Positions 1-64,000 of a DNA stretch of 64,000 nt are shown here, piece after piece. The DNA is taken from assembly GCF_023897065.1 (NCBI RefSeq), contig NZ_JAMHIV010000022.1, forward strand, positions 62,001 to 126,000, read 5' to 3'. The stretch's first letter is position 1, and the number at the start of each line of letters is the position of its first letter. The notes beneath the pieces were generated by a model that had not been told where the DNA came from, made no database searches, and worked only from the letters and a program-made list of their open reading frames with translations. The position numbers were made by a program, and so were the translations under genes. The DNA comes from Crossiella sp. SN42 (lineage in GTDB: Bacteria > Actinomycetota > Actinomycetes > Mycobacteriales > Pseudonocardiaceae).

Positions 1-3000
1 GACGTCTGCTTCGTCTACCAGAACACCGACCTGGGTCTGGAACACGCCGGGGAACGGGTGGTCACCTTCGACGACGGCAGTGCCAAGTACGACATCACGC
101 TCAGCGCCCGCGAGAGCGGCGGGCGGCTGCTGATGGAGTGGGAGTACTCCACCACCCTGTTCCGCGAGGAGACGCTGCTGCTGCACGTCGAGCGCTACGC
201 GACGCTGCTGCGGTCCGTCCTCGCCGCGGCCGACGCGGATCCGGTGGGCGCGCTCCGGCTGGTGCCGGAGCAGGAGATCGAGCAGATCCGGCGACTCGCC
301 ACAACTCCGGCCCCGCCGCTGGAGAACTGTGGCGTCGCCCGGCTCTTCGAGCAGCAGGCCATTGCCGGCCCCGACCGGACGGCGTTGATCACCGACTCCG
401 GGCGGGTCTCCTACGGCGAACTCAACGCGCGGGCGAACCGGCTCGCGCACCGCCTGTCCCGGCTGGGGGTGGTGCCCGGCTCACCGGTCGCGATTCTCGC
501 GGACCGTTCCGCGGGCCTGGTCGTCGCCGTTCTCGGAGTGCTCAAGGCCGGCTGCCACTACGTCCCGCTCAATGTCGAGTTTCCGGGCGAACGTCTCCGG
601 CTGGTGCTTCGGGACTCGGGGGCGGAGCTCATCGTGGTGACGGCCGGACGCGCGGAGCAGGCCGGCGAACTCGCCGGCGACCGGCTCCAGGTCCTCGACC
701 TGTCCACGGGCCCGGAGCCGGCCGCGGACAGTGCTGACCCCGGGCTGCCGAGCAGCAGCGAGGACCCGATCTACATCATGTACACCTCCGGCACCACCGG
801 GGCGCCGAAGGGCTCGACGATCCGGCAGAAAGGCGTGCTGCGCGTGGTGCGCCAGTCGGTGTTCTACCCCGCCGGGCCCGACGACGTCTTCCTCATGCTG
901 TCGGACTACTCCTTCGACGGGTCGGTCTACGACATGTTCGCCGCGCTGACGAACGGCGCCGCGCTCGTGGTCCTGGACAAGCCGGACGTGCTGGATCTCG
1001 ACCGGCTCGGCGCGGCGATCGAACGCCACGGTGTCACCAGCTTCTTCATCACCGCCGCCATGTTCCACGCCCTGATCGACAACATCCCGGAACGCCTGGC
1101 CGGCATCCGCAAGTTGATCTTCGGAGGGGAGGCGGCGTCACCGGCCCACGTCGCGCGGGCGTTCCGGCTCCTTGGACCAGGACGGATCGCCAACGGCTAC
1201 GGGCCGACGGAGTCAACGGTCTTCGCCGCGGTGCACACGTTCGACTCCTGCGACGAGCGCGACGCCGTCCCCATCGGGCGACCCATCAACGACACCTCGC
1301 TGTGGGTTGTCGACGAGAACCTGGAACCGCGACCGATCGGCGTCCCCGGCGAACTCTGCATCGGCGGCGCCGGGCTGGCCGACGGCTACCTGAACCAGCC
1401 GGGTCTGACTGCCGAGCGGTTCGTGGAGTCACCCGCTCTGCCCGGGCAGCGGCTGTACCGGACCGGCGACCTGGTCACCCTGCGGAGCAACGGGTTGTTC
1501 TACTACTCCGGCCGCATGGACGACCAGGTCAAGCTACGGGGCTATCGCATCGAGACCGCGGAGATCGTCCATGTCGCGGTGGGGGAGCCGACGGTCCGAT
1601 GGGCGCACGCCGCGGTGCACGAGACCGGCAGGAGCCTGTGCCTCTGGGTCCGTTACGAGGACGGCGCCGAACCCGACGACGCGCGCCTGCGCGCCGCGCT
1701 GGCACGGCGGCTGCCGGGCTACATGGTGCCCGCGTTCATCGTCCGAGTCGATGCCGTCCCGCTTACCGGCAACGGCAAGCTGGACACGGCGGCACTGCCC
1801 GCCCCGGACCTCGCCACCCCCGCGTCAGCGACCAGGCCGGCGACCGACGCCCAGCGACGAATCGCCGTGGCCTGGTCGCTCGCGCTCGGGACGGAGGTGG
1901 CCGACATCGATGCGAACTTCTTCGCCCTCGGCGGAGACTCGATCAAGGCGATCCAGATCGCGGCCGCGCTCAAGAGACATGGCATGGCGATCCGGGCCTC
2001 GGACCTGCTCGGTAACCCGACCGTGCGCATGCTGGCCGAGCAGTTGTGGGCCGGCAGCGGGCGGGAGGAACAGGTCCACGACCAGCAGCCGGTGTCGGGT
2101 CCGATGGTCCCCGGACCCGTCCAGCAGGCGTTCCTGGCCTCGGCCGACGACCGCGACCGGGTGTTCACGCAGTGCCTGCTCATCACCTGCGACGCCCCGC
2201 TGCCCGGCAGCGACCTGGTGCGCGCGGTCGAGCGGCTCGTCCGTTTCCACGACGCGCTGCGCGTCCGCATCGATGGTGACGGGCTCGTGCTGCGCGATCC
2301 TGGCGAGGAGCCGCTGGTCCACGCCGAGGTGGCGCCGGCGGGCCTGTCCGGGCACGTCCTCACCGGTTATCTGAGATCGCTGCAGGCGAGGGTGGATGTG
2401 GTGACCGGGTCTGCCGTCGCGCTGGCGACGGGTCTCGGCGAGCGAGGCGAGCAGTGCGCGCTGGCGATCCATCACCTGGCCGTGGACGTGGTCTCCTGGG
2501 GAATCCTGATCGAGGATCTGCTGACCTGCCTGGCTGACCCGGACGCCCCGCTCGCACCCAAGTCCATGCCGTTCCCGGCGTGGACCGCCGAGTTGGCGGC
2601 GCACGCGCGCGACGGGGGCTTCCGGGGGCAGTTGCCGTACTGGACCGATCTGGCGCGGCGGGCCGGCTCAGCGGCTGCGATGTTCGACGAGGTCGAGCTC
2701 CGGCGCGCCGACACCGTGTCGGAGGTGGTCAGTTTCGCGGCGGGCGAGGCCACCGAACTGTTCGACGCGGCGCGAACGGCCCACGGGCTGGACCCCGCGC
2801 AGACCGTCCTTGCCGTCGTCGCCTGTGCGCTGGGCGCCTGGCGGGGCCGTGACCGGATCCTGGTGACGCTGGAAGGGCACGGGCGGGAGCCGTTCGCCGA
2901 GGAACGCGACCTGACCCGGACAGTGGGCTGGTTCACCGCCGTTTTCCCGCATCTCGTGCGGCTGAAAGGCAGCGTCAGGGACACTCTGCGCGCCATCGGC

Positions 3001-3450
3001 CGCTCCTTCGACCGGTTGCCTGGCAAGGGGATCGGCTTCGCGCCACTGCGCTGGTCGGATCCAGGTCTCGGGGAGGACGCGGCGCTGCTCGCCGGGATTC
3101 GCCCCCAGGTCAGCGTCAACTACCTCGGGGAGCAGGGTGGTCGCCGGCAGGGCGTCGAGGTCCGGCACCTCCCGGCGGAGGTCACCGTCGATGAGGACTT
3201 CCGCTCGCCCCACGTCCTGGACATCATCGCCCTGCGCCGCACGGGCGACCTGCTCGTCGAGCTGCGCCATCCGGCGGTATGGCGGGCGCGTGGCGACGAC
3301 CGGGCACTGGTCGAGGCCCTCCGGTCGTCCTTCCGTGCGGTCCGCGACGCCGTGACAGCCCGGGACCGGCCGGACGTGCGCACGTCGCCGTCAGTCCAGC
3401 CGGATGTGCTCGACGACATCCTCCTCGACGTGGCGGGCGGCGACCGATGA
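1..3450 (+). CDS. NRPS, C(tail)-A-PCP-E module, 5' end outside window
   Basis: Open from base 1 in the frame ending at the TGA at 3448, so the N-terminus lies upstream. The first ~80 codons read as the end of a condensation domain. An adenylation domain follows (about 330-1790) with TSGTTGAPKG, NGYGPTE, YRTGDL and GNGKLD core motifs. The carrier protein has LGGDSI with the phosphopantetheine serine at base 1939. A C-terminal epimerization domain has HHLAVDVVSW near 2470 and later VNYLGEQ, so the loaded residue should be converted to the D-form and passed to the next protein. Aligning by eye to GrsA gives an approximate specificity code D-G-Y-F-I-G-G-V-F-K, which I cannot assign beyond a probable hydrophobic substrate. 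It is the first gene of a tightly spaced operon with the next NRPS and the PKS. Confidence 0.93.
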   Translation, partial: DVCFVYQNTDLGLEHAGERVVTFDDGSAKYDITLSARESGGRLLMEWEYSTTLFREETLLLHVERYATLLRSVLAAADADPVGALRLVPEQEIEQIRRLATTPAPPLENCGVARLFEQQAIAGPDRTALITDSGRVSYGELNARANRLAHRLSRLGVVPGSPVAILADRSAGLVVAVLGVLKAGCHYVPLNVEFPGERLRLVLRDSGAELIVVTAGRAEQAGELAGDRLQVLDLSTGPEPAADSADPGLPSSSEDPIYIMYTSGTTGAPKGSTIRQKGVLRVVRQSVFYPAGPDDVFLMLSDYSFDGSVYDMFAALTNGAALVVLDKPDVLDLDRLGAAIERHGVTSFFITAAMFHALIDNIPERLAGIRKLIFGGEAASPAHVARAFRLLGPGRIANGYGPTESTVFAAVHTFDSCDERDAVPIGRPINDTSLWVVDENLEPRPIGVPGELCIGGAGLADGYLNQPGLTAERFVESPALPGQRLYRTGDLVTLRSNGLFYYSGRMDDQVKLRGYRIETAEIVHVAVGEPTVRWAHAAVHETGRSLCLWVRYEDGAEPDDARLRAALARRLPGYMVPAFIVRVDAVPLTGNGKLDTAALPAPDLATPASATRPATDAQRRIAVAWSLALGTEVADIDANFFALGGDSIKAIQIAAALKRHGMAIRASDLLGNPTVRMLAEQLWAGSGREEQVHDQQPVSGPMVPGPVQQAFLASADDRDRVFTQCLLITCDAPLPGSDLVRAVERLVRFHDALRVRIDGDGLVLRDPGEEPLVHAEVAPAGLSGHVLTGYLRSLQARVDVVTGSAVALATGLGERGEQCALAIHHLAVDVVSWGILIEDLLTCLADPDAPLAPKSMPFPAWTAELAAHARDGGFRGQLPYWTDLARRAGSAAAMFDEVELRRADTVSEVVSFAAGEATELFDAARTAHGLDPAQTVLAVVACALGAWRGRDRILVTLEGHGREPFAEERDLTRTVGWFTAVFPHLVRLKGSVRDTLRAIGRSFDRLPGKGIGFAPLRWSDPGLGEDAALLAGIRPQVSVNYLGEQGGRRQGVEVRHLPAEVTVDEDFRSPHVLDIIALRRTGDLLVELRHPAVWRARGDDRALVEALRSSFRAVRDAVTARDRPDVRTSPSVQPDVLDDILLDVAGGDR

Positions 3451-3542
3451 TGGCCGGCGCCCGGCTCCGCCCGGGCGCGGACCCACCTCCGTCAGGACTC
3501 GCATCCGTCTCGCGTGCGGAGCACAGAGAGAGAGCTCGGTCC

Positions 3543-6500
3543 ATGATTGCCACAGAGAACATCGAATCGGTCTCCGGCCTGGCCGCGATGCAGAAGGGCA
3601 TGCTCTTCAGCCATGTCGTCGGCGCCGGGTCCGACGCGTACGTGGAGCAGTTCGACTTCACCGGCACCGGCGAGGTGGATCTCGAACGGCTGCGTGCGGC
3701 CCTCAGGGCCACCTCGCGTCACTACGGCGTCCTGCGAACAGTCTTCTCCTTCCAGCGGACCGACGAGCCCTACCAGGTGGTCCTCAACGACTGGCCGCCG
3801 CGGGTCGAGGCGATCGACTACCGCGACCGGGACGACGCCGACCGGGCGATCGAGGAGTTCAAGGCCGCCGACCGCGCCACAGGCTTCGAGCTTGACAGCG
3901 GCGTGCTCCTGCGAGCCACCCTGATCATGGTCGGAGACCAGCGCTGGCGCCTGGTCGTCACGTTCCACCACATCATCCTGGACGGCTGGTCGCTGGCGCC
4001 GCTGTTCCGGACGTGGTTCGAGTACTACGACGAGCTGGCCCGCGCCGGCTCGATCGTGCAACGGCACGAGGCTCGCCCTTACGCCGACTACATCGCCTGG
4101 TGCGAACAGCGGCACGACGATGACCAGGCGCGGCGGTACTGGTCGGAGGCGCTGGACGGCTACGAGCGGCCGGCCGGACTGCCTGCGGACCGGCGCGGCG
4201 AGGGCTACCGGCACGCGACCCACCGGTTCGAGCTGCCGCAGGACCTCCACGACGGGCTGGCGCGGCTCGCGCGGCAGCTCGCGGTGACCCCCAGCACCGT
4301 GTTCCAGGCGGTGTGGGGAGTGGTGCTGCAGAAGTTCAACTACACCGACGACGTGGTCTTCGGCAGCGTGGTCTCCGGCCGCAACGCCGAGGTGGACGGC
4401 ATCGAGAACATGGTCGGCCTGTTCGCCAACACCCAGCCGGTCCGGGTGACGGCGGCAGAAGACACCGACTTCGCCGGCCTGTGCCGCGCGGCGCACGCCG
4501 CGTCCCTGCGGTCGAGCCGCTACGAGCACTTCCCGCTGCACGAGGTGCAGAGCCTGTCACCGTTGCGCAACGCGCTGCTGAACCATGTGATCGCGTTCGA
4601 GAACTACCCGATGTCGGAGCGACTGCGCGAGTTCGGCGCCGGCGACGGAGCCGGCCCCCGCTTCCACGGCGTCGAGGTCTTCGAGCGAACCAGCTACGAC
4701 TTCAACATCGTGGTCGCTCCCGGGACGCGACTGGGCGTCAGTTTCCTGTACAACGCCTGCGTCCACTCGGTCGCTCTGATGGAGACCCTGGAACGCTGCC
4801 TGGTGCGTGTGCTGGCAACCGTGGTCGAGGATGCGCGGATCCGGATCAGGGACATCGGGATGTGGGAGCCGGAGCGGCACACCGCGACGACCGCTCCGGA
4901 TAGCTCGGCCGCGCCCTCGATCTCGCTTGAGTCCTCGCTCCTGGAGGTCTTCGACGACGTCGTCCGGACGCACGCCGACCGGACCGCTCTGCTCTGGCGG
5001 GGCGCGGAGTACACCTACCGGACCCTCGACGGCTGGTCGGACGCCGTCGCCCGGACGCTCGTCGACCGTGGCGTCGGATCGGACACCGGGATCGGTGTGC
5101 TGGCCGATCGCCGCCCCGAGTTGGTGGTCGCCATCCTCGCGATCCTCAAGACCGGGAACTACTACGTCCCAGTCGACACCAAGGACGCGCGAGCCCGCGT
5201 CGAGACCGTTCTCACCGATGCCGGCGTGCGGTGCCTGTGCACCGTGGCGGATTTCGCCGAGCGGGCCCCGGAGGCGGTGGAAGTCGTCCTGGTCGAGGAG
5301 CTCGGACCGGACACCGCGGGGGACGGAACCGGCGACACCGCCGCAAAGGTGGACGCGCGGTGGCGGCGCGACCGCAACAGGGCCAGCGCCTATCTCATGT
5401 ACACCTCCGGGTCGACGGGCAAGCCCAAGGGCTGCGTCATCACCCACCGCAACGTCCTGCGGTTGTTCGCAGACCAGGAGTTCATGGACTTCCGCGAGGA
5501 GCAGGTCGTCCTCTTCGTCAACTCACCTGCCTTCGACGGGAGCACCCTGGAGATCTGGGGGGCGCTGCTTTCCGGCGGAACGCTCGTCCTGCCCGACGAC
5601 GAGCTGGACCTGCTCGACGCGGACCGGATGCGGGAGACGATCAAACGCCACGGGGTACGGAACGTCACCATCCCGACGGTTCTGTTCAACCAGCACTGCG
5701 ACCGTGATCCGCGGATCTTCGCACCGCTGCGGTACCTGTGCGTGGTGGGCAGTGCGTTGTCGGTCCGGCACGTCGCCGCGGTGATCGAGGCCTGCCCGGA
5801 GGTGAAGATCGTCAACGGGTACGGGCCGACCGAGAACACGGTGTTCTCCACGACGCACACCGTCCGCGCCGAAGACCTGCGGGGGGAACGGATACCGATC
5901 GGGCGGCCAGTGAACCACGCGACGGCCTATGTCCTGGACAACGGCCTCAACGGGCTGCCTCCTGGGGCAATCGGCGAGCTGTGCGTCGGCGGGGAGGGTG
6001 TGTCCGCCGGCTACCACCACCGCCCGGAGCTGAACCGCGAGAAGTTCGTCTCCCTTGCCCGCCTTCCGGGGGAACGTCTTTATCGCACCGGTGATCTGGC
6101 CCGCACGCTCCCGGACGGCGCCCTGGACTGTCTTGGCCGCCTGGACGACCAGGTCAAGGTCGACGGATTCCGTGTCGAGCTGGGCGAGGTGCAGAACGCC
6201 CTGCGCTCGATCGACGGCGTCCAGGATGCCGTGGTGATCGCGGTCGAGCGGGAGCGTGGCACGCAGCTCGCCGGGTACTACGTGGCCGCTGAGGCCCTGA
6301 CCCCAGGCCGCGTCCGATATGAGCTGGGCGGGACGCTCGCCGGCTACCTGGTGCCCGCCTCGGTGGTGCGGGTCGAACGAATCCCGCTCACCCGGAACGG
6401 GAAGGTCGACAAGGAGCGCCTGGCGCAGCTGCGTCCCGAAGCCGGGGCGCACCGCGCGGGCCCGGACCCAGGCCGATTCCGTGCCACCGAACGGATCGTG

Positions 6501-6830
6501 CACGACGTCGTGGCCGAGGTCCTCGACGCCGACAGCGTCGACATCGAGAAGAACTTCTTCGAGATCGGCGTGACGTCGCTGAGCCTGCTGGCGATCAGGA
6601 ACCGGCTGCGCACGACGCTGGATCGCGACCTGCCCGTGACCTCGTTCTTCGAGTTCACCTCGGTCGCCGCGCTGGCGTCCCACCTCGACTCCCCCGCGAG
6701 CGCCGGACCGTCCACTTCGGGCGGAACGGCGGCCGGTCCGGATGAGCAGGAGCACGAGCAGGCGGTCCGGACGAGCCTGCTGATGAGTCGGATGATGGAC
6801 GATGGCGAAGGAGGCGTTGACGATGTCTGA
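3543..6830 (+). CDS. NRPS, C-A-PCP module
   Basis: Single-module NRPS of about 1095 residues. The condensation domain (about 8-430) has the catalytic motif HHIILDG with histidines 142-143. It follows an epimerization domain, so DCL-type condensation is expected. The adenylation domain (about 470-960) has TSGSTGKPKG, NGYGPTE and YRTGDL; the code read by eye is D-G-L-T-C-V-G-V-F-K, substrate not assigned. The carrier site is atypical, IGVTSL with serine 1012, where GGDSL or GGHSL is usual. ATG 3543 is chosen because the following residues (SGLAAMQKGML) match the normal start of such C domains and a GAGAG tract lies upstream. The in-frame ATG at 3447, overlapping the previous stop, is an alternative. 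The 3' end overlaps the PKS start by 8 bp, so the two are probably translationally coupled. Confidence 0.93.
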   Translation: MIATENIESVSGLAAMQKGMLFSHVVGAGSDAYVEQFDFTGTGEVDLERLRAALRATSRHYGVLRTVFSFQRTDEPYQVVLNDWPPRVEAIDYRDRDDADRAIEEFKAADRATGFELDSGVLLRATLIMVGDQRWRLVVTFHHIILDGWSLAPLFRTWFEYYDELARAGSIVQRHEARPYADYIAWCEQRHDDDQARRYWSEALDGYERPAGLPADRRGEGYRHATHRFELPQDLHDGLARLARQLAVTPSTVFQAVWGVVLQKFNYTDDVVFGSVVSGRNAEVDGIENMVGLFANTQPVRVTAAEDTDFAGLCRAAHAASLRSSRYEHFPLHEVQSLSPLRNALLNHVIAFENYPMSERLREFGAGDGAGPRFHGVEVFERTSYDFNIVVAPGTRLGVSFLYNACVHSVALMETLERCLVRVLATVVEDARIRIRDIGMWEPERHTATTAPDSSAAPSISLESSLLEVFDDVVRTHADRTALLWRGAEYTYRTLDGWSDAVARTLVDRGVGSDTGIGVLADRRPELVVAILAILKTGNYYVPVDTKDARARVETVLTDAGVRCLCTVADFAERAPEAVEVVLVEELGPDTAGDGTGDTAAKVDARWRRDRNRASAYLMYTSGSTGKPKGCVITHRNVLRLFADQEFMDFREEQVVLFVNSPAFDGSTLEIWGALLSGGTLVLPDDELDLLDADRMRETIKRHGVRNVTIPTVLFNQHCDRDPRIFAPLRYLCVVGSALSVRHVAAVIEACPEVKIVNGYGPTENTVFSTTHTVRAEDLRGERIPIGRPVNHATAYVLDNGLNGLPPGAIGELCVGGEGVSAGYHHRPELNREKFVSLARLPGERLYRTGDLARTLPDGALDCLGRLDDQVKVDGFRVELGEVQNALRSIDGVQDAVVIAVERERGTQLAGYYVAAEALTPGRVRYELGGTLAGYLVPASVVRVERIPLTRNGKVDKERLAQLRPEAGAHRAGPDPGRFRATERIVHDVVAEVLDADSVDIEKNFFEIGVTSLSLLAIRNRLRTTLDRDLPVTSFFEFTSVAALASHLDSPASAGPSTSGGTAAGPDEQEHEQAVRTSLLMSRMMDDGEGGVDDV

Positions 6831-9800
6831 CGCGACCGTGCCCGAACACCGATACACCGGACTCGAGATCGCCGTCATCGGCATGGCAGGCCGTTTCCCG
6901 GCAGCCGACACGGTGGACGCTCTCTGGGCGAACCTGACGGCCGGTGTGGAGGGCATCTCCCGGTTCGGCGACGACGAGCTGATCGAGATGGGAGTCTCCC
7001 CCCTGGCGCTCGAGGACGGGAACTACGTCCGAGCGAAGGGCGTCTTCCCGGACATCGAGTTCTTCGACTCGGCGTTCTTCAACTACACGCCAGCCGACGC
7101 GACCGTGCTCGACCCGCAGGTGCGTGCCCTGCACGAGGAGGTCTACCACGCCCTCGAGGACGCCGGTTACTCGGCGGAGCGGCGCAGCGAGTCCATCGGC
7201 CTGTTCCTGGGGGCCACGAACAACGTGGCGTGGGAGGTCGACACGCTGAGGCGGTTCACCGATCACGCGGGCGCGGTCTTCGCCGGTCTGCAGCTCAATG
7301 ACAAGGACTTCGCGGCGACTCGGATCGCCCACTCCCTCAATCTCCGGGGACCGGCGTACACGTTGCACACCGCCTGCTCCAGTTCGCTGGTAGCCATCGA
7401 CGTGGCGTGCCGCAATCTCTGGACCGGCGCGTGCCAGATCGCACTCGCCGGCGGCAGCGGCCTGACCCTGCCCCACAAGAACGGCTACCGGCACCAGGAG
7501 AACATGATCCACTCTCCGGACGGGCACTGCCGTGCGTTCGACGCGGTGGCCAGCGGCACCGTCGAGGGCAACGGCGTCGGGATCGTGGTCCTCAAAAGGT
7601 TGGAGACCGCGCTGCGCGATGGTGACCGCGTCCACGCGGTGATCAAAGGCTCCGCGGTCAACAACGACGGCGCCCGCAAGGTCGGCTACACCGCGCCGAG
7701 CATCGAGGGGCAGGCGGAGGTCATCCGCAAGGCCCACCGTGTCGCCGGGGTGACCCCGGCAGAGGTGTCCTATGTGGAGGCGCACGGCACCGGCACCGCT
7801 CTCGGCGACCCGGTGGAGGTCGAGGCGCTGTCCCGGGCGTTCGGCGCCGGCGAGCCGGACTCGTGCGGCATCGGGTCACTGAAGGCGAGCATCGGTCACC
7901 TGGACACCGCCGCCGGAGTCGCCTCGTTCATCAAGGCATGCAAGGTGCTCGAGCACCGCACGGTCCCACAGAGCCTCCACTTCAGCAGGCTGAACCCGGG
8001 CATCAGACTTGACGGAAGCCCGTTCTACATCGCCGCGCAGCGACACGAACTGCAGCGCAAGAGGTCGTCCTCGGGGCAGGTGCTCCCGCTGCGCGCGGGC
8101 GTCAGCGCGTTCGGGATCGGCGGGACGAACGCCCACGTCGTGCTGGAGGAAGCACCCGTCCCCGAGCGTCCGGCCGCAGCCGGCCGTGACCACAACACAT
8201 TCGTGCTGTCAGCGGCTTCCGCCGAGGCGATCCGGCGGTTGAAGCAGAGCTTCGTCGATCACCTGGCCGTCCACCCGGACCTCGACGGATCTGATCTCGC
8301 GTGGACCCTGCAGGATCGTCAGCGCGATCTGCCCTACCGCTACGCCGTCGGGTTCGGGGAGATCGAACAGTTGCGTGCGCGCCTCCAGGAGTCGCTGGAG
8401 GCAGGCGACGAGCCGGCACATGTGGCCAGGAAGGGGCGGCGAGACGTCTACTTCCTCTGCAGCGGGCTCGGCGCGCAGCACCTGCGGATGGCCCGCGATC
8501 TCTACGAGACCGAGGCCGCGTTCCGGGCCCGCGTCGACGCCTGCCTCGCGATCACCGACACGCTCGGCAATCCGGTGCCGCGGGAGGTCTTCTTCGGTGA
8601 GACGGCGTCGGCGGGGAAGCTGCTGAGCCACATCGAGATCACCCAGGTGTTGCTGTTCGTGGTCGAGTACTCGATGGCGCGGACACTGCTCGACTGGGGC
8701 GTGCAGCCGCGGGGGATGATCGGGCACAGCACCGGCGAGCTCGTGGCCGCGTGCGTGGCCGGCGTGTTCTCGCTTGCGGACGGGATCCGGCTCGTGCAGG
8801 CCAGGGGCAAGCTGATGGACGCCACTCCCGAGGGAGCGCTGACCTCGGTGAAGGCCGGCGAGGGCACGATCGGGCCGATGCTGACCGACGAACTGTCGAT
8901 CGCGGCGGTGAACGGGCCGGAGGACTGCACCGTCAGTGGCACCTCCATGGCGGTCGCCGCGTTCGAGCAGCAGTGCGGCGAGAAGGGGATCGCCTTCACA
9001 CACGTCGAGGCGGACCACGCGTACCACTCGCGATACATGGAGCCGATCCTTGAGGAGTTGCGCGAGGTCGCCGCGACGATCAGCTTCAAGGCGCCGGAGA
9101 TCCCCTACGTCTCGAACGTGACGGGGACGTGGGTGACGCCGGAGCAGGCCACCGACCCCGGCTACTACTGCGCCCACGTCCGGCACACGGTCCAGTTCAA
9201 GGCCGGCGTAGAGACGATCATGGAGCGGGGCGACGCCGTGTTCGTCGAGGTCGGCCCCGGCAAGTCGCTGTCCTCCTTCGTACGCGCCATCACCAGGGGC
9301 ACCGGCACGACGACGGTCAACATGCTGCGCCACCGGTTGGAGAAGATCAGCGACGGTGAGCACCTGGCCACCGCGGTCAAGAAGCTCTGGGAGGCGGGTG
9401 TCGCGCTGGACTGGTCGGCCTTCCATCGGGATCGCGCGCCGCGCAAGGTGCGGCTCCCGCTCTACCCGTTCGACCGCACCGAGTACCCGGTTGACATCGC
9501 CGAGTTCCAGCAGTTCCTCGCCGGGGCCGAGGACGGGCCTCGCGCGGTCCCCGAGCGCGGCCGGCAGTTCCCGTCCGGTCCTGTCGCCCGCAGGGCGCCG
9601 CACCTGCTGCACCCGATGTGGACCCGGGCGTTGCTTCCGGACTCGGCCGGGAGTGGCAGGCCGAGGACGATCATTGTGTTCACCGGCAACAGGCCACGGA
9701 TCGAACGCGTCATGGACGAGGTCCCGTACTGGACCGCGCTCTACGTTGGGTTCGGCCGGGAGTACCGGTTCGACGGACCCTCTGGCGCCCAGATCCGGCT

Positions 9801-12753
9801 GGGCCACGACGGCGACCTGCGGAGGCTGGCCGCGGACCTGGCGGAGCACGCGCTGGTCGGGGACACCGTCGTCGTCCACCGCGAGGCGAGCGCGGCTTCG
9901 GCGGCGCTCGTGCGGGAGCTGTGCGCCGTCGTCTCCGAAATGCGGGAGCCGGTGGTGCGCGACCTGATCGTGCTGGACCCCGCCGACGATGTGCGCGGCC
10001 CGTTGCTGCTGCCGGAGGTGCTCGGCCTGAACCTGGAGCACCCGGACCTGCGGATCCGGGTGCTCCGGTGCGACAAGGCGCTCGCCGCCCGGCAGGGCCC
10101 ACGGGTCTGGAGCGAGAGCCTGCGCAGGGAGTTGGCGGCCGAGCACGACGATGCCGTGGCCGCCCGTTACGAGGACGGGGGCCGGTTCGTGCCCGCCATG
10201 GTGCCGTTGCACGGTCACCGCGGCCGGTCCGCCGCCCGCCCCGGGCGGTCGGCGGTCCTGTGCCCGCCGGACGCGGTCGACGACGTGCTCGCGGCCGCGG
10301 GCCGCGACCGGAGCGTCGACGTGGTGCCCTTCGGTCTCACGCAGGCCGGCTCGGTGGCCGCCACCGACCGAGTCGAGGGGCGATGCACGATCCGGTCCGC
10401 CGTGTCGGGACGCACAGCCGAGGAGATCGCGACACAGTTGGCCCGCCGGATCCGTGCGCTGCCAAGGATCGATCGGGTCGTGCTCTGGGACACCTCGCTG
10501 CAGGAGGCAGCCGACGGGGCTCCCAGTCCTCTCGACCCGCGGGTACTCCTGCGCCGCGTCCGCGAGACCGGACGCGAGCTGGGAATCCCCTGCGGCGTCG
10601 TTTCCCGCCTCGACCTCGACCGCTCCGGGTGGAACGCCGGCGTCACCGTCCGGCTCACCGGGAACGCGGCGATCGACGCCGAAGTGGACAGCGCGAGGCT
10701 GTACTCGTTCGGGCGCCTCGGCGATGACGACGTGTCGTTCCTGGACCTGCTGCACGAGATGTCCGACTCCGGTGTGCGGACGGGTTACTACGGGCCGGAC
10801 CTGCTGGCGGTGGCGGCCGCGCGGAAGGTGGTCCGGTTGCCAGAGGAGCCCGGCGCCGGTGACGAACGGGGCACCCTTGCCGCGATGATCGAGCGGGAGT
10901 TCGCTGAGTTGCTCGGGCTGGACGGGATCGACGCGCGTGCCGACCTGTTCGACGTCGGGCTCGACTCCCTGAAACTGGTCCAGTTCACCAGTGCCCTGGA
11001 GCGGCGTGGCTACACCGTCCTGGCCAGCGACGTGCACAGCCACCCGACCGTCGGCGAGCTGGCCGGTCTGCTCAGCCGGGCGGGCAAGCAGATCAACCAG
11101 GACTGCGACTCGCTGGAGAGTGCGGCGCTCCTGCTCGGCGAGCGCCTGGGATCAAAGTGCCGCCTGCACGAGGTCGCCGCCGGAAGCGACGGCGAGGCGA
11201 CGGTTGTCCTGTTCGTCGACGATTTTCACGAGGAACTCCGCACGACGGTAATCAGGAAGGTCAACGATCTGCGACTGCCGCAGGCGTTCACGCCGCACTA
11301 CATCCTGCCCGGGTCGGCTGAGGACGTCTTCCTGACCGGGCGGGACTTCGCCTCTCTTCCACTCGGTGGCGACCCGACCTCCCGGAAGGGGGGCCTGGCC
11401 GGGTTGTTCGAGGAAATCGACCGGCGCCAGGAGGACATGCGGCGCTCGATCCTGGCCCGGCCGGTGCGATGGACCTATCCGGTCAGCGGGACGCAGAAGC
11501 ACTACTTCTCGCGAGGAGCGCGCCCGCAGCTCTACCTGGTGCAGTTCCGCGAGTTGATTGACGTCGACGTGCTGCAACGGGCCCTGGGCGACGTCGTCGG
11601 GCGGCACGGGCTTTTGCGCAGCGTCCTCATCAGCTTCCTCGGCAGGCGTCGGTGGAAGGAGTTCGAGCCCCCGGTGACGTTCACGCTGCCCCGGATCGAC
11701 CTCTCCGCACTGCCGCGCCGGCGTCAGGAGGAGGTGCGGGCGCAACTGGTCAAGCGCGAGTGGAACGTCGACCTCAAGATCGACACACTCATGTACAAGG
11801 CGGTCCTGGTCAAGTACAACGAGCGCAGCTACGACCTGATCTTCCAGTTCGATCACTCGATCTTCGACGGCGCGTCCGGTCAGGCGTTTCGCAGCGACCT
11901 GCTGAAGCGGTACCAGGAGTTGGCGGCGGGAACCGCCAGGGCACTGCCCCGCACGCGGAGCTACCGGCACCTGCAGGAGCAGACCAGGAAGGGCCCGGTC
12001 GGCATCAGCGCCGACGAGATCATCGAGAAGTTCGAACTCGACGCGTGGGCTCACCACGGGAAGCTGATCCGTTCGGCGTCGGCCCGTCGCGGCGCCCACC
12101 GGATCCGAGACGTGCGCTACTCGGTCGACCTGCGGAACCTCACCGGGGCAGACGGGGGGAAAGTCGAGCCGTTCTCGCTGATCGTGTACCTCTACGCGCG
12201 CTTGGTGGCCCGGCTGCTCGACGTCGACAAGGTCGCGCTCGACCTCGTGTTCCAGTCCCGCGTGTACGAGGACGTGGACTACTCCGGGGTGCTGGGAATG
12301 GTCGCGGACATCCTGCCTGTCGTCGTGTCCGGGAAACGGGGTATTCGGGACGACCTGGAAGCGCTCATCCAGCAGAAGCTCCAGTTGATGAACAAGCACA
12401 ACGTCAACTTCTCGAACCTGGTGACCGGGCCGCTGTCGGCGATCAGATACGGGAAGGTGTTCCAGACGACCAAGTCGGCCAGGGGCCCGTCGTTCCGGCC
12501 GTCGTGCATGCTCAACTTCGCCGGTAACGCCGAGGATGAGTACGACGCCATCTGGGACATGACCTTGGAACTGCTGACCGAGAACCAGGACACGCTCGAC
12601 TACGCGGACTGCTACTGCGTTTCGAAGGTCAGCGGAGACCGGCTGGACATCGTCGTTCTGTCCACCTGGGTCGAGGACCCTGCCGAAGTGGTCGCGATCC
12701 TCGACGAGGAGGTCGAGTGCCTGACCAGGGACGCCGCGGTCCAGGCCTCGTGA
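6823..12753 (+). CDS. Type I PKS, KS-AT-(KR remnant)-ACP-C
   Basis: About 1976 residues. The ketosynthase has TACSSS (Cys185), EAHGTGT and the SIGHLD histidine. The acyltransferase has GHSTGE (Ser636) and HAYHS near the specificity loop, closest to the malonyl-type HAFH. Residues ~920-1330 resemble the structural half of a ketoreductase (LLLPEVLGLNLEHP), but I see no GxGxxG nucleotide-binding motif, so ketoreduction is probably absent. The ACP has DVGLDSL (Ser1382). The last ~460 residues are condensation-like with DHSIFDG (His1678; the first His of HHxxxDG is Asp). No thioesterase domain is present. The ATG at 6823 has GGAGG 8 nt upstream, better than the in-frame ATG 6802. It should extend the peptide by one C2 unit and then condense or release it. 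Confidence 0.9.
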   Translation: MSDATVPEHRYTGLEIAVIGMAGRFPAADTVDALWANLTAGVEGISRFGDDELIEMGVSPLALEDGNYVRAKGVFPDIEFFDSAFFNYTPADATVLDPQVRALHEEVYHALEDAGYSAERRSESIGLFLGATNNVAWEVDTLRRFTDHAGAVFAGLQLNDKDFAATRIAHSLNLRGPAYTLHTACSSSLVAIDVACRNLWTGACQIALAGGSGLTLPHKNGYRHQENMIHSPDGHCRAFDAVASGTVEGNGVGIVVLKRLETALRDGDRVHAVIKGSAVNNDGARKVGYTAPSIEGQAEVIRKAHRVAGVTPAEVSYVEAHGTGTALGDPVEVEALSRAFGAGEPDSCGIGSLKASIGHLDTAAGVASFIKACKVLEHRTVPQSLHFSRLNPGIRLDGSPFYIAAQRHELQRKRSSSGQVLPLRAGVSAFGIGGTNAHVVLEEAPVPERPAAAGRDHNTFVLSAASAEAIRRLKQSFVDHLAVHPDLDGSDLAWTLQDRQRDLPYRYAVGFGEIEQLRARLQESLEAGDEPAHVARKGRRDVYFLCSGLGAQHLRMARDLYETEAAFRARVDACLAITDTLGNPVPREVFFGETASAGKLLSHIEITQVLLFVVEYSMARTLLDWGVQPRGMIGHSTGELVAACVAGVFSLADGIRLVQARGKLMDATPEGALTSVKAGEGTIGPMLTDELSIAAVNGPEDCTVSGTSMAVAAFEQQCGEKGIAFTHVEADHAYHSRYMEPILEELREVAATISFKAPEIPYVSNVTGTWVTPEQATDPGYYCAHVRHTVQFKAGVETIMERGDAVFVEVGPGKSLSSFVRAITRGTGTTTVNMLRHRLEKISDGEHLATAVKKLWEAGVALDWSAFHRDRAPRKVRLPLYPFDRTEYPVDIAEFQQFLAGAEDGPRAVPERGRQFPSGPVARRAPHLLHPMWTRALLPDSAGSGRPRTIIVFTGNRPRIERVMDEVPYWTALYVGFGREYRFDGPSGAQIRLGHDGDLRRLAADLAEHALVGDTVVVHREASAASAALVRELCAVVSEMREPVVRDLIVLDPADDVRGPLLLPEVLGLNLEHPDLRIRVLRCDKALAARQGPRVWSESLRRELAAEHDDAVAARYEDGGRFVPAMVPLHGHRGRSAARPGRSAVLCPPDAVDDVLAAAGRDRSVDVVPFGLTQAGSVAATDRVEGRCTIRSAVSGRTAEEIATQLARRIRALPRIDRVVLWDTSLQEAADGAPSPLDPRVLLRRVRETGRELGIPCGVVSRLDLDRSGWNAGVTVRLTGNAAIDAEVDSARLYSFGRLGDDDVSFLDLLHEMSDSGVRTGYYGPDLLAVAAARKVVRLPEEPGAGDERGTLAAMIEREFAELLGLDGIDARADLFDVGLDSLKLVQFTSALERRGYTVLASDVHSHPTVGELAGLLSRAGKQINQDCDSLESAALLLGERLGSKCRLHEVAAGSDGEATVVLFVDDFHEELRTTVIRKVNDLRLPQAFTPHYILPGSAEDVFLTGRDFASLPLGGDPTSRKGGLAGLFEEIDRRQEDMRRSILARPVRWTYPVSGTQKHYFSRGARPQLYLVQFRELIDVDVLQRALGDVVGRHGLLRSVLISFLGRRRWKEFEPPVTFTLPRIDLSALPRRRQEEVRAQLVKREWNVDLKIDTLMYKAVLVKYNERSYDLIFQFDHSIFDGASGQAFRSDLLKRYQELAAGTARALPRTRSYRHLQEQTRKGPVGISADEIIEKFELDAWAHHGKLIRSASARRGAHRIRDVRYSVDLRNLTGADGGKVEPFSLIVYLYARLVARLLDVDKVALDLVFQSRVYEDVDYSGVLGMVADILPVVVSGKRGIRDDLEALIQQKLQLMNKHNVNFSNLVTGPLSAIRYGKVFQTTKSARGPSFRPSCMLNFAGNAEDEYDAIWDMTLELLTENQDTLDYADCYCVSKVSGDRLDIVVLSTWVEDPAEVVAILDEEVECLTRDAAVQAS

Positions 12754-12820
12754 CCCGCCTTGCCCCGCCGGGTGGCACCGGGACGGGAGCGACGTGAACT
12801 CCGGCCGGAAGGTGATCGTC

Positions 12821-13528
12821 ATGAACAAGATCGCGGTGGTGTGCTTTCCACACGCCGGTGCAGGCAGGCTCTACTACAGCCGGTGGCAGTACGCGTTCAA
12901 CGACGCAGTGGACTTGCATATCGTGCAGTACCCGCTGCGCGAGCAGCGGATGCAGACCCCGATGCCGGCCTCGATCGGAGCGCTCGCCGAGGACGTCTTC
13001 ACGGAGTTCGAGGAGGTATTCCGTGGGCCGTACGCTATTTGGGGCCACAGCATGGGCAGTGCCATCGGGTACGAGGTGGCCAAGCGGTGTCAGGAGCGGC
13101 TGGCCAACCCGCCGATGACGTTCTTCAGTTCGGGCGCCGCGGCGCCGTGCCGGGCCACGTTCACGAGGGTGGGAGACCTCGACACCGCCGAGGGATTCCG
13201 GGACGTCCTGCTGCGGTACGGCGGCGTGCGGGCGGAATATCTGCAGGACAAGGACTTCATGGGGTATTTCGCGCCCATCATCGAGGCGGACCTGCGTTTG
13301 CTGGGCGCATACCAGGACGCGACGTTCGAGCCGCTTCGATGCCCGATCGTCCTGATGCTGGGACGTGGCGACACGGTCACCGCCGAGGAGTGGCAGCGCT
13401 ACACCGAGCACCCGCTGGAGACCAAAGAGTTCGACGGTGGGCACTTCTTCCTCGACGAGCACCGCACATCGATGGCTTCGTTGATGGAATCGAAGGTCCA
13501 GTTGGCCTGGCAGCGCAGCGGTGCGTAG
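12821..13528 (+). CDS. Type II thioesterase (alpha/beta hydrolase)
   Basis: A 235-residue stand-alone thioesterase of the kind that clears misprimed or stalled carrier proteins in NRPS/PKS systems. The N-terminus reads CFPHAGAG, the nucleophile elbow is GHSMGS, and a C-terminal GGHFF supplies the histidine, all typical of RifR/GrsT-like enzymes. The ATG at 12821 has GGAAGG 8 nt upstream and gives the usual family start; an in-frame GTG at 12794 is possible. It lies 67 bp after the PKS on the same strand. Because the PKS has no thioesterase domain, a releasing role cannot be excluded, but an editing role is more usual for this family. Confidence 0.92.
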   Translation: MNKIAVVCFPHAGAGRLYYSRWQYAFNDAVDLHIVQYPLREQRMQTPMPASIGALAEDVFTEFEEVFRGPYAIWGHSMGSAIGYEVAKRCQERLANPPMTFFSSGAAAPCRATFTRVGDLDTAEGFRDVLLRYGGVRAEYLQDKDFMGYFAPIIEADLRLLGAYQDATFEPLRCPIVLMLGRGDTVTAEEWQRYTEHPLETKEFDGGHFFLDEHRTSMASLMESKVQLAWQRSGA

Positions 13529-13609
13529 GCGGGAAGCCGCGAGTATGCCGACGCGCCAGGACAAGAGGCCCGGTGACGAATGACCGCTGGCATCGGAGGG
13601 GAGGCGGAC

Positions 13610-14350
13610 ATGGAGAACGCTCTCGCGACTGAGGTGGGAGAGTGGCTGCTGTCGCAGGCGGGGGGACCGGGCCGCGCACAGTCGGCCACGACGTTGATGG
13701 GCATGCGGTGGGACGTGCTGCCGGGGGTGTGGCAGCCCAATCCGGGAACTCGGCTGTTCACCTCCTGGCTGCCGCTGGCTGACGGTGTCCGGTTCCTTGA
13801 GGTCGGCTGCGCCGCAGGCGTCACGTGCGTGATGGCGGCCCGCCTCGGGTGCGCGCGGGTGGTGGGTCTGGACATCGTCCCAGCGGCGGTGGAGAACACC
13901 CGGCGCAACGCGGCCCGGCACGGCGTGGCCGGCCGAGTGGAGGCGTTCACCAGCGACCTGTTCGCCGCACTGGACGCCGACGACCAATTCGACCTGGTCT
14001 GTTCGAATCCGCCACTGGTCAGGGCGCCGGGCTCTCGCCGGTACGCCGCGCAGATCGAGCGGTCGGTCTTCGACCCCGGCTACTCGTTGCATCGGCGCTT
14101 CTTCCACGAGGTGCGGCCGTACCTGGCCGAGGGTGGCCGGATCTACCTGTTGACCAGCGAGACGTTGGGCGATCCGGCCGGGGTGCGGCACATGGCGGCC
14201 GAGGCTGGTTTCACCGGGCAGGTGTACCGGAGAGAGGCGATCAGGATCCCGGCAGTCGTCATGGGGTCGCCCCCGGCCGCCGTCGCCGCTGCCGACCAGC
14301 ACGGCATCGTCCACGTGGACTTCACCATGTTGGAGTTCCGGCGGCCCTGA
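13610..14350 (+). CDS. SAM-dependent class I methyltransferase
   Basis: A 246-residue Rossmann methyltransferase. Motif I is FLEVGCAAGVT, an acidic end of beta-2 (GLDIV) follows, and motif IV is SNPPL. The NPPx motif is typical of N-methyltransferases such as the PrmC/HemK type, in which the target amide or amine stacks on the motif. The ATG at 13610 is preceded by a strong GGAGGGGAGG; an in-frame ATG at 13580 is weaker. It sits directly downstream of the thioesterase, so tailoring of the cluster product by N- or O-methylation is likely but not proven. Its stop faces the end of the TetR gene 30 bp away. Confidence 0.82.
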   Translation: MENALATEVGEWLLSQAGGPGRAQSATTLMGMRWDVLPGVWQPNPGTRLFTSWLPLADGVRFLEVGCAAGVTCVMAARLGCARVVGLDIVPAAVENTRRNAARHGVAGRVEAFTSDLFAALDADDQFDLVCSNPPLVRAPGSRRYAAQIERSVFDPGYSLHRRFFHEVRPYLAEGGRIYLLTSETLGDPAGVRHMAAEAGFTGQVYRREAIRIPAVVMGSPPAAVAAADQHGIVHVDFTMLEFRRP

Positions 14351-14380
14351 GGCCCGGGGGATGGGCCCGCGAGCCTGTCC

Positions 14381-15112
14381 CTATGTGTCCAGGTCGCCGG
14401 GTTCGTCGCGGATCAGCCGCTGCACCTGCTCGACGGTCGGCAGTAGTGAGGCGCGCCCGGCTCGGTCCGCGGAGCGCTCGTCCACGGCGTCGGCCGGGAG
14501 TCCCAGCAGCCGCCGCAGGCCCGAGCGCATCAGGGATCCGTCGACCGTGGCGACACCGCTGAGCGCAAGCACGGACGCGCCCTGGTCGAGCGCGGCCATG
14601 AGCTGGGCGACCTTGTCGACGGCGAGGTCCTCCTCGGCCGCGCGATGTGTGGCGGCGACCCGACCGTAGGCGTCGAGCAGCATCTGGACCCGGGTGCGCA
14701 GCGCGGGGATGAGCATGTCGTCCCGCGCGGCGGTGGTGATGAACTCGAGCGTCGCGAGTCCGAACCCGCGCACCAGTTGCTCAGCCTCGCGCTCGTCGCC
14801 GCCGGTCGTCCCAGGGGCGCCTACGGCGGCCGTCGTCGCGGAGGCTAGCGGATCCCAACCCTCGCCGCGCAGCGCGCCGAGGTTGTAGTCGAGCACGGCG
14901 AGGAACAGTTCGGCCTTGCTGCTGAAGTTCGAGTAGACCGCGCCCTTGGAGAATCCGGCCTCGTTGGCGATCCCGTCGAGCGCCGCGCCGTGGTAGCCGT
15001 CGCGACTGAAGACCACGAGACCCGCCTCGATCAAAGCGTCGCGGGTCTCGCGCTTCTGTTCGGCTCTGGTGCGTCGCGTCCGTGGCGCGGGCATCACCCG
15101 GGGTTGATCCAT
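14381..15112 (-). CDS. TetR/AcrR family repressor
   Basis: A 243-residue regulator with an N-terminal helix-turn-helix (GYHGAALDGIANEAGFSKGA, then YSNFSSKAEL) and a variable ligand-binding C-terminus. It is divergent from the ABC exporter genes. The intergenic region holds two identical inverted repeats overlapping a promoter, the usual layout of a TetR repressor that controls its own gene and an efflux pump and is released by the pump substrate or pathway product. An internal ATG (MPAPRTRR) six codons in is a possible alternative start. Confidence 0.9.
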   Translation of the reverse strand: MDQPRVMPAPRTRRTRAEQKRETRDALIEAGLVVFSRDGYHGAALDGIANEAGFSKGAVYSNFSSKAELFLAVLDYNLGALRGEGWDPLASATTAAVGAPGTTGGDEREAEQLVRGFGLATLEFITTAARDDMLIPALRTRVQMLLDAYGRVAATHRAAEEDLAVDKVAQLMAALDQGASVLALSGVATVDGSLMRSGLRRLLGLPADAVDERSADRAGRASLLPTVEQVQRLIRDEPGDLDT

Positions 15113-15129
15113 GATCGCATCTTAGCCCC

Positions 15130-15181
15130 TTGACGCACCGTCAGTATCTCAATACCTTCGGTATCGGAATACCAACGGTAT
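15130..15181 (+). promoter_or_regulatory. Promoter and double TetR-type operator
   Basis: TTGACG (15130-15135), 17-bp spacer and TACCTT (15153-15158) form a plausible sigma-70 promoter for the ABC exporter. Two copies of the perfect inverted repeat ATACC-N3-GGTAT lie at 15152-15164 and 15169-15181, centres 17 bp apart. The first covers the -10 element. This fits binding of two TetR dimers that block the promoter. Confidence 0.75.
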
Positions 15182-15227
15182 AGCGAGACCGACGGTACGA
15201 GGTCCCGCGACAATGACGGAGATCCTT

Positions 15228-16205
15228 ATGAGTGACGCAGTTCTGGAGATCGAGGGGCTGACGAGACGGTTCGGCACGGTCGTGGCCAACGACGAGGTGA
15301 ACCTGCGGGTTCGGCCCGGCGAGGTGGTCGGGCTGCTGGGCCACAACGGCGCCGGCAAAACCACGCTTGTCTCGCAGGTCGTAGGGCTGCTGCGGCCTAC
15401 CAGCGGGTCAATTCGGGTGGCTGGGGTGGACGCCGTCGCGGACCCGGCGACGGCGCGACAGTGCGTTGCGTTGCAAGCCCAGGCCCAGGCCCCCCTGGAC
15501 GGACTGACCCCAGGGGAGGCGATCGAGATCGCCGGGCGGCTGCGGGGCATGTCCCGCGCCGCCGCGCGGGCGGACGCCGAGTCCCTGGCCGACGCCCTGG
15601 ACATCCGGGAGTGGATCGGCCGACGGGCGAGGCCGGACGGCGGCGGGATCTCCGGCGGGGTGCGTCGCCTGACCGCCTTCGCGATGGCCGCCGTGGCCCC
15701 GGTGCCGTTGATCATCCTTGACGAACCGACCAATGACGTCGACGCGGCCCGGCGCCGGCGGCTGTGGACGATCGTCCGCCGGCTCGGCGATGAGGGCGCC
15801 GGAGTCCTGCTGGTCACCCACAACGTCGCCGAGGCCGAACACGTGGTGGACGAACTCGTGGTGCTCGACCGCGGCCGGGTTGTCGCCACCGGATCACCGA
15901 GTCAGCTACGGGGGACCGACGAGGACCTGCGCCTCGAGCTCTCCCTGCCGCCGGACGGCGAGGACCCGTCCGAGTCGCCGGAGTTGCCCGTCCGGTTCAA
16001 CCGCCGGATCCGCGCCGGCCGCCGGGTGCTGCTGAACCTCGGCGCGGCGGATGCCGAAGCCGCGGTCGCGTGGGCCACCACCCTCCGCGCGGCCGACTGC
16101 ATCGAGGGGTACACGCTCTCGCCCGTCACCCTCGAGGACGCCTACCTCGCGGCAACGGCCGACGCCGGTGCCGCGCTCGCCGACGAGGAGCCCGCTCATG
16201 CCTGA
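15228..16205 (+). CDS. ABC transporter ATP-binding protein (DrrA-like)
   Basis: A 325-residue ATPase of the drug-exporter type. Walker A is GHNGAGKTT, the signature region is degenerate (GGGISGGVRR instead of LSGGQ), and Walker B is IILDEPTNDVD, followed by an H-loop (VTHN). The ATG at 15228 is chosen for the GGAG 6 nt upstream; ATG 15213 is in frame but lacks a ribosome site. The last codons overlap the permease start (ATGCCTGA), indicating coupling. With the permease it should form a membrane exporter, probably for export of or self-resistance to the cluster product, under control of the adjacent TetR. Confidence 0.9.
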   Translation: MSDAVLEIEGLTRRFGTVVANDEVNLRVRPGEVVGLLGHNGAGKTTLVSQVVGLLRPTSGSIRVAGVDAVADPATARQCVALQAQAQAPLDGLTPGEAIEIAGRLRGMSRAAARADAESLADALDIREWIGRRARPDGGGISGGVRRLTAFAMAAVAPVPLIILDEPTNDVDAARRRRLWTIVRRLGDEGAGVLLVTHNVAEAEHVVDELVVLDRGRVVATGSPSQLRGTDEDLRLELSLPPDGEDPSESPELPVRFNRRIRAGRRVLLNLGAADAEAAVAWATTLRAADCIEGYTLSPVTLEDAYLAATADAGAALADEEPAHA

Positions 16206-16998
16206 ATCGACCACCGTCGCGCACCCCGAGGCGCGGGTCCCCGTCGGGGTCCCGCCGCGCGCCGCTCTGGGGACGACGACCTGGACCCTGCTGCGCTGGA
16301 CGATGGCCCAGACCGGGTCGATGCTGCCGCTGTTCGTCGTCGTCCAGGCGGCGATCGCGGCGGCCGTCATCATCGGATTCGGGTTCCTCATCCCCGACAT
16401 CAACACGCGCACCGCGGAGTTGCTTTCTACCGGCGCCCCCACCGTCCTGATCATGGTTATCGGTCTGGTCCTGTGCCCGTGGGGGGTGGCTGGGGCCCGC
16501 ACGAGCGGTACCTTCACCTACCAGCGCGCGCTGCCCGTGCCGCGCCCACTGCTGCTGGCGGCCGACCTGGTCGTCTGGCTGGTGATCGCGCTGCCCGGTA
16601 TCCCCGTCACGGTGCTGGTGGCTCGCCTGCGTTACGGGCTCGACTACTCCATCGACTGGCCGTTGCTGGTGGGCGCGGCGGTGCTGTCGACGGTCATGGC
16701 CGTTTCGGTGGGTTACGCGTTCGCGGTGCTGTTGTCCCCGATGCTGTCCCAACTGGTCAGCCAGGTGCTGGTGTTCTTCGTGATGCTCTTCTCGCCGATC
16801 ACCTTCCCGAGTAGTCAGCTTCCTGAGTGGTTCCAAGCGATCCACGACGTGCTCCCGTTCCGGCCTGCCGCCGACTTGCTTCGCGCTGGCCTGCTCTCAG
16901 ACCGGTTCGAGGCGAGTGCTCAGGATCTGGTGGTGCTGCTCGTCTGGTGCCTGCTGGGACTGGCCATCAGTGTCCGCGCCCTCGTCCGACGTGGTTAG
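16198..16998 (+). CDS. ABC-2 type transporter permease
   Basis: A 266-residue integral membrane protein with about six hydrophobic segments (for example FVVVQAAIAAAVIIGFGF and later LVVWLVIALPGIPVTVLVA). The conserved ABC-2 region near FVMLFSPITFP lies before the last segments. It overlaps the ATPase gene by 8 bp and is followed 10 bp later by the epimerase start, so all three are co-transcribed. It provides the membrane channel of the exporter. The start ATG 16198 is placed by the coupling overlap. Confidence 0.88.
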   Translation: MPESTTVAHPEARVPVGVPPRAALGTTTWTLLRWTMAQTGSMLPLFVVVQAAIAAAVIIGFGFLIPDINTRTAELLSTGAPTVLIMVIGLVLCPWGVAGARTSGTFTYQRALPVPRPLLLAADLVVWLVIALPGIPVTVLVARLRYGLDYSIDWPLLVGAAVLSTVMAVSVGYAFAVLLSPMLSQLVSQVLVFFVMLFSPITFPSSQLPEWFQAIHDVLPFRPAADLLRAGLLSDRFEASAQDLVVLLVWCLLGLAISVRALVRRG

Positions 16999-17008
16999 GA
17001 GGCCCGCT

Positions 17009-18001
17009 GTGGGTCGTTGGCTGGTACTGGGTGGGACCCGATTCCTCTCCCGCGCGGTGGCCGCCGCCGCGGTGGCGCATGGGCACGAGGTGGTCTGCGC
17101 GGCGCGGGGGGAGTCTGGGACGGTTCCCGATGGCGCCCGATTGGTGAGAGTCGACCGTGACGTCGACGACGGGCTAGCCCCACTGCGTGGCGAGCGGTTC
17201 GACGCGGTGGTCGACGTCGCCATCATCTCCTACCGGTGGGTGCGCGAAGCCTTGGCCGAGCTGGGCGAGGCGGCCGGGCACTGGACTTTCGTCTCGACCA
17301 TGAACGTCTACGCCGACCTGTCTCGCCGCCACGGGGGCGTGGACGACAGGATGCTGGAACCGCGCTACACGGATCCGGTTGGCCCCGAGGACTTCGGCGC
17401 GTACGGGTCGATCAAGGTGGCCTCCGAGCAGGCGGTCAACGAGACGGTCCACGGCCGCGCGCTTGTGGTGCGGCCCGGCCTGATCTGTGGACCCGACGAC
17501 GTGTCCGACCGGTTCGGGTACTGGCCAGGCCGGTTCGCTCGCGGCGGGCGCGCAGTGGTCCCCGACGCGCCCGACCAGCCGTGCCAGCTCATCGACGTCC
17601 GTGACCTCGCCGAGTGGATCGTGGCCTGCGGCGAGCGCAGGACCACGGGCACCTTCGACGCCTCCGGCCCGTCCACGACCCTGGGCACCGTGCTCGACGA
17701 GGTCGCGGCCGCGGTCGGCGCCCCCGACTTGCAGCGTGTCCCGATGTCTCCGGAGGAACTCATCGCGGCCGGGGTGCTGCCCTGGCAGGGGCCATGCTCC
17801 CTGCCGTTGTGGTTGCCGGAGAGCCACCTGGGCGTGGTTGACCGCGACACGGGGCCGGCCTGGGAGGCCGGGTTGCGCTGCCGCCCGGTCGCCGAGACCG
17901 CCGTGGCGGCCCTCAATCACGAACGTGCGCTCGGGATCGAACGCGAACGGGAAGCCGGTTTGACCGCAGCGGAAGAGGCCGAACTCCTGGACCGGCGGTA
18001 G
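17009..18001 (+). CDS. NAD-dependent epimerase/dehydratase family protein (extended SDR)
   Basis: About 330 residues with an N-terminal nucleotide-binding turn GGTRFLS, a variant of GxxGxxG, and a YGSIK pair matching the SDR YxxxK catalytic site. The GTG at 17009 has AGGAGG 6 nt upstream, overlapping the permease stop region. Proteins of this type reduce, epimerize or dehydrate sugars and other carbonyl or hydroxyl substrates; the substrate is not evident. It is the last gene of the exporter operon and of the cluster as far as can be seen. A reductase role in tailoring is an inference from position. Confidence 0.8.
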   Translation: MGRWLVLGGTRFLSRAVAAAAVAHGHEVVCAARGESGTVPDGARLVRVDRDVDDGLAPLRGERFDAVVDVAIISYRWVREALAELGEAAGHWTFVSTMNVYADLSRRHGGVDDRMLEPRYTDPVGPEDFGAYGSIKVASEQAVNETVHGRALVVRPGLICGPDDVSDRFGYWPGRFARGGRAVVPDAPDQPCQLIDVRDLAEWIVACGERRTTGTFDASGPSTTLGTVLDEVAAAVGAPDLQRVPMSPEELIAAGVLPWQGPCSLPLWLPESHLGVVDRDTGPAWEAGLRCRPVAETAVAALNHERALGIEREREAGLTAAEEAELLDRR

Positions 18002-18108
18002 GACCGGACTGGCACGTGGTCGACGCAGGTCGAGTGTGGCTGGGAGATTCGGGAGTCAGCCCGTCCCGGACGGCCGGATGCGGCGGTGCCCGACGGGCGA
18101 CTTGTCGT

Positions 18109-18475
18109 TCAGGGGTAAGCGAAATTGTAGGCGGCGCGGTTGACGATGCCTTTGGCGTTGTATTTGGACGGCGCGTTTGACCACCAATGGCCTGGTCCGG
18201 AGACGCCGATAGGGCACGAGGTTGTCCAACAGGCGCCGCCTGTTGGGGCCCATGAGGCCGATGACACTGCCCACAATCACGTTGGTGACCGGACGATCAG
18301 CTCACGGGCGGCGTGCCCGGCGATGGTGAGGCTGGCCCGGCCAGGATCAGCACCAGGCCGGGGTGCGGGTGCGCAGGAGACGGCCCTCGGAAATGGTGGA
18401 CTCCAGTTCCAGGTAGGCGGTCTCGATCTCTAGCGGTGGCCCGGCCTTCCGGGGCACGGTGTCGCTGAGCGGCAT
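18109..18475 (-). pseudogene. IS4-type transposase remnant (C-terminal part, frameshifted)
   Basis: Reading the minus strand gives LEIETAYLELESTIS and SEGRLLRTRTPAW from the ATG at 18475. After frame changes it gives VIGLMG, LLDNLVPYRRLRTRPLVVKR and then, in a third frame, SKYNAKGIVNRAAYNFAYP followed by a stop at 18109. These blocks occur in this order in the C-terminal third of IS4-family transposases of actinomycetes (EIETAYLELKSTI; RPRVVKRAISKYNA). At least two frameshifts and the missing N-terminal and catalytic region make it a dead remnant. It marks past insertion next to the right edge of the biosynthetic cluster. Confidence 0.75.
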
Positions 18476-18510
18476 GCTCGACCTCGAAGGCAGTGCCAAG
18501 ATCACAAAAA

Positions 18511-18546
18511 AGGAGTCCTCGCAGGTTCTGACCTGCGAGGACTCCT
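18511..18546 (-). terminator. Strong hairpin, minus-strand intrinsic terminator
   Basis: A perfect 16-bp stem (AGGAGTCCTCGCAGGT paired with its complement) and a 4-nt loop. On the minus strand the stem is followed by six T residues (A-run 18505-18510), the form of an intrinsic terminator for leftward transcription. No leftward gene ends just to its right, so the transcript it once served may have been displaced. Confidence 0.7.
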
Positions 18547-18573
18547 CAGACCGTCGAGGTCCTACGAGGCAGT

Positions 18574-18855
18574 TTGAACCGCCCTGACCTGCTCAAACAG
18601 CTCCGCAAGGTGACACAAGCGCTCGCTGAACCTGCACCCGACACCGGTACGACGGCCCCCGGAGCACCCGAGACCGGGCGGCGCGGGGTCCGACTCAGCG
18701 ACCGGTTCACGGCACAAGAGCAGCGCGCCATGATCGACAAGTTCGTTACCGGTGCCACCGCTGCCGCCGTGGCCGTCGAGTACGGCGTCAGCGAACAGAC
18801 AGTCAAGCGGCTGCTACGCAAGCACGGCGTACGCCGCACGCCCAAAGCCGCATAA
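18574..18855 (+). CDS. Small HTH protein resembling a serine-recombinase C-terminus
   Basis: 93 codons from a TTG start with GAGG 4 nt upstream. The C-terminal half (RLSDRFTAQEQRAMIDKF, then GVSEQTVKRLLRKHGVRR) is a helix-turn-helix like that at the end of actinomycete resolvases and integrases. There is no catalytic domain. It could be a stand-alone DNA-binding protein or the surviving tail of a lost recombinase. Its position immediately right of the IS remnant and hairpin makes a decayed element boundary plausible. The start codon is uncertain. Confidence 0.5.
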   Translation: MNRPDLLKQLRKVTQALAEPAPDTGTTAPGAPETGRRGVRLSDRFTAQEQRAMIDKFVTGATAAAVAVEYGVSEQTVKRLLRKHGVRRTPKAA

Positions 18856-19196
18856 CAACGCCCATGGCAGATGTTTAGGTGAATATACCTGAAGAACTGG
18901 CAGCCAGACCGCCCTGAATGTCCTTCGATCTGACGACCATTGCGCTCAAGCCGCCACATGAGGCCGGAACCTCCGTAACATCGCGCCCCGTGTGCCGCTA
19001 CGTAACCTCACCGCGACCGACAGCGGCCACTAAGGACCCAACGAAAGGAAGTCGTCCAGAACCTGAGCGAAGGTAGCGCCAGCCAAACCGACAGACAAAT
19101 TTTCTCTATCGCACAAGTCATCTTGGCACCGAAATAGGCAAAAGCCTTACCTTGCATGGTTTAGACACCCCAAACTGCGCCAGTCAGGAATGCCTG
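18856..19196. other. Intergenic, no gene seen
   Basis: About 340 bp of mixed composition, more AT-rich toward the right. No convincing reading frame, RNA gene or clear repeat is visible. It separates the HTH protein from the lower-GC gene pair. Confidence 0.5.
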
Positions 19197-19517
19197 ATGT
19201 CCTTTGTGTATATGGCCTACCGTTCCGGTAGCCAAACTCCGAAGAATTTTACGCCCCGCCCCGGCGTCGACGATACGGGATTGTCCGCATTTGATTCACC
19301 TGGAGCATTTAAGTCCGGAACTAGGCTGCAAGTGATCGACACCTCCAGGCTGCGGAAGCTGCGAGCGGTGCGAGATTCACCCGAGGGGCATGTTAGCATT
19401 GCGCCTACTGACATGTCGAAAATGTCAGAGTGGATGGCTTGTCGAGACATGGGAATAGTTCATCCACTTACACAAGAACTCATAGATGCCCTCGATGATG
19501 AGATTGTCGCCCCCTGA
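19197..19517 (+). CDS. Putative orphan polymorphic-toxin domain protein
   Basis: 106 residues from ATG 19197 with AGGA 7 nt upstream; a TTG at 19152 would extend it. The pattern TPKNFTPRPGVDDTGLSAFD, then LQVIDTSRL, GHVSIAPTD and HPLTQELIDAL looks like the compact C-terminal domains of secreted polymorphic (RHS/WXG-type) toxins. This is pattern resemblance, not an identified family. Codon use is far less GC-biased than the neighbours. It is followed with no gap by a second small gene of similar composition, which suggests a toxin/immunity pair, probably acquired horizontally. No secretion signal or delivery domain is present. Confidence 0.5.
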   Translation: MSFVYMAYRSGSQTPKNFTPRPGVDDTGLSAFDSPGAFKSGTRLQVIDTSRLRKLRAVRDSPEGHVSIAPTDMSKMSEWMACRDMGIVHPLTQELIDALDDEIVAP

Positions 19518-19919
19518 ATGACTATGAATTCTGAACTTGAAGAATGCTGGCAAAGATTCGACCAGTCTTTTTCGCACATATCGGCCGCACTCCTGGAGTG
19601 CAATCCAAAATTGCTAGCAAGTACAGGCTGGCGAACGACGGAAAAATGGCCATTTCAGACATGGGCCTCACTTAGCCGAGTGAGCGATCCCGGCCAAGCT
19701 GAGGATATCGTTATCTTCGTTAGCGCCAGAAAATACGGAAGTATCCTCCGCCTGGCAACTGACATATCAACCGGCGAAGGACAAATGCTCGCCTACGGCC
19801 CCAGCGGAATAGCCAGCTCCGACACGCCCTCCCTATGTTCCCTTGTTTCCAGTTCGATACTAGAATTCGAGCAGTTCCTACTGAAAGAGTACGGGCTACT
19901 GCGCGAAGCCTTGTGCTAA
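19518..19919 (+). CDS. Putative cognate immunity protein
   Basis: 133 residues, acidic, no signal peptide or membrane segment, starting at the base after the previous stop. I do not recognise a family. The length, composition, absent spacing and partner all fit an immunity protein for the upstream toxin-like protein. Low GC compared with flanking DNA supports a shared foreign origin. An in-frame ATG at 19524 is an alternative start. Confidence 0.5.
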   Translation: MTMNSELEECWQRFDQSFSHISAALLECNPKLLASTGWRTTEKWPFQTWASLSRVSDPGQAEDIVIFVSARKYGSILRLATDISTGEGQMLAYGPSGIASSDTPSLCSLVSSSILEFEQFLLKEYGLLREALC

Positions 19920-20053
19920 TTCTCAGCTGTAAGCCCAAGAACTGAAACGAAATCGCACCTTCCGCCGGTGGGGCGTCCGCTGATTTCAGTGGACGCCTCA
20001 CCGGCGCGTTAATCCTGTGTGGACAGCGCGGCTAGTATGCAGTCCGGTTTTCT

Positions 20054-21256
20054 TTATGCAGTGCGGCTAATTGCTGCGACTAGTTCCCGTGCTGTGTCGT
20101 GAATGCTTACCGGGACATCACCGTGTAGCGTTTTCTTGAGGGTGCGGCGCAGGATTTCGGTAGTGCGTCCTGATCCGCTTCCCACATCGGTAATCAACGC
20201 GGGCAAGGTATCGGCTAGGCGGTGCGCGTCGTTCCATTGCCGGGCCTCTAGCAGAGCGCCGAACAGGTAGCTGGTGTAGCTATATCTGCCGCGTTGCCGC
20301 CCCGCTGGAGTGATAGCCAGGGCATGGGCGAACGCGGTCACGGGGATGTCTTTATCACCAGCCAGGTGGTGCACCATGGCGGTGAACCACTGCCACTGTC
20401 GTTGATCGACCCACCACGCCCACGCCGGGTCAGAATCCCGTGCCCCGTCTAGGAAAAGCGACGAGGCGCGGGCCAGCTCGGCGCGTGCCTCATTGGGGCG
20501 GTGTTGCAGCGCTAAGGCGTGGCTACGGCGAGCCCGGAACAGTGATTCCAAGCGCGGACTTAGCGTGTGGCCGGACAGAATACGGTCCACGATCATCAGG
20601 GCTTCGGCGGGGCGTTGAGTCCATTCGGCGTGCATCGCCAGGTTTTGATGTGTCAACAGGGAAATCGAGCGATCCCCAGCCCAACCCGAGTACATCAACG
20701 ATTCGTGGCTGACCGCCCGCATACCGTCCTGATCATTGGCGTCATAGAGCAGCCAGCCGACGATTTCGGCGAGTTCCCCTACCGCCGCATACAGATCCCG
20801 TTGCAGGGCGGGCGGACAGGGCGCGGCACCGATACGGCGCTGAATACCGCGAAAGACCCGCAGCCCTTGGCGGCTGGCCTCGGTCCCCCCGCACTGCCCG
20901 TCCAGGGCCAACAACTGGCCCATGGTGGCGTGAATGGCCGCGATGTCGTTGCCCCGTAACGGCTCCGGTGTTTCAGCGTTGGCCGGGACAGGGACGAACG
21001 GAAACGCGGGGGACGGGGTCATCCCCGTGCGCGCTGCGGCGTGTGGGGTGGAGGCGTTCAGCAGCTGATCGACCGCTGAGAGCGATAACCGAAGGGCATG
21101 GGCGATTTTGGTGCGCTGCCACGGCTGCGGGTCGCTTTCCCCACGTTCCCACCGCGCCCACGTGGAACGTTCCACGCCGCACGCCTGGGCCATGCGTTCT
21201 TGGGTATATCCGGCTGACTTACGCGCTTGCCGCAAGCCCTCACGCCGCGCGCCCAT
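20054..21256 (-). CDS. XRE-family HTH regulator with TPR-like C-terminus
   Basis: 400 residues. An N-terminal XRE helix-turn-helix (RKSAGYTQERMAQACGVERS, then TWARWERGES) is followed by a long helical region with tetratricopeptide-like spacing. Large regulators of this form are common in actinomycete integrative elements and near antibiotic or development loci. It is divergent from the small gene set starting at 21525, so it may control entry into the element's transfer functions. Effector and target are unknown. Confidence 0.78.
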   Translation of the reverse strand: MGARREGLRQARKSAGYTQERMAQACGVERSTWARWERGESDPQPWQRTKIAHALRLSLSAVDQLLNASTPHAAARTGMTPSPAFPFVPVPANAETPEPLRGNDIAAIHATMGQLLALDGQCGGTEASRQGLRVFRGIQRRIGAAPCPPALQRDLYAAVGELAEIVGWLLYDANDQDGMRAVSHESLMYSGWAGDRSISLLTHQNLAMHAEWTQRPAEALMIVDRILSGHTLSPRLESLFRARRSHALALQHRPNEARAELARASSLFLDGARDSDPAWAWWVDQRQWQWFTAMVHHLAGDKDIPVTAFAHALAITPAGRQRGRYSYTSYLFGALLEARQWNDAHRLADTLPALITDVGSGSGRTTEILRRTLKKTLHGDVPVSIHDTARELVAAISRTA

Positions 21257-21524
21257 GGCGACTGCCCCAATCGAGCGAAGAACAACCGGGAAGTTCTATG
21301 CCTGTTTGTGCTGGTCAAGCCTACCGATACCGCAGCGATGCGTCACTGATGCGCCGTTAACGCTCTGGTCTCACCTGATCACGCAGCGCACCGTAGGCGC
21401 TGGCAACCGGGGCCGGGTGCCGCTGGTGATCACCCCCGACCGCTGACCAGCGGCCCGCTCCCCCCTCCCTCCCCGGCTCCGGTTGCCCCTAGCACTGTCC
21501 AGAAAGGACATTCGGAGGCGACCG
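21257..21524. promoter_or_regulatory. Divergent promoter region with hairpin
   Basis: Control region between the XRE regulator and the first small genes of the element. It contains an 8-bp perfect inverted repeat, CCGCTGGT at 21420-21427 and ACCAGCGG at 21446-21453, then a C-rich tract. No clear -10/-35 pair stands out. Confidence 0.4.
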
Positions 21525-21575
21525 ATGGCCACCCACCGTCCCACCGCGACCATGGCCGCCCTGGCGGTGAGCTGA
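21525..21575 (+). CDS. 16-codon leader-like ORF
   Basis: ATG at 21525 with GGAGG spaced 7 nt upstream, a much better ribosome site than that of the next gene. It encodes 16 residues (MATHRPTATMAALAVS) and stops at 21575, 2 nt before the next ATG. This layout suits translational coupling or a leader peptide. Too short to support as a functional protein. Confidence 0.4.
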   Translation: MATHRPTATMAALAVS

Positions 21576-21577
21576 TC

Positions 21578-22006
21578 ATGTGCCGCGAACGCCTCACCCG
21601 CCTGCCCTCTGGCCCAGGTGTGGTGGCCGTGGGCTATGGCCGGGTGGCCCACCCCGCCGATGTGCAACGGGTACGCGCCCGGCTGACCGCGTGGTGCGCC
21701 AAAGCCGGATACGAGGTCCTAGCCGTGCCGATCGACACCGGCCGGAACCCACGCGCCGGACTGCACCGGCCCGGCCTGACCGCCTGCCTGGACATCGCTG
21801 CCCTGCTCGCTGTGGACGTCGTCGTCATGCCAACGCTGTGGCACCTCTCCCGCGACCCCCACGCCGCCGCCCGGGCCTACAGCCTGCTGGCCGCGGTGGC
21901 CCAAGTGCTGACCGTGGGCGGACCCAGCATCACCGAGCTACGCGAGCGCGCCACCACCAACGGCACCAGCGCCAGCGGCGGCAGCGACCCGGATGGACAG
22001 CGGTGA
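21578..22006 (+). CDS. Small resolvase-fold-like protein, no catalytic serine seen
   Basis: 142 residues. The order GYGRVAHPADVQRVRARLTA, then a Y-E-V-L strand, GLHRPGLTACLDIA, VDVVVMPTLWHLSRDP and a final QVLTV strand follows the N-terminal domain of serine recombinases. The position of the nucleophile (YxRVS) reads YGRVA. With the serine missing and no DNA-binding domain it should not recombine DNA. It resembles three other small proteins in this element (26566, 26931, 27222). The stop overlaps the GTG of the next gene, so the two are coupled. Confidence 0.6.
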   Translation: MCRERLTRLPSGPGVVAVGYGRVAHPADVQRVRARLTAWCAKAGYEVLAVPIDTGRNPRAGLHRPGLTACLDIAALLAVDVVVMPTLWHLSRDPHAAARAYSLLAAVAQVLTVGGPSITELRERATTNGTSASGGSDPDGQR

Positions 22007-22431
22007 CCGGGCCTTCTGCGGTGGGTCAGTACCGGGCCGTAGCCGCCTACCTGAGCACGATCACCCAAGCCCTGCAGAACGCTGAGACCACCAACAGCCC
22101 CGCGCCTGCTGGCCTGCGCCGAGGCTTGGTCCGGACCCACGGCGCGCTGTGGGCGGTGCTGGGTCCACACCAGCTCAACCACCGGGGCCGGTGCCCAGCC
22201 TGCCGCACCCGGCTCGGTGTCCCCGGCCCCTGTGCCCTGGTGCCCGTGCTCGCTGCCTATCTGCTCTCCCCGCTTCCGGTGGTGTGGTGGCAAATCCTGG
22301 CCGCCACCGCTGGCCCCGATGACCCACCGGTCACCATGACCCAGGTCAGCACCTGGCTCGGGGTAGACCCGGCCACCGGCCACAGCGGTAAGCCCCTGCA
22401 CACCGCCAAGAACGTCACCCAGGAGCTGTGA
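22003..22431 (+). CDS. Small hypothetical protein with Cys cluster
   Basis: 142 residues from GTG 22003, overlapping the previous stop (GTGA). A CPACRTRLGVPGPC segment could bind zinc. The C-terminus has VTMTQVSTWLGV, which could be a short DNA-binding helix pair. I do not recognise the family. Coupled to the preceding resolvase-like gene, so probably part of the element's maintenance or transfer functions. Confidence 0.55.
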   Translation: MTGPSAVGQYRAVAAYLSTITQALQNAETTNSPAPAGLRRGLVRTHGALWAVLGPHQLNHRGRCPACRTRLGVPGPCALVPVLAAYLLSPLPVVWWQILAATAGPDDPPVTMTQVSTWLGVDPATGHSGKPLHTAKNVTQEL

Positions 22432-22869
22432 GCGGCGTAAACGCCCCGATCGGGTACACGTTCCCGGCTCACGAGTGCGCCAGATCACACAAGCTAGTTG
22501 TGGGTTCGACGCTGTGTCACGACGAGACAGGGCGGCTAGCGGTATGGGGTGATCCTCACAGGGGGCTGTAACGCACCCTGAACACGCAGCGCACACGGCA
22601 CGCCACTGCGCCACCTGCGCCGCTGTCCCGGTTTTCCCTTACGCCTCAACGGGTTTGGCTGCGAGTAAGGGCAACGTGCTCCGCCGGACCCCCTGCTGTC
22701 ACCACCTGTTGGGGTTGCCTTTCTCGGCGCGCCCTAGCGCGGGGTTGCGTGCTGGTGTATCTAGCGCCGGGTGGTGATCTCTGGTTAGCGTGGGAACTGT
22801 CTTTGTTCCACCGTTGTTACACCCGCACCGCTTGTTGTTCCACCGCTTGGAGTTCTCGTTGCTTGTCGA
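22432..22869. other. Noncoding stretch in the element
   Basis: About 440 bp with no credible gene. Codon bias in all frames is poor and there are scattered short repeats. Origin, transfer (clt-like) or att functions would be possible here, but no specific signature is visible. Confidence 0.4.
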
Positions 22870-23052
22870 TCAGCACCGCCTGCACCCCGCCTCCCTGTTG
22901 CGTCCCTGAGCCTGCCCGCACCCCTGCATCCCGTGGCGCGGCCTGGCCCCGTGTCCACACTCCGACGGCATACCCCGGCGTTGCTCCACTTCGGTGAGCA
23001 TTCTCGGTTTCCCGGTGCCGTCCGCATCGAGCGTGTATAGCTGAAATGGCAT
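22870..23052 (-). CDS. Possible small protein, uncertain
   Basis: 60 codons. The first part (MPFQLYTLDADGTGKPRML) looks coding and AGGGA lies 4 nt upstream of the ATG. The second half is low-complexity and Cys/Gly/Arg-rich, and coding bias may shift frame. It could be a decayed gene. No family recognised. Confidence 0.25.
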   Translation of the reverse strand: MPFQLYTLDADGTGKPRMLTEVEQRRGMPSECGHGARPRHGMQGCGQAQGRNREAGCRRC

Positions 23053-23139
23053 ATGTCCCTGACGGCACAGCCTCGGGACAGCTTTCGGCCTTTTCAGTGC
23101 AGGCGCTTACCCCGGCTCACTGTCCACAGTGGAGGAACC

Positions 23140-23397
23140 GTGACGGACACTCCCGTCAGCGCAGAGGGCAACGTCCCTTTAGAACACAGCGAACAACAGA
23201 GCATCCAGGCGCAGCGACGCGCCAAGCTGGGCACAATCAACGCCAGGCTTGCGCGTCTGACGCGCCTGGTGGCACAGCTCAACGAGGTGTATGGCCTTCG
23301 CGACGTAGAAGCTCCTCAACTACCGTCTCCAAGGACGCAATCCGATCATCTATCTCGTCCAGGCGCTGCAACACCGGGTCTACCGGTGCCGGAGTAG
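23140..23397 (+). CDS. Small hypothetical protein, overlaps GntR gene antisense
   Basis: 85 residues from GTG 23140 with GGAGG 4 nt upstream. The central part (KLGTINARLARLTRLVAQL) is a predicted amphipathic helix. Its 3' 119 bp overlap the 3' end of the convergent GntR gene. A real gene is likely from the ribosome site; the function is unknown. Confidence 0.45.
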   Translation: MTDTPVSAEGNVPLEHSEQQSIQAQRRAKLGTINARLARLTRLVAQLNEVYGLRDVEAPQLPSPRTQSDHLSRPGAATPGLPVPE

Positions 23398-23638
23398 CTG
23401 AGAGCACCCAGGTTCCGCGCCCAGGGGCGGAGGCAACGAAGCCCTGCTCCTGCAACATGCGTACGCCTTTTTGCACCGTGCTGCTGTTCACCCCGAAGCG
23501 CTTGCCCAACTCCACAAAGGACGGCAAGTGATCGCCGACCTTGTAGACCCCTGAGATGATCCGGTCCCGGATGATGTCGGCGGCCTGCTGATACGACGGA
23601 CGGGTATCTGCCGGGTCCAGCGGTGGCATCTCACTCAT
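23279..23638 (-). CDS. GntR-family transcriptional regulator
   Basis: 119 residues, short for GntR. It has the winged helix (YQQAADIIRDRIISGVYKVG, then FGVNSSTVQKGVRMLQEQG), a short linker and a C-terminal coiled coil (RLDEIDDRIASLETVVEELL) instead of an effector domain. Such mini-GntR proteins (KorSA/TraR type) repress transfer genes in actinomycete conjugative elements. It is divergent from the 23809 gene, with GCAATCAT repeats between them. The ATG at 23638 has GGAG close upstream; an in-frame start three codons earlier is possible. Confidence 0.85.
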   Translation of the reverse strand: MSEMPPLDPADTRPSYQQAADIIRDRIISGVYKVGDHLPSFVELGKRFGVNSSTVQKGVRMLQEQGFVASAPGRGTWVLSATPAPVDPVLQRLDEIDDRIASLETVVEELLRREGHTPR

Positions 23639-23662
23639 ACACTCCATCCTACCCTCACATCC

Positions 23663-23768
23663 GCAATCATTGCCATGATTGCAATCATCAACATACGTAG
23701 GATGCATTGCGCTCCAACGTGTTCTACCGTTACGGCCAAATCTTGCTACCGTCAAAGCGGGCAATCAT
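23663..23768. promoter_or_regulatory. GntR operator repeats GCAATCAT
   Basis: GCAATCAT-TGCC-ATGATTGC forms a perfect 8-bp inverted repeat at 23663-23682, a further GCAATCAT follows at 23681-23688 and another copy lies at 23761-23768. The copies flank the divergent starts of the GntR gene and the 23809 gene. They are the obvious binding sites for the adjacent regulator, by position and repetition. Confidence 0.65.
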
Positions 23769-23808
23769 TGCAATTAGCGCAATGTTTGACGGACGGAAGG
23801 CAATCCCC

Positions 23809-24039
23809 ATGACGACGAGCCTGCAAGCCGAAGCCTGTGCCGCACTGCGGCGGCTACTCGCCTCCATACCCGCTTTCGATGCGCCCCAACGGTTGTGGGT
23901 CGCCTGGTGGCTACTTCGGGCCGAGACCTACGACCTAGTGGCGGTGGCATTCCCTGTCACCGCACCGTTCTCCCGCTCTACCGCGTACACCTCGCGGTTG
24001 CGGGCGCGCACCGTCCACAGTGCCCGGCGCGGCCTGTAA
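23809..24039 (+). CDS. Small hypothetical protein of the conjugative element
   Basis: 76 residues from ATG 23809 with GGAAGG about 9 nt upstream. The sequence is helical and Ala/Arg-rich (AACAALRRLLASIPAF-like start) with no recognised domain. It lies directly downstream of the GntR operators and 12 bp before the next small gene, so it is probably the first gene of the repressed transfer operon. Confidence 0.5.
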   Translation: MTTSLQAEACAALRRLLASIPAFDAPQRLWVAWWLLRAETYDLVAVAFPVTAPFSRSTAYTSRLRARTVHSARRGL

Positions 24040-24051
24040 AGGGGGCCGGTG

Positions 24052-24246
24052 ATGGGCAAGCATCGACGCCTGCGAGTGCGCGTGTATGGCAAGCAGCGCA
24101 AGGACATCGATCCGCACCTACTGACCCAAGTGATCGTGATGTACGTGCGGATGCTGCAACAGCAACAGGCCACCGGCAAGCACCGCGCCAGGCCAACACG
24201 ACGCACCCGCAAGCCCAAGCCCAGCGCCACCGAACCCGAGGACTAG
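24052..24246 (+). CDS. Small basic protein
   Basis: 64 residues, strongly basic at both ends (KHRRLRVRVYGKQRKD and RARPTRRTRKPKP), consistent with nucleic-acid binding. ATG 24052 or the adjoining GTG 24049 may start it, with a G-rich tract upstream. Small basic proteins often precede the TraB-like gene in actinomycete conjugative elements. No family recognised. Confidence 0.5.
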   Translation: MGKHRRLRVRVYGKQRKDIDPHLLTQVIVMYVRMLQQQQATGKHRARPTRRTRKPKPSATEPED

Positions 24247-24289
24247 CCCGCTGAAAGCGTTGTGCCGCAACGGATGCGCCCCGAGCAGT

Positions 24290-24334
24290 CAGGCACCGCG
24301 GCCACCGTACCCACCATTGTTGGTGCGGTGCCTG
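24290..24334 (+). terminator. Hairpin with T-rich tail upstream of traB-like gene
   Basis: CAGGCACCGC (24290-24299) pairs perfectly with GCGGTGCCTG (24325-24334) and is followed by GCTTTCCTTTCCC. It may be an intrinsic terminator or attenuator limiting read-through from the small genes into the translocase gene. Confidence 0.55.
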
Positions 24335-24382
24335 GCTTTCCTTTCCCTTCTGCAGCATCCCGCCACCGACGACAGGAGTGCC

Positions 24383-26560
24383 ATGAACGCCACCGGCGAC
24401 CCCCACCACACCGATGAGGACACCGGCCCGGCCGTGCCGGTGATGGTCGATCAACCCCACACCACTAACCCGAATTCTGGTGTACCGCAACGAGAAGAGC
24501 GGCGGCCCATCATCCCGGCCTGGCTGCGCTCCTGGACTGCCCTGCGGGCCGCGCTGGTGTTCCTAGCCCGACATGGGGCGTATGCGGCCGGGTTTCATCT
24601 GCTGCGCCTACCAAAGTACGTTGCTGTGGCGCTGCTGTGGCGCGCCCCGGCAGGGGCGTGGATCACCCTCACAGCGTTGGGGCGCTGGATGATCGATGCC
24701 GACACCCGACCCAACCGAACCACCCCGCCAGCCACTACCGCCGCACACAAGGGCACCGGCACAACCGCCACCGCCGCACGCAAAGACACCCCCACGCCGG
24801 GGGCCATCCCGGAGCGGTCAGAGACCTATTTTTTCTTTACCCAGCTTCGCAATCACCGCATCTCTAAGCGCGTGCGCATGGTGCTGGTGGGGGCGGTGGT
24901 GACAGCCCTGTCCTGTGTGGCCGTGTGGGTGTTCGCACCACTGTGGATGATCGGCGTCGTGGTCGCCGGCCTCGTGGTGATCTTGGCCAAGGTCGGCACC
25001 CCCGTCGATAAGCCGATCATCAGCCGCGCCGTGGTGGTGCCCGCGGCCCGGCCCCTGCACAGCCAGGACGTGCTGAACGCGTTGGAGGCCATCGGGATTC
25101 GCAATGCCAAGGCCGCGCACTTTCCCGCGCCGATCAGCCGGGACGGCGCGGGCTGGCGTGCCGTCGTGGACTTGCCGCCCGGTGTGGTGGCGGCGGAGGT
25201 GATCGAACGCCGCCCCAAACTCGCCTCGGCCCTGTCGCGGCCGTTGGGGTGTATCTGGCCGGAAGCAGCCCCCGATGTGCATCCGGGCCGGGTGGTGATC
25301 TGGGTGGCTGATGTGAACCTCACCGCCGCAGCCCAACCCGCGTGGCCCCTGGCGGCCAAGGGCACCGTCGATCTGTTCGAGGGCATACCGGTCGGGACTG
25401 ATCCGCGTGGGCGCTGGGTCAGCGCGGTGTTGATGTTCGCCTCGGTGGTCATCGGTGCCATCCCCCGCATGGGCAAAACCGTGTGGCTGCGCGCCCTGCT
25501 GTTGGCCGCCGCGCTGGATGTGCGGGCGGAGTTGCATGTGTTCGACCTCAAAGGCAACGGCGACCTACGCGCCCTGGAAGACGTAGCCCACCGCTACCGC
25601 TGCGGCTACACCGAGCAGGACATTGCTTATGCCCTGGCCGACATGCGCGAGCTGTCCGCCGAACTCCTACGCCGCTCCCAGGTCATCCGAGACCTACCCC
25701 GCGATGTGTGCCCCGAGGCCAAAATCACCCCCCACCTCGCCGGAGTCCGTGACCTTGGCCTGCACCCGGTCGTGATCGGGATCGATGAGTGTCACAAGTG
25801 GTTCACCCACCCCGAGCACGGGGCCGAACTCGCTGCCCTGGTGGAAGACCTTGTTCGCCGTGGCCCGGCCGCCGGAATCATCACCATCCTGGCCACCCAA
25901 CGCCCCGACCAAGAGAGCCTGCCGCCCCGCATCTCCAGCAACGCCGCCATCCGCATCTGCCTCAAAGTCATGGACTGGCGCGCCAATGACATGGTCCTGG
26001 GCACTGGGGCCAACGCCAGCGGTGTCAGTGCGGTGCCGTTCTCCATTCTGGACAAAGGCATCGCCATCGCTACCGGCATCGGTGACGAGCCGGTCATTTT
26101 GCGCGGCGTGCCCACCGACACACCCCACGGTCCCAACTCCGCCACCATCGCCAGGCGCGCCCGCGCCCTGCGTGAAGCTGCCAACCGGTTGAGCGGCTAT
26201 GCGATCGATACAACCGCCGGAACCGACCCCGACACGATCACCGCCGCCAGCACCCTGCTGGCCGACATCAACGCAGTTTTTCCCGTTGATGCCACAGTGA
26301 TGTGGAACGAGTCCATTGTGGACCGCCTCGCCCAACTCCGACCCGACATCTATGGGGCCTGGGCGAAGTTGGAGCGCGGGGCGAAAGCCACCCAGCTCAC
26401 CACCGCCTTGCGCCCCTATGGCATCCGGCCGGTTCAGCACTGGGGCACCGACCCGGACACCGGGGAGAAAGCCAACCGCCGCGCCATCACCCGCACCGAT
26501 GTCCACACAGCCCTTGCCGCCGCCAAGATTCCGCACCCCCGCACACCGAACGAGAGGTAA
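24383..26560 (+). CDS. FtsK/SpoIIIE-type DNA translocase (TraB-like conjugation protein)
   Basis: 725 residues. Near the N-terminus are hydrophobic segments (RMVLVGAVVTALSCVAVWVF and WMIGVVVAGLVVIL), then a C-terminal motor domain with Walker A GAIPRMGKT and Walker B VVIGIDECH. In actinomycetes a single FtsK-like hexamer (TraB/TraSA) moves double-stranded DNA between mycelia, so this is the transfer motor. ATG 24383 has AGGAG 4 nt upstream. It is followed 5 bp later by small resolvase-like genes on the same strand. Clear evidence that the region is a conjugative element. Confidence 0.85.
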   Translation: MNATGDPHHTDEDTGPAVPVMVDQPHTTNPNSGVPQREERRPIIPAWLRSWTALRAALVFLARHGAYAAGFHLLRLPKYVAVALLWRAPAGAWITLTALGRWMIDADTRPNRTTPPATTAAHKGTGTTATAARKDTPTPGAIPERSETYFFFTQLRNHRISKRVRMVLVGAVVTALSCVAVWVFAPLWMIGVVVAGLVVILAKVGTPVDKPIISRAVVVPAARPLHSQDVLNALEAIGIRNAKAAHFPAPISRDGAGWRAVVDLPPGVVAAEVIERRPKLASALSRPLGCIWPEAAPDVHPGRVVIWVADVNLTAAAQPAWPLAAKGTVDLFEGIPVGTDPRGRWVSAVLMFASVVIGAIPRMGKTVWLRALLLAAALDVRAELHVFDLKGNGDLRALEDVAHRYRCGYTEQDIAYALADMRELSAELLRRSQVIRDLPRDVCPEAKITPHLAGVRDLGLHPVVIGIDECHKWFTHPEHGAELAALVEDLVRRGPAAGIITILATQRPDQESLPPRISSNAAIRICLKVMDWRANDMVLGTGANASGVSAVPFSILDKGIAIATGIGDEPVILRGVPTDTPHGPNSATIARRARALREAANRLSGYAIDTTAGTDPDTITAASTLLADINAVFPVDATVMWNESIVDRLAQLRPDIYGAWAKLERGAKATQLTTALRPYGIRPVQHWGTDPDTGEKANRRAITRTDVHTALAAAKIPHPRTPNER

Positions 26561-26565
26561 AAACC

Positions 26566-26934
26566 GTGGCCACACACCAGAACACCGCGATCGTGTTCAC
26601 CGCCTACGACTTCCCCGCCCACCTGATTGCCGCCTGCCGCATTGCACGATGGCACGGCTACACCGTCACTGACACCTTCATCGCCACCATCCCGCGCAAC
26701 CTGCTCTCTGAAAAACTCATCGACGCGGTCTATACGGCCGACCCTGTGCATGACCCCAACACCCAACACCGAATCAACCGACTGCGTCACCAGTTCACCG
26801 CCCTCGGAGTGGAGTGGGTCGACGTCTCCGATCACATGCGCCTAGACGGCAACGCTCTAATCCTGCACACCGAGCCCATTCCCGAGGACCAGTACCCCTC
26901 GCCACCCACCACCACGAAAGGCACTATGTCATGA
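26566..26934 (+). CDS. Small resolvase-fold-like protein
   Basis: 122 residues from GTG 26566 with GAGAGG 8 nt upstream. Strand-helix pattern TAIVFTAYDF, ARWHGYTVTDTFI, then RINRLRHQFTALGVEWVDV matches the alternating layout of the serine-recombinase catalytic fold, but the serine and conserved arginines are not visible. It overlaps the next gene by 4 bp (ATGA). One of four such small proteins in this element; function unknown. Confidence 0.5.
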   Translation: MATHQNTAIVFTAYDFPAHLIAACRIARWHGYTVTDTFIATIPRNLLSEKLIDAVYTADPVHDPNTQHRINRLRHQFTALGVEWVDVSDHMRLDGNALILHTEPIPEDQYPSPPTTTKGTMS

Positions 26935-27209
26935 CCAGGAAAGGTAAAACCGCGGTGGTGTTCACAGTGGACACCAACCCCACCTACGCCGGCACCGCCG
27001 GGAACGCCGCTAAAGCCAAGGGCTACCGGGTGAGCGAGACCATTCGCCACGACATCGACGAACTTCTGACCTACGTCACCACCCACACCACCGCCGTGGT
27101 GTTCTTCGGCGACACCATCACCGACCCCACCGCCCAGGCACGTATTGAACTCCTCGCTGAACAACTCGCCGTCGTGGGCATCACCTGGATCACCGCACCC
27201 ATCCGATAA
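26931..27209 (+). CDS. Small resolvase-fold-like protein
   Basis: 92 residues. KTAVVFTVDTN, AKAKGYRVSETI, TTAVVFFGDTITD and EQLAVVGITWITAPI parallel the preceding protein almost position for position, so the two are probably paralogues. No catalytic serine and no DNA-binding domain. The ATG overlaps the upstream stop, and the next gene starts 12 bp downstream with AAGGAGA. Confidence 0.5.
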   Translation: MTRKGKTAVVFTVDTNPTYAGTAGNAAKAKGYRVSETIRHDIDELLTYVTTHTTAVVFFGDTITDPTAQARIELLAEQLAVVGITWITAPIR

Positions 27210-27221
27210 GGAGACAGCGCC

Positions 27222-27554
27222 ATGGCTCGACGTAACCCAACCAACCCCGTCGGAGTGCTATATCTGGCCGCCAACAACCCCGCCAACATCCCCCGACAAC
27301 GCACCGCCTGCCACCGGCTAGCTGACACACTCGATATGCCGGTCGTCGCCGAATTCATCCGCCCGGAAACCATCTCCGGCGTCGCGCCGGACAACCCAGC
27401 TATTGCTGAGCTGTTGGCCTATCTGGCCGCCCACACATCCGTCAGCCACGTGTTCGCCTATTCGCTCTCATGCCTGGGTCGCAACCGCCTTGCCGAGGCA
27501 CTCACCCGCCACCAGCTCAACACCCTCGGCGTGGTCTTGGCCACCGTGACCTAG
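27222..27554 (+). CDS. Resolvase catalytic-domain-like protein lacking the nucleophile
   Basis: 110 residues. The segment VFAYSLSCLGRNRLAEALTR, then LGVVLATV, is clearly related to VYSLSRLARNR and the following LGVTVISV in the integrase of this element. The expected YxRVS serine site instead reads LYLAANN, so the nucleophile is missing. It has no zinc ribbon or coiled-coil domain. It may be a regulator that dimerises with the integrase, or a decayed recombinase; the first is an inference from similarity. AAGGAGA provides the ribosome site. Confidence 0.65.
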   Translation: MARRNPTNPVGVLYLAANNPANIPRQRTACHRLADTLDMPVVAEFIRPETISGVAPDNPAIAELLAYLAAHTSVSHVFAYSLSCLGRNRLAEALTRHQLNTLGVVLATVT

Positions 27555-27712
27555 GCACCTAGCGCTAGCAGCAGCTCGCTGTCACCACCCCCCACCCAGG
27601 CCCAAACCGAGGCGCTCGCCGGCCTCGCCCGCTAGAGACACAACCCCAGCTCAGGACCCTCGTCAGACGCTAGAGGGACTGCTAGAGCTAGCAGGCCCGC
27701 CCGCTAGAGGCA
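27551..27712. repeat. Cluster of CTAG-containing repeats
   Basis: Eight CTAG tetranucleotides occur in 157 bp (27551, 27559, 27565, 27632, 27670, 27682, 27688, 27704), four of them in the longer form GCTAGAG. CTAG is normally rare in high-GC genomes. The stretch is noncoding and lies between the resolvase-like gene and the XRE/integrase operon. An iteron-like binding region or transfer locus is possible. Confidence 0.6.
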
Positions 27713-27754
27713 CCGCCGCCGAACCGGCCCAGCGCGACCGGTTCGGCGGTGGTG
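27711..27754 (+). terminator. Long inverted repeat upstream of XRE/integrase genes
   Basis: A 17-bp stem with one mismatch (27711-27727 with 27738-27754, core CCGCCGAACCGG) and a 10-nt loop. No T-run follows, so it may be a terminator for the upstream operon or a protein-binding site. A second small inverted repeat GGTGCA-ACCG-TGCACC begins at its right edge. Confidence 0.5.
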
Positions 27755-27776
27755 CAACCGTGCACCACCTGCCACC

Positions 27777-28064
27777 GTGGAAGTCGTGACACCACCAGAG
27801 ACGACCAACCGCCCGGCTAGCTTCGGCGAACTGATCACCACAGCACGCACCACCAAAAAGCTGACCCAACGCGCACTTGCTGAACAACTCGATATCAGCC
27901 ATACGACCGTGGCCCGTATTGAAAACGGCACCACCCCCACACCGACCCCGGAGGTCTTAATTGGACTCATTGAGGTTCTTGAGGTAGACGTTCGAACCGC
28001 TTTCGAACTGCTCCCGCCCTACCGGAGACTGCTCGATGCACTTGAGGCGAATGAGAAAGGCTAG
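27777..28064 (+). CDS. XRE/Cro-type HTH regulator
   Basis: 95 residues from GTG 27777, a compact Cro/C1-type protein with the helix-turn-helix RALAEQLDISHTTVARIENG. It ends 2 bp before the integrase ATG, so the two are co-transcribed and probably coupled. A regulator of integrase expression or a directionality factor is likely by position. An in-frame GTG at 27786 is also possible. Confidence 0.8.
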   Translation: MEVVTPPETTNRPASFGELITTARTTKKLTQRALAEQLDISHTTVARIENGTTPTPTPEVLIGLIEVLEVDVRTAFELLPPYRRLLDALEANEKG

Positions 28065-28066
28065 CC

Positions 28067-29956
<1,890 letters not shown>

Positions 29957-30519
29957 GTCTTGCTTCGTTCTCTCGAACGTGATGAAGCCTAGCGCACCGC
30001 ACCGCCCACCCGGAAATCGGGGGTCACCGCGGTGATCTTGACCCAACCCCAACCCCGCCACCCGGCCCCCGAACCGCCCCCAAAGCCCGCACCGCTGCCG
30101 GACCGGGAAGTTCAAACAACCCCCTGACCTGCGCCAACACCGCACTGCACAACCGGACCGCTGGCGAACCCGTTCGTGAAGCAGTGATGCTGCCCCCGGT
30201 TGGCCGGTGACGCTTGCTGGGGAATGGAGTCGTCGGTTCAGTTGGTGCACGGCCGCGGGAACCCCCACCCGCCGGAGCGCTCGTCCCACCCCCTCGGGGC
30301 GAACTCCCGTCGTGTCGCCGGCTGGCGGAGGTCAACCATGGGAAGCCGTGGGCGCGGGATCCCTGGCTGGTGCGCCACGCGCTGACCCCGTGCGCGCGCC
30401 TGCCCGGTGGACTCCTCCTCGACAATCCGCCGGCCCGCGCCCGCGGCTGCCCCCTCGCGTGCAACACCCTGTGACTGACCAGGGAGTTCCGGGGCGTGGA
30501 AGTGTGTCCGGCGGGACCA
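29957..30519. other. Intergenic, no gene seen
   Basis: About 560 bp between the tRNA and the LuxR promoter region. The left part should hold the tRNA promoter. I see no convincing gene on either strand; open frames here are those expected in GC-rich DNA. Confidence 0.5.
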
Positions 30520-30548
30520 TTGACAGCTCGTTGACGCCTCGTTGACAG
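30520..30548 (+). promoter_or_regulatory. SARP-type triple direct repeat
   Basis: TTGACAG, TTGACGC and TTGACAG begin at 30520, 30531 and 30542, an exact 11-bp period. SARP/AfsR-type activators bind heptameric direct repeats with 11-bp spacing next to the -10 region. The site is 50 bp upstream of the LuxR gene, which overlaps a SARP gene. Confidence 0.65.
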
Positions 30549-30598
30549 GCCTCCGGTTTGCTTGTCGCCGAGGGGACGAGGAAAAAGGGGCCGTCACC

Positions 30599-31333
30599 AT
30601 GACCATGAGCTTGAGCTTGTCGAAACAGGTCGAGAACACCGCGCTGAAATCCGTTGTTCCGGTGGCCGGTTCGCGGGCCGCGGAACCGCGGGATCGAATT
30701 GCCGTCGCGGTTCGGGTGGATGATCAGTTGCTGGCCGCGGAACTTGTTCCGCAACTGGCGCTGTCGCCGGACCTGCATCTGCTCGCGGTGGGTGAGAGCG
30801 CTCCAGCGGATGTGGTGCTGGTGCTCGGCAATGCCGTGAGCGACGAGCTGATCGACGATCTGGCCGCCATGTCCGAACGCGCCGAGAACGCCGCGCGGCG
30901 GGTGGTGCTGGTGGCCGGGCCGTTGCGGGAGCGGCATTTGAGCCGGATCTTCGGGGTCGGTGTGGTCAGCATCCTGCCCCGGCGCGACATCAGCGCGCGC
31001 CTGGTCATCAGGGCGCTGGTGGCCACCAAGGCGGGGGGCTCGGTGCTGCCGGAGAAGCTGACCCGCTGGCTGGTCGACGAGGCCCGCGGCTTCCAGAGCG
31101 ACCTGCTGGCCAAGCAGGGGCTCACCTCCGGCGGGCTTACCGCGCGGGAGGTCGAGGTGCTGCGGCTGATCGCCCAGGGCGAGGACACCGCGCACATCGC
31201 CGCGCAGCTGAGCTACTCCGAGCGCACCATCAAGAAGATCATGCAGGACCTGCTCTCCCGGCTGGAACTGCGAAACCGCGCGCACGCGGTCTCCTACGCG
31301 CTCGAGTTCCAGGCAGTAGAGGGAACTCAGTGA
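30599..31333 (+). CDS. LuxR-family regulator with pseudo-receiver domain
   Basis: 244 residues. A C-terminal LuxR/FixJ helix-turn-helix (LTAREVEVLRLIAQGEDTA, then LSYSERTIKKIMQDLLSRL) follows an N-terminal domain that looks like a response-regulator receiver but lacks an obvious phospho-acceptor Asp. It probably acts without a histidine kinase. ATG 30599 has AGGGG 9 nt upstream. The stop overlaps the GTG of the downstream SARP (GTGA), so the two regulators were co-expressed, and a SARP-type repeat sits in the promoter. Target genes are unknown. Confidence 0.82.
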   Translation: MTMSLSLSKQVENTALKSVVPVAGSRAAEPRDRIAVAVRVDDQLLAAELVPQLALSPDLHLLAVGESAPADVVLVLGNAVSDELIDDLAAMSERAENAARRVVLVAGPLRERHLSRIFGVGVVSILPRRDISARLVIRALVATKAGGSVLPEKLTRWLVDEARGFQSDLLAKQGLTSGGLTAREVEVLRLIAQGEDTAHIAAQLSYSERTIKKIMQDLLSRLELRNRAHAVSYALEFQAVEGTQ

Positions 31334-33820
31334 AGCAGGGTCTGGCGTTCGGATTGCTCGGGCCGGTTCGCGCCTGGCGCGACGGGGCCGAGCTGAACCT
31401 CGGTTCCCCGCAGCAGCGGCTGACCCTGGCCACCCTGCTGCTGGCGCAAGGGCGGGCGGTCCCGGTCGAGGAGATCGCCGCCGCCCTGTGGGGTGCCGCC
31501 GTGCCCCGCGCCGCCCGCGGCACCATCCGCACCTACGTCCAGCGCCTGCGCCGGGTGCTGGAGACCGCTGACGGCGAACCCGTGATCGTCTCCGCTGGTG
31601 GCGGCTACGCGCTCCGGGTGCCCGAGGAGGCCACCGATTTGGGCCGGTTCCGGCGCGCCGTGCGCGCGGCCGAAGCGGCCCCGCGGCCGCGGCGAGGTCG
31701 CCGCCGCGGCCGGGCTGTACAAGGAAGCCGTCGAGGAGTGGGACGGCGAGCCGCTGGCCGGGCTGCACGGGGAGGCTGCCGACGCGGAACGCGTCCGGCT
31801 GCGCCGCCGCAGGCTCGGCGTGATCGAGGAGCTGGCCACCCTCGAGCTGGAGCTGGGCCGCTGCCCCGACCTGGTCGACCGGCTCGCCGCCGAAGCCCAG
31901 GCCGAACCGCTGCGGGAGCGGCTGCACGAGCTGCTCATGCTCGCCCTCTACCGGGCAGGCCGCCAGGCCGAGGCGCTGACCGCCTACGACACCCTGCGCA
32001 AGCTGCTGGCCGAGGAGCTCGGCGTCGACCCCGCGCCCGCCGTGCGCGAACTGCACCGCCGCATCCTGCGCGCCGACCCGAACTGCTCGGCCAGGGCCGC
32101 CACGACCGGCCCCGCCGCCACCCGCGGTCACCCCCGCTCAGCTGCCGCCCGACCTGCCCGACTTTATCGGCCGCGAGGACGAGTTGGCCGCGCTGAGCGT
32201 GCCGTCGTGCACGGCACCCCCGGCGTCGGCAAGACCACCTTCGCCGTCCGCTGGGCGCACCGGGTGGCCGCGCGGTTCCCGGACGGCCAGCTCTACGTCG
32301 ACCTGCGCGGCTTCGAACCCGAAGGCGTCGCGGTCGAGCCACGCGAAGCGGTGTGGGGCCTGCTGGACGCCCTGGCCGTGCCCACCCAGTTTCGCCCGGA
32401 CCGGCTGACCGCGCTCTACCGCAGCGTGCTCGCCGACCGCCGCTGCCTGATCCTGCTGGGCAACGCCCGCGACACCGCCCAGGTGCTGCCGCTGTTACCC
32501 GGCAACCCGAACTGCTTCGTGCTGGTCACCAGCCGGGTCGAGCTGTCAGGGCTGGTCGCGGCGGCCGGCGCGCACGCCGTGGCGCTGGACATCCTCAGTG
32601 AGGAGGAGGCCACCGGTTTCCTGGCCCGCCGCCTCGGCCGGGCCAGGGTCGAGGCCGAACCGGAGGCGGTGCGCGAGATCATCGCCGCCTGCGCCGGCTG
32701 CCGCTGGCCCTGGCCGTGGTCTGTGCGCGCCGCCTACCGCCCGGCCTTCAGCCTGGCCGCGGTCGCCGAGGAGCTCGACTCCGCGCGCGGCGGCCTGGAC
32801 GCCTTCACCGGCGCGGACAGCCGCACCGACGTCCGCTCCGTGCTGTCCTGGTCCTACCGGGCGCTGTCAGCGCCTGCCGCCCAGCTGTTCCGGCTGCTGT
32901 CCTTCCACCCGGCCACCAGCGTCGACCTGCGCGCCGCGGCCAGCCTGGCCGGTCTGCCGACCGCCCGCGCGCAGGCCCTGTTCCGCGAGCTGACCGCCGC
33001 GCACCTGCTCGCTGAGGTCGCCCCCGGCCGCTTCCACACCCACGACCTGCTGCGCGCCTACGCCCTGGAGCTGGTCTCCGCCCAGGACAGCGCCGCCGTT
33101 CATCCTGGAACACGCGGTGCTCATCGGCCTGGTGCAGCGAGCGGCCGCCGCCGGGTTCGAACGGCACGCCTGGCAGCTGGCCTGGATGATGCGGCACTAC
33201 CTGGACTGGGCCGGGCACTGGCGGGACCTGGAGACGGTGCACCGGACCGCGCTGCGGGCGGCCACCGAGACCGGCGACGCGGCCTACGCCCGCCGCGGCC
33301 TGGCCAGGTTCGAGGCCCACCACGGCCGCTTCGGCCAGGCCAGGGCGCTGCTGGCGGAGTCGCTGACCGGGTTCACCATCGCCGGGGACACCCTGGCCCG
33401 CGCCAGCTCCGCGCTGGGCCGCTTCGCCGAGGCCGCTGACTACCGCGAGCGCGGCATCGAGCTGTCCCGCTCGATGGCCAACCGCTGCGACTTCGTCACC
33501 TCGCTGCTGCACCGCATGGTCACCTCCGCGCTGATCTACCTCAGCGAGGCCCGTCACCTGGCCGGTCAGACCGAGCGGGCCAACCGCGCGCTGCGTGAGG
33601 CGCTGACCGGCTGCGCGAGGAGCTCGACGAGCCCTACCTGGGCGTCGGCGGCGCGGACGGCGCCACCGACGCGGCCCTGCGCGAGGTGCTGGCCACGCTG
33701 ACGGAGTTACTGGCCGAGCCGGCCGAGGGCGCGGGCTGGTACGAGCGGGCGGGCACGGTGCTGCACAAGGTGGTCAGCACCGCGGAGGAACTGGGTCTGG
33801 GCGTGTACCTGTCCGAATGA
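31330..33820 (+). pseudogene. AfsR/SARP-type regulator, disrupted by several frameshifts
   Basis: The order of parts is that of an AfsR-like SARP: DNA-binding wHTH, BTAD (EELGVDPAPAVRELHRRIL), NB-ARC with Walker A GTPGVGKTT, then TPR-like helices. The frame changes near 31685, 32125, 32200 (with loss of a few codons between REDELAALS and the P-loop), about 32695, near 33090 and near 33610. The last part (REELDEPYLGVGG to GVYLSE) is unidentified and ends at 33820, 47 bp inside the convergent SARP. So many shifts imply a decayed gene, unless the sequence is poor here. Coupled to the upstream LuxR gene. Confidence 0.75.
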
Positions 33821-36734
33821 GACGGTCGATCCGCTCGACGTCGCCCCGCTCAGCTGGCGGCAGCGGCGCGCCGACCGAGGCCCGCAACCCGGTGGCCCGC
33901 GCCAGCGACTCGGCCGCCAGCTGATGGTCCCCGGCCAGCGCGTGCGCGCCCGCGAGTCCTTCCCAGGCCAGCGCGACCGCCCTCGGATCACCGACGGCCT
34001 CCGCGGCCGCGAGCCCTTCCCGGTGCAGGGCAAGACATTCCGCCGCCTGACCGCGCTGCTCGGCCAGGAAACCCAGCTCGGCCAGGATCAGCGCGACCCC
34101 GGCCGCGCCGTCGTAGCGGCGGCACCAGTCCAGCCAGCTGCGCAGCCACCGCTCGGCTGCCGCGAACTCGCCCTGGCGGCGGGCGATGAGGCCCAGGCCG
34201 ACCTCGGCGAACTGCCTGCCGCGCTGGTGGGACTGCTCGGTGGCCAGCCGCGCGGCCACGGTGTGCAGCTCTTTCGCGCGCGCCAGCTCGCCGGTGAGCA
34301 GGGCCAGCCTGCCGAGACCGGCGTACTCGTAGGCGGCCTCGGTCCACAGCCCGAGCGACTCGGCCAGCCGCAGCGCCCGCTCGTGACCGCGCGCTGCGGC
34401 CGGGTAGTCGCCGCCGATCTGGGCGAGCAGGGTGTCGATCTGCCCGGCCTTGAGCTGTCCCCAGCGGTCGCCGAGGTCGAGGAACCGGGCGGCGCACTCG
34501 GCGGCCAGCGTCCGGGCGGCTGCCAGCTCGCCCGCGGCCAGGGCCAGGGCGGCGCGGGTGTGCAGGGTGGCGGCCGCGCCCCAGCGCTCGCCGGCGGCGG
34601 TGAACGCGGCGTGCGCCCGCTCAGCCCAGGCGGCGGTGGCCGCAGGCGGCCCGAAGTCGCTGCGCGCCAAGCCGAGGAACCATTCCAAGTGGGTCCGCCT
34701 GCTCTCCTCGGTGATGGGGGAGAGGTCGGGTTCGGCGGGTTCGGGCAGCTCGGGGTCCCGGATGAGCAGGGCGAAGGCGGCCACCCACGCCGATGCCTCG
34801 GCCCGCACGGCCTCCGCGCCGAGGCCGGGCGTGGCGAGCAGCGCGGTGAGGGTGCGGTGCGCCTCGCCGAAGCGGCCGCGCAGGTACCAGTACCAGCCCA
34901 GCGCGTTGGCCACCCGCAGCGCGTCCGGGACGGGACCGGTGAGCGCGCGGCGCAGGTTGGCCGACTCGGTGTCCAAGCGCCGCAACCAGATCCGCTGCTC
35001 CGGGCCGCGCAGATGCCGGTCAGCTTCCTCGGCCAGGGCCAGGTAGTGCGCCTGGTGCCGCTGCCGGAGCCGCTGCTGTTCGGCCGGGCCGAGGTGTTCG
35101 GCGGCGAAGGCCGCCACGGACTCCAGCAGCCGGTAGCGCGGGCCGTCCGCGGTCTCGGTCATCACCACCAGCGAGCGATCCACCAGACCTGCCACCAGGT
35201 TCAGCGTGCCGGGCAGCTCGCAGACCGCCTCGGCCGCGGCCAGGTCGCCGCCATCGGCGAGCACGGACAGGCGGCGCAGCACGGCCCGTTCCGGCTCCGC
35301 CAGGGGCTGCCAGCTCCAGTCGATCACCGCGCGCAGTGTGCGCTGCCGGGCGGGCGCGGTCCGGTTTCCGTTGTCCAGCAAGGAGAACCGGTCGTCCAGG
35401 CGGTCGGCCAGCGCCCGCACGCCGAGCGCGGGCACCCGGGTGGCGGCCAGTTCCAGGGCCAGCGGCAGGCCGTCCAGGCGACGGCAGATGACCGCCACCG
35501 CCGCCGGGTCCAGCCGGGCGCCCGGCGCGGCCGCGGTGGCTCGCGCGGTGAACAGCGCGGCCGCCTCGGCCGCGGGCAGTGGCGGCACCGGGAAGCGGTG
35601 TTCCCCAGGCACGGCAAGGGGTTCCCGGCTGGTGGCCAGCACCCGCACCCCCGGCGCGACGGCCAGCAGCCGGGTGAGCAGCCCGGCCACCGGATCCAGC
35701 AGGTGCTCGCAGTTGTCCAGCAGCAGCACCAGGTTCCGCTCCCGCAACGCGTCCAGGTCACGCACCCCGAGCACCGCGGTGACCACGTCCAGGACCTCCC
35801 CGGCGGCGGCCAGCTCGGCCAGCCACACCCCATCGGGCGGGTCCAGCCGCCGGGCCGCCTCGACGGCCAGCCGGGTCTTGCCGACCCCGCCCGGCCCGGT
35901 CAGGGTCACCAGCCGCGCCCGCGTCAGCAGCGCGCCCACCGCGGTCACCGCCGCCTCCCGGCCGATCAGGTCACCCGAGGGGGCCGGCAGGTTGGTGCGC
36001 GGCCGGACGGCCAGTTCCGGTGACCGCGTCAGGATCGCCTGGTGCAGCGCGAGCAGCTCCGGACCGGGATCCACGCCGAGCTCCTCGGCCAGCCGCCGCC
36101 GCAACCCGGCATAGGCCGCCAGCGCCTCGCCTTGGCGCCCGGCCCGGTAGAGCGCGCGCAGCCGGATCCCGTGCAGCCGTTCCCGCAGCGGGTGCCGCGC
36201 CACCAGCTCACCGAGCTCGGCGGTCAGGTCCGCGCCCAGCGCGAGCCGCGCCTCGGCGTGCTCCTCCACGGCGGTCAGGCGCAGCTCTTCCAGGCGCCCC
36301 ACGGTGATCCGGGTGAACTCGGCGTCGGCGAACTCGGCGAAGGCCGGTCCCCGCCACAGCGCCAGCGCGTCAGTCAGCAGCTCCGCCCGCACCGCGGGGT
36401 CGGCACTGGCCCCGGCCTGCTCGAGGAGTGCCTGGAACCGCCAGAGGTCCACCGAGCCGGGCTGGGCGCGCAGCAGGTAACCGGATTCCGTCGAGACGAC
36501 CAGGTCCCGGCCGATGGCCTTGCGCAGCTGCCAGATCCGGGTCTGCACGGCCTGCGCCGGGTCCGCGGGCGCGCGCTCGCCCCACAGGTCCTCGACCAGC
36601 CGGTCCACGCTGACCGGGCGGCCCAGGTGCTGCAGCAGGTCGGCCAGCAGCGCGCGGACCTTGACCTCGCGGATCCGCACCGGGCCGCCGTCCTCCGCCC
36701 GCACCTCCAGCGGCCCCAGCACCCCGAACCACAC
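33774..36734 (-). CDS. AfsR/SARP family transcriptional regulator (SARP-NB-ARC-TPR)
   Basis: 986 residues, intact. The N-terminal OmpR-like wHTH ([14 protein letters not shown]) and BTAD ([17 protein letters not shown]) are followed by an NB-ARC-like ATPase with Walker [10 protein letters not shown] and VLLLDNCEH, then a helical TPR-rich C-terminus. Such proteins activate secondary-metabolite or developmental genes. The GTG start at 36734 lies 6 nt after a -10-like TAGGGT, so the mRNA is probably leaderless. Three 11-bp-period repeats upstream suggest autoregulation and control of the divergent SDR. The 3' end overlaps the broken SARP remnant. Confidence 0.9.
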
Positions 36735-36749
36735 CGGCTCACCCTATCC

Positions 36750-36778
36750 GGAGCGGACCTGGAGCGGATCAAGAGCGG
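36750..36778. promoter_or_regulatory. SARP-type triple repeat between SARP and SDR genes
   Basis: GGAGCGG, GGAGCGG and AGAGCGG begin at 36750, 36761 and 36772 (minus-strand view: CCGCTC three times, 11-bp period). The nearest repeat is 3 bp from the -10-like TAGGGT of the SARP gene. By period and position it is the probable binding site of the adjacent SARP. Confidence 0.65.
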
Positions 36779-36798
36779 GCCCGGCCATGGTTGCCGCC

Positions 36799-37563
36799 AT
36801 GAACACCTACGCAGACAAGAAAGCCGTGGTCACCGGCGGCACCCACGGCATGGGCCGGGCCGTCGTGCACGCCCTGCTCGACCGCGGCGCCGAGGTCCTG
36901 CTCACCGGCCGCAACCCCGCCAACCTGGCCGCCGCCCGCACCGAGCTGGCCGGCCGCCGCGCGCACGTCCTGTCCTCCGACGCCACCGACCTCGCCGACA
37001 TCGCCGAGCTGGCCGGCCACGCCGCCGACACCCTGGGCCGGATCGACCTGCTGTTCGTCAATGTCGGCCTGGCCCGCCTGGAACCCTTCGCCGAGGTCAC
37101 CGAGGCCAGCTACGACGAGACCTTCGCGGTCAACACCAAGGGCGCGTTCTTCACCGTCCAGCGCCTGGCCCCGCTGCTGGCCGACGGCGGCGCGGTGGTG
37201 CTGACCACCTCGATCGCCGACGAGGGCGGCACCGACATCCTGACCGCCTACTCCGGCGCGAAGGCCGCGGTCCGCGCCTTCGCCAAAGGCATGGCCAGCG
37301 CGCTGCTGCCGAGGAACATCCGGGTCAACGTGGTCGCCCCCGGCTTCGTGGACACCCCGACCATGGGCATCGCCGGCCTGTCCCCAGCGGAGCGGGCCGC
37401 CTTCACCGCCGAGGGTGACGCGGTGACCCCGATGGGCCGCCACGGCACTCCGGCCGAGGTCGCCGCCGCCGTGCTGTTCCTGGCCTTCGAGGCCACCTTC
37501 ACCACCGGCGCCCGCCTCACCGTGGACGGCGGCATCGGCCAGGCCATCAGCCGGCCCCGGTAG
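36799..37563 (+). CDS. Short-chain dehydrogenase/reductase (SDR)
   Basis: 254 residues, classical [11 protein letters not shown] is the cofactor turn, NVG replaces the usual NAG, and the catalytic Ser (TTSIA) and YSGAK follow. The C-terminal VDGGIGQ is typical. NADP preference is suggested by the GRNP after the second strand. The substrate is unknown. It is divergent from the SARP gene and shares the triple-repeat region, so it is a probable SARP target. ATG 36787 is an in-frame alternative start. Confidence 0.9.
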
Positions 37564-37578
37564 CCCGGGCGCGGTCCG

Positions 37579-38559
37579 TCAGTCGGCTGCCGGCGACCAC
37601 TCCTCGCCCCAGCCGACCTCCCGGGCCGCCCGGTAGTCCGCGCCGTGCCGCTTGGACACCGTCACCTCGGCCAGCCCGTCCGCGCCCGTGCACAGCCGCA
37701 GCGCCACCAAACCCTTGCGCTTCACCGGATGCCGCAGCACCCGGTTCGCCGCCCGGCCGGCCGGTTCGTTCGCCACCGCGACGTAGGAGAACTTCTCGTC
37801 CTCGAAGTTGAGCGTGCCCTCCTTGATCACCCGGTGCGCGCCGAGCCTGGGCAGCCGCGCGGAGAAGTGGCACCAGTCCCGCCCCGGCGTGATCGGGCAG
37901 TCCCGCTGGTGCGGGCACGGCGCGACCACCGAGCGGCCCAGCCCGATCAGCTCGTCCCTGGCCCGCAGCACCCGCTCGTACCCGGCCGGGGTGCCCGGTT
38001 CGATCAGCACCAGCAGCCGCGCCGAGGCGGCCAGCCAGCGCACCGTGGCCGCCCGCACCGGCTCCGGCAGCTCACCGAGCACATAGGACAGTGTCACCAC
38101 GTCCGCGGCCGGGGCCTCGGCGGCCGGGTCGATCCGCCCGCGCCGCCAGCTGGTGCCGCGCAGCCGCGCCGAGGCGGCCATCAGCTTCCGCCCGAGCGCC
38201 ACCACTTCTGGCGCCTGTTCCAGCACGCTCAGCTCGGTCAGCGACGGCCAGGTCTCCGCCGCCGCCCACGCCGCCGTGCCGGTGCCGCCGCCGACGTCGA
38301 CCAGGCTGCGCGGCGCGAACTCCGGCAGCTGCCGCGCCACCTCGGCCAGCGCGGCGCGCACCGCGGCGTAGGTGCCGGGCATGCGGTATCCGGCGTAGGC
38401 GGCCGCGTCCACCGGGCTGACCAGGATCGGCTCGGTCGCGGCCACACCCTGCCGGTAGCGGGTGATCAGCCGGGTGACCGCGCGCGCCAGCTCCGGCTGC
38501 GGGAAACCGCGCAGCGCGGTGTCCAATGCGGACTGGAGCTCCTCGGGCAGGGCGGTCAT
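37579..38559 (-). CDS. Rsm22-like small ribosomal subunit methyltransferase family protein
   Basis: 326 residues. An N-terminal helical region, an SAM-binding turn VDVGGGTGTAAW, and a late Cys-containing segment PCPHQRDCP followed by DWCHFS are diagnostic of the Rsm22 family, linked to ribosomal small-subunit assembly and possibly carrying an iron-sulfur site. ATG 38559 fits the family start; an upstream start is open but lacks a ribosome site. It is convergent with the SDR gene (16 bp apart). Confidence 0.85.
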   Translation of the reverse strand: MTALPEELQSALDTALRGFPQPELARAVTRLITRYRQGVAATEPILVSPVDAAAYAGYRMPGTYAAVRAALAEVARQLPEFAPRSLVDVGGGTGTAAWAAAETWPSLTELSVLEQAPEVVALGRKLMAASARLRGTSWRRGRIDPAAEAPAADVVTLSYVLGELPEPVRAATVRWLAASARLLVLIEPGTPAGYERVLRARDELIGLGRSVVAPCPHQRDCPITPGRDWCHFSARLPRLGAHRVIKEGTLNFEDEKFSYVAVANEPAGRAANRVLRHPVKRKGLVALRLCTGADGLAEVTVSKRHGADYRAAREVGWGEEWSPAAD

Positions 38560-38631
38560 GGCAGGGATTCTGCCTTCTCGCCGGCAAGCCCCGGCGTGCT
38601 GCCCGTCCACCCGCCCCGGCCAACCGGTCGG

Positions 38632-39285
38632 TCAGGCGACCGCGAGCCCCGCCAGCTCCGGCGCGACCTTCTCCGCCAGCGAGTGCGCCTGCTCCCGCGA
38701 CTGGCCGGCCAGCTCCCGCAGCTCGGCCATGGCCGGGTTGACATCGGCCAGGGTCAGCTCGGCGTCGACCACCCGGAGGTCCATCGCGAACACATCGGCC
38801 AGGATGCGGTGCAGCCACGGCGTCCCGTGGTCCCAGCCCTCCCGGGGCGTGCCGGGCCCGTAGCCGCCGCCACGCGCCACGATCAACGCCGCGGGCCTGC
38901 CCTTGAGCGGCTGCTGTCCCGAGGCCGGGGCCAGCCGCGGTTCGGTGAGCAGCAGGTCGATCCAGATCTTGGCCTGCTGCGGCACCCCGAAGTTGTACAG
39001 CGGCGCGGTCAGCAGCAACCCGTCCGCGCCCAGCAGCTCATCGGCCAGCTCGGTGGCCAGCCCAGCCGCCGCCCGGTGCCCGTCGGTCCACTCCTGCGCC
39101 GGGGTCCACCCGGTGGCCACGGAGTTCGCCCAGGCGTCGGCGGGCAGCGGATGCCGCCCCAGGTCACGGCGCGTCACCGGGGTGCCGGGCCGCGCGGCGA
39201 GCCAGTTCCGCTCGAAGGTGTCACCCAGCGCCCGGCTGACCGAGCCCTCGGTCCGAATGCTCGAGTCCACACGCAGCAGAGTCAT
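38632..39285 (-). CDS. FMN-dependent NADH-azoreductase (AzoR-like)
   Basis: 217 residues, flavodoxin-like. The N-terminus LRVDSSIR and the PLYNFGVPQQAKIWID segment match the AzoR/NQO family, which reduces quinones and azo compounds with NADH and FMN. The ATG at 39285 has GGAGGGAAGACG directly upstream. It is divergent from a MarR gene with a shared inverted repeat, so induction by quinone or electrophile stress through that regulator is likely. Confidence 0.9.
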   Translation of the reverse strand: MTLLRVDSSIRTEGSVSRALGDTFERNWLAARPGTPVTRRDLGRHPLPADAWANSVATGWTPAQEWTDGHRAAAGLATELADELLGADGLLLTAPLYNFGVPQQAKIWIDLLLTEPRLAPASGQQPLKGRPAALIVARGGGYGPGTPREGWDHGTPWLHRILADVFAMDLRVVDAELTLADVNPAMAELRELAGQSREQAHSLAEKVAPELAGLAVA

Positions 39286-39321
39286 CGTCTTCCCTCCAGA
39301 AGCGCTGCTCTCCAGAACAGC

Positions 39322-39362
39322 TGTCGACAAGATGTTCTGCTAAACAGACTATCTTGTCAACA
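39322..39362. promoter_or_regulatory. Inverted repeat, probable MarR operator
   Basis: TGTCGACAAGAT (39322-39333) and ATCTTGTCAACA (39351-39362) are inverted with one mismatch and separated by 17 bp. The right arm includes a TTGACA on the minus strand, a possible -35 for the azoreductase gene. Position between divergent regulator and target supports operator function. Confidence 0.6.
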
Positions 39363-39400
39363 GAACGTATCCCGCCCCACGAACGGCATAGGATGGGTAG

Positions 39401-39910
39401 GTGACCCAAAACCACCACCGACCAGCGCGGTTCGACTTCGGCCTGGCGCTGAGCGCGGTCGTGCGGGGTTACTTCAAAGCCGCCGACCGCGCGGTCGACG
39501 ACCTGCCCGGCGGCCCCCGCGGCTACCAGGTGCTCAGCGCCGCCGCCCGCGGCGAGGCCCCCAGCCAGATCGCCCTGGCCCAGCAACTCGGCGTCGACCG
39601 CACCGTCATGACCTACCTGCTGGACGACCTGGAACGTGCCGGCTTCGTCGAACGCCGCCCCGACCCCGCCGACCGCCGCTCCCGCCAGATCGTCATCACC
39701 GCCCCAGGCCAACAAGAACTCTGCCGCCTGGAACGCAAACTCCACACGGTCGAAGACACCGTCCTCACCCCCCTCACCCCAGCCGAACGCGAAACCCTCC
39801 GCGACATGCTGTCCCGCCTGGCCGCCTACGCCGGCGACGTTCCCCACGCCTGCCAACTCGCCGAACACACCCGCACCACCGAGCCCCCCGGCCCCACCAG
39901 CTCCTGCTGA
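39401..39910 (+). CDS. MarR-family transcriptional regulator
   Basis: 169 residues with the winged helix (SQIALAQQLGVDRTVMTYLL, then the DDLERAGFVERRPDPADRRS wing) typical of MarR. The GTG start is 6 nt after a -10-like TAGGAT, suggesting a leaderless mRNA. Divergent from AzoR; most likely represses it and itself until a ligand binds. A conserved 80-bp repeat lies 100 bp downstream on the same strand. Confidence 0.88.
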   Translation: MTQNHHRPARFDFGLALSAVVRGYFKAADRAVDDLPGGPRGYQVLSAAARGEAPSQIALAQQLGVDRTVMTYLLDDLERAGFVERRPDPADRRSRQIVITAPGQQELCRLERKLHTVEDTVLTPLTPAERETLRDMLSRLAAYAGDVPHACQLAEHTRTTEPPGPTSSC

Positions 39911-40011
39911 CCTGCCCCGCTGCGCTGGCTTTGGCCTCCGGAAGCCACCCAGCTATGCTCGGTCAGTCGCTTGACCAGCACGTTCACCGCAGCGGCGGCT
40001 CCAGTCGAGCC

Positions 40012-40093
40012 GAAGATCAGGACGAGAAGCAACCTTTTCGGCCGGAAAAGCGTTCCGCAGAGGAAGCGGAGGCGCGGGCGGGGAACAGGCGGG
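40012..40093 (+). repeat. Conserved ~80-bp intergenic element, copy A
   Basis: First of three copies (others 45703-45780 and 53885-53961, both minus). All share GCGTTCCGCAGAGGAAGCGG without change and a hairpin CTTTTC-N5-GAAAAG, then a G-rich end (GGCGGGGAA). About 90% identical over ~80 bp by eye. It lies ~100 bp downstream of the MarR stop in the same orientation. It can be read as part of an open frame, but the substitutions do not favour coding. Confidence 0.7.
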
Positions 40094-40426
40094 TCGGGCA
40101 CCGGTGACACGGGTCCGAAGAAGCGGTGTGGCGGCCCGGTGAGCGAGAGGCGTGGCAGCCTGGCGAGCAAGCGGTGTGGCGGCCGGGGCGAGCAGGCAGC
40201 GCGGCGCGGCCGGGGTGAGCAAGAGGCGCCGCCGGGATGAGCACGAGGTATGGCGCGGCCGGGGGGCGAGGCAAGCCGGTGCCGGCAACTCGGCCCTGGC
40301 AGCTCGGTCCTGGCGGATCGGCATCGGTGAAGCCGACCGGCACCGGGCCGGGCGGGCGTCGGCGATTCGCGGCCCAGCAGTTCGCGTTGCGGCCCAGCGG
40401 TTCGCGTGCGCGCTGGTTCGCCGGGG
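40094..40426. other. GC-rich low-complexity tail after copy A
   Basis: About 330 bp of degenerate short repeats (GTGTGGCGGCC and GAGCAAG words recur). No credible gene. It ends at the stop of the convergent HxlR gene. Confidence 0.5.
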
Positions 40427-40741
40427 TCACAGGTGTTCGCGGCCCCAGGCGCCGAGGGGGCGGAGGGCCTCGTTGAGGGCGATGCCGCGTGGGGTCAGCG
40501 AGTACTCGACGTGCGGCACCGGTCCGGGGCGGGCGTGCCGGTCGATGATCCCGTCGGCGATCAGCTCGCGGAGTTGGTCGGTGAGCACCTTCTCGCTGAC
40601 GCCGGGCACCAGGCGCCGGAGTTCGCCGTAGCGCTGCGGCTGCTGGCCGAGCGCCCACAGGATGAGGACCTTCCACTTGCCGCTGATGACCTCCATCGCG
40701 GCGTCCAGGCCGCAGTGGGTCGGGCGGGTTCGGACGCTCAT
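40427..40741 (-). CDS. HxlR-family transcriptional regulator
   Basis: 104 residues. CGLDAAMEVISGKWKVLILW and the winged-helix segment ELRRLVPGVSEKVLTDQLRE are characteristic of HxlR, including the single N-terminal Cys that senses electrophiles in some members. The ATG at 40741 has GGGGGTG upstream. Divergent from the imine reductase gene, which it probably controls. Confidence 0.9.
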   Translation of the reverse strand: MSVRTRPTHCGLDAAMEVISGKWKVLILWALGQQPQRYGELRRLVPGVSEKVLTDQLRELIADGIIDRHARPGPVPHVEYSLTPRGIALNEALRPLGAWGREHL

Positions 40742-40802
40742 GTGGTGCACCCCCAATCGGGGCCAGGATAACGCCGTCGGGCACGCACTTTGATGTGCGT
40801 AC

Positions 40803-40831
40803 TTGAGGTGAATTGCGGGGCGGCCTAGGTT
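40803..40831 (+). promoter_or_regulatory. Promoter of imine reductase gene (leaderless)
   Basis: TTGAGG (40803-40808), 17-bp spacer, TAGGTT (40826-40831), then 6 nt to the GTG at 40838. Transcription would start at or next to the start codon. Confidence 0.65.
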
Positions 40832-40837
40832 GAAAAT

Positions 40838-41731
40838 GTGATTACAGTGCTGGGGCTTGGTCGGATGGGATCGGCGATTGCCGGGGCTTTCGTGAAATCC
40901 GGATACTCGACGACGGTGTGGAATCGGTCTGGCGGCAAAGCTGAGCCGCTGGTCGCGCGGGGTGCGGAACGCGCGGGAAGTGTGGCTGACGCGGTGGCCG
41001 CCGGCGACATTCTGGCGGTGTGCGTCCTGGACTACGCCGCGATGTACGAGGTGCTCGATCCGGTGCGCGGGCAGTTGGCCGGGAAGGTGCTGGTGAACCT
41101 CACCTCCGGTCTGCCGAGCGAGGCGCGGGCCGCCGCGGACTGGGCGCGCGAGTGCGGTCTGCGCTACCTGGACGGCGCGGTGCTGGCCGTGCCGCCGACG
41201 GTTGGGCAGCCGCAGACTCAGTTGTTCTATGCCGGTGACCAGCAGGTTTTTCGCGAGTGTGAGCCGCTGCTCGGGGCGTTGGGCAGCAGCGTGTACTTCG
41301 GCGCGGACCCGGGCACTGCGGCCGACTTCGACCTGGCCCTGCTCGGTATTCTGTGGGCCACCCTGACCAGCGCGCTCCAGGGTTTCGCGCTGGTCGGCTC
41401 GGGGGAGCGGTTGTTGCCGTTCGCGGAGTCGTGGCTGACCAATGTGGTGCTGCCCAGTATTCGAGGTGCGGCGAGACAGGTCGACTCCGGTGAATACGGG
41501 AATGCGGTGTCCACGGTTTCTCTGAATGCGGCCGGGTTGGCGAAAATGGTTCGAGCTGGTCGCGAGCAGCGAATAGCGACCGACCTCATGGTTCCCGTCA
41601 AGGAATTCCTGGACAAACGGGTCGCCCAGGGGTTCGGCCAGGACAGTCTGGCCAGCATGTTCGAGGTCATCAGGAATCCGGGCGCGCCGACCGGTGCACC
41701 GCCTCCAGGCGAGCCAGCTCCTCGTCGGTGA
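40838..41731 (+). CDS. NADPH-dependent imine reductase-like dehydrogenase
   Basis: 297 residues. VLGLGRMGSAIAGAF is the Rossmann turn, WNRSGGKA suggests NADPH preference, and the helical C-terminal dimer domain follows, as in 6-phosphogluconate dehydrogenase-like imine reductases. These reduce cyclic or exocyclic C=N bonds. The natural substrate is unknown. A leaderless promoter precedes the GTG start. The last 62 bp overlap the convergent aldo/keto reductase gene. Confidence 0.87.
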   Translation: MITVLGLGRMGSAIAGAFVKSGYSTTVWNRSGGKAEPLVARGAERAGSVADAVAAGDILAVCVLDYAAMYEVLDPVRGQLAGKVLVNLTSGLPSEARAAADWARECGLRYLDGAVLAVPPTVGQPQTQLFYAGDQQVFRECEPLLGALGSSVYFGADPGTAADFDLALLGILWATLTSALQGFALVGSGERLLPFAESWLTNVVLPSIRGAARQVDSGEYGNAVSTVSLNAAGLAKMVRAGREQRIATDLMVPVKEFLDKRVAQGFGQDSLASMFEVIRNPGAPTGAPPPGEPAPRR

Positions 41732-42572
41732 GTCGCAGCGACCCCGCGGCGATGTTGGCCGCCAGGTGCTCCGGGTTGCCGGTGCCGGGAATGGCCAGCA
41801 CGTGCGGCCCGCGCCCCAGGGTCCAGGCCAGCCGGACCTGTGCGGTGCTCACCCCGTGGGCGGTCGCGATGGTCAGCACCTCGGTGTCCTCCGCCCCGCC
41901 CGCCCCGGACTCCTTGCCCGCCCCGGCGATGGCGAAGAACGGCACGAACGCCACACCCTGCTCGCCGCACAGCCGCAGGAACTCGTCCTGCCTGGCGGGC
42001 GCGCCGATGCCGTACTGGTTCTGCACGCACACCACCGGCGCGATCGCCTGCGCCTCGGCCAGGTGGTGCGCCCGCACGTTCGAGATGCCCAGGTGCCGGA
42101 TCAACCCGGCCGCGCGCAGTTCGGCCAGCGCGCCGAAGTGCTCGGCGATCGACTCCGGTCCGTGCACCCGCAGGTTCACCACATCGAGGTGGTCCCGGCC
42201 CAGCTGCCGCAGGTTCTCCTCGACCTGCCCGCGCAACTGCTCCGGGCGCGCCAACGGCAGCCACTCCCCGGACGGGTCCTTGCCCGGGCCGACCTTGGTG
42301 GTGATCACCAGGTCGTCCGGGTACGGTGCCAGCGCGGTGTTGATCAGCTCGTTGGCCGAGCGCAGCGGCGAGAAGTAGAAGGCGGCGGTGTCGATGTGGT
42401 TGACGCCCAGCTCGAGCGCGCGGCGCAGCACCGAGATCGCGCGGTCCCGGTCGCTGGGGGAGCCGTCGGCCTGGTGGGTCAGGCGCATCGCGCCGAAGCC
42501 GACACGGTGCACGGTCAGGTCGCCGAGGGTCCAGCTGCCCGCGTCGGCCGCGTTGATCGTTTCCCAGGTCAT
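41670..42572 (-). CDS. Aldo/keto reductase
   Basis: 300 residues, TIM-barrel AKR. VGFGAMRLT, HIDTAAFYF (Asp and Tyr of the catalytic tetrad), ITTKVG (Lys) and LRVHGP (His) are in the expected order, with IPGTGNPEHL near the NADP site. The substrate is not identifiable. It overlaps the 3' end of the imine reductase gene on the opposite strand. Confidence 0.9.
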   Translation of the reverse strand: MTWETINAADAGSWTLGDLTVHRVGFGAMRLTHQADGSPSDRDRAISVLRRALELGVNHIDTAAFYFSPLRSANELINTALAPYPDDLVITTKVGPGKDPSGEWLPLARPEQLRGQVEENLRQLGRDHLDVVNLRVHGPESIAEHFGALAELRAAGLIRHLGISNVRAHHLAEAQAIAPVVCVQNQYGIGAPARQDEFLRLCGEQGVAFVPFFAIAGAGKESGAGGAEDTEVLTIATAHGVSTAQVRLAWTLGRGPHVLAIPGTGNPEHLAANIAAGSLRLTDEELARLEAVHRSARPDS

Positions 42573-42663
42573 GCCGGAAGTCTGCCCTGTCACCCAGCCG
42601 GGTGCGCCGCTGCCAAACCGCTGTTCGACCCGACGTGGACGCGTTGCCAGGGCAGGCCACTCG

Positions 42664-45048
42664 TCAGCCGGTGCGCGTCGGCTTCGTCCGGGTCGGTGGC
42701 GGGGTGGTCGGCCTGGTCGAGGTCGGCGGCCGGCTCGGCGTCGTGGTCACCGGGCGACCACCGGTGCTCGTGGTCGGCGGCGGCGGTGGCGCGGGGTTGC
42801 GGGTCCGGGTCGGCTTCGGCCGTTCGCCCGCCGCCTCGACCTCCGGCGGTCGAGGCCGATCGCTGTGCAGGTACCGCCCCTCGACCTCCGGCAGCCCAGC
42901 CACCGGCAGGTCGTTCATGATCCCGCCCTGGCCGTTGTCGCCGTTCATCGCGCGGAACCAGGTGCGTGCCGAGTACTTCCCGCCGTAGATGTACCGGCCC
43001 TGCGAACACGGTCGCGGCGGCTGGTCCGGGCCACCGTCGCACAGGGTCTGCGGCGCCGAGGTGTCGTCGAAGGTGAACACCGCGGCCGACAGTTGCGGGG
43101 TGAAGCCGAGGAAACCGGCCGACTTGTGCTCCTGGGTGGTGCCGGTCTTGCCCGCCATCGGCCGGTCCCACTTCACCAGCTTGGCCGCCGTGGTCGCGGT
43201 GCCGCCCAGGGTGTCCTTGCTCAGCGCCACCGTCATCGCGTTCGCCAGTCCCGGCTGCACCACCTGCTCGCACTTCTGTTCCTGCACCGGAACCGGCTGG
43301 TCCTTGCGGTCCAGCACCGCCTCGATCGGGCTGGGCGGGCACCACATGCCCTCACTGGCCAGGGTCGCGCCGACGTTGGCCAGCTCCAGCGTGCTGGTCG
43401 GGGTGGGGCCGAGGGTGAAGGAGCCGAAGTTCTGCTCGGCGAAGAACCGGCCGATCGGGCGCTTCTTCCGATCCTCCGTCGCGGTCATGGTGCCCAGGGT
43501 GCGCAGGCCGAGACGCTGCGCCATGTCCACCGCGGCCTTCACCCCGACGCGCTCCAGCAGGTGCACGAAGGTGGTGTTCGGCGACTTCGCCAGCGCGTCC
43601 TGCAGGCTCATCCGGGGCGGGTAGTTGCTGTTCTCGGCGTTCTGCACGCAGTACTTGCGCAGGCCCATCGCGCCCTGCGGGCAGCTGGCCCCGCCACCGA
43701 GGAAGACGTTGGATACGTAGGTGTCGGGCACCGGCACCGACTCGGTCAGCGTGCCGCCCTGTTCCAGCAGCGCGGCCGCGGTGAAGATCTTGTAGATCGA
43801 CCCGGCACCGTGGTTCTGCGGCGAGTACGGCAGGCCGAGGGTGGTCTGGCGGGCTTTGCGGTCCAGGCCATAGGTGCGGTTCGCGGTCAGCGCGACCACG
43901 CGGTGTTTGTCCTTGCCGGGCTTGATGATGGCCATGGCGTTGGCCACGTTCGGGGTCTGCGGCGGGACTTCCTTGTCCACCGAGGCCTTGGCCTTGGCCA
44001 GCGCGTTCCGGTCCAGGGTGGTCTTGATCGTGTAGCCGCCGCGGCGCAGGTCGTCCCGCTGGAAGCCGGAGTTTTCCAGGTACTTCAGCGCATAGTCGCA
44101 GAAGTAGCCGGGGTCGCCGACTCCGACGCAGCCGTTGGGCGGGCGCGCGGGGGTGGGCGACAGGTCGAGGTTGGTCTTCTTCTCCGCCTCGCCGACGTCG
44201 GCCGGGAGGCGGCCCTGGCGCACCATCTCGTCGATGACCACGTTGCGCCGCTCCAGTGCCCGCTCCGGGTGCCGGTAGGGGTTGAGCGCGCTCGGCTCGT
44301 TGACGATCCCGGCCAGCAGCGCGGCCTGGGCGACGGTCAGCTTGTCCTGGGTGGTGTCGAAGTAGGCGCGCGCCGCGGCCTGGATGCCGAAGGAGTTCTG
44401 CCCGAACGGCACGGTGTTGAGGTAGCGGGTCAGGATCTCGTCCTTGCTCAGGGTCTGTTCGAGTTGCAGCGAGATCCGCAGCTCGCGGATCTTGCGCGCC
44501 ATCGACTGCTCCTGCGCCCTGGTGCGCTCCACCGGGGTCTTGGCCGAGATGTGCGTGAGGTGGTTCTTCACGTACTGCTGGGTCAGGGTCGAGCCGCCCT
44601 GCGAGATCCGCCCAGCGACCGCGTTCGAGATGGCGGCCCGTCCCAGTGCCACCGGATCGACGCCTTGGTGGTCGTAGAACCGGTGGTCCTCGATCGCCAC
44701 GATCGCCGACTTCACCGTGTTGGAGATCTCGTGCGCCGGAACCGGCACCCGGTACTGGTCGTAGATGTGGGCGAAGGGCTTGCCGTCGGTGTCCAGCAGC
44801 GCGGTCATCTGCGGCACCTCGTCGGCGATCAGCTCCGCCGCGGTCCGATTCACATCATCGCTGGCCAGCACCGCCACCGCGCCCGCGCCCCCGGCGAGCG
44901 GGAACAACACGCCCGCGGCCAGCATCCCAGCCAGCGCGCACAGTCCAACCAGCTTCAACACCCCGCCCGCGACCCGCCGCACCCGGGGCGGCCCCGGATC
45001 GGCCTCGTCCAGCAGGGTGTCGAACGGTGTGCCCGTGGATCCCGTCAT
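42664..45048 (-). CDS. Class A penicillin-binding protein (transglycosylase-transpeptidase)
   Basis: About 794 residues. A membrane anchor (LVGLCALAGMLAAGVLFPL) is followed by a GT51 glycosyltransferase (EDHRFYDHQGVD, GGSTLTQQYVKN, LQLEQTLSKDEI) and a transpeptidase with GSIYKIF (SxxK serine), SPN and KTGTT. A Pro/Thr-rich tail ends the protein. It polymerises and cross-links peptidoglycan at the outer face of the membrane. ATG 45048 is the first convincing start; a TTG at 45117 is in frame. It may be an alternative (accessory) PBP. Confidence 0.93.
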   Translation of the reverse strand: MTGSTGTPFDTLLDEADPGPPRVRRVAGGVLKLVGLCALAGMLAAGVLFPLAGGAGAVAVLASDDVNRTAAELIADEVPQMTALLDTDGKPFAHIYDQYRVPVPAHEISNTVKSAIVAIEDHRFYDHQGVDPVALGRAAISNAVAGRISQGGSTLTQQYVKNHLTHISAKTPVERTRAQEQSMARKIRELRISLQLEQTLSKDEILTRYLNTVPFGQNSFGIQAAARAYFDTTQDKLTVAQAALLAGIVNEPSALNPYRHPERALERRNVVIDEMVRQGRLPADVGEAEKKTNLDLSPTPARPPNGCVGVGDPGYFCDYALKYLENSGFQRDDLRRGGYTIKTTLDRNALAKAKASVDKEVPPQTPNVANAMAIIKPGKDKHRVVALTANRTYGLDRKARQTTLGLPYSPQNHGAGSIYKIFTAAALLEQGGTLTESVPVPDTYVSNVFLGGGASCPQGAMGLRKYCVQNAENSNYPPRMSLQDALAKSPNTTFVHLLERVGVKAAVDMAQRLGLRTLGTMTATEDRKKRPIGRFFAEQNFGSFTLGPTPTSTLELANVGATLASEGMWCPPSPIEAVLDRKDQPVPVQEQKCEQVVQPGLANAMTVALSKDTLGGTATTAAKLVKWDRPMAGKTGTTQEHKSAGFLGFTPQLSAAVFTFDDTSAPQTLCDGGPDQPPRPCSQGRYIYGGKYSARTWFRAMNGDNGQGGIMNDLPVAGLPEVEGRYLHSDRPRPPEVEAAGERPKPTRTRNPAPPPPPTTSTGGRPVTTTPSRPPTSTRPTTPPPTRTKPTRTG

Positions 45049-45702
45049 CGCGATCAGCCCGCCGTTCGGAGTGCCCAGGTATCTCTCATGGTGGTAGCCC
45101 GAGTACCGCACAGGCAACCAACTCGATCAGGTGGCGTGTCGCCTACCGCGCGTCGCGGCCCGCGTGTCCCGCGTGTCCCGCGTGCGTGTCCGGGCGCGGA
45201 CGTGCCGGGACCCGCAGGGGCGCGCCGAGGCCAGATGCGGAGGCCAGACGACGCCAGGCGGGGCTGCGGGCGAGGTGCGGCGCGGACGATGTGGGCGCGG
45301 ACGATGTGGGCGCGGACGATGTGCGAGCGTGCCGGGGCTGAGCGGGTCGCGGGGCCGCCGAGCGGGTGGCGGGGCCGGTGGGCTGTAGCGATGCCCACGG
45401 GCTGGGGCGTTGCCCAGGCCGGTGCGTGCCGGCACCACCGGAGCCGCACCGACAGCGGCGACGCGACGTCGGCGATGACGACGCGACATGGGTGGTGACA
45501 CGGCGACGGCGATGCGTCGGCGGCGAGATGCCGTAGCCCGGCGGCGAGTCCGCGGTCCCGCGGCGGGAACCACCCACCCGGAGCCGACGACCGGGCCGTT
45601 GGGCTCGCGCTCTGGGGCCGAGCTGGGGCCGACGCGTTGTGGCGGTAGCGCCGGGCCTGGGGCAGCCGGGGCTGAGCTGTACCCGGGCTGTGTCCGGCCC
45701 GC
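45049..45702. other. GC-rich noncoding stretch downstream of copy B
   Basis: About 650 bp with no credible gene. Low-complexity, with short GCGACG- and GTGTCCCGCG-like repeats and a 15-bp tandem repeat. It resembles the tails following the other copies of the conserved element. Confidence 0.5.
45281..45325. repeat. 15-bp tandem repeat, three copies
   Basis: CGCGGACGATGTGGG repeated at 45281, 45296 and 45311 (the last ends GCG). Noncoding. Copy number could vary between strains. Confidence 0.8.
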
Positions 45703-45780
45703 GTGTTCCCCGCCCCCGCCCTCCGCTTCCTCTGCGGAACGCTTTTCGGGCCAAAAAGGTTGCTTTCCGTCTTGATCTTC
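45703..45780 (-). repeat. Conserved ~80-bp intergenic element, copy B
   Basis: Minus-strand copy of the 40012 element: GATCAAGACGGAAAGCAACC, CTTTTT-N5-GAAAAG, the invariant GCGTTCCGCAGAGGAAGCGG and GGCGGGGAA. The stem change C to T keeps pairing as U-G. It lies about 250 bp downstream of the C39-like gene and beyond that gene's terminator. Confidence 0.7.
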
Positions 45781-45968
45781 GCGTCGGCTGGGGCCAGCGG
45801 ATGCCGGTTGGGCCGTCCCCAGTCTACCGCGCCGCGAGCACTCGACCCAGCCGCCCCGGCGGCCCCCGTGAACCGGCGGCAGCGCTCTGAACAGGGGAAA
45901 CAGCTCCGCGAGCACTGTGCGAGCGCGGCTGGGCCGTCGCAGCTATCCACAGGCTCAGTCAAAAAAGC

Positions 45969-45999
45969 CGAGGACCCCGTCACCCGGACGGGGTCCTCG
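45969..45999 (-). terminator. Intrinsic terminator of the C39-like gene
   Basis: CGAGGACCCCGTC (45969-45981) pairs with GACGGGGTCCTCG (45987-45999), 13 bp with a 5-nt loop. On the minus strand it is followed by GGC and six or more T residues. It is 29 bp after the stop of the secreted protein gene. Confidence 0.9.
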
Positions 46000-46028
46000 T
46001 TCGCATCCATTCGAGTGAGCGGCCGGGG

Positions 46029-46955
46029 TCACGGCGCCATGGAGAACCAGTTGAACGTCTCCACCATCTGCCGGGTCGTGCCCACGTAACGCCGTCCGGT
46101 CAGCTCCCAGCGGTTCACCGTCCGGTAGGTGCCGGGCTTGAGGCTCTCGTCCTCGGCGGTGTCCGGGTTGTCGTCCACCGGCAGGTACTCGTTGATCACC
46201 CGGCGGGTCAGCGTCACGTCCAGCGACTCGTACGCCGACTGGGTCTTCAGGTAGTCGCCGTCGCCGTGGTCCCAGGCACGGCCCGGGTCGGCCAGCTTGA
46301 GCTGCACCGTGTTGCCGCCGAAGGAGCCCTTCGCCGCGACCACGGTGACGATGTGGCCGCCGTTGCGCTCCAGGCTGCCGGTCTGGGGGCCCTCCTTGTA
46401 ACGGCCGTAGACCATTTGGACGGGGCCTTCGTTCAGTTTCTTGGCCAGGTCGCCGGAGAAGTCGGTGCTGGTGTGGCTGCTGGTGTTGCCGGAGGTGGTG
46501 GTCCAGCCGGCGTCGCGGGCCTTCTTGGTGGCGATGGTGAAGGCGTTGCGCAGGTTGCCCATGTTGGTGCCGCCGTCGTACTTGGCGTCCACGCCGATGC
46601 GCCCGATCGAGTTGGTGATGACGTTGTAGTCGGCCTGGTCCTTGGGGTTGAGGTTGCGCAGGTCGGTGGTGAGCCAGCCGACCGGGGCGTTCTTCTCGTG
46701 CGCCCAGTAGTGCAGCACGTTGTACAGCGAGGCGGGGCCGCAGTAGGCGCTGCCGTTGTTCTCCAGGCCGGCGCGGAACTGGTCGACGTCGCTGATGCCG
46801 CACTGCTTGACGTCGAAGTCGGCGCCGCTGACATCAGTGGCGCGGACGCAGGCAGGCGGGGGAGCGATGTCCGCCGATGCGGCGCCGGGAAGCGCGGCCA
46901 TGGTGGCGGCGGTCGCTGCTGCGGCGAGGATCAGGTTGCTGGCCTTGCGGATCAT
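46029..46955 (-). CDS. Secreted C39-like cysteine peptidase-fold protein
   Basis: 308 residues. A clear signal peptide (LILAAAATAATMAALPGAAS then ADIAPP) precedes a papain/C39-like domain: AYCGPASLYNVLHYWA (Cys), NGGHIVTVV (His) and LADPG (Asp), in the order expected for a peptidase triad. AGGAG lies 4 nt before the ATG. Substrate unknown; it may act on extracellular peptides or cell-wall cross-links. A strong terminator follows the stop. Confidence 0.75.
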   Translation of the reverse strand: MIRKASNLILAAAATAATMAALPGAASADIAPPPACVRATDVSGADFDVKQCGISDVDQFRAGLENNGSAYCGPASLYNVLHYWAHEKNAPVGWLTTDLRNLNPKDQADYNVITNSIGRIGVDAKYDGGTNMGNLRNAFTIATKKARDAGWTTTSGNTSSHTSTDFSGDLAKKLNEGPVQMVYGRYKEGPQTGSLERNGGHIVTVVAAKGSFGGNTVQLKLADPGRAWDHGDGDYLKTQSAYESLDVTLTRRVINEYLPVDDNPDTAEDESLKPGTYRTVNRWELTGRRYVGTTRQMVETFNWFSMAP

Positions 46956-47065
46956 GGCTCCTACCTTCGGTTTCTCCGCCGCCCCTCGCGGCGTGATAGG
47001 TAGAGCCTGTTCTCCGGGACCCCCACGGGCATGAGGGGCGAACCCCCAAATCCGCCCCGGCCCCC

Positions 47066-49394
47066 CTACACCAGCGCCTGTGCCAGGTCCCGGCGGCCGG
47101 TGATGCCGAGCGTGGTGTAGATCCGCCCCAGGTGGTTCTCCACGGTCTTGGGCGTCACGAACAGCTCCTGGGCGATCTCCCGGTTGGCCCGCCCGGCCGC
47201 GGCCAGCCCGGCGACCCGGCGTTCGCTGGCGGTCAGCGCCTCGGGCCCGGCGAACACCGGTCGCCGCGGCCGGTCGCCCAGCGCCTCCAGGGCTTCCACC
47301 GCGCGTTGCCGCAGCGCCGCCGAGCCGCAGTCCCCGGCCAGGTCGATGCCCCGGTGCAGCACCTCGCGGGCGTCCCCGCGCCGGCGCGCGACCCGCAGCG
47401 CCTCGCCCAGGCCGACCAGGGACCTGGCCAGTTCCAGCCGCGCCGGGCTCGCCCGCAACACCGCGACGGACTCGGTCAGCAGGTCCAGCCGCCGCTCCGG
47501 CTCGGCGTGGGCGAGCAGCCGCAGCGCCGCCCCGACCTCGGTGGCCGCGCCCCACCTGCGGGCGATGGCCAGCTGTTCGGCGGCCAGCGTGCCCGCCTCG
47601 GCGGTGTCGCCGAGCAGCATCGCCGCGCGCGCCGCGGGCGCCCGCCACGAGATGGTCGGCGGGTCCAGACCGGCCTCTGCCATCAGGTCCCGCTGCCGGG
47701 CGGACTCGGCGCGGGCGAGGCGGGGATCGTTGCGGCCCAACGCGATCAGCGCCCTGGGCTCGTGCAGCCAGATGGTCGGCATCATGGTCGGCCGGTCCGG
47801 GTGCGCGGTGTCGAAGCGGTCCAGCGCGGCGGCCGCGCCGTCCAGGTCGCCGCGTTCCAGGGCGGCGTAGGCGGTGAAGTGGGTGCCGGTGGCGCGCAGG
47901 GCGATCACGTGCGGGGCCGGATCCTCGTGGGTGATCGCGGCCAGCGCGCCCTCGGACTCGGCGTCCACCGCGGCCACGTCGCCGAGCCGCCAGTTCAGGA
48001 ACAGTCCCGCGTTGGCCACCATGGCGAACTCCACCGGCGAGCCGTGCGCGCGCACCCGCAGCCGCGCCCGGTCGATCTCCCGCCGCGCCGGCTCCACGCC
48101 GTCCGCGGAGATCAGCGCCAGCAGCGCGACCACCCAGGCGACCATGGCCTCGCTGGAGCCGGTGGCGTCGTCGAAGTAGGCGCCGTTGGCCAGCGCCGGG
48201 TCGCGGTGGCGGCGACCTCGGCGGCGGGGCGGACCTCGTAGCGGCCCATCTGGGCGAGCAGCTCGAGCAGCGTCCGCTCATCCGGTGTGCCGCCCGGCAG
48301 GCCGGCGTAGCCGCGCAGGTGGGCGGAGGAGCGGTGCCGTTCCCCGGCCATGAACGAGCGGATCACCGCCAGCCGCGCCTCCAGGTGCAGCCGCCCGGCG
48401 TCCCGGTCCCCGGCGGGCCGGGCCCGGATCGCGGCCTCCAGCTCGGCGATGGCGGTGGCCGGGCCGTCGACCACCGCGGTCGCCGAGGCCGCCGCGGCGA
48501 GCAGTTCCGCGTCGGGCAGACCGGCGGCCGCGGCGCGCAACTCGTCCCTGGCCCGCGCGGCCTCCCCGGTGCGCAGCAGCGCCCGCCCCAGCTCCGCCCG
48601 CAACGCCGGATCGTCCGGGTCCTCGTCAACCGCCCTGGTCAGGTGCTCGGCCGCGGCCCGCCCGTGCAACCCGCGGCGGGCCACCGGGCCGAGGCCGGCG
48701 AGCACCGCCTCGCGCACCACCGGATGCACAAAGACCAGGTGGTTCCCGTCGCTGACCAGCACGTTCGCCGCGGCGAGCGCCTCGGCCGCGGCGGTCAGCT
48801 CCGCCGGGTCGAGTCCGGTGATCGTCGCCGCCTGCCACGGGTCGCTGCCCACGCCGAGCACCGCGGCCGCTCCGGCCAGCCGCACCGCCGCCGAGGGCAA
48901 CCGGCCCAGCGCGGCCCGGAACACCGTGCTCGGGCCCAGCGTGCCGACCCGTGCCGCCGTCGCCGCCTCGTCCAAGGGCAGGCCCAACGTGTCCAGCTCG
49001 TCGACCAGAACCCTTGCCAGGAAAGGGTTTCCGCCACTGGCCGCATGCAGCGCCGTGACCACCGCCGGTGCGGCGGCCGGTCCGGGGCGGGCGGCGAGCA
49101 GTGCGGTCAGCGCCGCGGCGGTCAGTGGCCGCGGCAGCACCCGCTCGGCCTGCCGGGACACGCTCAGCTGGGCCAGCGGCCCGGTGTTCTCCGCGGGCGG
49201 GCGGGTGGCCACGACCAGCGCGATCGGCAGGTGGCCAGGTCCCTGGTGGCCTGCACCAGGCGGGTCTTGCCGATCCCGGCGCGGCCCTCGATCAGCACCA
49301 CCCGGCCCTCGCCGCGGGCAGCTGAGTCCAGCGCCGCCTCGATCCGGGAAAGCTCCGACTCGCGTTCCAGGACGGCGGAGTCGGGCGTGCGCAC
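47066..49394 (-). pseudogene. LAL-type LuxR regulator, frameshifted with internal deletion
   Basis: Starts at GTG 49394 (6 nt after a -10-like TACGAT) with a normal LAL N-terminus and Walker A GRAGIGKT. Near 49240 the frame changes and most of the ATPase between Walker A and LPIALVVATRP is missing. A long middle part follows in the second frame, which changes again near 48150-48190. The C-terminal LuxR helix-turn-helix (LTASERRVAGLAAAGRANRE, then VTPKTVENHLGRIYTTLG) is intact. The missing segment argues for true decay and not only sequencing error. The separate downstream frame could still make a truncated DNA-binding protein. Confidence 0.78.
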
Positions 49395-49507
49395 GGCCGG
49401 ATCGTAACCGCGAAAACCGCCGGTGGAGCCGCTGATACCCCGTGGTGATCAACCTGGGCGACCGCCGTGACCCGGTTGGCCGAACCCCGGCCGCGCGGCA
49501 GAGGAGC

Positions 49508-51679
49508 TCAGGGCTCGGCCGTGCCGTCCAGGACCATCCGCCAGTGCACCAGGTTGTGGCAGGTGATCAGGATGTTCGGATGCCACGGCCCCAGCACCCG
49601 CACCTGGTCGTCGAGCACCCTGGCCAGTTCGGTCACCGCCGCCGCCGGATCACCGGCGTGACCGCGCCAGCGCGCCAGGTTGTGCCGCGTGGTCAGCGTG
49701 TTCGGATGCCAGGGGCCGAGGGCGAAGATCTGGTCCCGCAGCAGCCGTTCCAGCTCGGTCACCGCGGTCGCGGCATCGCCGGTCGCGCCGCGCCAGCGGG
49801 CCAGGTCGTGCCGGGTGGTCAGGGTGTCCGGGTGGCGCGCGCCGAGGACCCGCACCTGCTCGCGCAGCACCGCTTCCAGTTCGGGCACGGTGCGCGCGTG
49901 CTCACCGGCGTGGCCGCGCCAGCGGGCGAGGTTGTGCCGGGTGGTCAGGGCGTGCGGATGGTGTGGCCCGAGCACCCGTTCCTGGTCGGCGAGCACCCGC
50001 TCCAGCTCCCGCACCGCGCCCGCGGCGTCACCGGTCTCGCCGCGCCAGTAGGCCGCGTTGTGCCGCGCGGTCAACGTGCTCGGGTGATCCGCGCCGACCA
50101 GCTGCCGGGTGAGCCGGTGCAGCCGGTGGAACCAGCGGGTGGCCGCGGCGACCTGCCCGCTCTCACCGAGGCTGTTGCCCGCGTGGAAGAGCAGCTCGTG
50201 CTCGGCGGTCCAGCGCTGGTCGGCGGTGTGCCGGTGCAGCGCCGCGGTGTTCGCCCGCAGCGCCCGCACCAGCGGCAGGTCCTTCTCCACCGGCGGCCAC
50301 ACCTGGCGCAGCGCGTCCGCGACCAGCTTCGCCCAGCAGGGCAGGCGATCGCCCAGCTCCTCCCGCGCGGCCCGCTGCACCAGCGTGTGCACCCGGACCG
50401 CGCGGTGCGGCGTGCCGGGATCGTGGGTCACCAGGTTCATCCGGTGCAGCCCACGCAGCGCGGTGCGCGCCTGCTCGGCGTCCACCGGCCTGCCGACGAT
50501 CTCGCCGAGGTGCTCGAGCACGGCCGGGCTGGTGAACACCGCCTCCGGCGCCCCGTTGGGGTCCAGCACGCTGGCCACGGTCAGCAGCGGCCGGGCCAGC
50601 CCCGCCGGTTCCAGCCGGTCGGCGCGCTCGACCGACAGCGACCAGGCCGCGGCGACCGTGGCCAGGTGCTCATCGGGCAGCGCGTCCCGCTCCGGCAGCA
50701 GCGAGTCCAGTCGCCGCCGCCGGTCGGCCAGCCGCGCGCGGTACTGCGCGCAGGTCAGGTCCTGGTCGATGATGTACGCGCTGGCCTGCGCCAACGCCAG
50801 CGGCAGCCGGCCGAGGTCCTCGGCGAGGCCGTCCGCGCCGGTTAGTAGGCGCGGGGTCCCGGCGAACTTCGCGGCCAGGTAGGCGGCCGATTCGGCGGCG
50901 CTGAACAGCCCGACGTCCAGGATCCGGCGTCCCGCGCCGCGCAGTGCCGCGTCCCGTCGGCGGGTGGTGGCCAGCACCGGGCCTGGCGGCCACAGCCCGT
51001 TGAGGTCGGCGGGCGCGCGGACGTCGTCCAGGACCACCAGCCAGCGCTGCGGCGCGTGCGCCAGCCAGGCGAGGAAGCGTTCCGCGGCGAGCTCCGCGCC
51101 ACCGCCGAAGCCGGTCAGGTCGGCGTAGGCAGAGGCGTAGGCGGCGATCACCGCCTCGCGGGAGTTCGCGGTCACCCAGACGAGCAGGTCCAGGTCGCCG
51201 GAGAGGCGGCGGACGTGGTCGGCGACGAGCTGGGTCTTGCCGGCCCCGGCGGGACCGGAGAGCACCACCGCGGTCGCGTGGCCATGATCGGCACCAGGCT
51301 CGTTTCCGCTCCCGGCAGCTGACCCGTGCCCGCGCGCAGTCGCGTTCCCGGCACCAGACCCAGGCTTGTTCCCGCGCTCGGTGGCGTCCTCGGCACCAGG
51401 CCCAGGCTTGTTTCCGCTCCCGGTCGCGTTCTCGGTGTCAGGCCCATCCCCGCTCGCGGTCGCGTTCCCGCCCGTCGGCTCGGTCAGTTCGGCCAGCCGG
51501 GTGCCCTCCGCGCGCGGCTGGAAGCAGTCCGCCCGCGGCGGCACCACCCCGTACCGCCTCGGCCAGCGCGGCTCCGCGGTCGAGGCCCCGGCGGCCCCGT
51601 GGAAGTGCACGCCCCCGTGGACCTGCCCCACCATCGCCGCGCCACCCCGCACCCCTCCGGCGAGCGCATTCCTGTTCAC
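49508..51679 (-). CDS. NB-ARC/TPR protein (GNVHFHG-type)
   Basis: 723 residues from GTG 51679. It has an N-terminal GQVHGGVHFHG motif of the kind seen in actinomycete NB-ARC proteins. A low-complexity Gly/Asn/Ser/Ala insert (about 65-135, with repeats of ATGSGNKPG-like words) comes before the P-loop GPAGAGKTQ. Then come WLVVLDDV (Walker B), an ARC-like helical part and C-terminal TPRs of the kinesin-light-chain type (HPNTLTTRHNLARWRGHAGD repeated about four times, 42-residue period). These STAND-like proteins act as signalling hubs or conflict sensors. Partners unknown. Confidence 0.85.
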   Translation of the reverse strand: MNRNALAGGVRGGAAMVGQVHGGVHFHGAAGASTAEPRWPRRYGVVPPRADCFQPRAEGTRLAELTEPTGGNATASGDGPDTENATGSGNKPGPGAEDATERGNKPGSGAGNATARGHGSAAGSGNEPGADHGHATAVVLSGPAGAGKTQLVADHVRRLSGDLDLLVWVTANSREAVIAAYASAYADLTGFGGGAELAAERFLAWLAHAPQRWLVVLDDVRAPADLNGLWPPGPVLATTRRRDAALRGAGRRILDVGLFSAAESAAYLAAKFAGTPRLLTGADGLAEDLGRLPLALAQASAYIIDQDLTCAQYRARLADRRRRLDSLLPERDALPDEHLATVAAAWSLSVERADRLEPAGLARPLLTVASVLDPNGAPEAVFTSPAVLEHLGEIVGRPVDAEQARTALRGLHRMNLVTHDPGTPHRAVRVHTLVQRAAREELGDRLPCWAKLVADALRQVWPPVEKDLPLVRALRANTAALHRHTADQRWTAEHELLFHAGNSLGESGQVAAATRWFHRLHRLTRQLVGADHPSTLTARHNAAYWRGETGDAAGAVRELERVLADQERVLGPHHPHALTTRHNLARWRGHAGEHARTVPELEAVLREQVRVLGARHPDTLTTRHDLARWRGATGDAATAVTELERLLRDQIFALGPWHPNTLTTRHNLARWRGHAGDPAAAVTELARVLDDQVRVLGPWHPNILITCHNLVHWRMVLDGTAEP

Positions 51680-52284
51680 GTGTCCTGCCCCCTGCTACCA
51701 GGCGATTTACCTGTACAACCACCGCTCGCGAACGAGTGATGGCAGTCACGCTAATGGGTGTGTCAACACGAGTTGCAGGGCGGTCTGCACACTCGGGGTC
51801 GCCGCGCTTGTGCGCCACAAACGGAACAAATCGGGCTCGAATCCGTGGCGCCGAGCCGTCTGTCCATTGTGGACACTGTCGGCGCTGGGACTGTCTCGCG
51901 GCGGCCGCGCCGGCGGTCGGCCGGTCGCTCCCCGGCCGGCGGTCCTCGTCGTCGATATCCGCGCGGGTGTCCGGAGAACGCACAACTTCGTTGGGCCGAA
52001 CGGGTGCTTCGGTGTACCGCCTTTTCCGTACCGCGACCGTTTCGGAAAGTGCGGTGACGAACGCCTCAGCACGGCTTCGCAACGGCGCTCGCGTCTGCGC
52101 GCCAACGGCAACGCCGCTGCTCCAGCGAGGGCGAAAGTTGCTGATCATGACGGGTGCGACCGGCAGAACCGGCTCGCGGCAACCCACCGGAAGTCGAGTG
52201 GCCGAGTCCTATTAGCAGTATTCTTCTCCGATTCGTTACCCTCTCTGTGGGGGTACTTCTCAACTGGCCAGAACGGAGACGTTC
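51680..52284. other. Intergenic, no convincing gene
   Basis: About 600 bp, less GC-rich in parts. Open frames exist on both strands but lack ribosome sites and coherent protein features. It should hold the promoters of the NB-ARC gene and of the small gene at 52285. Confidence 0.4.
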
Positions 52285-52632
52285 GTGTTCACGCCGCACC
52301 CGGTTCGGCGAAGCCGTATCACCAGTTCGAAGGTCACCTGGCGGGCCGCGATGCCACGCATCGCGCACGGCCCGGCAAGTGCGAACGGGAGTCAGGCCAC
52401 GGTCACCGAACCGTCCAACAACACCACTGGGCAGCAGGACCTGTTCGCGCTCGATCGCGAGCCAGCGCAGCCGGTAGATGACCGCGTCGATCTGCCCGTC
52501 GACGAGTTTCCGCAGGTGGAGCTGACCGGCGAGGACGACGTCCTCCCGCCGGAGATCAGCTTCGAGCTGTTCCTTGAACGCCTGGACGAAGTCCTGCGCG
52601 CCGAGGCCGACGCCAACTCGGTGAGGTCCTGA
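52285..52632 (+). CDS. Small acidic hypothetical protein
   Basis: 115 residues from GTG 52285 with GGAG 6 nt upstream. The N-terminus is basic, the C-terminal half strongly acidic (VDDRVDLPVDEFPQVELTGE, then PPEISFELFLERLDEVL helix). No family recognised. It stands alone, divergent from the NB-ARC/TPR gene. Confidence 0.5.
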   Translation: MFTPHPVRRSRITSSKVTWRAAMPRIAHGPASANGSQATVTEPSNNTTGQQDLFALDREPAQPVDDRVDLPVDEFPQVELTGEDDVLPPEISFELFLERLDEVLRAEADANSVRS

Positions 52633-52952
52633 TCCACCAGCCCTGACCCGTTGGCGGGTCGGGAACTTCCCCTCGACGGGCATTCGAGTCGCCGAGGACG
52701 CTAGCGGTCGCGCCAAGATCACCTGATCTTCCTCAGGCCGCGACCCGGGGGCGCAGGACTACCCCGATCGGGTCACCCAGCACATCAAGCACATCAGGTT
52801 CACCCGTTGGGGCCACCTGCCGGTCATCCGGCCACTGGCCCCGGCGAAGCCGTGCGGCGTTGGCTGGTGCCGGACCACTCCGGCATCGGCCGAGCCGCCC
52901 GCTGGGTCGGGGTGACTGTCCACAAGGGATGGTCGCTTCCGCTTGTCTTCCG

Positions 52953-53001
52953 CCGGTTGCCGGTTGCCGGTTGCCGGTTGCCGGTTGCCGGTTGCCGGTT
53001 C
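52953..53001. repeat. Heptamer tandem repeat CCGGTTG, seven units
   Basis: Six exact units and a final CCGGTTC. Noncoding; period 7 shifts the reading frame with each unit. Confidence 0.9.
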
Positions 53002-53540
53002 GCCCGTCGCCAGCACCGAGCCGGTGCCGGTGTCGGTTGCTGACGGGCTCGGGCCGGGGCTCTCGTTGCGCTTGTGTCGCGTGCCGCCGTGGGCAGGGCG
53101 GCGGTGGGCTCTGGCGGCGCGAGACGCTTCTGCCGCAAGCGAAATCCGCCGTGAGCGCGTCCGTTGCCTGGCTGCGGTCGCGCTCGTCGGTCAGCGTCGG
53201 AGATGTCCTTGTGGCCGCTCGATTTCGCCCGTTCGTGTGGCCAGTTGGGGGCGGATGCCGTCACCTCCGCCTCGGACGCGCCCAGCCGGCCCGCTGCCGG
53301 TTAGCGCTGCCAGCCGCTGCCGGTTGCGTTGGTGCCCGTCGCTCCCGGCTGACGGCTCGACGGGCGCGATCCCATCCCGCGGCCGGCGCTCGCGGCGGCT
53401 CATTCGTCGACGCCCTCGTTGGCCTCCGGCGCTCTCCACCGTTGCCGCCGCTGTCGCCAGGTCCGCGGCGCTGCCGCTTTGCTCGCCGGGGCGGCAACGG
53501 GCAAGGCACTTGCGCGGGCCGCTCCTGATCGCTGGTGTGC

Positions 53541-53610
53541 GCCCGACGCCCGACGCCCGACGCCCGACGCCCGACGCCCGACGCCCGACGCCCGACGCCC
53601 GACGCCCGCC
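53541..53610. repeat. Heptamer tandem repeat GCCCGAC, ten units
   Basis: Nine exact units then GCCCGCC. A second 7-bp array 540 bp from the first, with an unrelated unit. Typical of slippage-prone noncoding DNA. Confidence 0.9.
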
Positions 53611-53884
53611 TGGCCGCGTGGCTCCCCGCGCGCTCGGAGCGTCAGGCTGACCAGGTCGCGTGCCGCGCCTATCCGCGCGCCAGGACCGTCCAGCTGCCCG
53701 CCGCGGCCAACACGATCGCCTGGGTCGCCCGGTTGTCCTGCGGAGGCGGCCACATCGCACCGGGCCGCTGACCCGGTCGCGCCAGGCGAGGCCGGGGTGG
53801 CCGTCTGGGGGCTCGGCTGGGCTGGGGCGAGTGGCTGGGCTGGCTTGGTCTGGTTGGGGGCCGGGTGGGCCGTGGCTGGCCCGC

Positions 53885-53961
53885 TTGTTTCCCCGCCCGC
53901 GCCTCCGCTTCCTCTGCGGAACGCTTTTCGGGGCGAAAAGGTTGCTTTCCGTCTTGATCTT
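53885..53961 (-). repeat. Conserved ~80-bp intergenic element, copy C
   Basis: Minus-strand copy: GATCAAGACGGAAAGCAACC, CTTTTC-N5-GAAAAG, the invariant GCGTTCCGCAGAGGAAGCGG, then GGCGCGGGCGGGGAAA. It lies about 260 bp downstream of the IclR stop in the same orientation, matching the arrangement of the other two copies. Confidence 0.7.
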
Positions 53962-54220
53962 GGGTGGCTGGTTGTGTTCTGGCGGTCTCCGGTCTTGGGC
54001 TGTGAGCCGTTGTTTGCGGTGGTCAGGTGCTGTGTTGGGGTGAGTCTGGTAGAGGTTGGGGAAGCGTTCGTGTGCCGAAGAAGGGTTCGCGGGCTGGGGG
54101 AGTGGGGCGTGAGGTGGGGGCAGGCAGGGGGCGAGTTGGGGGCTGGGAGTTCGCTCGTTCGTGAGTGGCGGTGCCAGCTGGGCACAGGACTCAATGGGGG
54201 TATGACGCCTGTGGTGGACG

Positions 54221-54985
54221 CTAGGTCCAGTCTTCTTCGCCGGCCGCCAGCCTTCGTTCGATGCCCTGGGCCGCGGTGTGCAGGGCGGGGGCTTGTTTGG
54301 CCAGGTCGGCTCGTACCGTGTGCAGGACCATGCCCAGGGCGGCGAGGACTGTTCCGTCGGTGTCGCGGACGGGGACGGCCACCGAGCAGGTGCCCAGGGT
54401 CATCTCCTCGGAGGTCAGGGCGTAGCCGCGGCGGCGGACCTCGCTGAGTTCGCGGAGCAGGCGGCCTGGTTCGACGATGGTGTACTTGGTGCATCTGGCC
54501 GGGGCCGTGGTGCAGAAGCGGTGGATGAAGTCCGGGTCCTGGTTTGCCAGCAGGATCTTGCCCACTCCGGTGGCGTGCAGGGGGAGGCGGCTGCCTGCTC
54601 TGGAGATGATCGGCACTGAGCGGTGGCCGCTGAGGCGGTCTACGTACAGGGCCTCGTCGCCGGCTCGGACGGCCAGGTGGATGTTTTCGCGGGTGGTTTC
54701 GTAGAGCTCCTGCATGAACGGCAGGGCTGCTTCGCGGAGGCGGTTGACGGCGGGGGTGAGCATGCCCAGCTCCCACAGGCGCAGGCCTATCCGGTAGCCG
54801 CCGTCGGGGTCCTTGGTGATCGCGCCCCAGTCGGTCAGGTCGCGGAGCAGGCGGTGCGTGGTGGCCAGGGGGAGGCCGGCTCGGCGGGACATCTCGGAGA
54901 GGGTTTGGCGAGGATGGGCTGGGGTGAAGGTGGCGAGCAGGGTGAAGGCACGCAGGGTGACCGAGCGTGGCGGTTGATCGTCCAT
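54221..54985 (-). CDS. IclR-family transcriptional regulator
   Basis: 254 residues. An N-terminal winged helix (RQTLSEMSRRAGLPLATTHR, LLRDLTDWG) is followed by the IclR effector domain (PLHATGVGKILLA, YALTSEEMTLGTCSVAVPV). IclR proteins often regulate aromatic catabolism and transport. Divergent from an aromatic-acid-type MFS transporter, so it probably controls uptake of its effector or a related compound. Confidence 0.92.
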   Translation of the reverse strand: MDDQPPRSVTLRAFTLLATFTPAHPRQTLSEMSRRAGLPLATTHRLLRDLTDWGAITKDPDGGYRIGLRLWELGMLTPAVNRLREAALPFMQELYETTRENIHLAVRAGDEALYVDRLSGHRSVPIISRAGSRLPLHATGVGKILLANQDPDFIHRFCTTAPARCTKYTIVEPGRLLRELSEVRRRGYALTSEEMTLGTCSVAVPVRDTDGTVLAALGMVLHTVRADLAKQAPALHTAAQGIERRLAAGEEDWT

Positions 54986-55055
54986 TGTGGACTCCGCAGG
55001 ATCTGCTAGAGAAAAAGTGGCGGGGGTGGGCTGGGGTTTTCCGGTGAGTGGAAGA

Positions 55056-55067
55056 CTACCGTGGTAG
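55056..55067. promoter_or_regulatory. Palindrome, possible IclR site
   Basis: CTACC-GT-GGTAG is a perfect 12-bp palindrome in the control region between the divergent IclR and MFS genes. Operator function is inferred from position only. Confidence 0.45.
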
Positions 55068-55127
55068 CCGCTCTATCCGCGTTCCTAGGCTTGCCCAACC
55101 CTCGGACGGCCTGGCGAAGGAGCCCCC

Positions 55128-56435
55128 GTGACGCAGACTGGAAACCCGCACGGCAAATGGGTGCAACCCCTCTGCTGGACCGCGGTCCTGCTGGACGGGT
55201 TCGACCTGGTGGTCCTGGGTGTCGTGCTACCCGTGCTGCTCGGCGAGCAAGTCTGGGGCCTGACCGCGGGCACCGGCGCGGCCGTCTCCACCGCCGGGCT
55301 GGTCGGGATGATGATCGGCGCGCTGGCCATCGGCACCGTCACCGACGTCATCGGGCGGCGCAAGACGCTCATCCTGTCGGTGGCGATCTTCTCGCTGTGC
55401 ACCCTGTTGTGCGCGTTCGCGCCCTCGGCGCTGATCTTCGGCGCGTTGCGGTTCCTGGCCGGGCTGGGGCTCGGCGGGTGCCTGCCAACCGCGATCAGCC
55501 TGGTCGCGGAGACCAACGCCGAGCGGGGGCGGGCCAGCAGCGCGACCACGCTGGTGATGACCGGCTACCACGCCGGGGCGGTGCTGACCTCCCTGCTGGG
55601 GCTGCTGCTGATCCCGCAGCTGGGGTGGCGGGCGATGTTCGTCGCGGGGGCGCTGCCCGCGTTGGTGCTGGTGCCGTTGATGGTGCGGTACCTGCCCGAG
55701 TCGGCCAGTTTCGAGCGGGCCCGGGCCGCGGCCGGGTCGACCGCCGCCGCGGCGGGCAACGCGGTGCGCTCGCTGTTCCAGGGCAAGCTGTTGCGGGCCA
55801 CCATCGCGTTCTGGGTCAGCACCTTCCTCGGGCTGGTGCTGGTCTACGGGCTCAACACCTGGCTGCCGCAGATCATGCGCCAGGCCGGGTATCCGCTCGG
55901 TGACGCGCTCGGGCTGCTGCTCACCCTCAACGTCGGCGCGGTGGTCGGACTGCTCATCGCCGGCCGGGTCGCCGACCGGACCGGGGTGCGCAAGGCGGTG
56001 ATCGGCTGGTTCCTGGGCGCGGCGGTGTTCCTGGCGCTGTTCAGCCTGCGGATGCCGACGCTGGGGCTCTACCTGGTGGTGTTCCTGGCCGGGTGTTTCG
56101 TCTTCAGCGCGCAGGTGCTGATCTACGCCTACACCCAGCACATCTACCCGCCGCACGCGCGCGCCACCGGACTGGGCTGGACCGCGGGCATGGGCCGGAT
56201 CGGCGGCATCACCGGGCCGCTGCTGGGCGGCTGGCTGGTCTCGGCCGGGATCGCCTACCCGTGGGGGTTCTACATGTTCGCGGTGTTCGGGTTGCTGGCC
56301 GCCGTCGCGGTGGCCGCGGTGACCGGGCGCGGGGCCGCGCCGGAGGCCGGTTCGGCGGCGGTGGCGGAGGCCGGTTCGGCGGCGGTTGTGGAGCCGGAGG
56401 CGCCCGGGGCCAGCCGGGGGGCCGCGCGGGCGTGA
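55128..56435 (+). CDS. MFS transporter, aromatic acid:H+ symporter type
   Basis: 435 residues with twelve predicted membrane segments. DGFDLVVLG in the first helix, GTVTDVIGRRK in loop 2-3 and GGCLPTAISLVAE in helix 4 match the AAHS family (PcaK/BenK-like). The C-terminal ~35 residues are Ala/Gly-rich. It probably imports a benzoate-like or hydroxycinnamate-like acid. Divergent IclR gene; no catabolic enzymes adjoin. Confidence 0.88.
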   Translation: MTQTGNPHGKWVQPLCWTAVLLDGFDLVVLGVVLPVLLGEQVWGLTAGTGAAVSTAGLVGMMIGALAIGTVTDVIGRRKTLILSVAIFSLCTLLCAFAPSALIFGALRFLAGLGLGGCLPTAISLVAETNAERGRASSATTLVMTGYHAGAVLTSLLGLLLIPQLGWRAMFVAGALPALVLVPLMVRYLPESASFERARAAAGSTAAAAGNAVRSLFQGKLLRATIAFWVSTFLGLVLVYGLNTWLPQIMRQAGYPLGDALGLLLTLNVGAVVGLLIAGRVADRTGVRKAVIGWFLGAAVFLALFSLRMPTLGLYLVVFLAGCFVFSAQVLIYAYTQHIYPPHARATGLGWTAGMGRIGGITGPLLGGWLVSAGIAYPWGFYMFAVFGLLAAVAVAAVTGRGAAPEAGSAAVAEAGSAAVVEPEAPGASRGAARA

Positions 56436-56471
56436 TCTAGGCGCGGGGCCGCCACTGGCATGCTGGTGGCC

Positions 56472-57167
56472 ATGGTGCGCGCGAACCTCGACAAGCAGAC
56501 CAGCCAGGTGTCGGCCATGTTCGACCAGGTCGCCGACGGCTACGACCGCACCCGCGCCCGCCTGTGGTGGGGCCGGATGGACGCCTGGGGCCGGGAGATG
56601 GCCGCGGCGGCCAATGCCGGTCCGGGCAGGCGGGTGCTGGACGTGGCCGCCGGCACCGGCACCTCCACCGCGGCCCTGGCCGCCACCGGCGCGCACGCGG
56701 TGGCCTGCGACCTGTCCCTGGGCATGCTCGGGGTGGCCGGGCGGCGGCATCCGGACCTGCCCCGGGTCGCCGCCGACGCGCATGCGCTGCCCTTCGCCAG
56801 GGACAGCTTCGACGCGGTGACCATCTCCTTCGGGCTGCGCAACATCGGCGATGTGGCCGCCGCGCTGCGCGAGATGCTCGCGGTCACCCGGCCCGGCGGC
56901 CGACTGGTGGTCTGCGAGTTCAGCATCCCGCCGACACCGCTCAACGGCGCGCTGTTCACCGCCTACCTGCGGCACGTGGTGCCGCTGATCGCCCGCAGGG
57001 TCAGCACCAACCCCGAGGCCTACCGCTACCTCGCCGAGTCCATCCAGGCCTGGCACAGCCCGCCCCGGCTCGGCGAGCAGCTCACCGCGGCGGGCTGGGA
57101 ACGGGTGGCCTGGCGGCCGCTGACCGGGGGAGTGGTGCACCTGCACGTGGGCACCGCACCGCGCTGA
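56472..57167 (+). CDS. menG: Demethylmenaquinone methyltransferase-like (UbiE/MenG)
   Basis: 231 residues. The SAM site is VLDVAAGTGTST and the family signature is DAVTISFGLRNI, followed by the PPRLGEQLTAAGW end. MenG adds the final methyl group of menaquinone at the membrane. The N-terminus NLDKQTSQVSAMFDQVADGYD matches the family; ATG 56472 is chosen, with ATG 56460 possible. It follows the MFS gene by 36 bp. Isolated from other men genes, so a paralogue for another substrate cannot be excluded. Confidence 0.82.
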   Translation: MVRANLDKQTSQVSAMFDQVADGYDRTRARLWWGRMDAWGREMAAAANAGPGRRVLDVAAGTGTSTAALAATGAHAVACDLSLGMLGVAGRRHPDLPRVAADAHALPFARDSFDAVTISFGLRNIGDVAAALREMLAVTRPGGRLVVCEFSIPPTPLNGALFTAYLRHVVPLIARRVSTNPEAYRYLAESIQAWHSPPRLGEQLTAAGWERVAWRPLTGGVVHLHVGTAPR

Positions 57168-57232
57168 TCGGATGCCCACTGACCGGCAGCGGTGAGCCGG
57201 CCGGGGAACTGCCGGAGTAGCCGGGACGACGA

Positions 57233-57262
57233 AGCCCCGCCTACCGGTCGGCAGGCGGGGCT
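57233..57262. terminator. Bidirectional terminator hairpin
   Basis: AGCCCCGCCT and AGGCGGGGCT form a perfect 10-bp stem with a 10-nt loop between the convergent menG and glycosidase genes. No T-run, but it is well placed to end both transcripts. Confidence 0.7.
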
Positions 57263-57280
57263 CCGCGATATCCGTTGGTG

Positions 57281-59938
<2,658 letters not shown>

Positions 59939-60042
59939 GAACGATCCGTTCCTTGAGGCGGAAGTTGCGGAGTGTTACGGCGCGGGCCTGGGAAAGCCGC
60001 GCCGATCCTCACCGGCGGCTGACATCCGTGTCAAGGGTTTCG

Positions 60043-60056
60043 TGGAAGCGCTCTCG
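60043..60056. promoter_or_regulatory. CebR/LacI-like operator upstream of GH3 gene
   Basis: TGGAAGCGCTCTCG differs at three positions from the known streptomycete CebR box TGGGAGCGCTCCCA and keeps the central AGCGCT. It lies between the glycosidase start and the TetR stop. Confidence 0.6.
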
Positions 60057-60095
60057 CAGGCGGCTGCCTGCGCATTCGGACTAGCGCTTGATCAC

Positions 60096-60662
60096 TTAGA
60101 GGCGGGTCAGCTGCCGGACGGCTTCGGTCACCGTCTCCCGCCGGGCCTTCTTGGTGGTGACGAACCGGGTCGAGGCGGCGTCCGGGTTGCCCGCGGTCCA
60201 CATGGTCGCCAGCACCAGCACCAGGCTCAGCAGCCCGGCCGCCGGGATGTGGCCGGGCAGCCTGCCGTCGGCCTGGGCGGCGGCGATGGCGGCGATCTTG
60301 TCCCGGTGCGCGCGCAGCACCTGTTCGGGCAGCGGGCCCTCCGCGCCGCGTTCCAGGCGGTGCCAGGCGGAGAGGCGGACCACCTCGGGGGACTGCCAGA
60401 ACCGGTCGAAGAGGCGGCCCGCGTAGCCGGGCAGGTCGTCGGGGTCGATCGGGACCGCGTCCACGGTGCCGGTGACCAGCAGGTCGTAGGCGGCGTCGAA
60501 GAGCTGCTCCTTGTTGCCGAAGTAGGAGTAGATCATCGCCTTGTTGGCCTTGGCCTGCTCGGCGATCCGGTCCACCCTGGCGCCCGCGATGCCGTAGGCG
60601 GCGAACTCGGCGATCGCCGCGTCCAGGAGGCGTTTCTTGGTCTGTTCCGCATCGCGTGCCAC
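60096..60662 (-). CDS. TetR-family transcriptional regulator
   Basis: 188 residues from GTG 60662. The helix-turn-helix is GIAGARVDRIAEQAKANKAM and IYSYFGNKEQLF. TTGACA (60697-60692), 17-bp spacer and TTCCCT, 6 nt before the GTG, give a leaderless promoter. The 14 bp TTGTCAACAGAACG around it also occur at the MarR/AzoR operator. Divergent from the luciferase-like gene. Effector unknown. Confidence 0.88.
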   Translation of the reverse strand: MARDAEQTKKRLLDAAIAEFAAYGIAGARVDRIAEQAKANKAMIYSYFGNKEQLFDAAYDLLVTGTVDAVPIDPDDLPGYAGRLFDRFWQSPEVVRLSAWHRLERGAEGPLPEQVLRAHRDKIAAIAAAQADGRLPGHIPAAGLLSLVLVLATMWTAGNPDAASTRFVTTKKARRETVTEAVRQLTRL

Positions 60663-60741
60663 GGGCGCAGGGAAACAGCCTGCCGTCGCCTTGTCAACAG
60701 AACGGTTGGTTGCCAGCCGGGTGGTGCAGTCCATTGTGGAC

Positions 60742-60772
60742 TTGACCTGGAGTGCGCTCCAAGGTCTAGCGT
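60742..60772 (+). promoter_or_regulatory. MerR-type promoter, 19-bp spacer
   Basis: TTGACC (60742-60747) and TAGCGT (60767-60772) are separated by 19 bp, the over-long spacer typical of MerR-activated promoters. The spacer holds CTGGAG-TGCG-CTCCAAG, a near-palindrome centred between the elements. The ATG is 7 nt after the -10, so the mRNA would be leaderless. Confidence 0.7.
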
Positions 60773-60779
60773 CGAGGGC

Positions 60780-61664
60780 ATGCGACTGGGCATCCACCTC
60801 ACCACCTTCAACCACCCCGAGGACCCGGCCGGGCTCGCCGCCGAGCTGGCCGCCACCGGGCGGGCCGCCGAGGCCGCGGGCGCGGAGACCCTCTCGGTGA
60901 TGGACCACTACTTCCAGATGGAGCAGAACGGCCGCGCCGAGCACCCGATGCTGGAGGGCTACACCACCCTCGGCTTCCTGGCCGCGCACACTACCTCGAC
61001 CCGGCTGGGCCTGCTGGTCACCGGGGTCACCTACCGGCACCCCGGGCTGCTCGCCAAGATCGTCACCACCCTGGACGTGCTCTCCGGCGGCCGGGCCTTC
61101 CTCGGCATCGGCGCCGCCTGGTACGACCGCGAGCACCGGGGCCTCGGCGTGCCGTACCCGAGCACCGCGGAGCGGTTCGAGCGGCTGGAGGAGACGCTGC
61201 GGATCTGCCGCCAGATGTGGGACCCGGCGGACAACGGGCCGTTCGAGGGCAGGCACTTCCAGCTGGCCGAGACGCTGAACTCCCCGCCTGCGATGAGTTC
61301 CCCTCGGCCGAAGGTGCTCATCGGCGGTGGCGGCGAGCGCAAGACGCTGCGCCTGGTCGCCCAGTACGCCGACGCCTGCAACCTGTTCGCCACCTCGCCG
61401 GAGGAGGTCGCGCACAAGCTCTCCGTGCTGGACGCGCACTGCGCCGACCTGGGCCGGGACCCCGCGGAGGTCCAGCGCACCATGCTCTACCGCAGCGAGG
61501 CCCTCAACGACGGCGACCTGGACCAGGCTGCCAAGGACCTGGCGGTCTACGCCGAGCTGGGCATCAGCACGGTGATCCTGGTGCCGCCGGGGCAGGGCAG
61601 CCCGGCGGAGTGGATCGAGCGGCGGTGCGTGCCGCTGGCCCCGAAGCTGGCCGAGCTGGGCTGA
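60780..61664 (+). CDS. Luciferase-like (F420-dependent LLM class) oxidoreductase
   Basis: 294 residues, TIM-barrel. MRLGIHLTTF, TTLDVLSGGRAFLGIGAAWY and the IGGGGERKTLRLVAQYAD segment are standard for F420-dependent LLM enzymes. It would transfer hydride from F420H2 to an unknown substrate. ATG 60780 fits the family start and the promoter. No MerR gene adjoins, so the predicted activator is encoded elsewhere. Confidence 0.9.
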   Translation: MRLGIHLTTFNHPEDPAGLAAELAATGRAAEAAGAETLSVMDHYFQMEQNGRAEHPMLEGYTTLGFLAAHTTSTRLGLLVTGVTYRHPGLLAKIVTTLDVLSGGRAFLGIGAAWYDREHRGLGVPYPSTAERFERLEETLRICRQMWDPADNGPFEGRHFQLAETLNSPPAMSSPRPKVLIGGGGERKTLRLVAQYADACNLFATSPEEVAHKLSVLDAHCADLGRDPAEVQRTMLYRSEALNDGDLDQAAKDLAVYAELGISTVILVPPGQGSPAEWIERRCVPLAPKLAELG

Positions 61665-61667
61665 GCC

Positions 61668-62141
61668 TCAGGCCGGCGGGGGTTCGGCCTCGGCCAGGCG
61701 GGCCAGCACCGCGGCGGAGATCTCGGTCAGCGCGCTCAGCTGGGCCGGGGTCAGCGCCTCGGCGAAGTAGTGGCGCACCTCCCGCACGTGCAGCGGCGCG
61801 GCGGCCTCGATGGTGGCCCTGCCCTTGGCGGTGAGAGTGGCGAAGGCGCCGCGGCCGTCGGTGGGGCACTCCTCGCGCAGCACCAGGCCGCGCTCCTGCA
61901 TCCGGCTGATCTGCTTGGACAGCCTGCTCTTCTGCCAGCGCAGCTCGTAGCCGAGCTCGTTGAGGCGTAACCTGCCCTGGGGCGCCTCGGACAGGCCGAC
62001 CAGCACCGCGTAGTCGGCGTCGGAGAGGCCGCTCTGCCGTTGCAGCTCGCGGGCCAGGTGCGACTGCAGCCGGGTCTGCATGGCCATGAAGCCGCGCCAG
62101 GCCTGCTGTTGCTGCTCGTTCAACCACCGATCACCCGCCAT
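61668..62141 (-). CDS. MarR-family transcriptional regulator
   Basis: 157 residues. SDADYAVLVGLSEAPQGRLR, RWQKSRLSKQISRMQERGLV and the ECPTDGRGAF wing are typical of MarR. Divergent from the GNAT gene at 62200 and convergent with the LLM gene (3 bp apart). It probably regulates itself and the GNAT/pirin pair. Confidence 0.9.
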   Translation of the reverse strand: MAGDRWLNEQQQQAWRGFMAMQTRLQSHLARELQRQSGLSDADYAVLVGLSEAPQGRLRLNELGYELRWQKSRLSKQISRMQERGLVLREECPTDGRGAFATLTAKGRATIEAAAPLHVREVRHYFAEALTPAQLSALTEISAAVLARLAEAEPPPA

Positions 62142-62163
62142 GGTGACCACTATACCGATCTGG

Positions 62164-62192
62164 TTGACATGGAAACTAGGGCTGGTTAGCGT
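62164..62192 (+). promoter_or_regulatory. Promoter of GNAT/pirin operon (leaderless)
   Basis: TTGACA (62164-62169), 17-bp spacer, TAGCGT (62187-62192), then 7 nt to the ATG. The -10 to start stretch TAGCGTCGGGGGTATG is nearly the same as TAGCGTCGAGGGCATG at the LLM gene. Confidence 0.75.
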
Positions 62193-62199
62193 CGGGGGT

Positions 62200-62508
62200 A
62201 TGGCCGAGCAGGACGCAGCTGTCGAGGTGCACCGGGCGGAACAGGTGAACCGGTACGAGCTGACCGTGGACGGCGAGCTCGCCGGGTTCGCCGCGTACGA
62301 GGAACGGGACGGGCGGACCTCCTTCACCCACACCGAGGTCTTCGACGCCTTCGGCGGCCGGGGCCTGGGCAGCGTGCTGGCCGAGCGGGCGCTGGCCGAG
62401 GCGGCGGAACGGGACCGGGAGATCGTGCCGCTGTGCCCGTTCATCGACCGCTACCTGCGCCGCCACCCCGACTTCAGCGGCCGGGTGGCCCGGCCCGGGC
62501 AGGCGTGA
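62200..62508 (+). CDS. Small GNAT-type N-acetyltransferase (YidJ-like)
   Basis: 102 residues. RYELTVDGELAGFAAYEER and the acetyl-CoA loop GGRGLGSVLAERAL, then PFIDRYLRRHPDF, are characteristic of the minimal GNAT family with a C-terminal Cys-Pro-Phe site. The substrate is unknown. The stop TGA overlaps the ATG of the pirin gene by one base, so they form an operon. Confidence 0.85.
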   Translation: MAEQDAAVEVHRAEQVNRYELTVDGELAGFAAYEERDGRTSFTHTEVFDAFGGRGLGSVLAERALAEAAERDREIVPLCPFIDRYLRRHPDFSGRVARPGQA

Positions 62509-63449
62509 TGAGCAACCTGGACGCCACCCCCGAGGTCACCCCCTGCCACGCCGGACCCGGGGCGGTGACCGAGCTCCTGGCGGCCAGGGAGGTGCCGCTG
62601 GGCGGGCTGCGCGCGATGCGGGTGCGCCGGGTGCTGCCGCAGCGGGCCCGCTCCACCGTGGGCGCCTGGTGCTTCCTGGACGAGTTCGGCCCGCAGCGGC
62701 TGGAGATGACCGTGCTGCCGCACCCGCACACCGGGCTGCAGACCGTCACCTGGCCCCTGGCCGGGGAGATCCGGCACCGGGACACCGTCGGCTCCGACGT
62801 GGTGCTGCGCCCCGGCCAGCTCAACCTGATGACCGCGGGGCACGGCATCGCGCACTCGGAGTTCTCCGTCGGCGCCGACCCGCTGCTGCACGCGCTCCAG
62901 CTCTGGGTCGCGCTGCCCGCCGCCAGCGCCGAGGTGGCCCCGCACTTCGAGCAGCACCTCGACCTGCCGCGGTACACCGGCGACGGCGCCGAGGCGGTGG
63001 TGTTCATGGGCGAACTCGGTGGCGTGCGCTCGCCCGCGACCACCTACACCGAGCTGGTGGGGGCCGAGGTCACCCTCGCGCCCGGCGGCGGCGGACTGCC
63101 GCTGCGCCCGGACTTCGAGCACGCCGTGCTGGTCATCGACGGCACAGTGCGCGTCGACGGCGTGGAACTGGCCGCGGGGCCGCTGCTCTACCTCGGCCTG
63201 GACCGCGAGCACCTGGAGATCGACAGCGCCGAGGGCGCGCGGCTGGTGCTGCTCGGCGGCGTGCCGTTCCCGGATGACCTGGTGATGTGGTGGAACTTCG
63301 TCGGCCGCACGCACGAGGACATCGCCGCCGCCCGCGAAGCCTGGGAGTCCCCCAGTCCGGCGCGCTTCGGCGTGATCGCGGCGCACCACGGGGAGCGCAT
63401 CCCGGCCCCGGCCCTGCCGGCGGTCCGGCTGACTCCCCGCCGCCGCTGA
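62508..63449 (+). CDS. Pirin family protein
   Basis: 313 residues, bicupin. Metal ligands HPHTGLQ and GHGIAHSE, with IRHRDT between, are present as in YhhW-type quercetin-2,3-dioxygenase/pirin proteins; the His/Glu set is complete in the N-terminal cupin. Coupled to the GNAT gene through TGATG. A stress-response or flavonoid dioxygenase role is possible; the true substrate is unknown. The stop abuts that of the next convergent gene. Confidence 0.88.
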   Translation: MSNLDATPEVTPCHAGPGAVTELLAAREVPLGGLRAMRVRRVLPQRARSTVGAWCFLDEFGPQRLEMTVLPHPHTGLQTVTWPLAGEIRHRDTVGSDVVLRPGQLNLMTAGHGIAHSEFSVGADPLLHALQLWVALPAASAEVAPHFEQHLDLPRYTGDGAEAVVFMGELGGVRSPATTYTELVGAEVTLAPGGGGLPLRPDFEHAVLVIDGTVRVDGVELAAGPLLYLGLDREHLEIDSAEGARLVLLGGVPFPDDLVMWWNFVGRTHEDIAAAREAWESPSPARFGVIAAHHGERIPAPALPAVRLTPRRR

Positions 63450-63725
63450 CTAACCGGTGTAGCCGCCCTGCTTCACCAGCTTGGCCGAGCGGCCGAAGAT
63501 GAACCAGCCCAGGCTGCCCAGGAACGGGTAGGCCAGCGCGACCACGATCCACAGGAACTTGCCGCCGCCGGTCAGCCGCTGGTGCCGCAGGATCGAGATC
63601 AGCGCGAAGATGAACAGCAGCAGGTACAGGATCCCGAGGATCCCGCCGGTGACGCCGAAGACGACCCCGAGGATCCGGTCCAGGGTGTCGTCGGGGCGGT
63701 CTTGCGCGAGCACGGTGAGCGACAT
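63450..63725 (-). CDS. Small membrane protein, PLDc_N domain
   Basis: 91 residues with two hydrophobic helices (GGILGILYLLLFIFALISIL and FLWIVVALAYPFLGSLGWFIFG-type). The KFLWIVV-PFLG-FG order is that of the PLDc_N domain, found alone in many small actinomycete membrane proteins. Function unknown. Confidence 0.85.
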   Translation of the reverse strand: MSLTVLAQDRPDDTLDRILGVVFGVTGGILGILYLLLFIFALISILRHQRLTGGGKFLWIVVALAYPFLGSLGWFIFGRSAKLVKQGGYTG

Positions 63726-63909
63726 GCCCGGAAGGTAGGGCCGCCACCCCGATCCGGCCCGCCCTGACCGCCAAGATCAACCGAACGAGTGGCCGGGCAA
63801 CCCCTCGATCGGCGCTGTCGCCGTCCGCGTCCGGCTGGCTACGCTCTGGCCACCGCGACAAACGAACCATTTACGAACCTGGTGCGGAACACCGGCGGCG
63901 AGGTGGGTC
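63726..63909. other. Divergent intergenic control region
   Basis: Promoters for the PLDc_N gene and the partial gene at the right edge. Nothing specific is seen. Confidence 0.4.
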
Positions 63910-64000
63910 ATGGAAACGGTGCTGGGGCTGGTCTTCCACGCCCACGGGCTGGCGGCCTTCCGCGCGGCCGCGGGCACCCTCGCCGGGGTCCGCCTGGAAT
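63910..64000 (+). CDS. Partial CDS at right edge, unidentified
   Basis: ATG 63910 with GAGGTGGG about 3-8 nt upstream. Thirty codons are visible (METVLGLVFHAHGLAAFRAA and on) and run off the window. Strong GC bias at third positions supports coding. Too short to assign. Confidence 0.5.
   Translation, partial: METVLGLVFHAHGLAAFRAAAGTLAGVRLE

Follow-up and report, generated by a model that had tools for sequence, protein, structure and literature searches.

A multicopy intergenic element of Crossiella with putative ECF-sigma-type promoter boxes, a conserved start and a sequence-free GC-rich tail

The window analysed here is a 64-kb stretch of the genome of Crossiella sp. SN42 (Pseudonocardiaceae), in which an intergenic element of about 80 bp occurs three times, with the coordinates and strands proposed in a first-pass annotation confirmed (Table 1). 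The 20-mer GCGTTCCGCAGAGGAAGCGG, put forward there as invariant, is exact in each copy and occurs exactly 3 times in the window, against an expectation of 0.04 and with none of 100 shuffles attaining that count. The identity, estimated by eye at about 90%, is 91% for copy 2 and 88% for copy 1, each against copy 3 over 90–93 bases, and the GC-rich, repetitive DNA described after each copy is indeed present. According to our gene calls, made with a home-made caller based on coding bias, the gaps between the co-oriented upstream gene and the first conserved core base are 114, 261, and 271 bp. Two of the upstream genes are MarR and IclR, as annotated; for the third product, labelled C39-like, neither Pfam (E 1e-4) nor NCBIfam (E 1e-5) gave a match. 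A promoter-like motif, discussed below, is found three times in the window, namely at the three elements.

Table 1. Positions of the element copies, their parts and one adjoining gene in the window
Feature	Position	Strand	Basis or remark
Copy 1, whole element	40012..40093	+	
Copy 1, -35-like box GCAACC	40029..40034	+	G.AAC block of alignment A4; SigE/SigH promoter-like spacing
Copy 1, spacer, 16 bp	40035..40050	+	contains most of the inverted repeat CTTTTC/GAAAAG
Copy 1, -10-like box CGTT	40051..40054	+	alignment A4, motif scan
Copy 1, conserved CCGC-AGAGGAA-GCGG and G-rich tract	40055..40084	+	alignments A3, A4; transcript start predicted within AGAGG
Copy 1, tail	40085..40426	+	GC-rich, non-conserved; stops at convergent HxlR gene
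Copy 2, whole element	45703..45780	-	
Copy 2, -35-like box GCAACC	45758..45763	-	motif scan
Copy 2, -10-like box CGTT	45738..45741	-	motif scan
Copy 2, conserved purine-rich, G-rich start	45706..45737	-	footprint across four genomes
Copy 2, tail	45112..45705	-	GC-rich; reaches co-oriented penicillin-binding-protein (PBP) gene
PBP gene	42664..45111	-	Pfam Transgly and Transpeptidase; class A
Copy 3, whole element	53885..53961	-	
Copy 3, -35-like box GCAACC	53940..53945	-	motif scan
Copy 3, -10-like box CGTT	53920..53923	-	motif scan
Copy 3, conserved purine-rich, G-rich start	53888..53919	-	alignment A4
Copy 3, tail	53330..53887	-	GC-rich and repetitive, includes a run of GGGCGTC units; distal boundary approximate, from genus average

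A search of the genome and its relatives, suggested in the first-pass annotation, yields further copies in all five Crossiella genomes examined, about 18 in SN42 and 9 to 28 in the other four, the count for genome G002 being a lower bound, limited by 22 scored candidates. The composite of a fixed module and a variable tail recurs in all five. Genes next to the element are common with a copy in another genome for 16 of the 17 G000 copies tested, and orthologous copies are 89–100% identical in the core, while the downstream DNA drops to about 70%. Since most copies keep their neighbours and the core is conserved while the flanks diverge, the element appears to be under constraint and is unlikely to be mobile. 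Other Pseudonocardiaceae genera display the same layout with a diverged sequence.

These counts should be read with the following in mind. Each of the three sequence models was extended step by step with its own hits, which makes the E-values rough, and training hits match by construction; model R3 was trained on G010, G109, G147, G163, G216, G154, and Crossiella, and the genomes G193, G227, G236, G182, G234, G077, and G205 are independent of it. Related genomes, moreover, do not supply independent copies. The copy list required both boxes by pattern and holds identical sequences once; three identical copies were restored for the synteny and GC-step counts, and two antisense duplicates were removed before the tail ORF and fold, synteny, anti-SD, GC-step, and stem-subfamily counts, and before the count of an upstream box that had been picked from the very sequences used for counting it.

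The left part of the element consists of two short boxes. In alignment A4 (45 sequences, three genera) the G, AAC, and GTT columns are invariant and the spacer is unconserved, but the rows come from the copy list whose search pattern demanded both boxes; a fairer count is therefore given by profile R2, which covers the right half only. Among its 75 matches in four Crossiella genomes, G[C/G]AAC lies 17–18 bases before CGTT in 72, which corresponds to the SigE/SigH-class form GGAAC or GCAACC, N16–17, CGTT. The spacing goes with the -35 form: GCAAC-N17-CGTT accounts for 55 matches and GGAAC-N18-CGTT for 17. Mapped SigE/SigH promoters of C. glutamicum include GCAACC-N16-CGTT and GGAACT-N16-CGTT, and the boxes and spacing of the element match exactly promoters listed in that source (PMC10012870). 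A SigH_actino orthologue is encoded in the genome (353 bits against a cut-off of 251.55), and similar boxes lie upstream of two of the four ECF genes inspected, where the distance to the HMM match is 174 and 236 nt. By analogy, the putative promoters would belong to the SigE/SigH class; ECF promoter motifs are short, a point against this reading. In two weak G003 candidates, CGAT takes the place of CGTT.

If these boxes are promoters, one alternative is that each serves the co-oriented gene that follows, as a conventional ECF promoter whose transcript begins with a very long, GC-rich 5' UTR. Copy 2 fits such an arrangement, lying 615 bp upstream of the class A PBP gene, as do its orthologues in three genomes (426–556 bp upstream of the aligned gene), and penicillin-binding proteins are among the sigma-E targets given for S. 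coelicolor in PMC6767563. However, the next gene, usually several hundred bp away, is on the opposite strand in 36 of the 65 Crossiella copies with a gene in view and co-oriented in the other 29 (of four further copies, three lie at contig ends and one at the edge of the retrieved stretch), and it is oppositely oriented in 14 of 27 copies in other genera. The copy 2 tail is barely alignable between species in a four-genome comparison, except immediately before the PBP gene, which has a separate conserved upstream region of its own. Scans of ten proteins upstream, ten downstream, and ten around the window copies gave no common function, and a consistent role in driving a nearby protein gene was not found. 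We consider this explanation unlikely. On the upstream side, the first-pass annotation placed the element always downstream of a co-oriented gene, which holds for the three window copies but genus-wide is only a tendency (48 of 69, with an oppositely oriented upstream gene in 21; among the 69 are L149 of G003, which is a doubtful copy, and two that lie beneath a weak called ORF).

A second alternative, to which we give a similarly low probability, is an untranscribed stretch of DNA bound by a dedicated protein, involved in nucleoid organisation, a chromosome domain, or recombination. The fixed spacing, the intergenic location, and the many copies are compatible with such a site, as are the spacer of the type A copies, which is an inverted repeat, and the positions in G081, where 17 of 18 copies lie within 2.7–7.0 Mb and the remaining one about 3.6 kb before a contig end. 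That contig begins with dnaA at its opposite end. Against a protein site speak the exact fit of the ECF promoter boxes, the left-box variants being the two mapped -35 forms, each with its own spacing, and the GC step described below, which is one-sided, as well as the mixed strands. Copies on both strands along the G081 chromosome imply that there is no Ter-like polarity, and a replication-terminator reading was rejected for this reason.

The first-pass annotation had singled out a CTTTTY-N5-GAAAAG hairpin in which a C-G to U-G change keeps the pairing. The hairpin is real in the three window copies but turns out to be a subfamily trait: the stem, located in the promoter spacer, pairs in 79.6% of cells of alignment A1 (27 distinct sequences), is missing from several subfamilies, and does not appear in the RNAalifold consensus of A1, and was rejected as a core feature on these grounds. 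The covariation check proposed along with it ranks the stem ahead of 499 of 500 shuffles, but a placement shifted by one column scores higher. A second stem, CCGC/GCGG, flanks a loop whose length varies; it pairs in 88% of cells but contains no double change, so that it gives nothing for or against. The RNAalifold consensus fold likewise contains no double change, and in ten copies the fold z-scores are spread about zero and the folds disagree with one another. Rfam returns one tRNA only for the whole window at the gathering threshold and, for six loci at E 0.5, only the neighbouring Ms_IGR-5 and nothing on the element itself. This Ms1/Ms_IGR-5 RNA (RF02471), an actinobacterial intergenic RNA, adjoins one copy; the match covers the neighbouring stretch, and it is a different RNA. 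The covariation score and the variable loop could be taken to indicate a structured small RNA or riboswitch of about 80 nt with the whole module as its body, but no conserved covarying structure was found, and we regard this as quite improbable.

Past the boxes, conservation runs on for about 20–30 bp, which is more than a promoter alone needs. In the 26 nt that follow the core, at least four GG runs are present in all 67 copies tested, compared with 17% of intergenic control windows, which include some tail DNA. The G-rich part is partly similar among copies of one genome. A Shine–Dalgarno-like stabiliser at the RNA start was considered and rejected as a general property, the pairing with the 16S anti-SD being no better than that of base-shuffled leaders (-11.2 vs -12.7 kcal/mol in Crossiella, n = 83; -12.3 vs -12.7 kcal/mol in other genera, n = 27, where copy L339 is clearly better than its own shuffles).

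Beyond the conserved start, the GC content rises from about 66% to about 76% over some 550 bases, on this side only, in 72 of 75 copies (11 of 86 were left out because their flanks are too short), the step being less marked in other genera. No coding signal was detected in the tails of 87 copies (longest open run 101 codons vs 103 in shuffles), nor any fold signal (mean z -0.49 vs -0.83 upstream). A role as R-loop or G-quadruplex driver was considered in view of the enriched GG runs, but the average G skew of the tails is no higher than that of upstream DNA, and we do not claim such a role. Intrinsic terminators occur in only 2 of 68 tails, so that no RNA end is defined.

On the basis of the copy number, the constraint, the identity and spacing of the boxes, and the tail composition, and with no coding, fold, or intrinsic-terminator signal, we think it probable, with moderate confidence, that the elements are multicopy ECF-sigma-type promoters heading independent noncoding transcription units whose start is conserved and whose tail is free. 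A SigE/SigH-class ECF sigma factor would recognise G[G/C]AACY-N16/17-CGTT, and the RNA would start about 5–8 bases past the boxes, within the conserved AGAGGAA. The predicted transcript would comprise a conserved purine-rich and then G-rich piece of about 30 nt, followed by the GC-rich, sequence-free tail of roughly 0.3–0.6 kb. Stress that releases the sigma factor would switch on together the 9 to 28 scattered, stably placed intergenic units of a genome. The conserved 5' piece may then function as a trans-acting multicopy sRNA, or transcription itself may matter, the tail being presumably a mere spacer and run-out. Among the options of the first-pass annotation, a small RNA comes nearest, yet the fixed module looks for the most part like a promoter followed by the initial bases of the transcript.

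The same promoter head could instead serve as a decoy that titrates the ECF sigma holoenzyme and not act through RNA. The many good sites lacking a consistent gene and the free tail sequence would suit such a role, but it leaves the conservation beyond the boxes unexplained, and we judge it very improbable. A 3' UTR module is unlikely because copy 2 and its G081 orthologue are each separated from the upstream gene by an intrinsic terminator and because 21 of 69 copies follow an opposite gene, and a coding fragment is unlikely in view of the lack of open-frame excess in the tail and the one-base indels in the gaps between the conserved blocks and immediately behind them. Least probable of all is a MITE-, REP-, or IS-like mobile repeat, since the element, while dispersed, multicopy, intergenic, and partly alike in its G-rich part within a genome, occupies mostly common positions across genomes and species instead of varying between close relatives, and matches no phage or plasmid.

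It is useful to set the proposed noncoding units beside known systems. In contrast to the proposed Crossiella units, the sigma-E-dependent sRNAs of enterobacteria are few and structured. The two would share an ECF sigma factor driving noncoding RNAs, and the enterobacterial ones were reportedly described by Johansen in 2006. The LhrC sRNAs of Listeria have structured loops. They are multicopy, stress-induced, and LisR-controlled, with five members, LhrC1–5 (PMC5880928), and thus resemble the proposed system in having several related copies under one stress regulator; compared with LhrC as described in that source, the Crossiella units have ECF-type boxes, 9–28 copies, no conserved fold, and long tails. 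The C. glutamicum SigE/SigH promoters listed in PMC10012870 likewise combine a -35 GGAACN or GCAACC with a -10 CGTT at 16–17 bp, but they lie 0–397 nt upstream of a protein start codon, whereas the Crossiella elements have no consistent gene and add a conserved start and a GC-rich tail. Nothing similar was found in Rfam or in the literature searched.

A broader proposal, which we offer with considerable doubt, is that the element represents a new type of regulatory unit, in which a stress sigma factor drives about 20 noncoding units scattered over each chromosome. Selection would act on the promoter and roughly the first 30 bases of the transcript alone, the next ~550 bases being kept just as GC-rich, sequence-free DNA. 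Such units would act via transcription itself or a purine- and G-rich 5' RNA tag and not via an encoded product, and each Pseudonocardiaceae genus having them would carry a rewritten version. Because their outputs share almost no sequence, they would be detectable only by comparing related genomes. The constant boxes provide a ready list of testable sites, and the sharp border between head and tail allows the effect of transcription to be separated from that of the RNA sequence. If the reading of the units as ECF-driven and noncoding is right, this large family of antibiotic producers would have, within its ECF stress regulons, a noncoding branch with more copies than multicopy sRNA families of the LhrC1–5 kind.

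The three copies of the ~80-bp element reported in the first-pass annotation are present in the window at the positions listed below. The identity to copy 3 is 91% for copy 2 and 88% for copy 1, in line with the earlier estimate of about 90%, and the common 20-mer GCGTTCCGCAGAGGAAGCGG is exact in all three (three matches in the window vs 0.04 expected).

Element copies and two further features of the window
Feature	Position	Strand	Basis
Element copy 1	40012-40093	+	read in window
Element copy 2	45703-45780	-	read in window
Element copy 3	53885-53961	-	read in window
Class A penicillin-binding-protein gene	42664-45111	-	
Short tandem GGGCGTC run, copy 3 tail	53541-53607	-	

The genome search suggested at that stage was carried out on the window's own genome (G000; 9.7 Mb, 82 contigs) and gave eight places with at most two mismatches to the 20-mer. 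The pattern GCAACC-N15-GCGTTCCGCAGARGAA, searched in a genome collection that perhaps does not include G000, was found in nine stretches, every one of them belonging to Crossiella sp. S99.2. With R1, a profile that uses sequence only and spans the whole element, 20 places were obtained in G000 at E ≤1, 13 of them below 1e-5. The profile R2, built from the right half only, matched 19 places in G000 and 18, 28, and 10 in the further Crossiella genomes G001, G002, and G003 (E ≤0.05), the left box also being present in 17, 18, 28, and 9 of these, respectively. The final profile, R3, gives 18 matches at E ≤0.02 in each of G000 and G081, a genome of the same species. One G081 copy (C1:9166583-9166650) lies ~3.6 kb from the end of a contig whose opposite end begins with dnaA, and the remaining 17 are located within 2.7-7.0 Mb.

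The fixed blocks of the element are G[G/C]AAC(C/T) and CGTT. Among the 75 R2 matches of the four Crossiella genomes, 55 contain GCAAC-N17-CGTT and 17 contain GGAAC-N18-CGTT, and the other three have neither: two apparently match by chance and one is a weak match in G003 that carries CGAT. These boxes are identical, spacing included, to those of the SigE/SigH-dependent promoters of C. glutamicum, for which a published table gives GGAACN-N16-CGTT and a few variants, one of them GCAACC-N16-CGTT (PMC10012870). The pattern G[GC]AAC[CT]-N16/17-CGTT occurs three times in the window, namely in the three element copies. The genome encodes a SigH_actino orthologue scoring well above the curated cut-off, besides 25 weaker matches. 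At the four ECF loci examined, GGAAT-N17-CGTT is located upstream of the SigH orthologue and GGAACT-N16-CGTT upstream of the second-best gene; the third has no box pair of the SigE/SigH class, and at the fourth the only such pair is distant. A further box, CAC[CT][CT]G, ~24 or 32-33 bases upstream of the left box, occurs in 33 of 83 Crossiella copies and 7 of 26 other copies, compared to 44 of 360 control windows.

By reading the copies, five types can be distinguished. Type A has a GCAACC left box and GAAAAGCGTTCCGCAGAGGAAGCGG, type B the same left box with an AAAA...GTT spacer and CGTTCCGCAGAGGAACGGTGG, and type C CGTTCCGCTAGAGAGCGG, while types D and E have GGAACT or GGAACC as the left box and a spacer ending mostly in TGATCnTTT. 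The CTTTTC/GAAAAG repeat previously ascribed to each copy is real and lies within the spacer in type A, but it is not family-wide: AAAA/TTTT arms often replace it in type B, and neither pair of arms is found in types D and E or in the majority of G003 copies. The right half is recognizable across all subfamilies. In A4, an alignment of 45 copies from three genera, complete conservation is confined to the columns of a G, AAC, GTT, CGC, and two G in the right half, and one-base length differences are located between the blocks or directly behind them (CCGC-AGAG / CCGC-AAGAG / CCGC-TAGAG; CGTT-CCGC / CGTT-ACCGC). In one neighbor group (L135, L172, L118, and L148), G000, G081, and G002 have a left box of the GGAAC type and G003 has one of the GGCAACC type, which resembles a switch of promoter type in place, orthology in G003 being presumed from the neighbors.

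Alignment of the copy 2 intergenic region from G000, G081, G001, and G002 reveals a single, near-identical island of ~75 bp, the surrounding DNA being scarcely alignable between two species pairs up to shortly before the next gene. In ten-base bins, 13 G000/G081 pairs have identities of 0.97-1.00 over 0 to +59, vs 0.80-0.95 over -150 to -11 and 0.62-0.81 over +100 to +269. For 13 G001/G002 pairs, the core is at 0.89-1.00, the upstream DNA at 0.61-0.88, and the region +80 to +249 at 0.62-0.76. Grouping of 86 copies by neighbor genes, with copies 1 and 2, which have neighbors in common, in one group, yields 26 groups spanning at least two genomes and 15 singles; a partner exists for 16 of 17 G000 copies, and for ~10 in another species. 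The core identity above that of the flanks, together with the common neighbors, indicates an old element, mostly fixed in position, with selection acting on its body rather than on its surroundings.

From the usual distance to the boxes, the transcript is predicted to start within AGAGGAA, and its first 14 bases would be 82-84% purine. At least four GG runs are present in the 26 bases past the core in all 67 copies, vs 17% of control windows. The GC-rich DNA noted behind the element holds for the family, GC being higher downstream than upstream in 72 of 75 copies: it rises from 0.63-0.71 upstream to 0.75-0.79 out to +600 and then falls to 0.65-0.74 (66 copies initially, fewer farther out). Internal repeats amount to 0.105 in the tails vs 0.054 in other intergenic DNA; the tails show no excess of open frames, no fold signal, and almost no intrinsic terminators. 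The copy 3 tail contains the tandem run listed in the table. Four G000 copies lie at most a few hundred bases from contig ends (C17:176-261, C24:332-398, C28:2-65, and C36:94615-94680 in a contig of 94776), the end being on the tail side in C17, C24, and C36, as if the GC-rich tails were hard to assemble.

The first-pass annotation placed the element always downstream of a co-oriented gene. This survives as a tendency, not a rule, since the upstream gene is co-oriented for 48 of 69 Crossiella copies and opposite for 21; the next gene is co-oriented for 29, opposite for 36, and out of view for 4. For 27 copies of other genera, the corresponding co-oriented counts are 22 and 13. No common theme emerged among the scanned genes on both sides. 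A 3' UTR module, in its simple form, is ruled out for copy 2 by a strong terminator between the upstream gene and the element. The distance from copy 2 to the penicillin-binding-protein gene of the table, downstream of it, is 615 bp, and the upstream region of that gene, conserved in four genomes, contains CACCTGATCGAGTTGGTTGCC, resembling the upstream box of some elements.

Over 220 Pseudonocardiaceae genomes, R3 gave strong matches in all five Crossiella genomes. E-values below 1e-4 were also reached in genomes of other genera (g8, eight; g27, one; g21, one), and a single g67 genome gave five matches of lesser strength (0.0013-0.016). Six of these non-Crossiella genomes had contributed sequences to R3; the remaining matches mostly cover the model partially. 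Beyond the family, a class-wide sample of 296 genomes (E ≤0.001) gave an R3 match in the own genome and in none of the other 295. Two-box patterns outside Crossiella occur at 0-4 places per genome, and reversed-pattern controls at 0-7. Among the matches read, the layout is the same and the wording genus-specific: GGGAACC-N16-CGTTCCGCAAGGTRAGGAAGCGCGGGGG and variants in g8, GGCAACTTTTCC...TTTCGTTGCCGGGAAAGAAGGAGGCGG in g21 (four copies), and GGGAACTTTCCC...TTCGTTGCGAGTAAAGAGGTGGGGG in g67. The GC step is smaller there, from ~0.66 to 0.73 (27 copies). In the g67 genome G234, an element copy is preceded, at a distance of ~87 nt, by the end of an Ms_IGR-5 (Ms1) sRNA match (L312 1161-1414, 77.8 bits).

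No description of such elements was found among the papers listed in literature searches, as far as titles and abstract openings show. We consider that the elements probably form a multicopy family whose members are ECF-type promoters at the head of putative noncoding transcription units. This would account for the fixed spacing and for a left box that exists in two forms, each form having a spacing of its own, as well as for the GC step on one side only, the isolation of the elements from genes, and their stable positions. The most likely role of the putative product would be that of a multicopy RNA acting in trans, induced alongside the SigE/SigH stress response.
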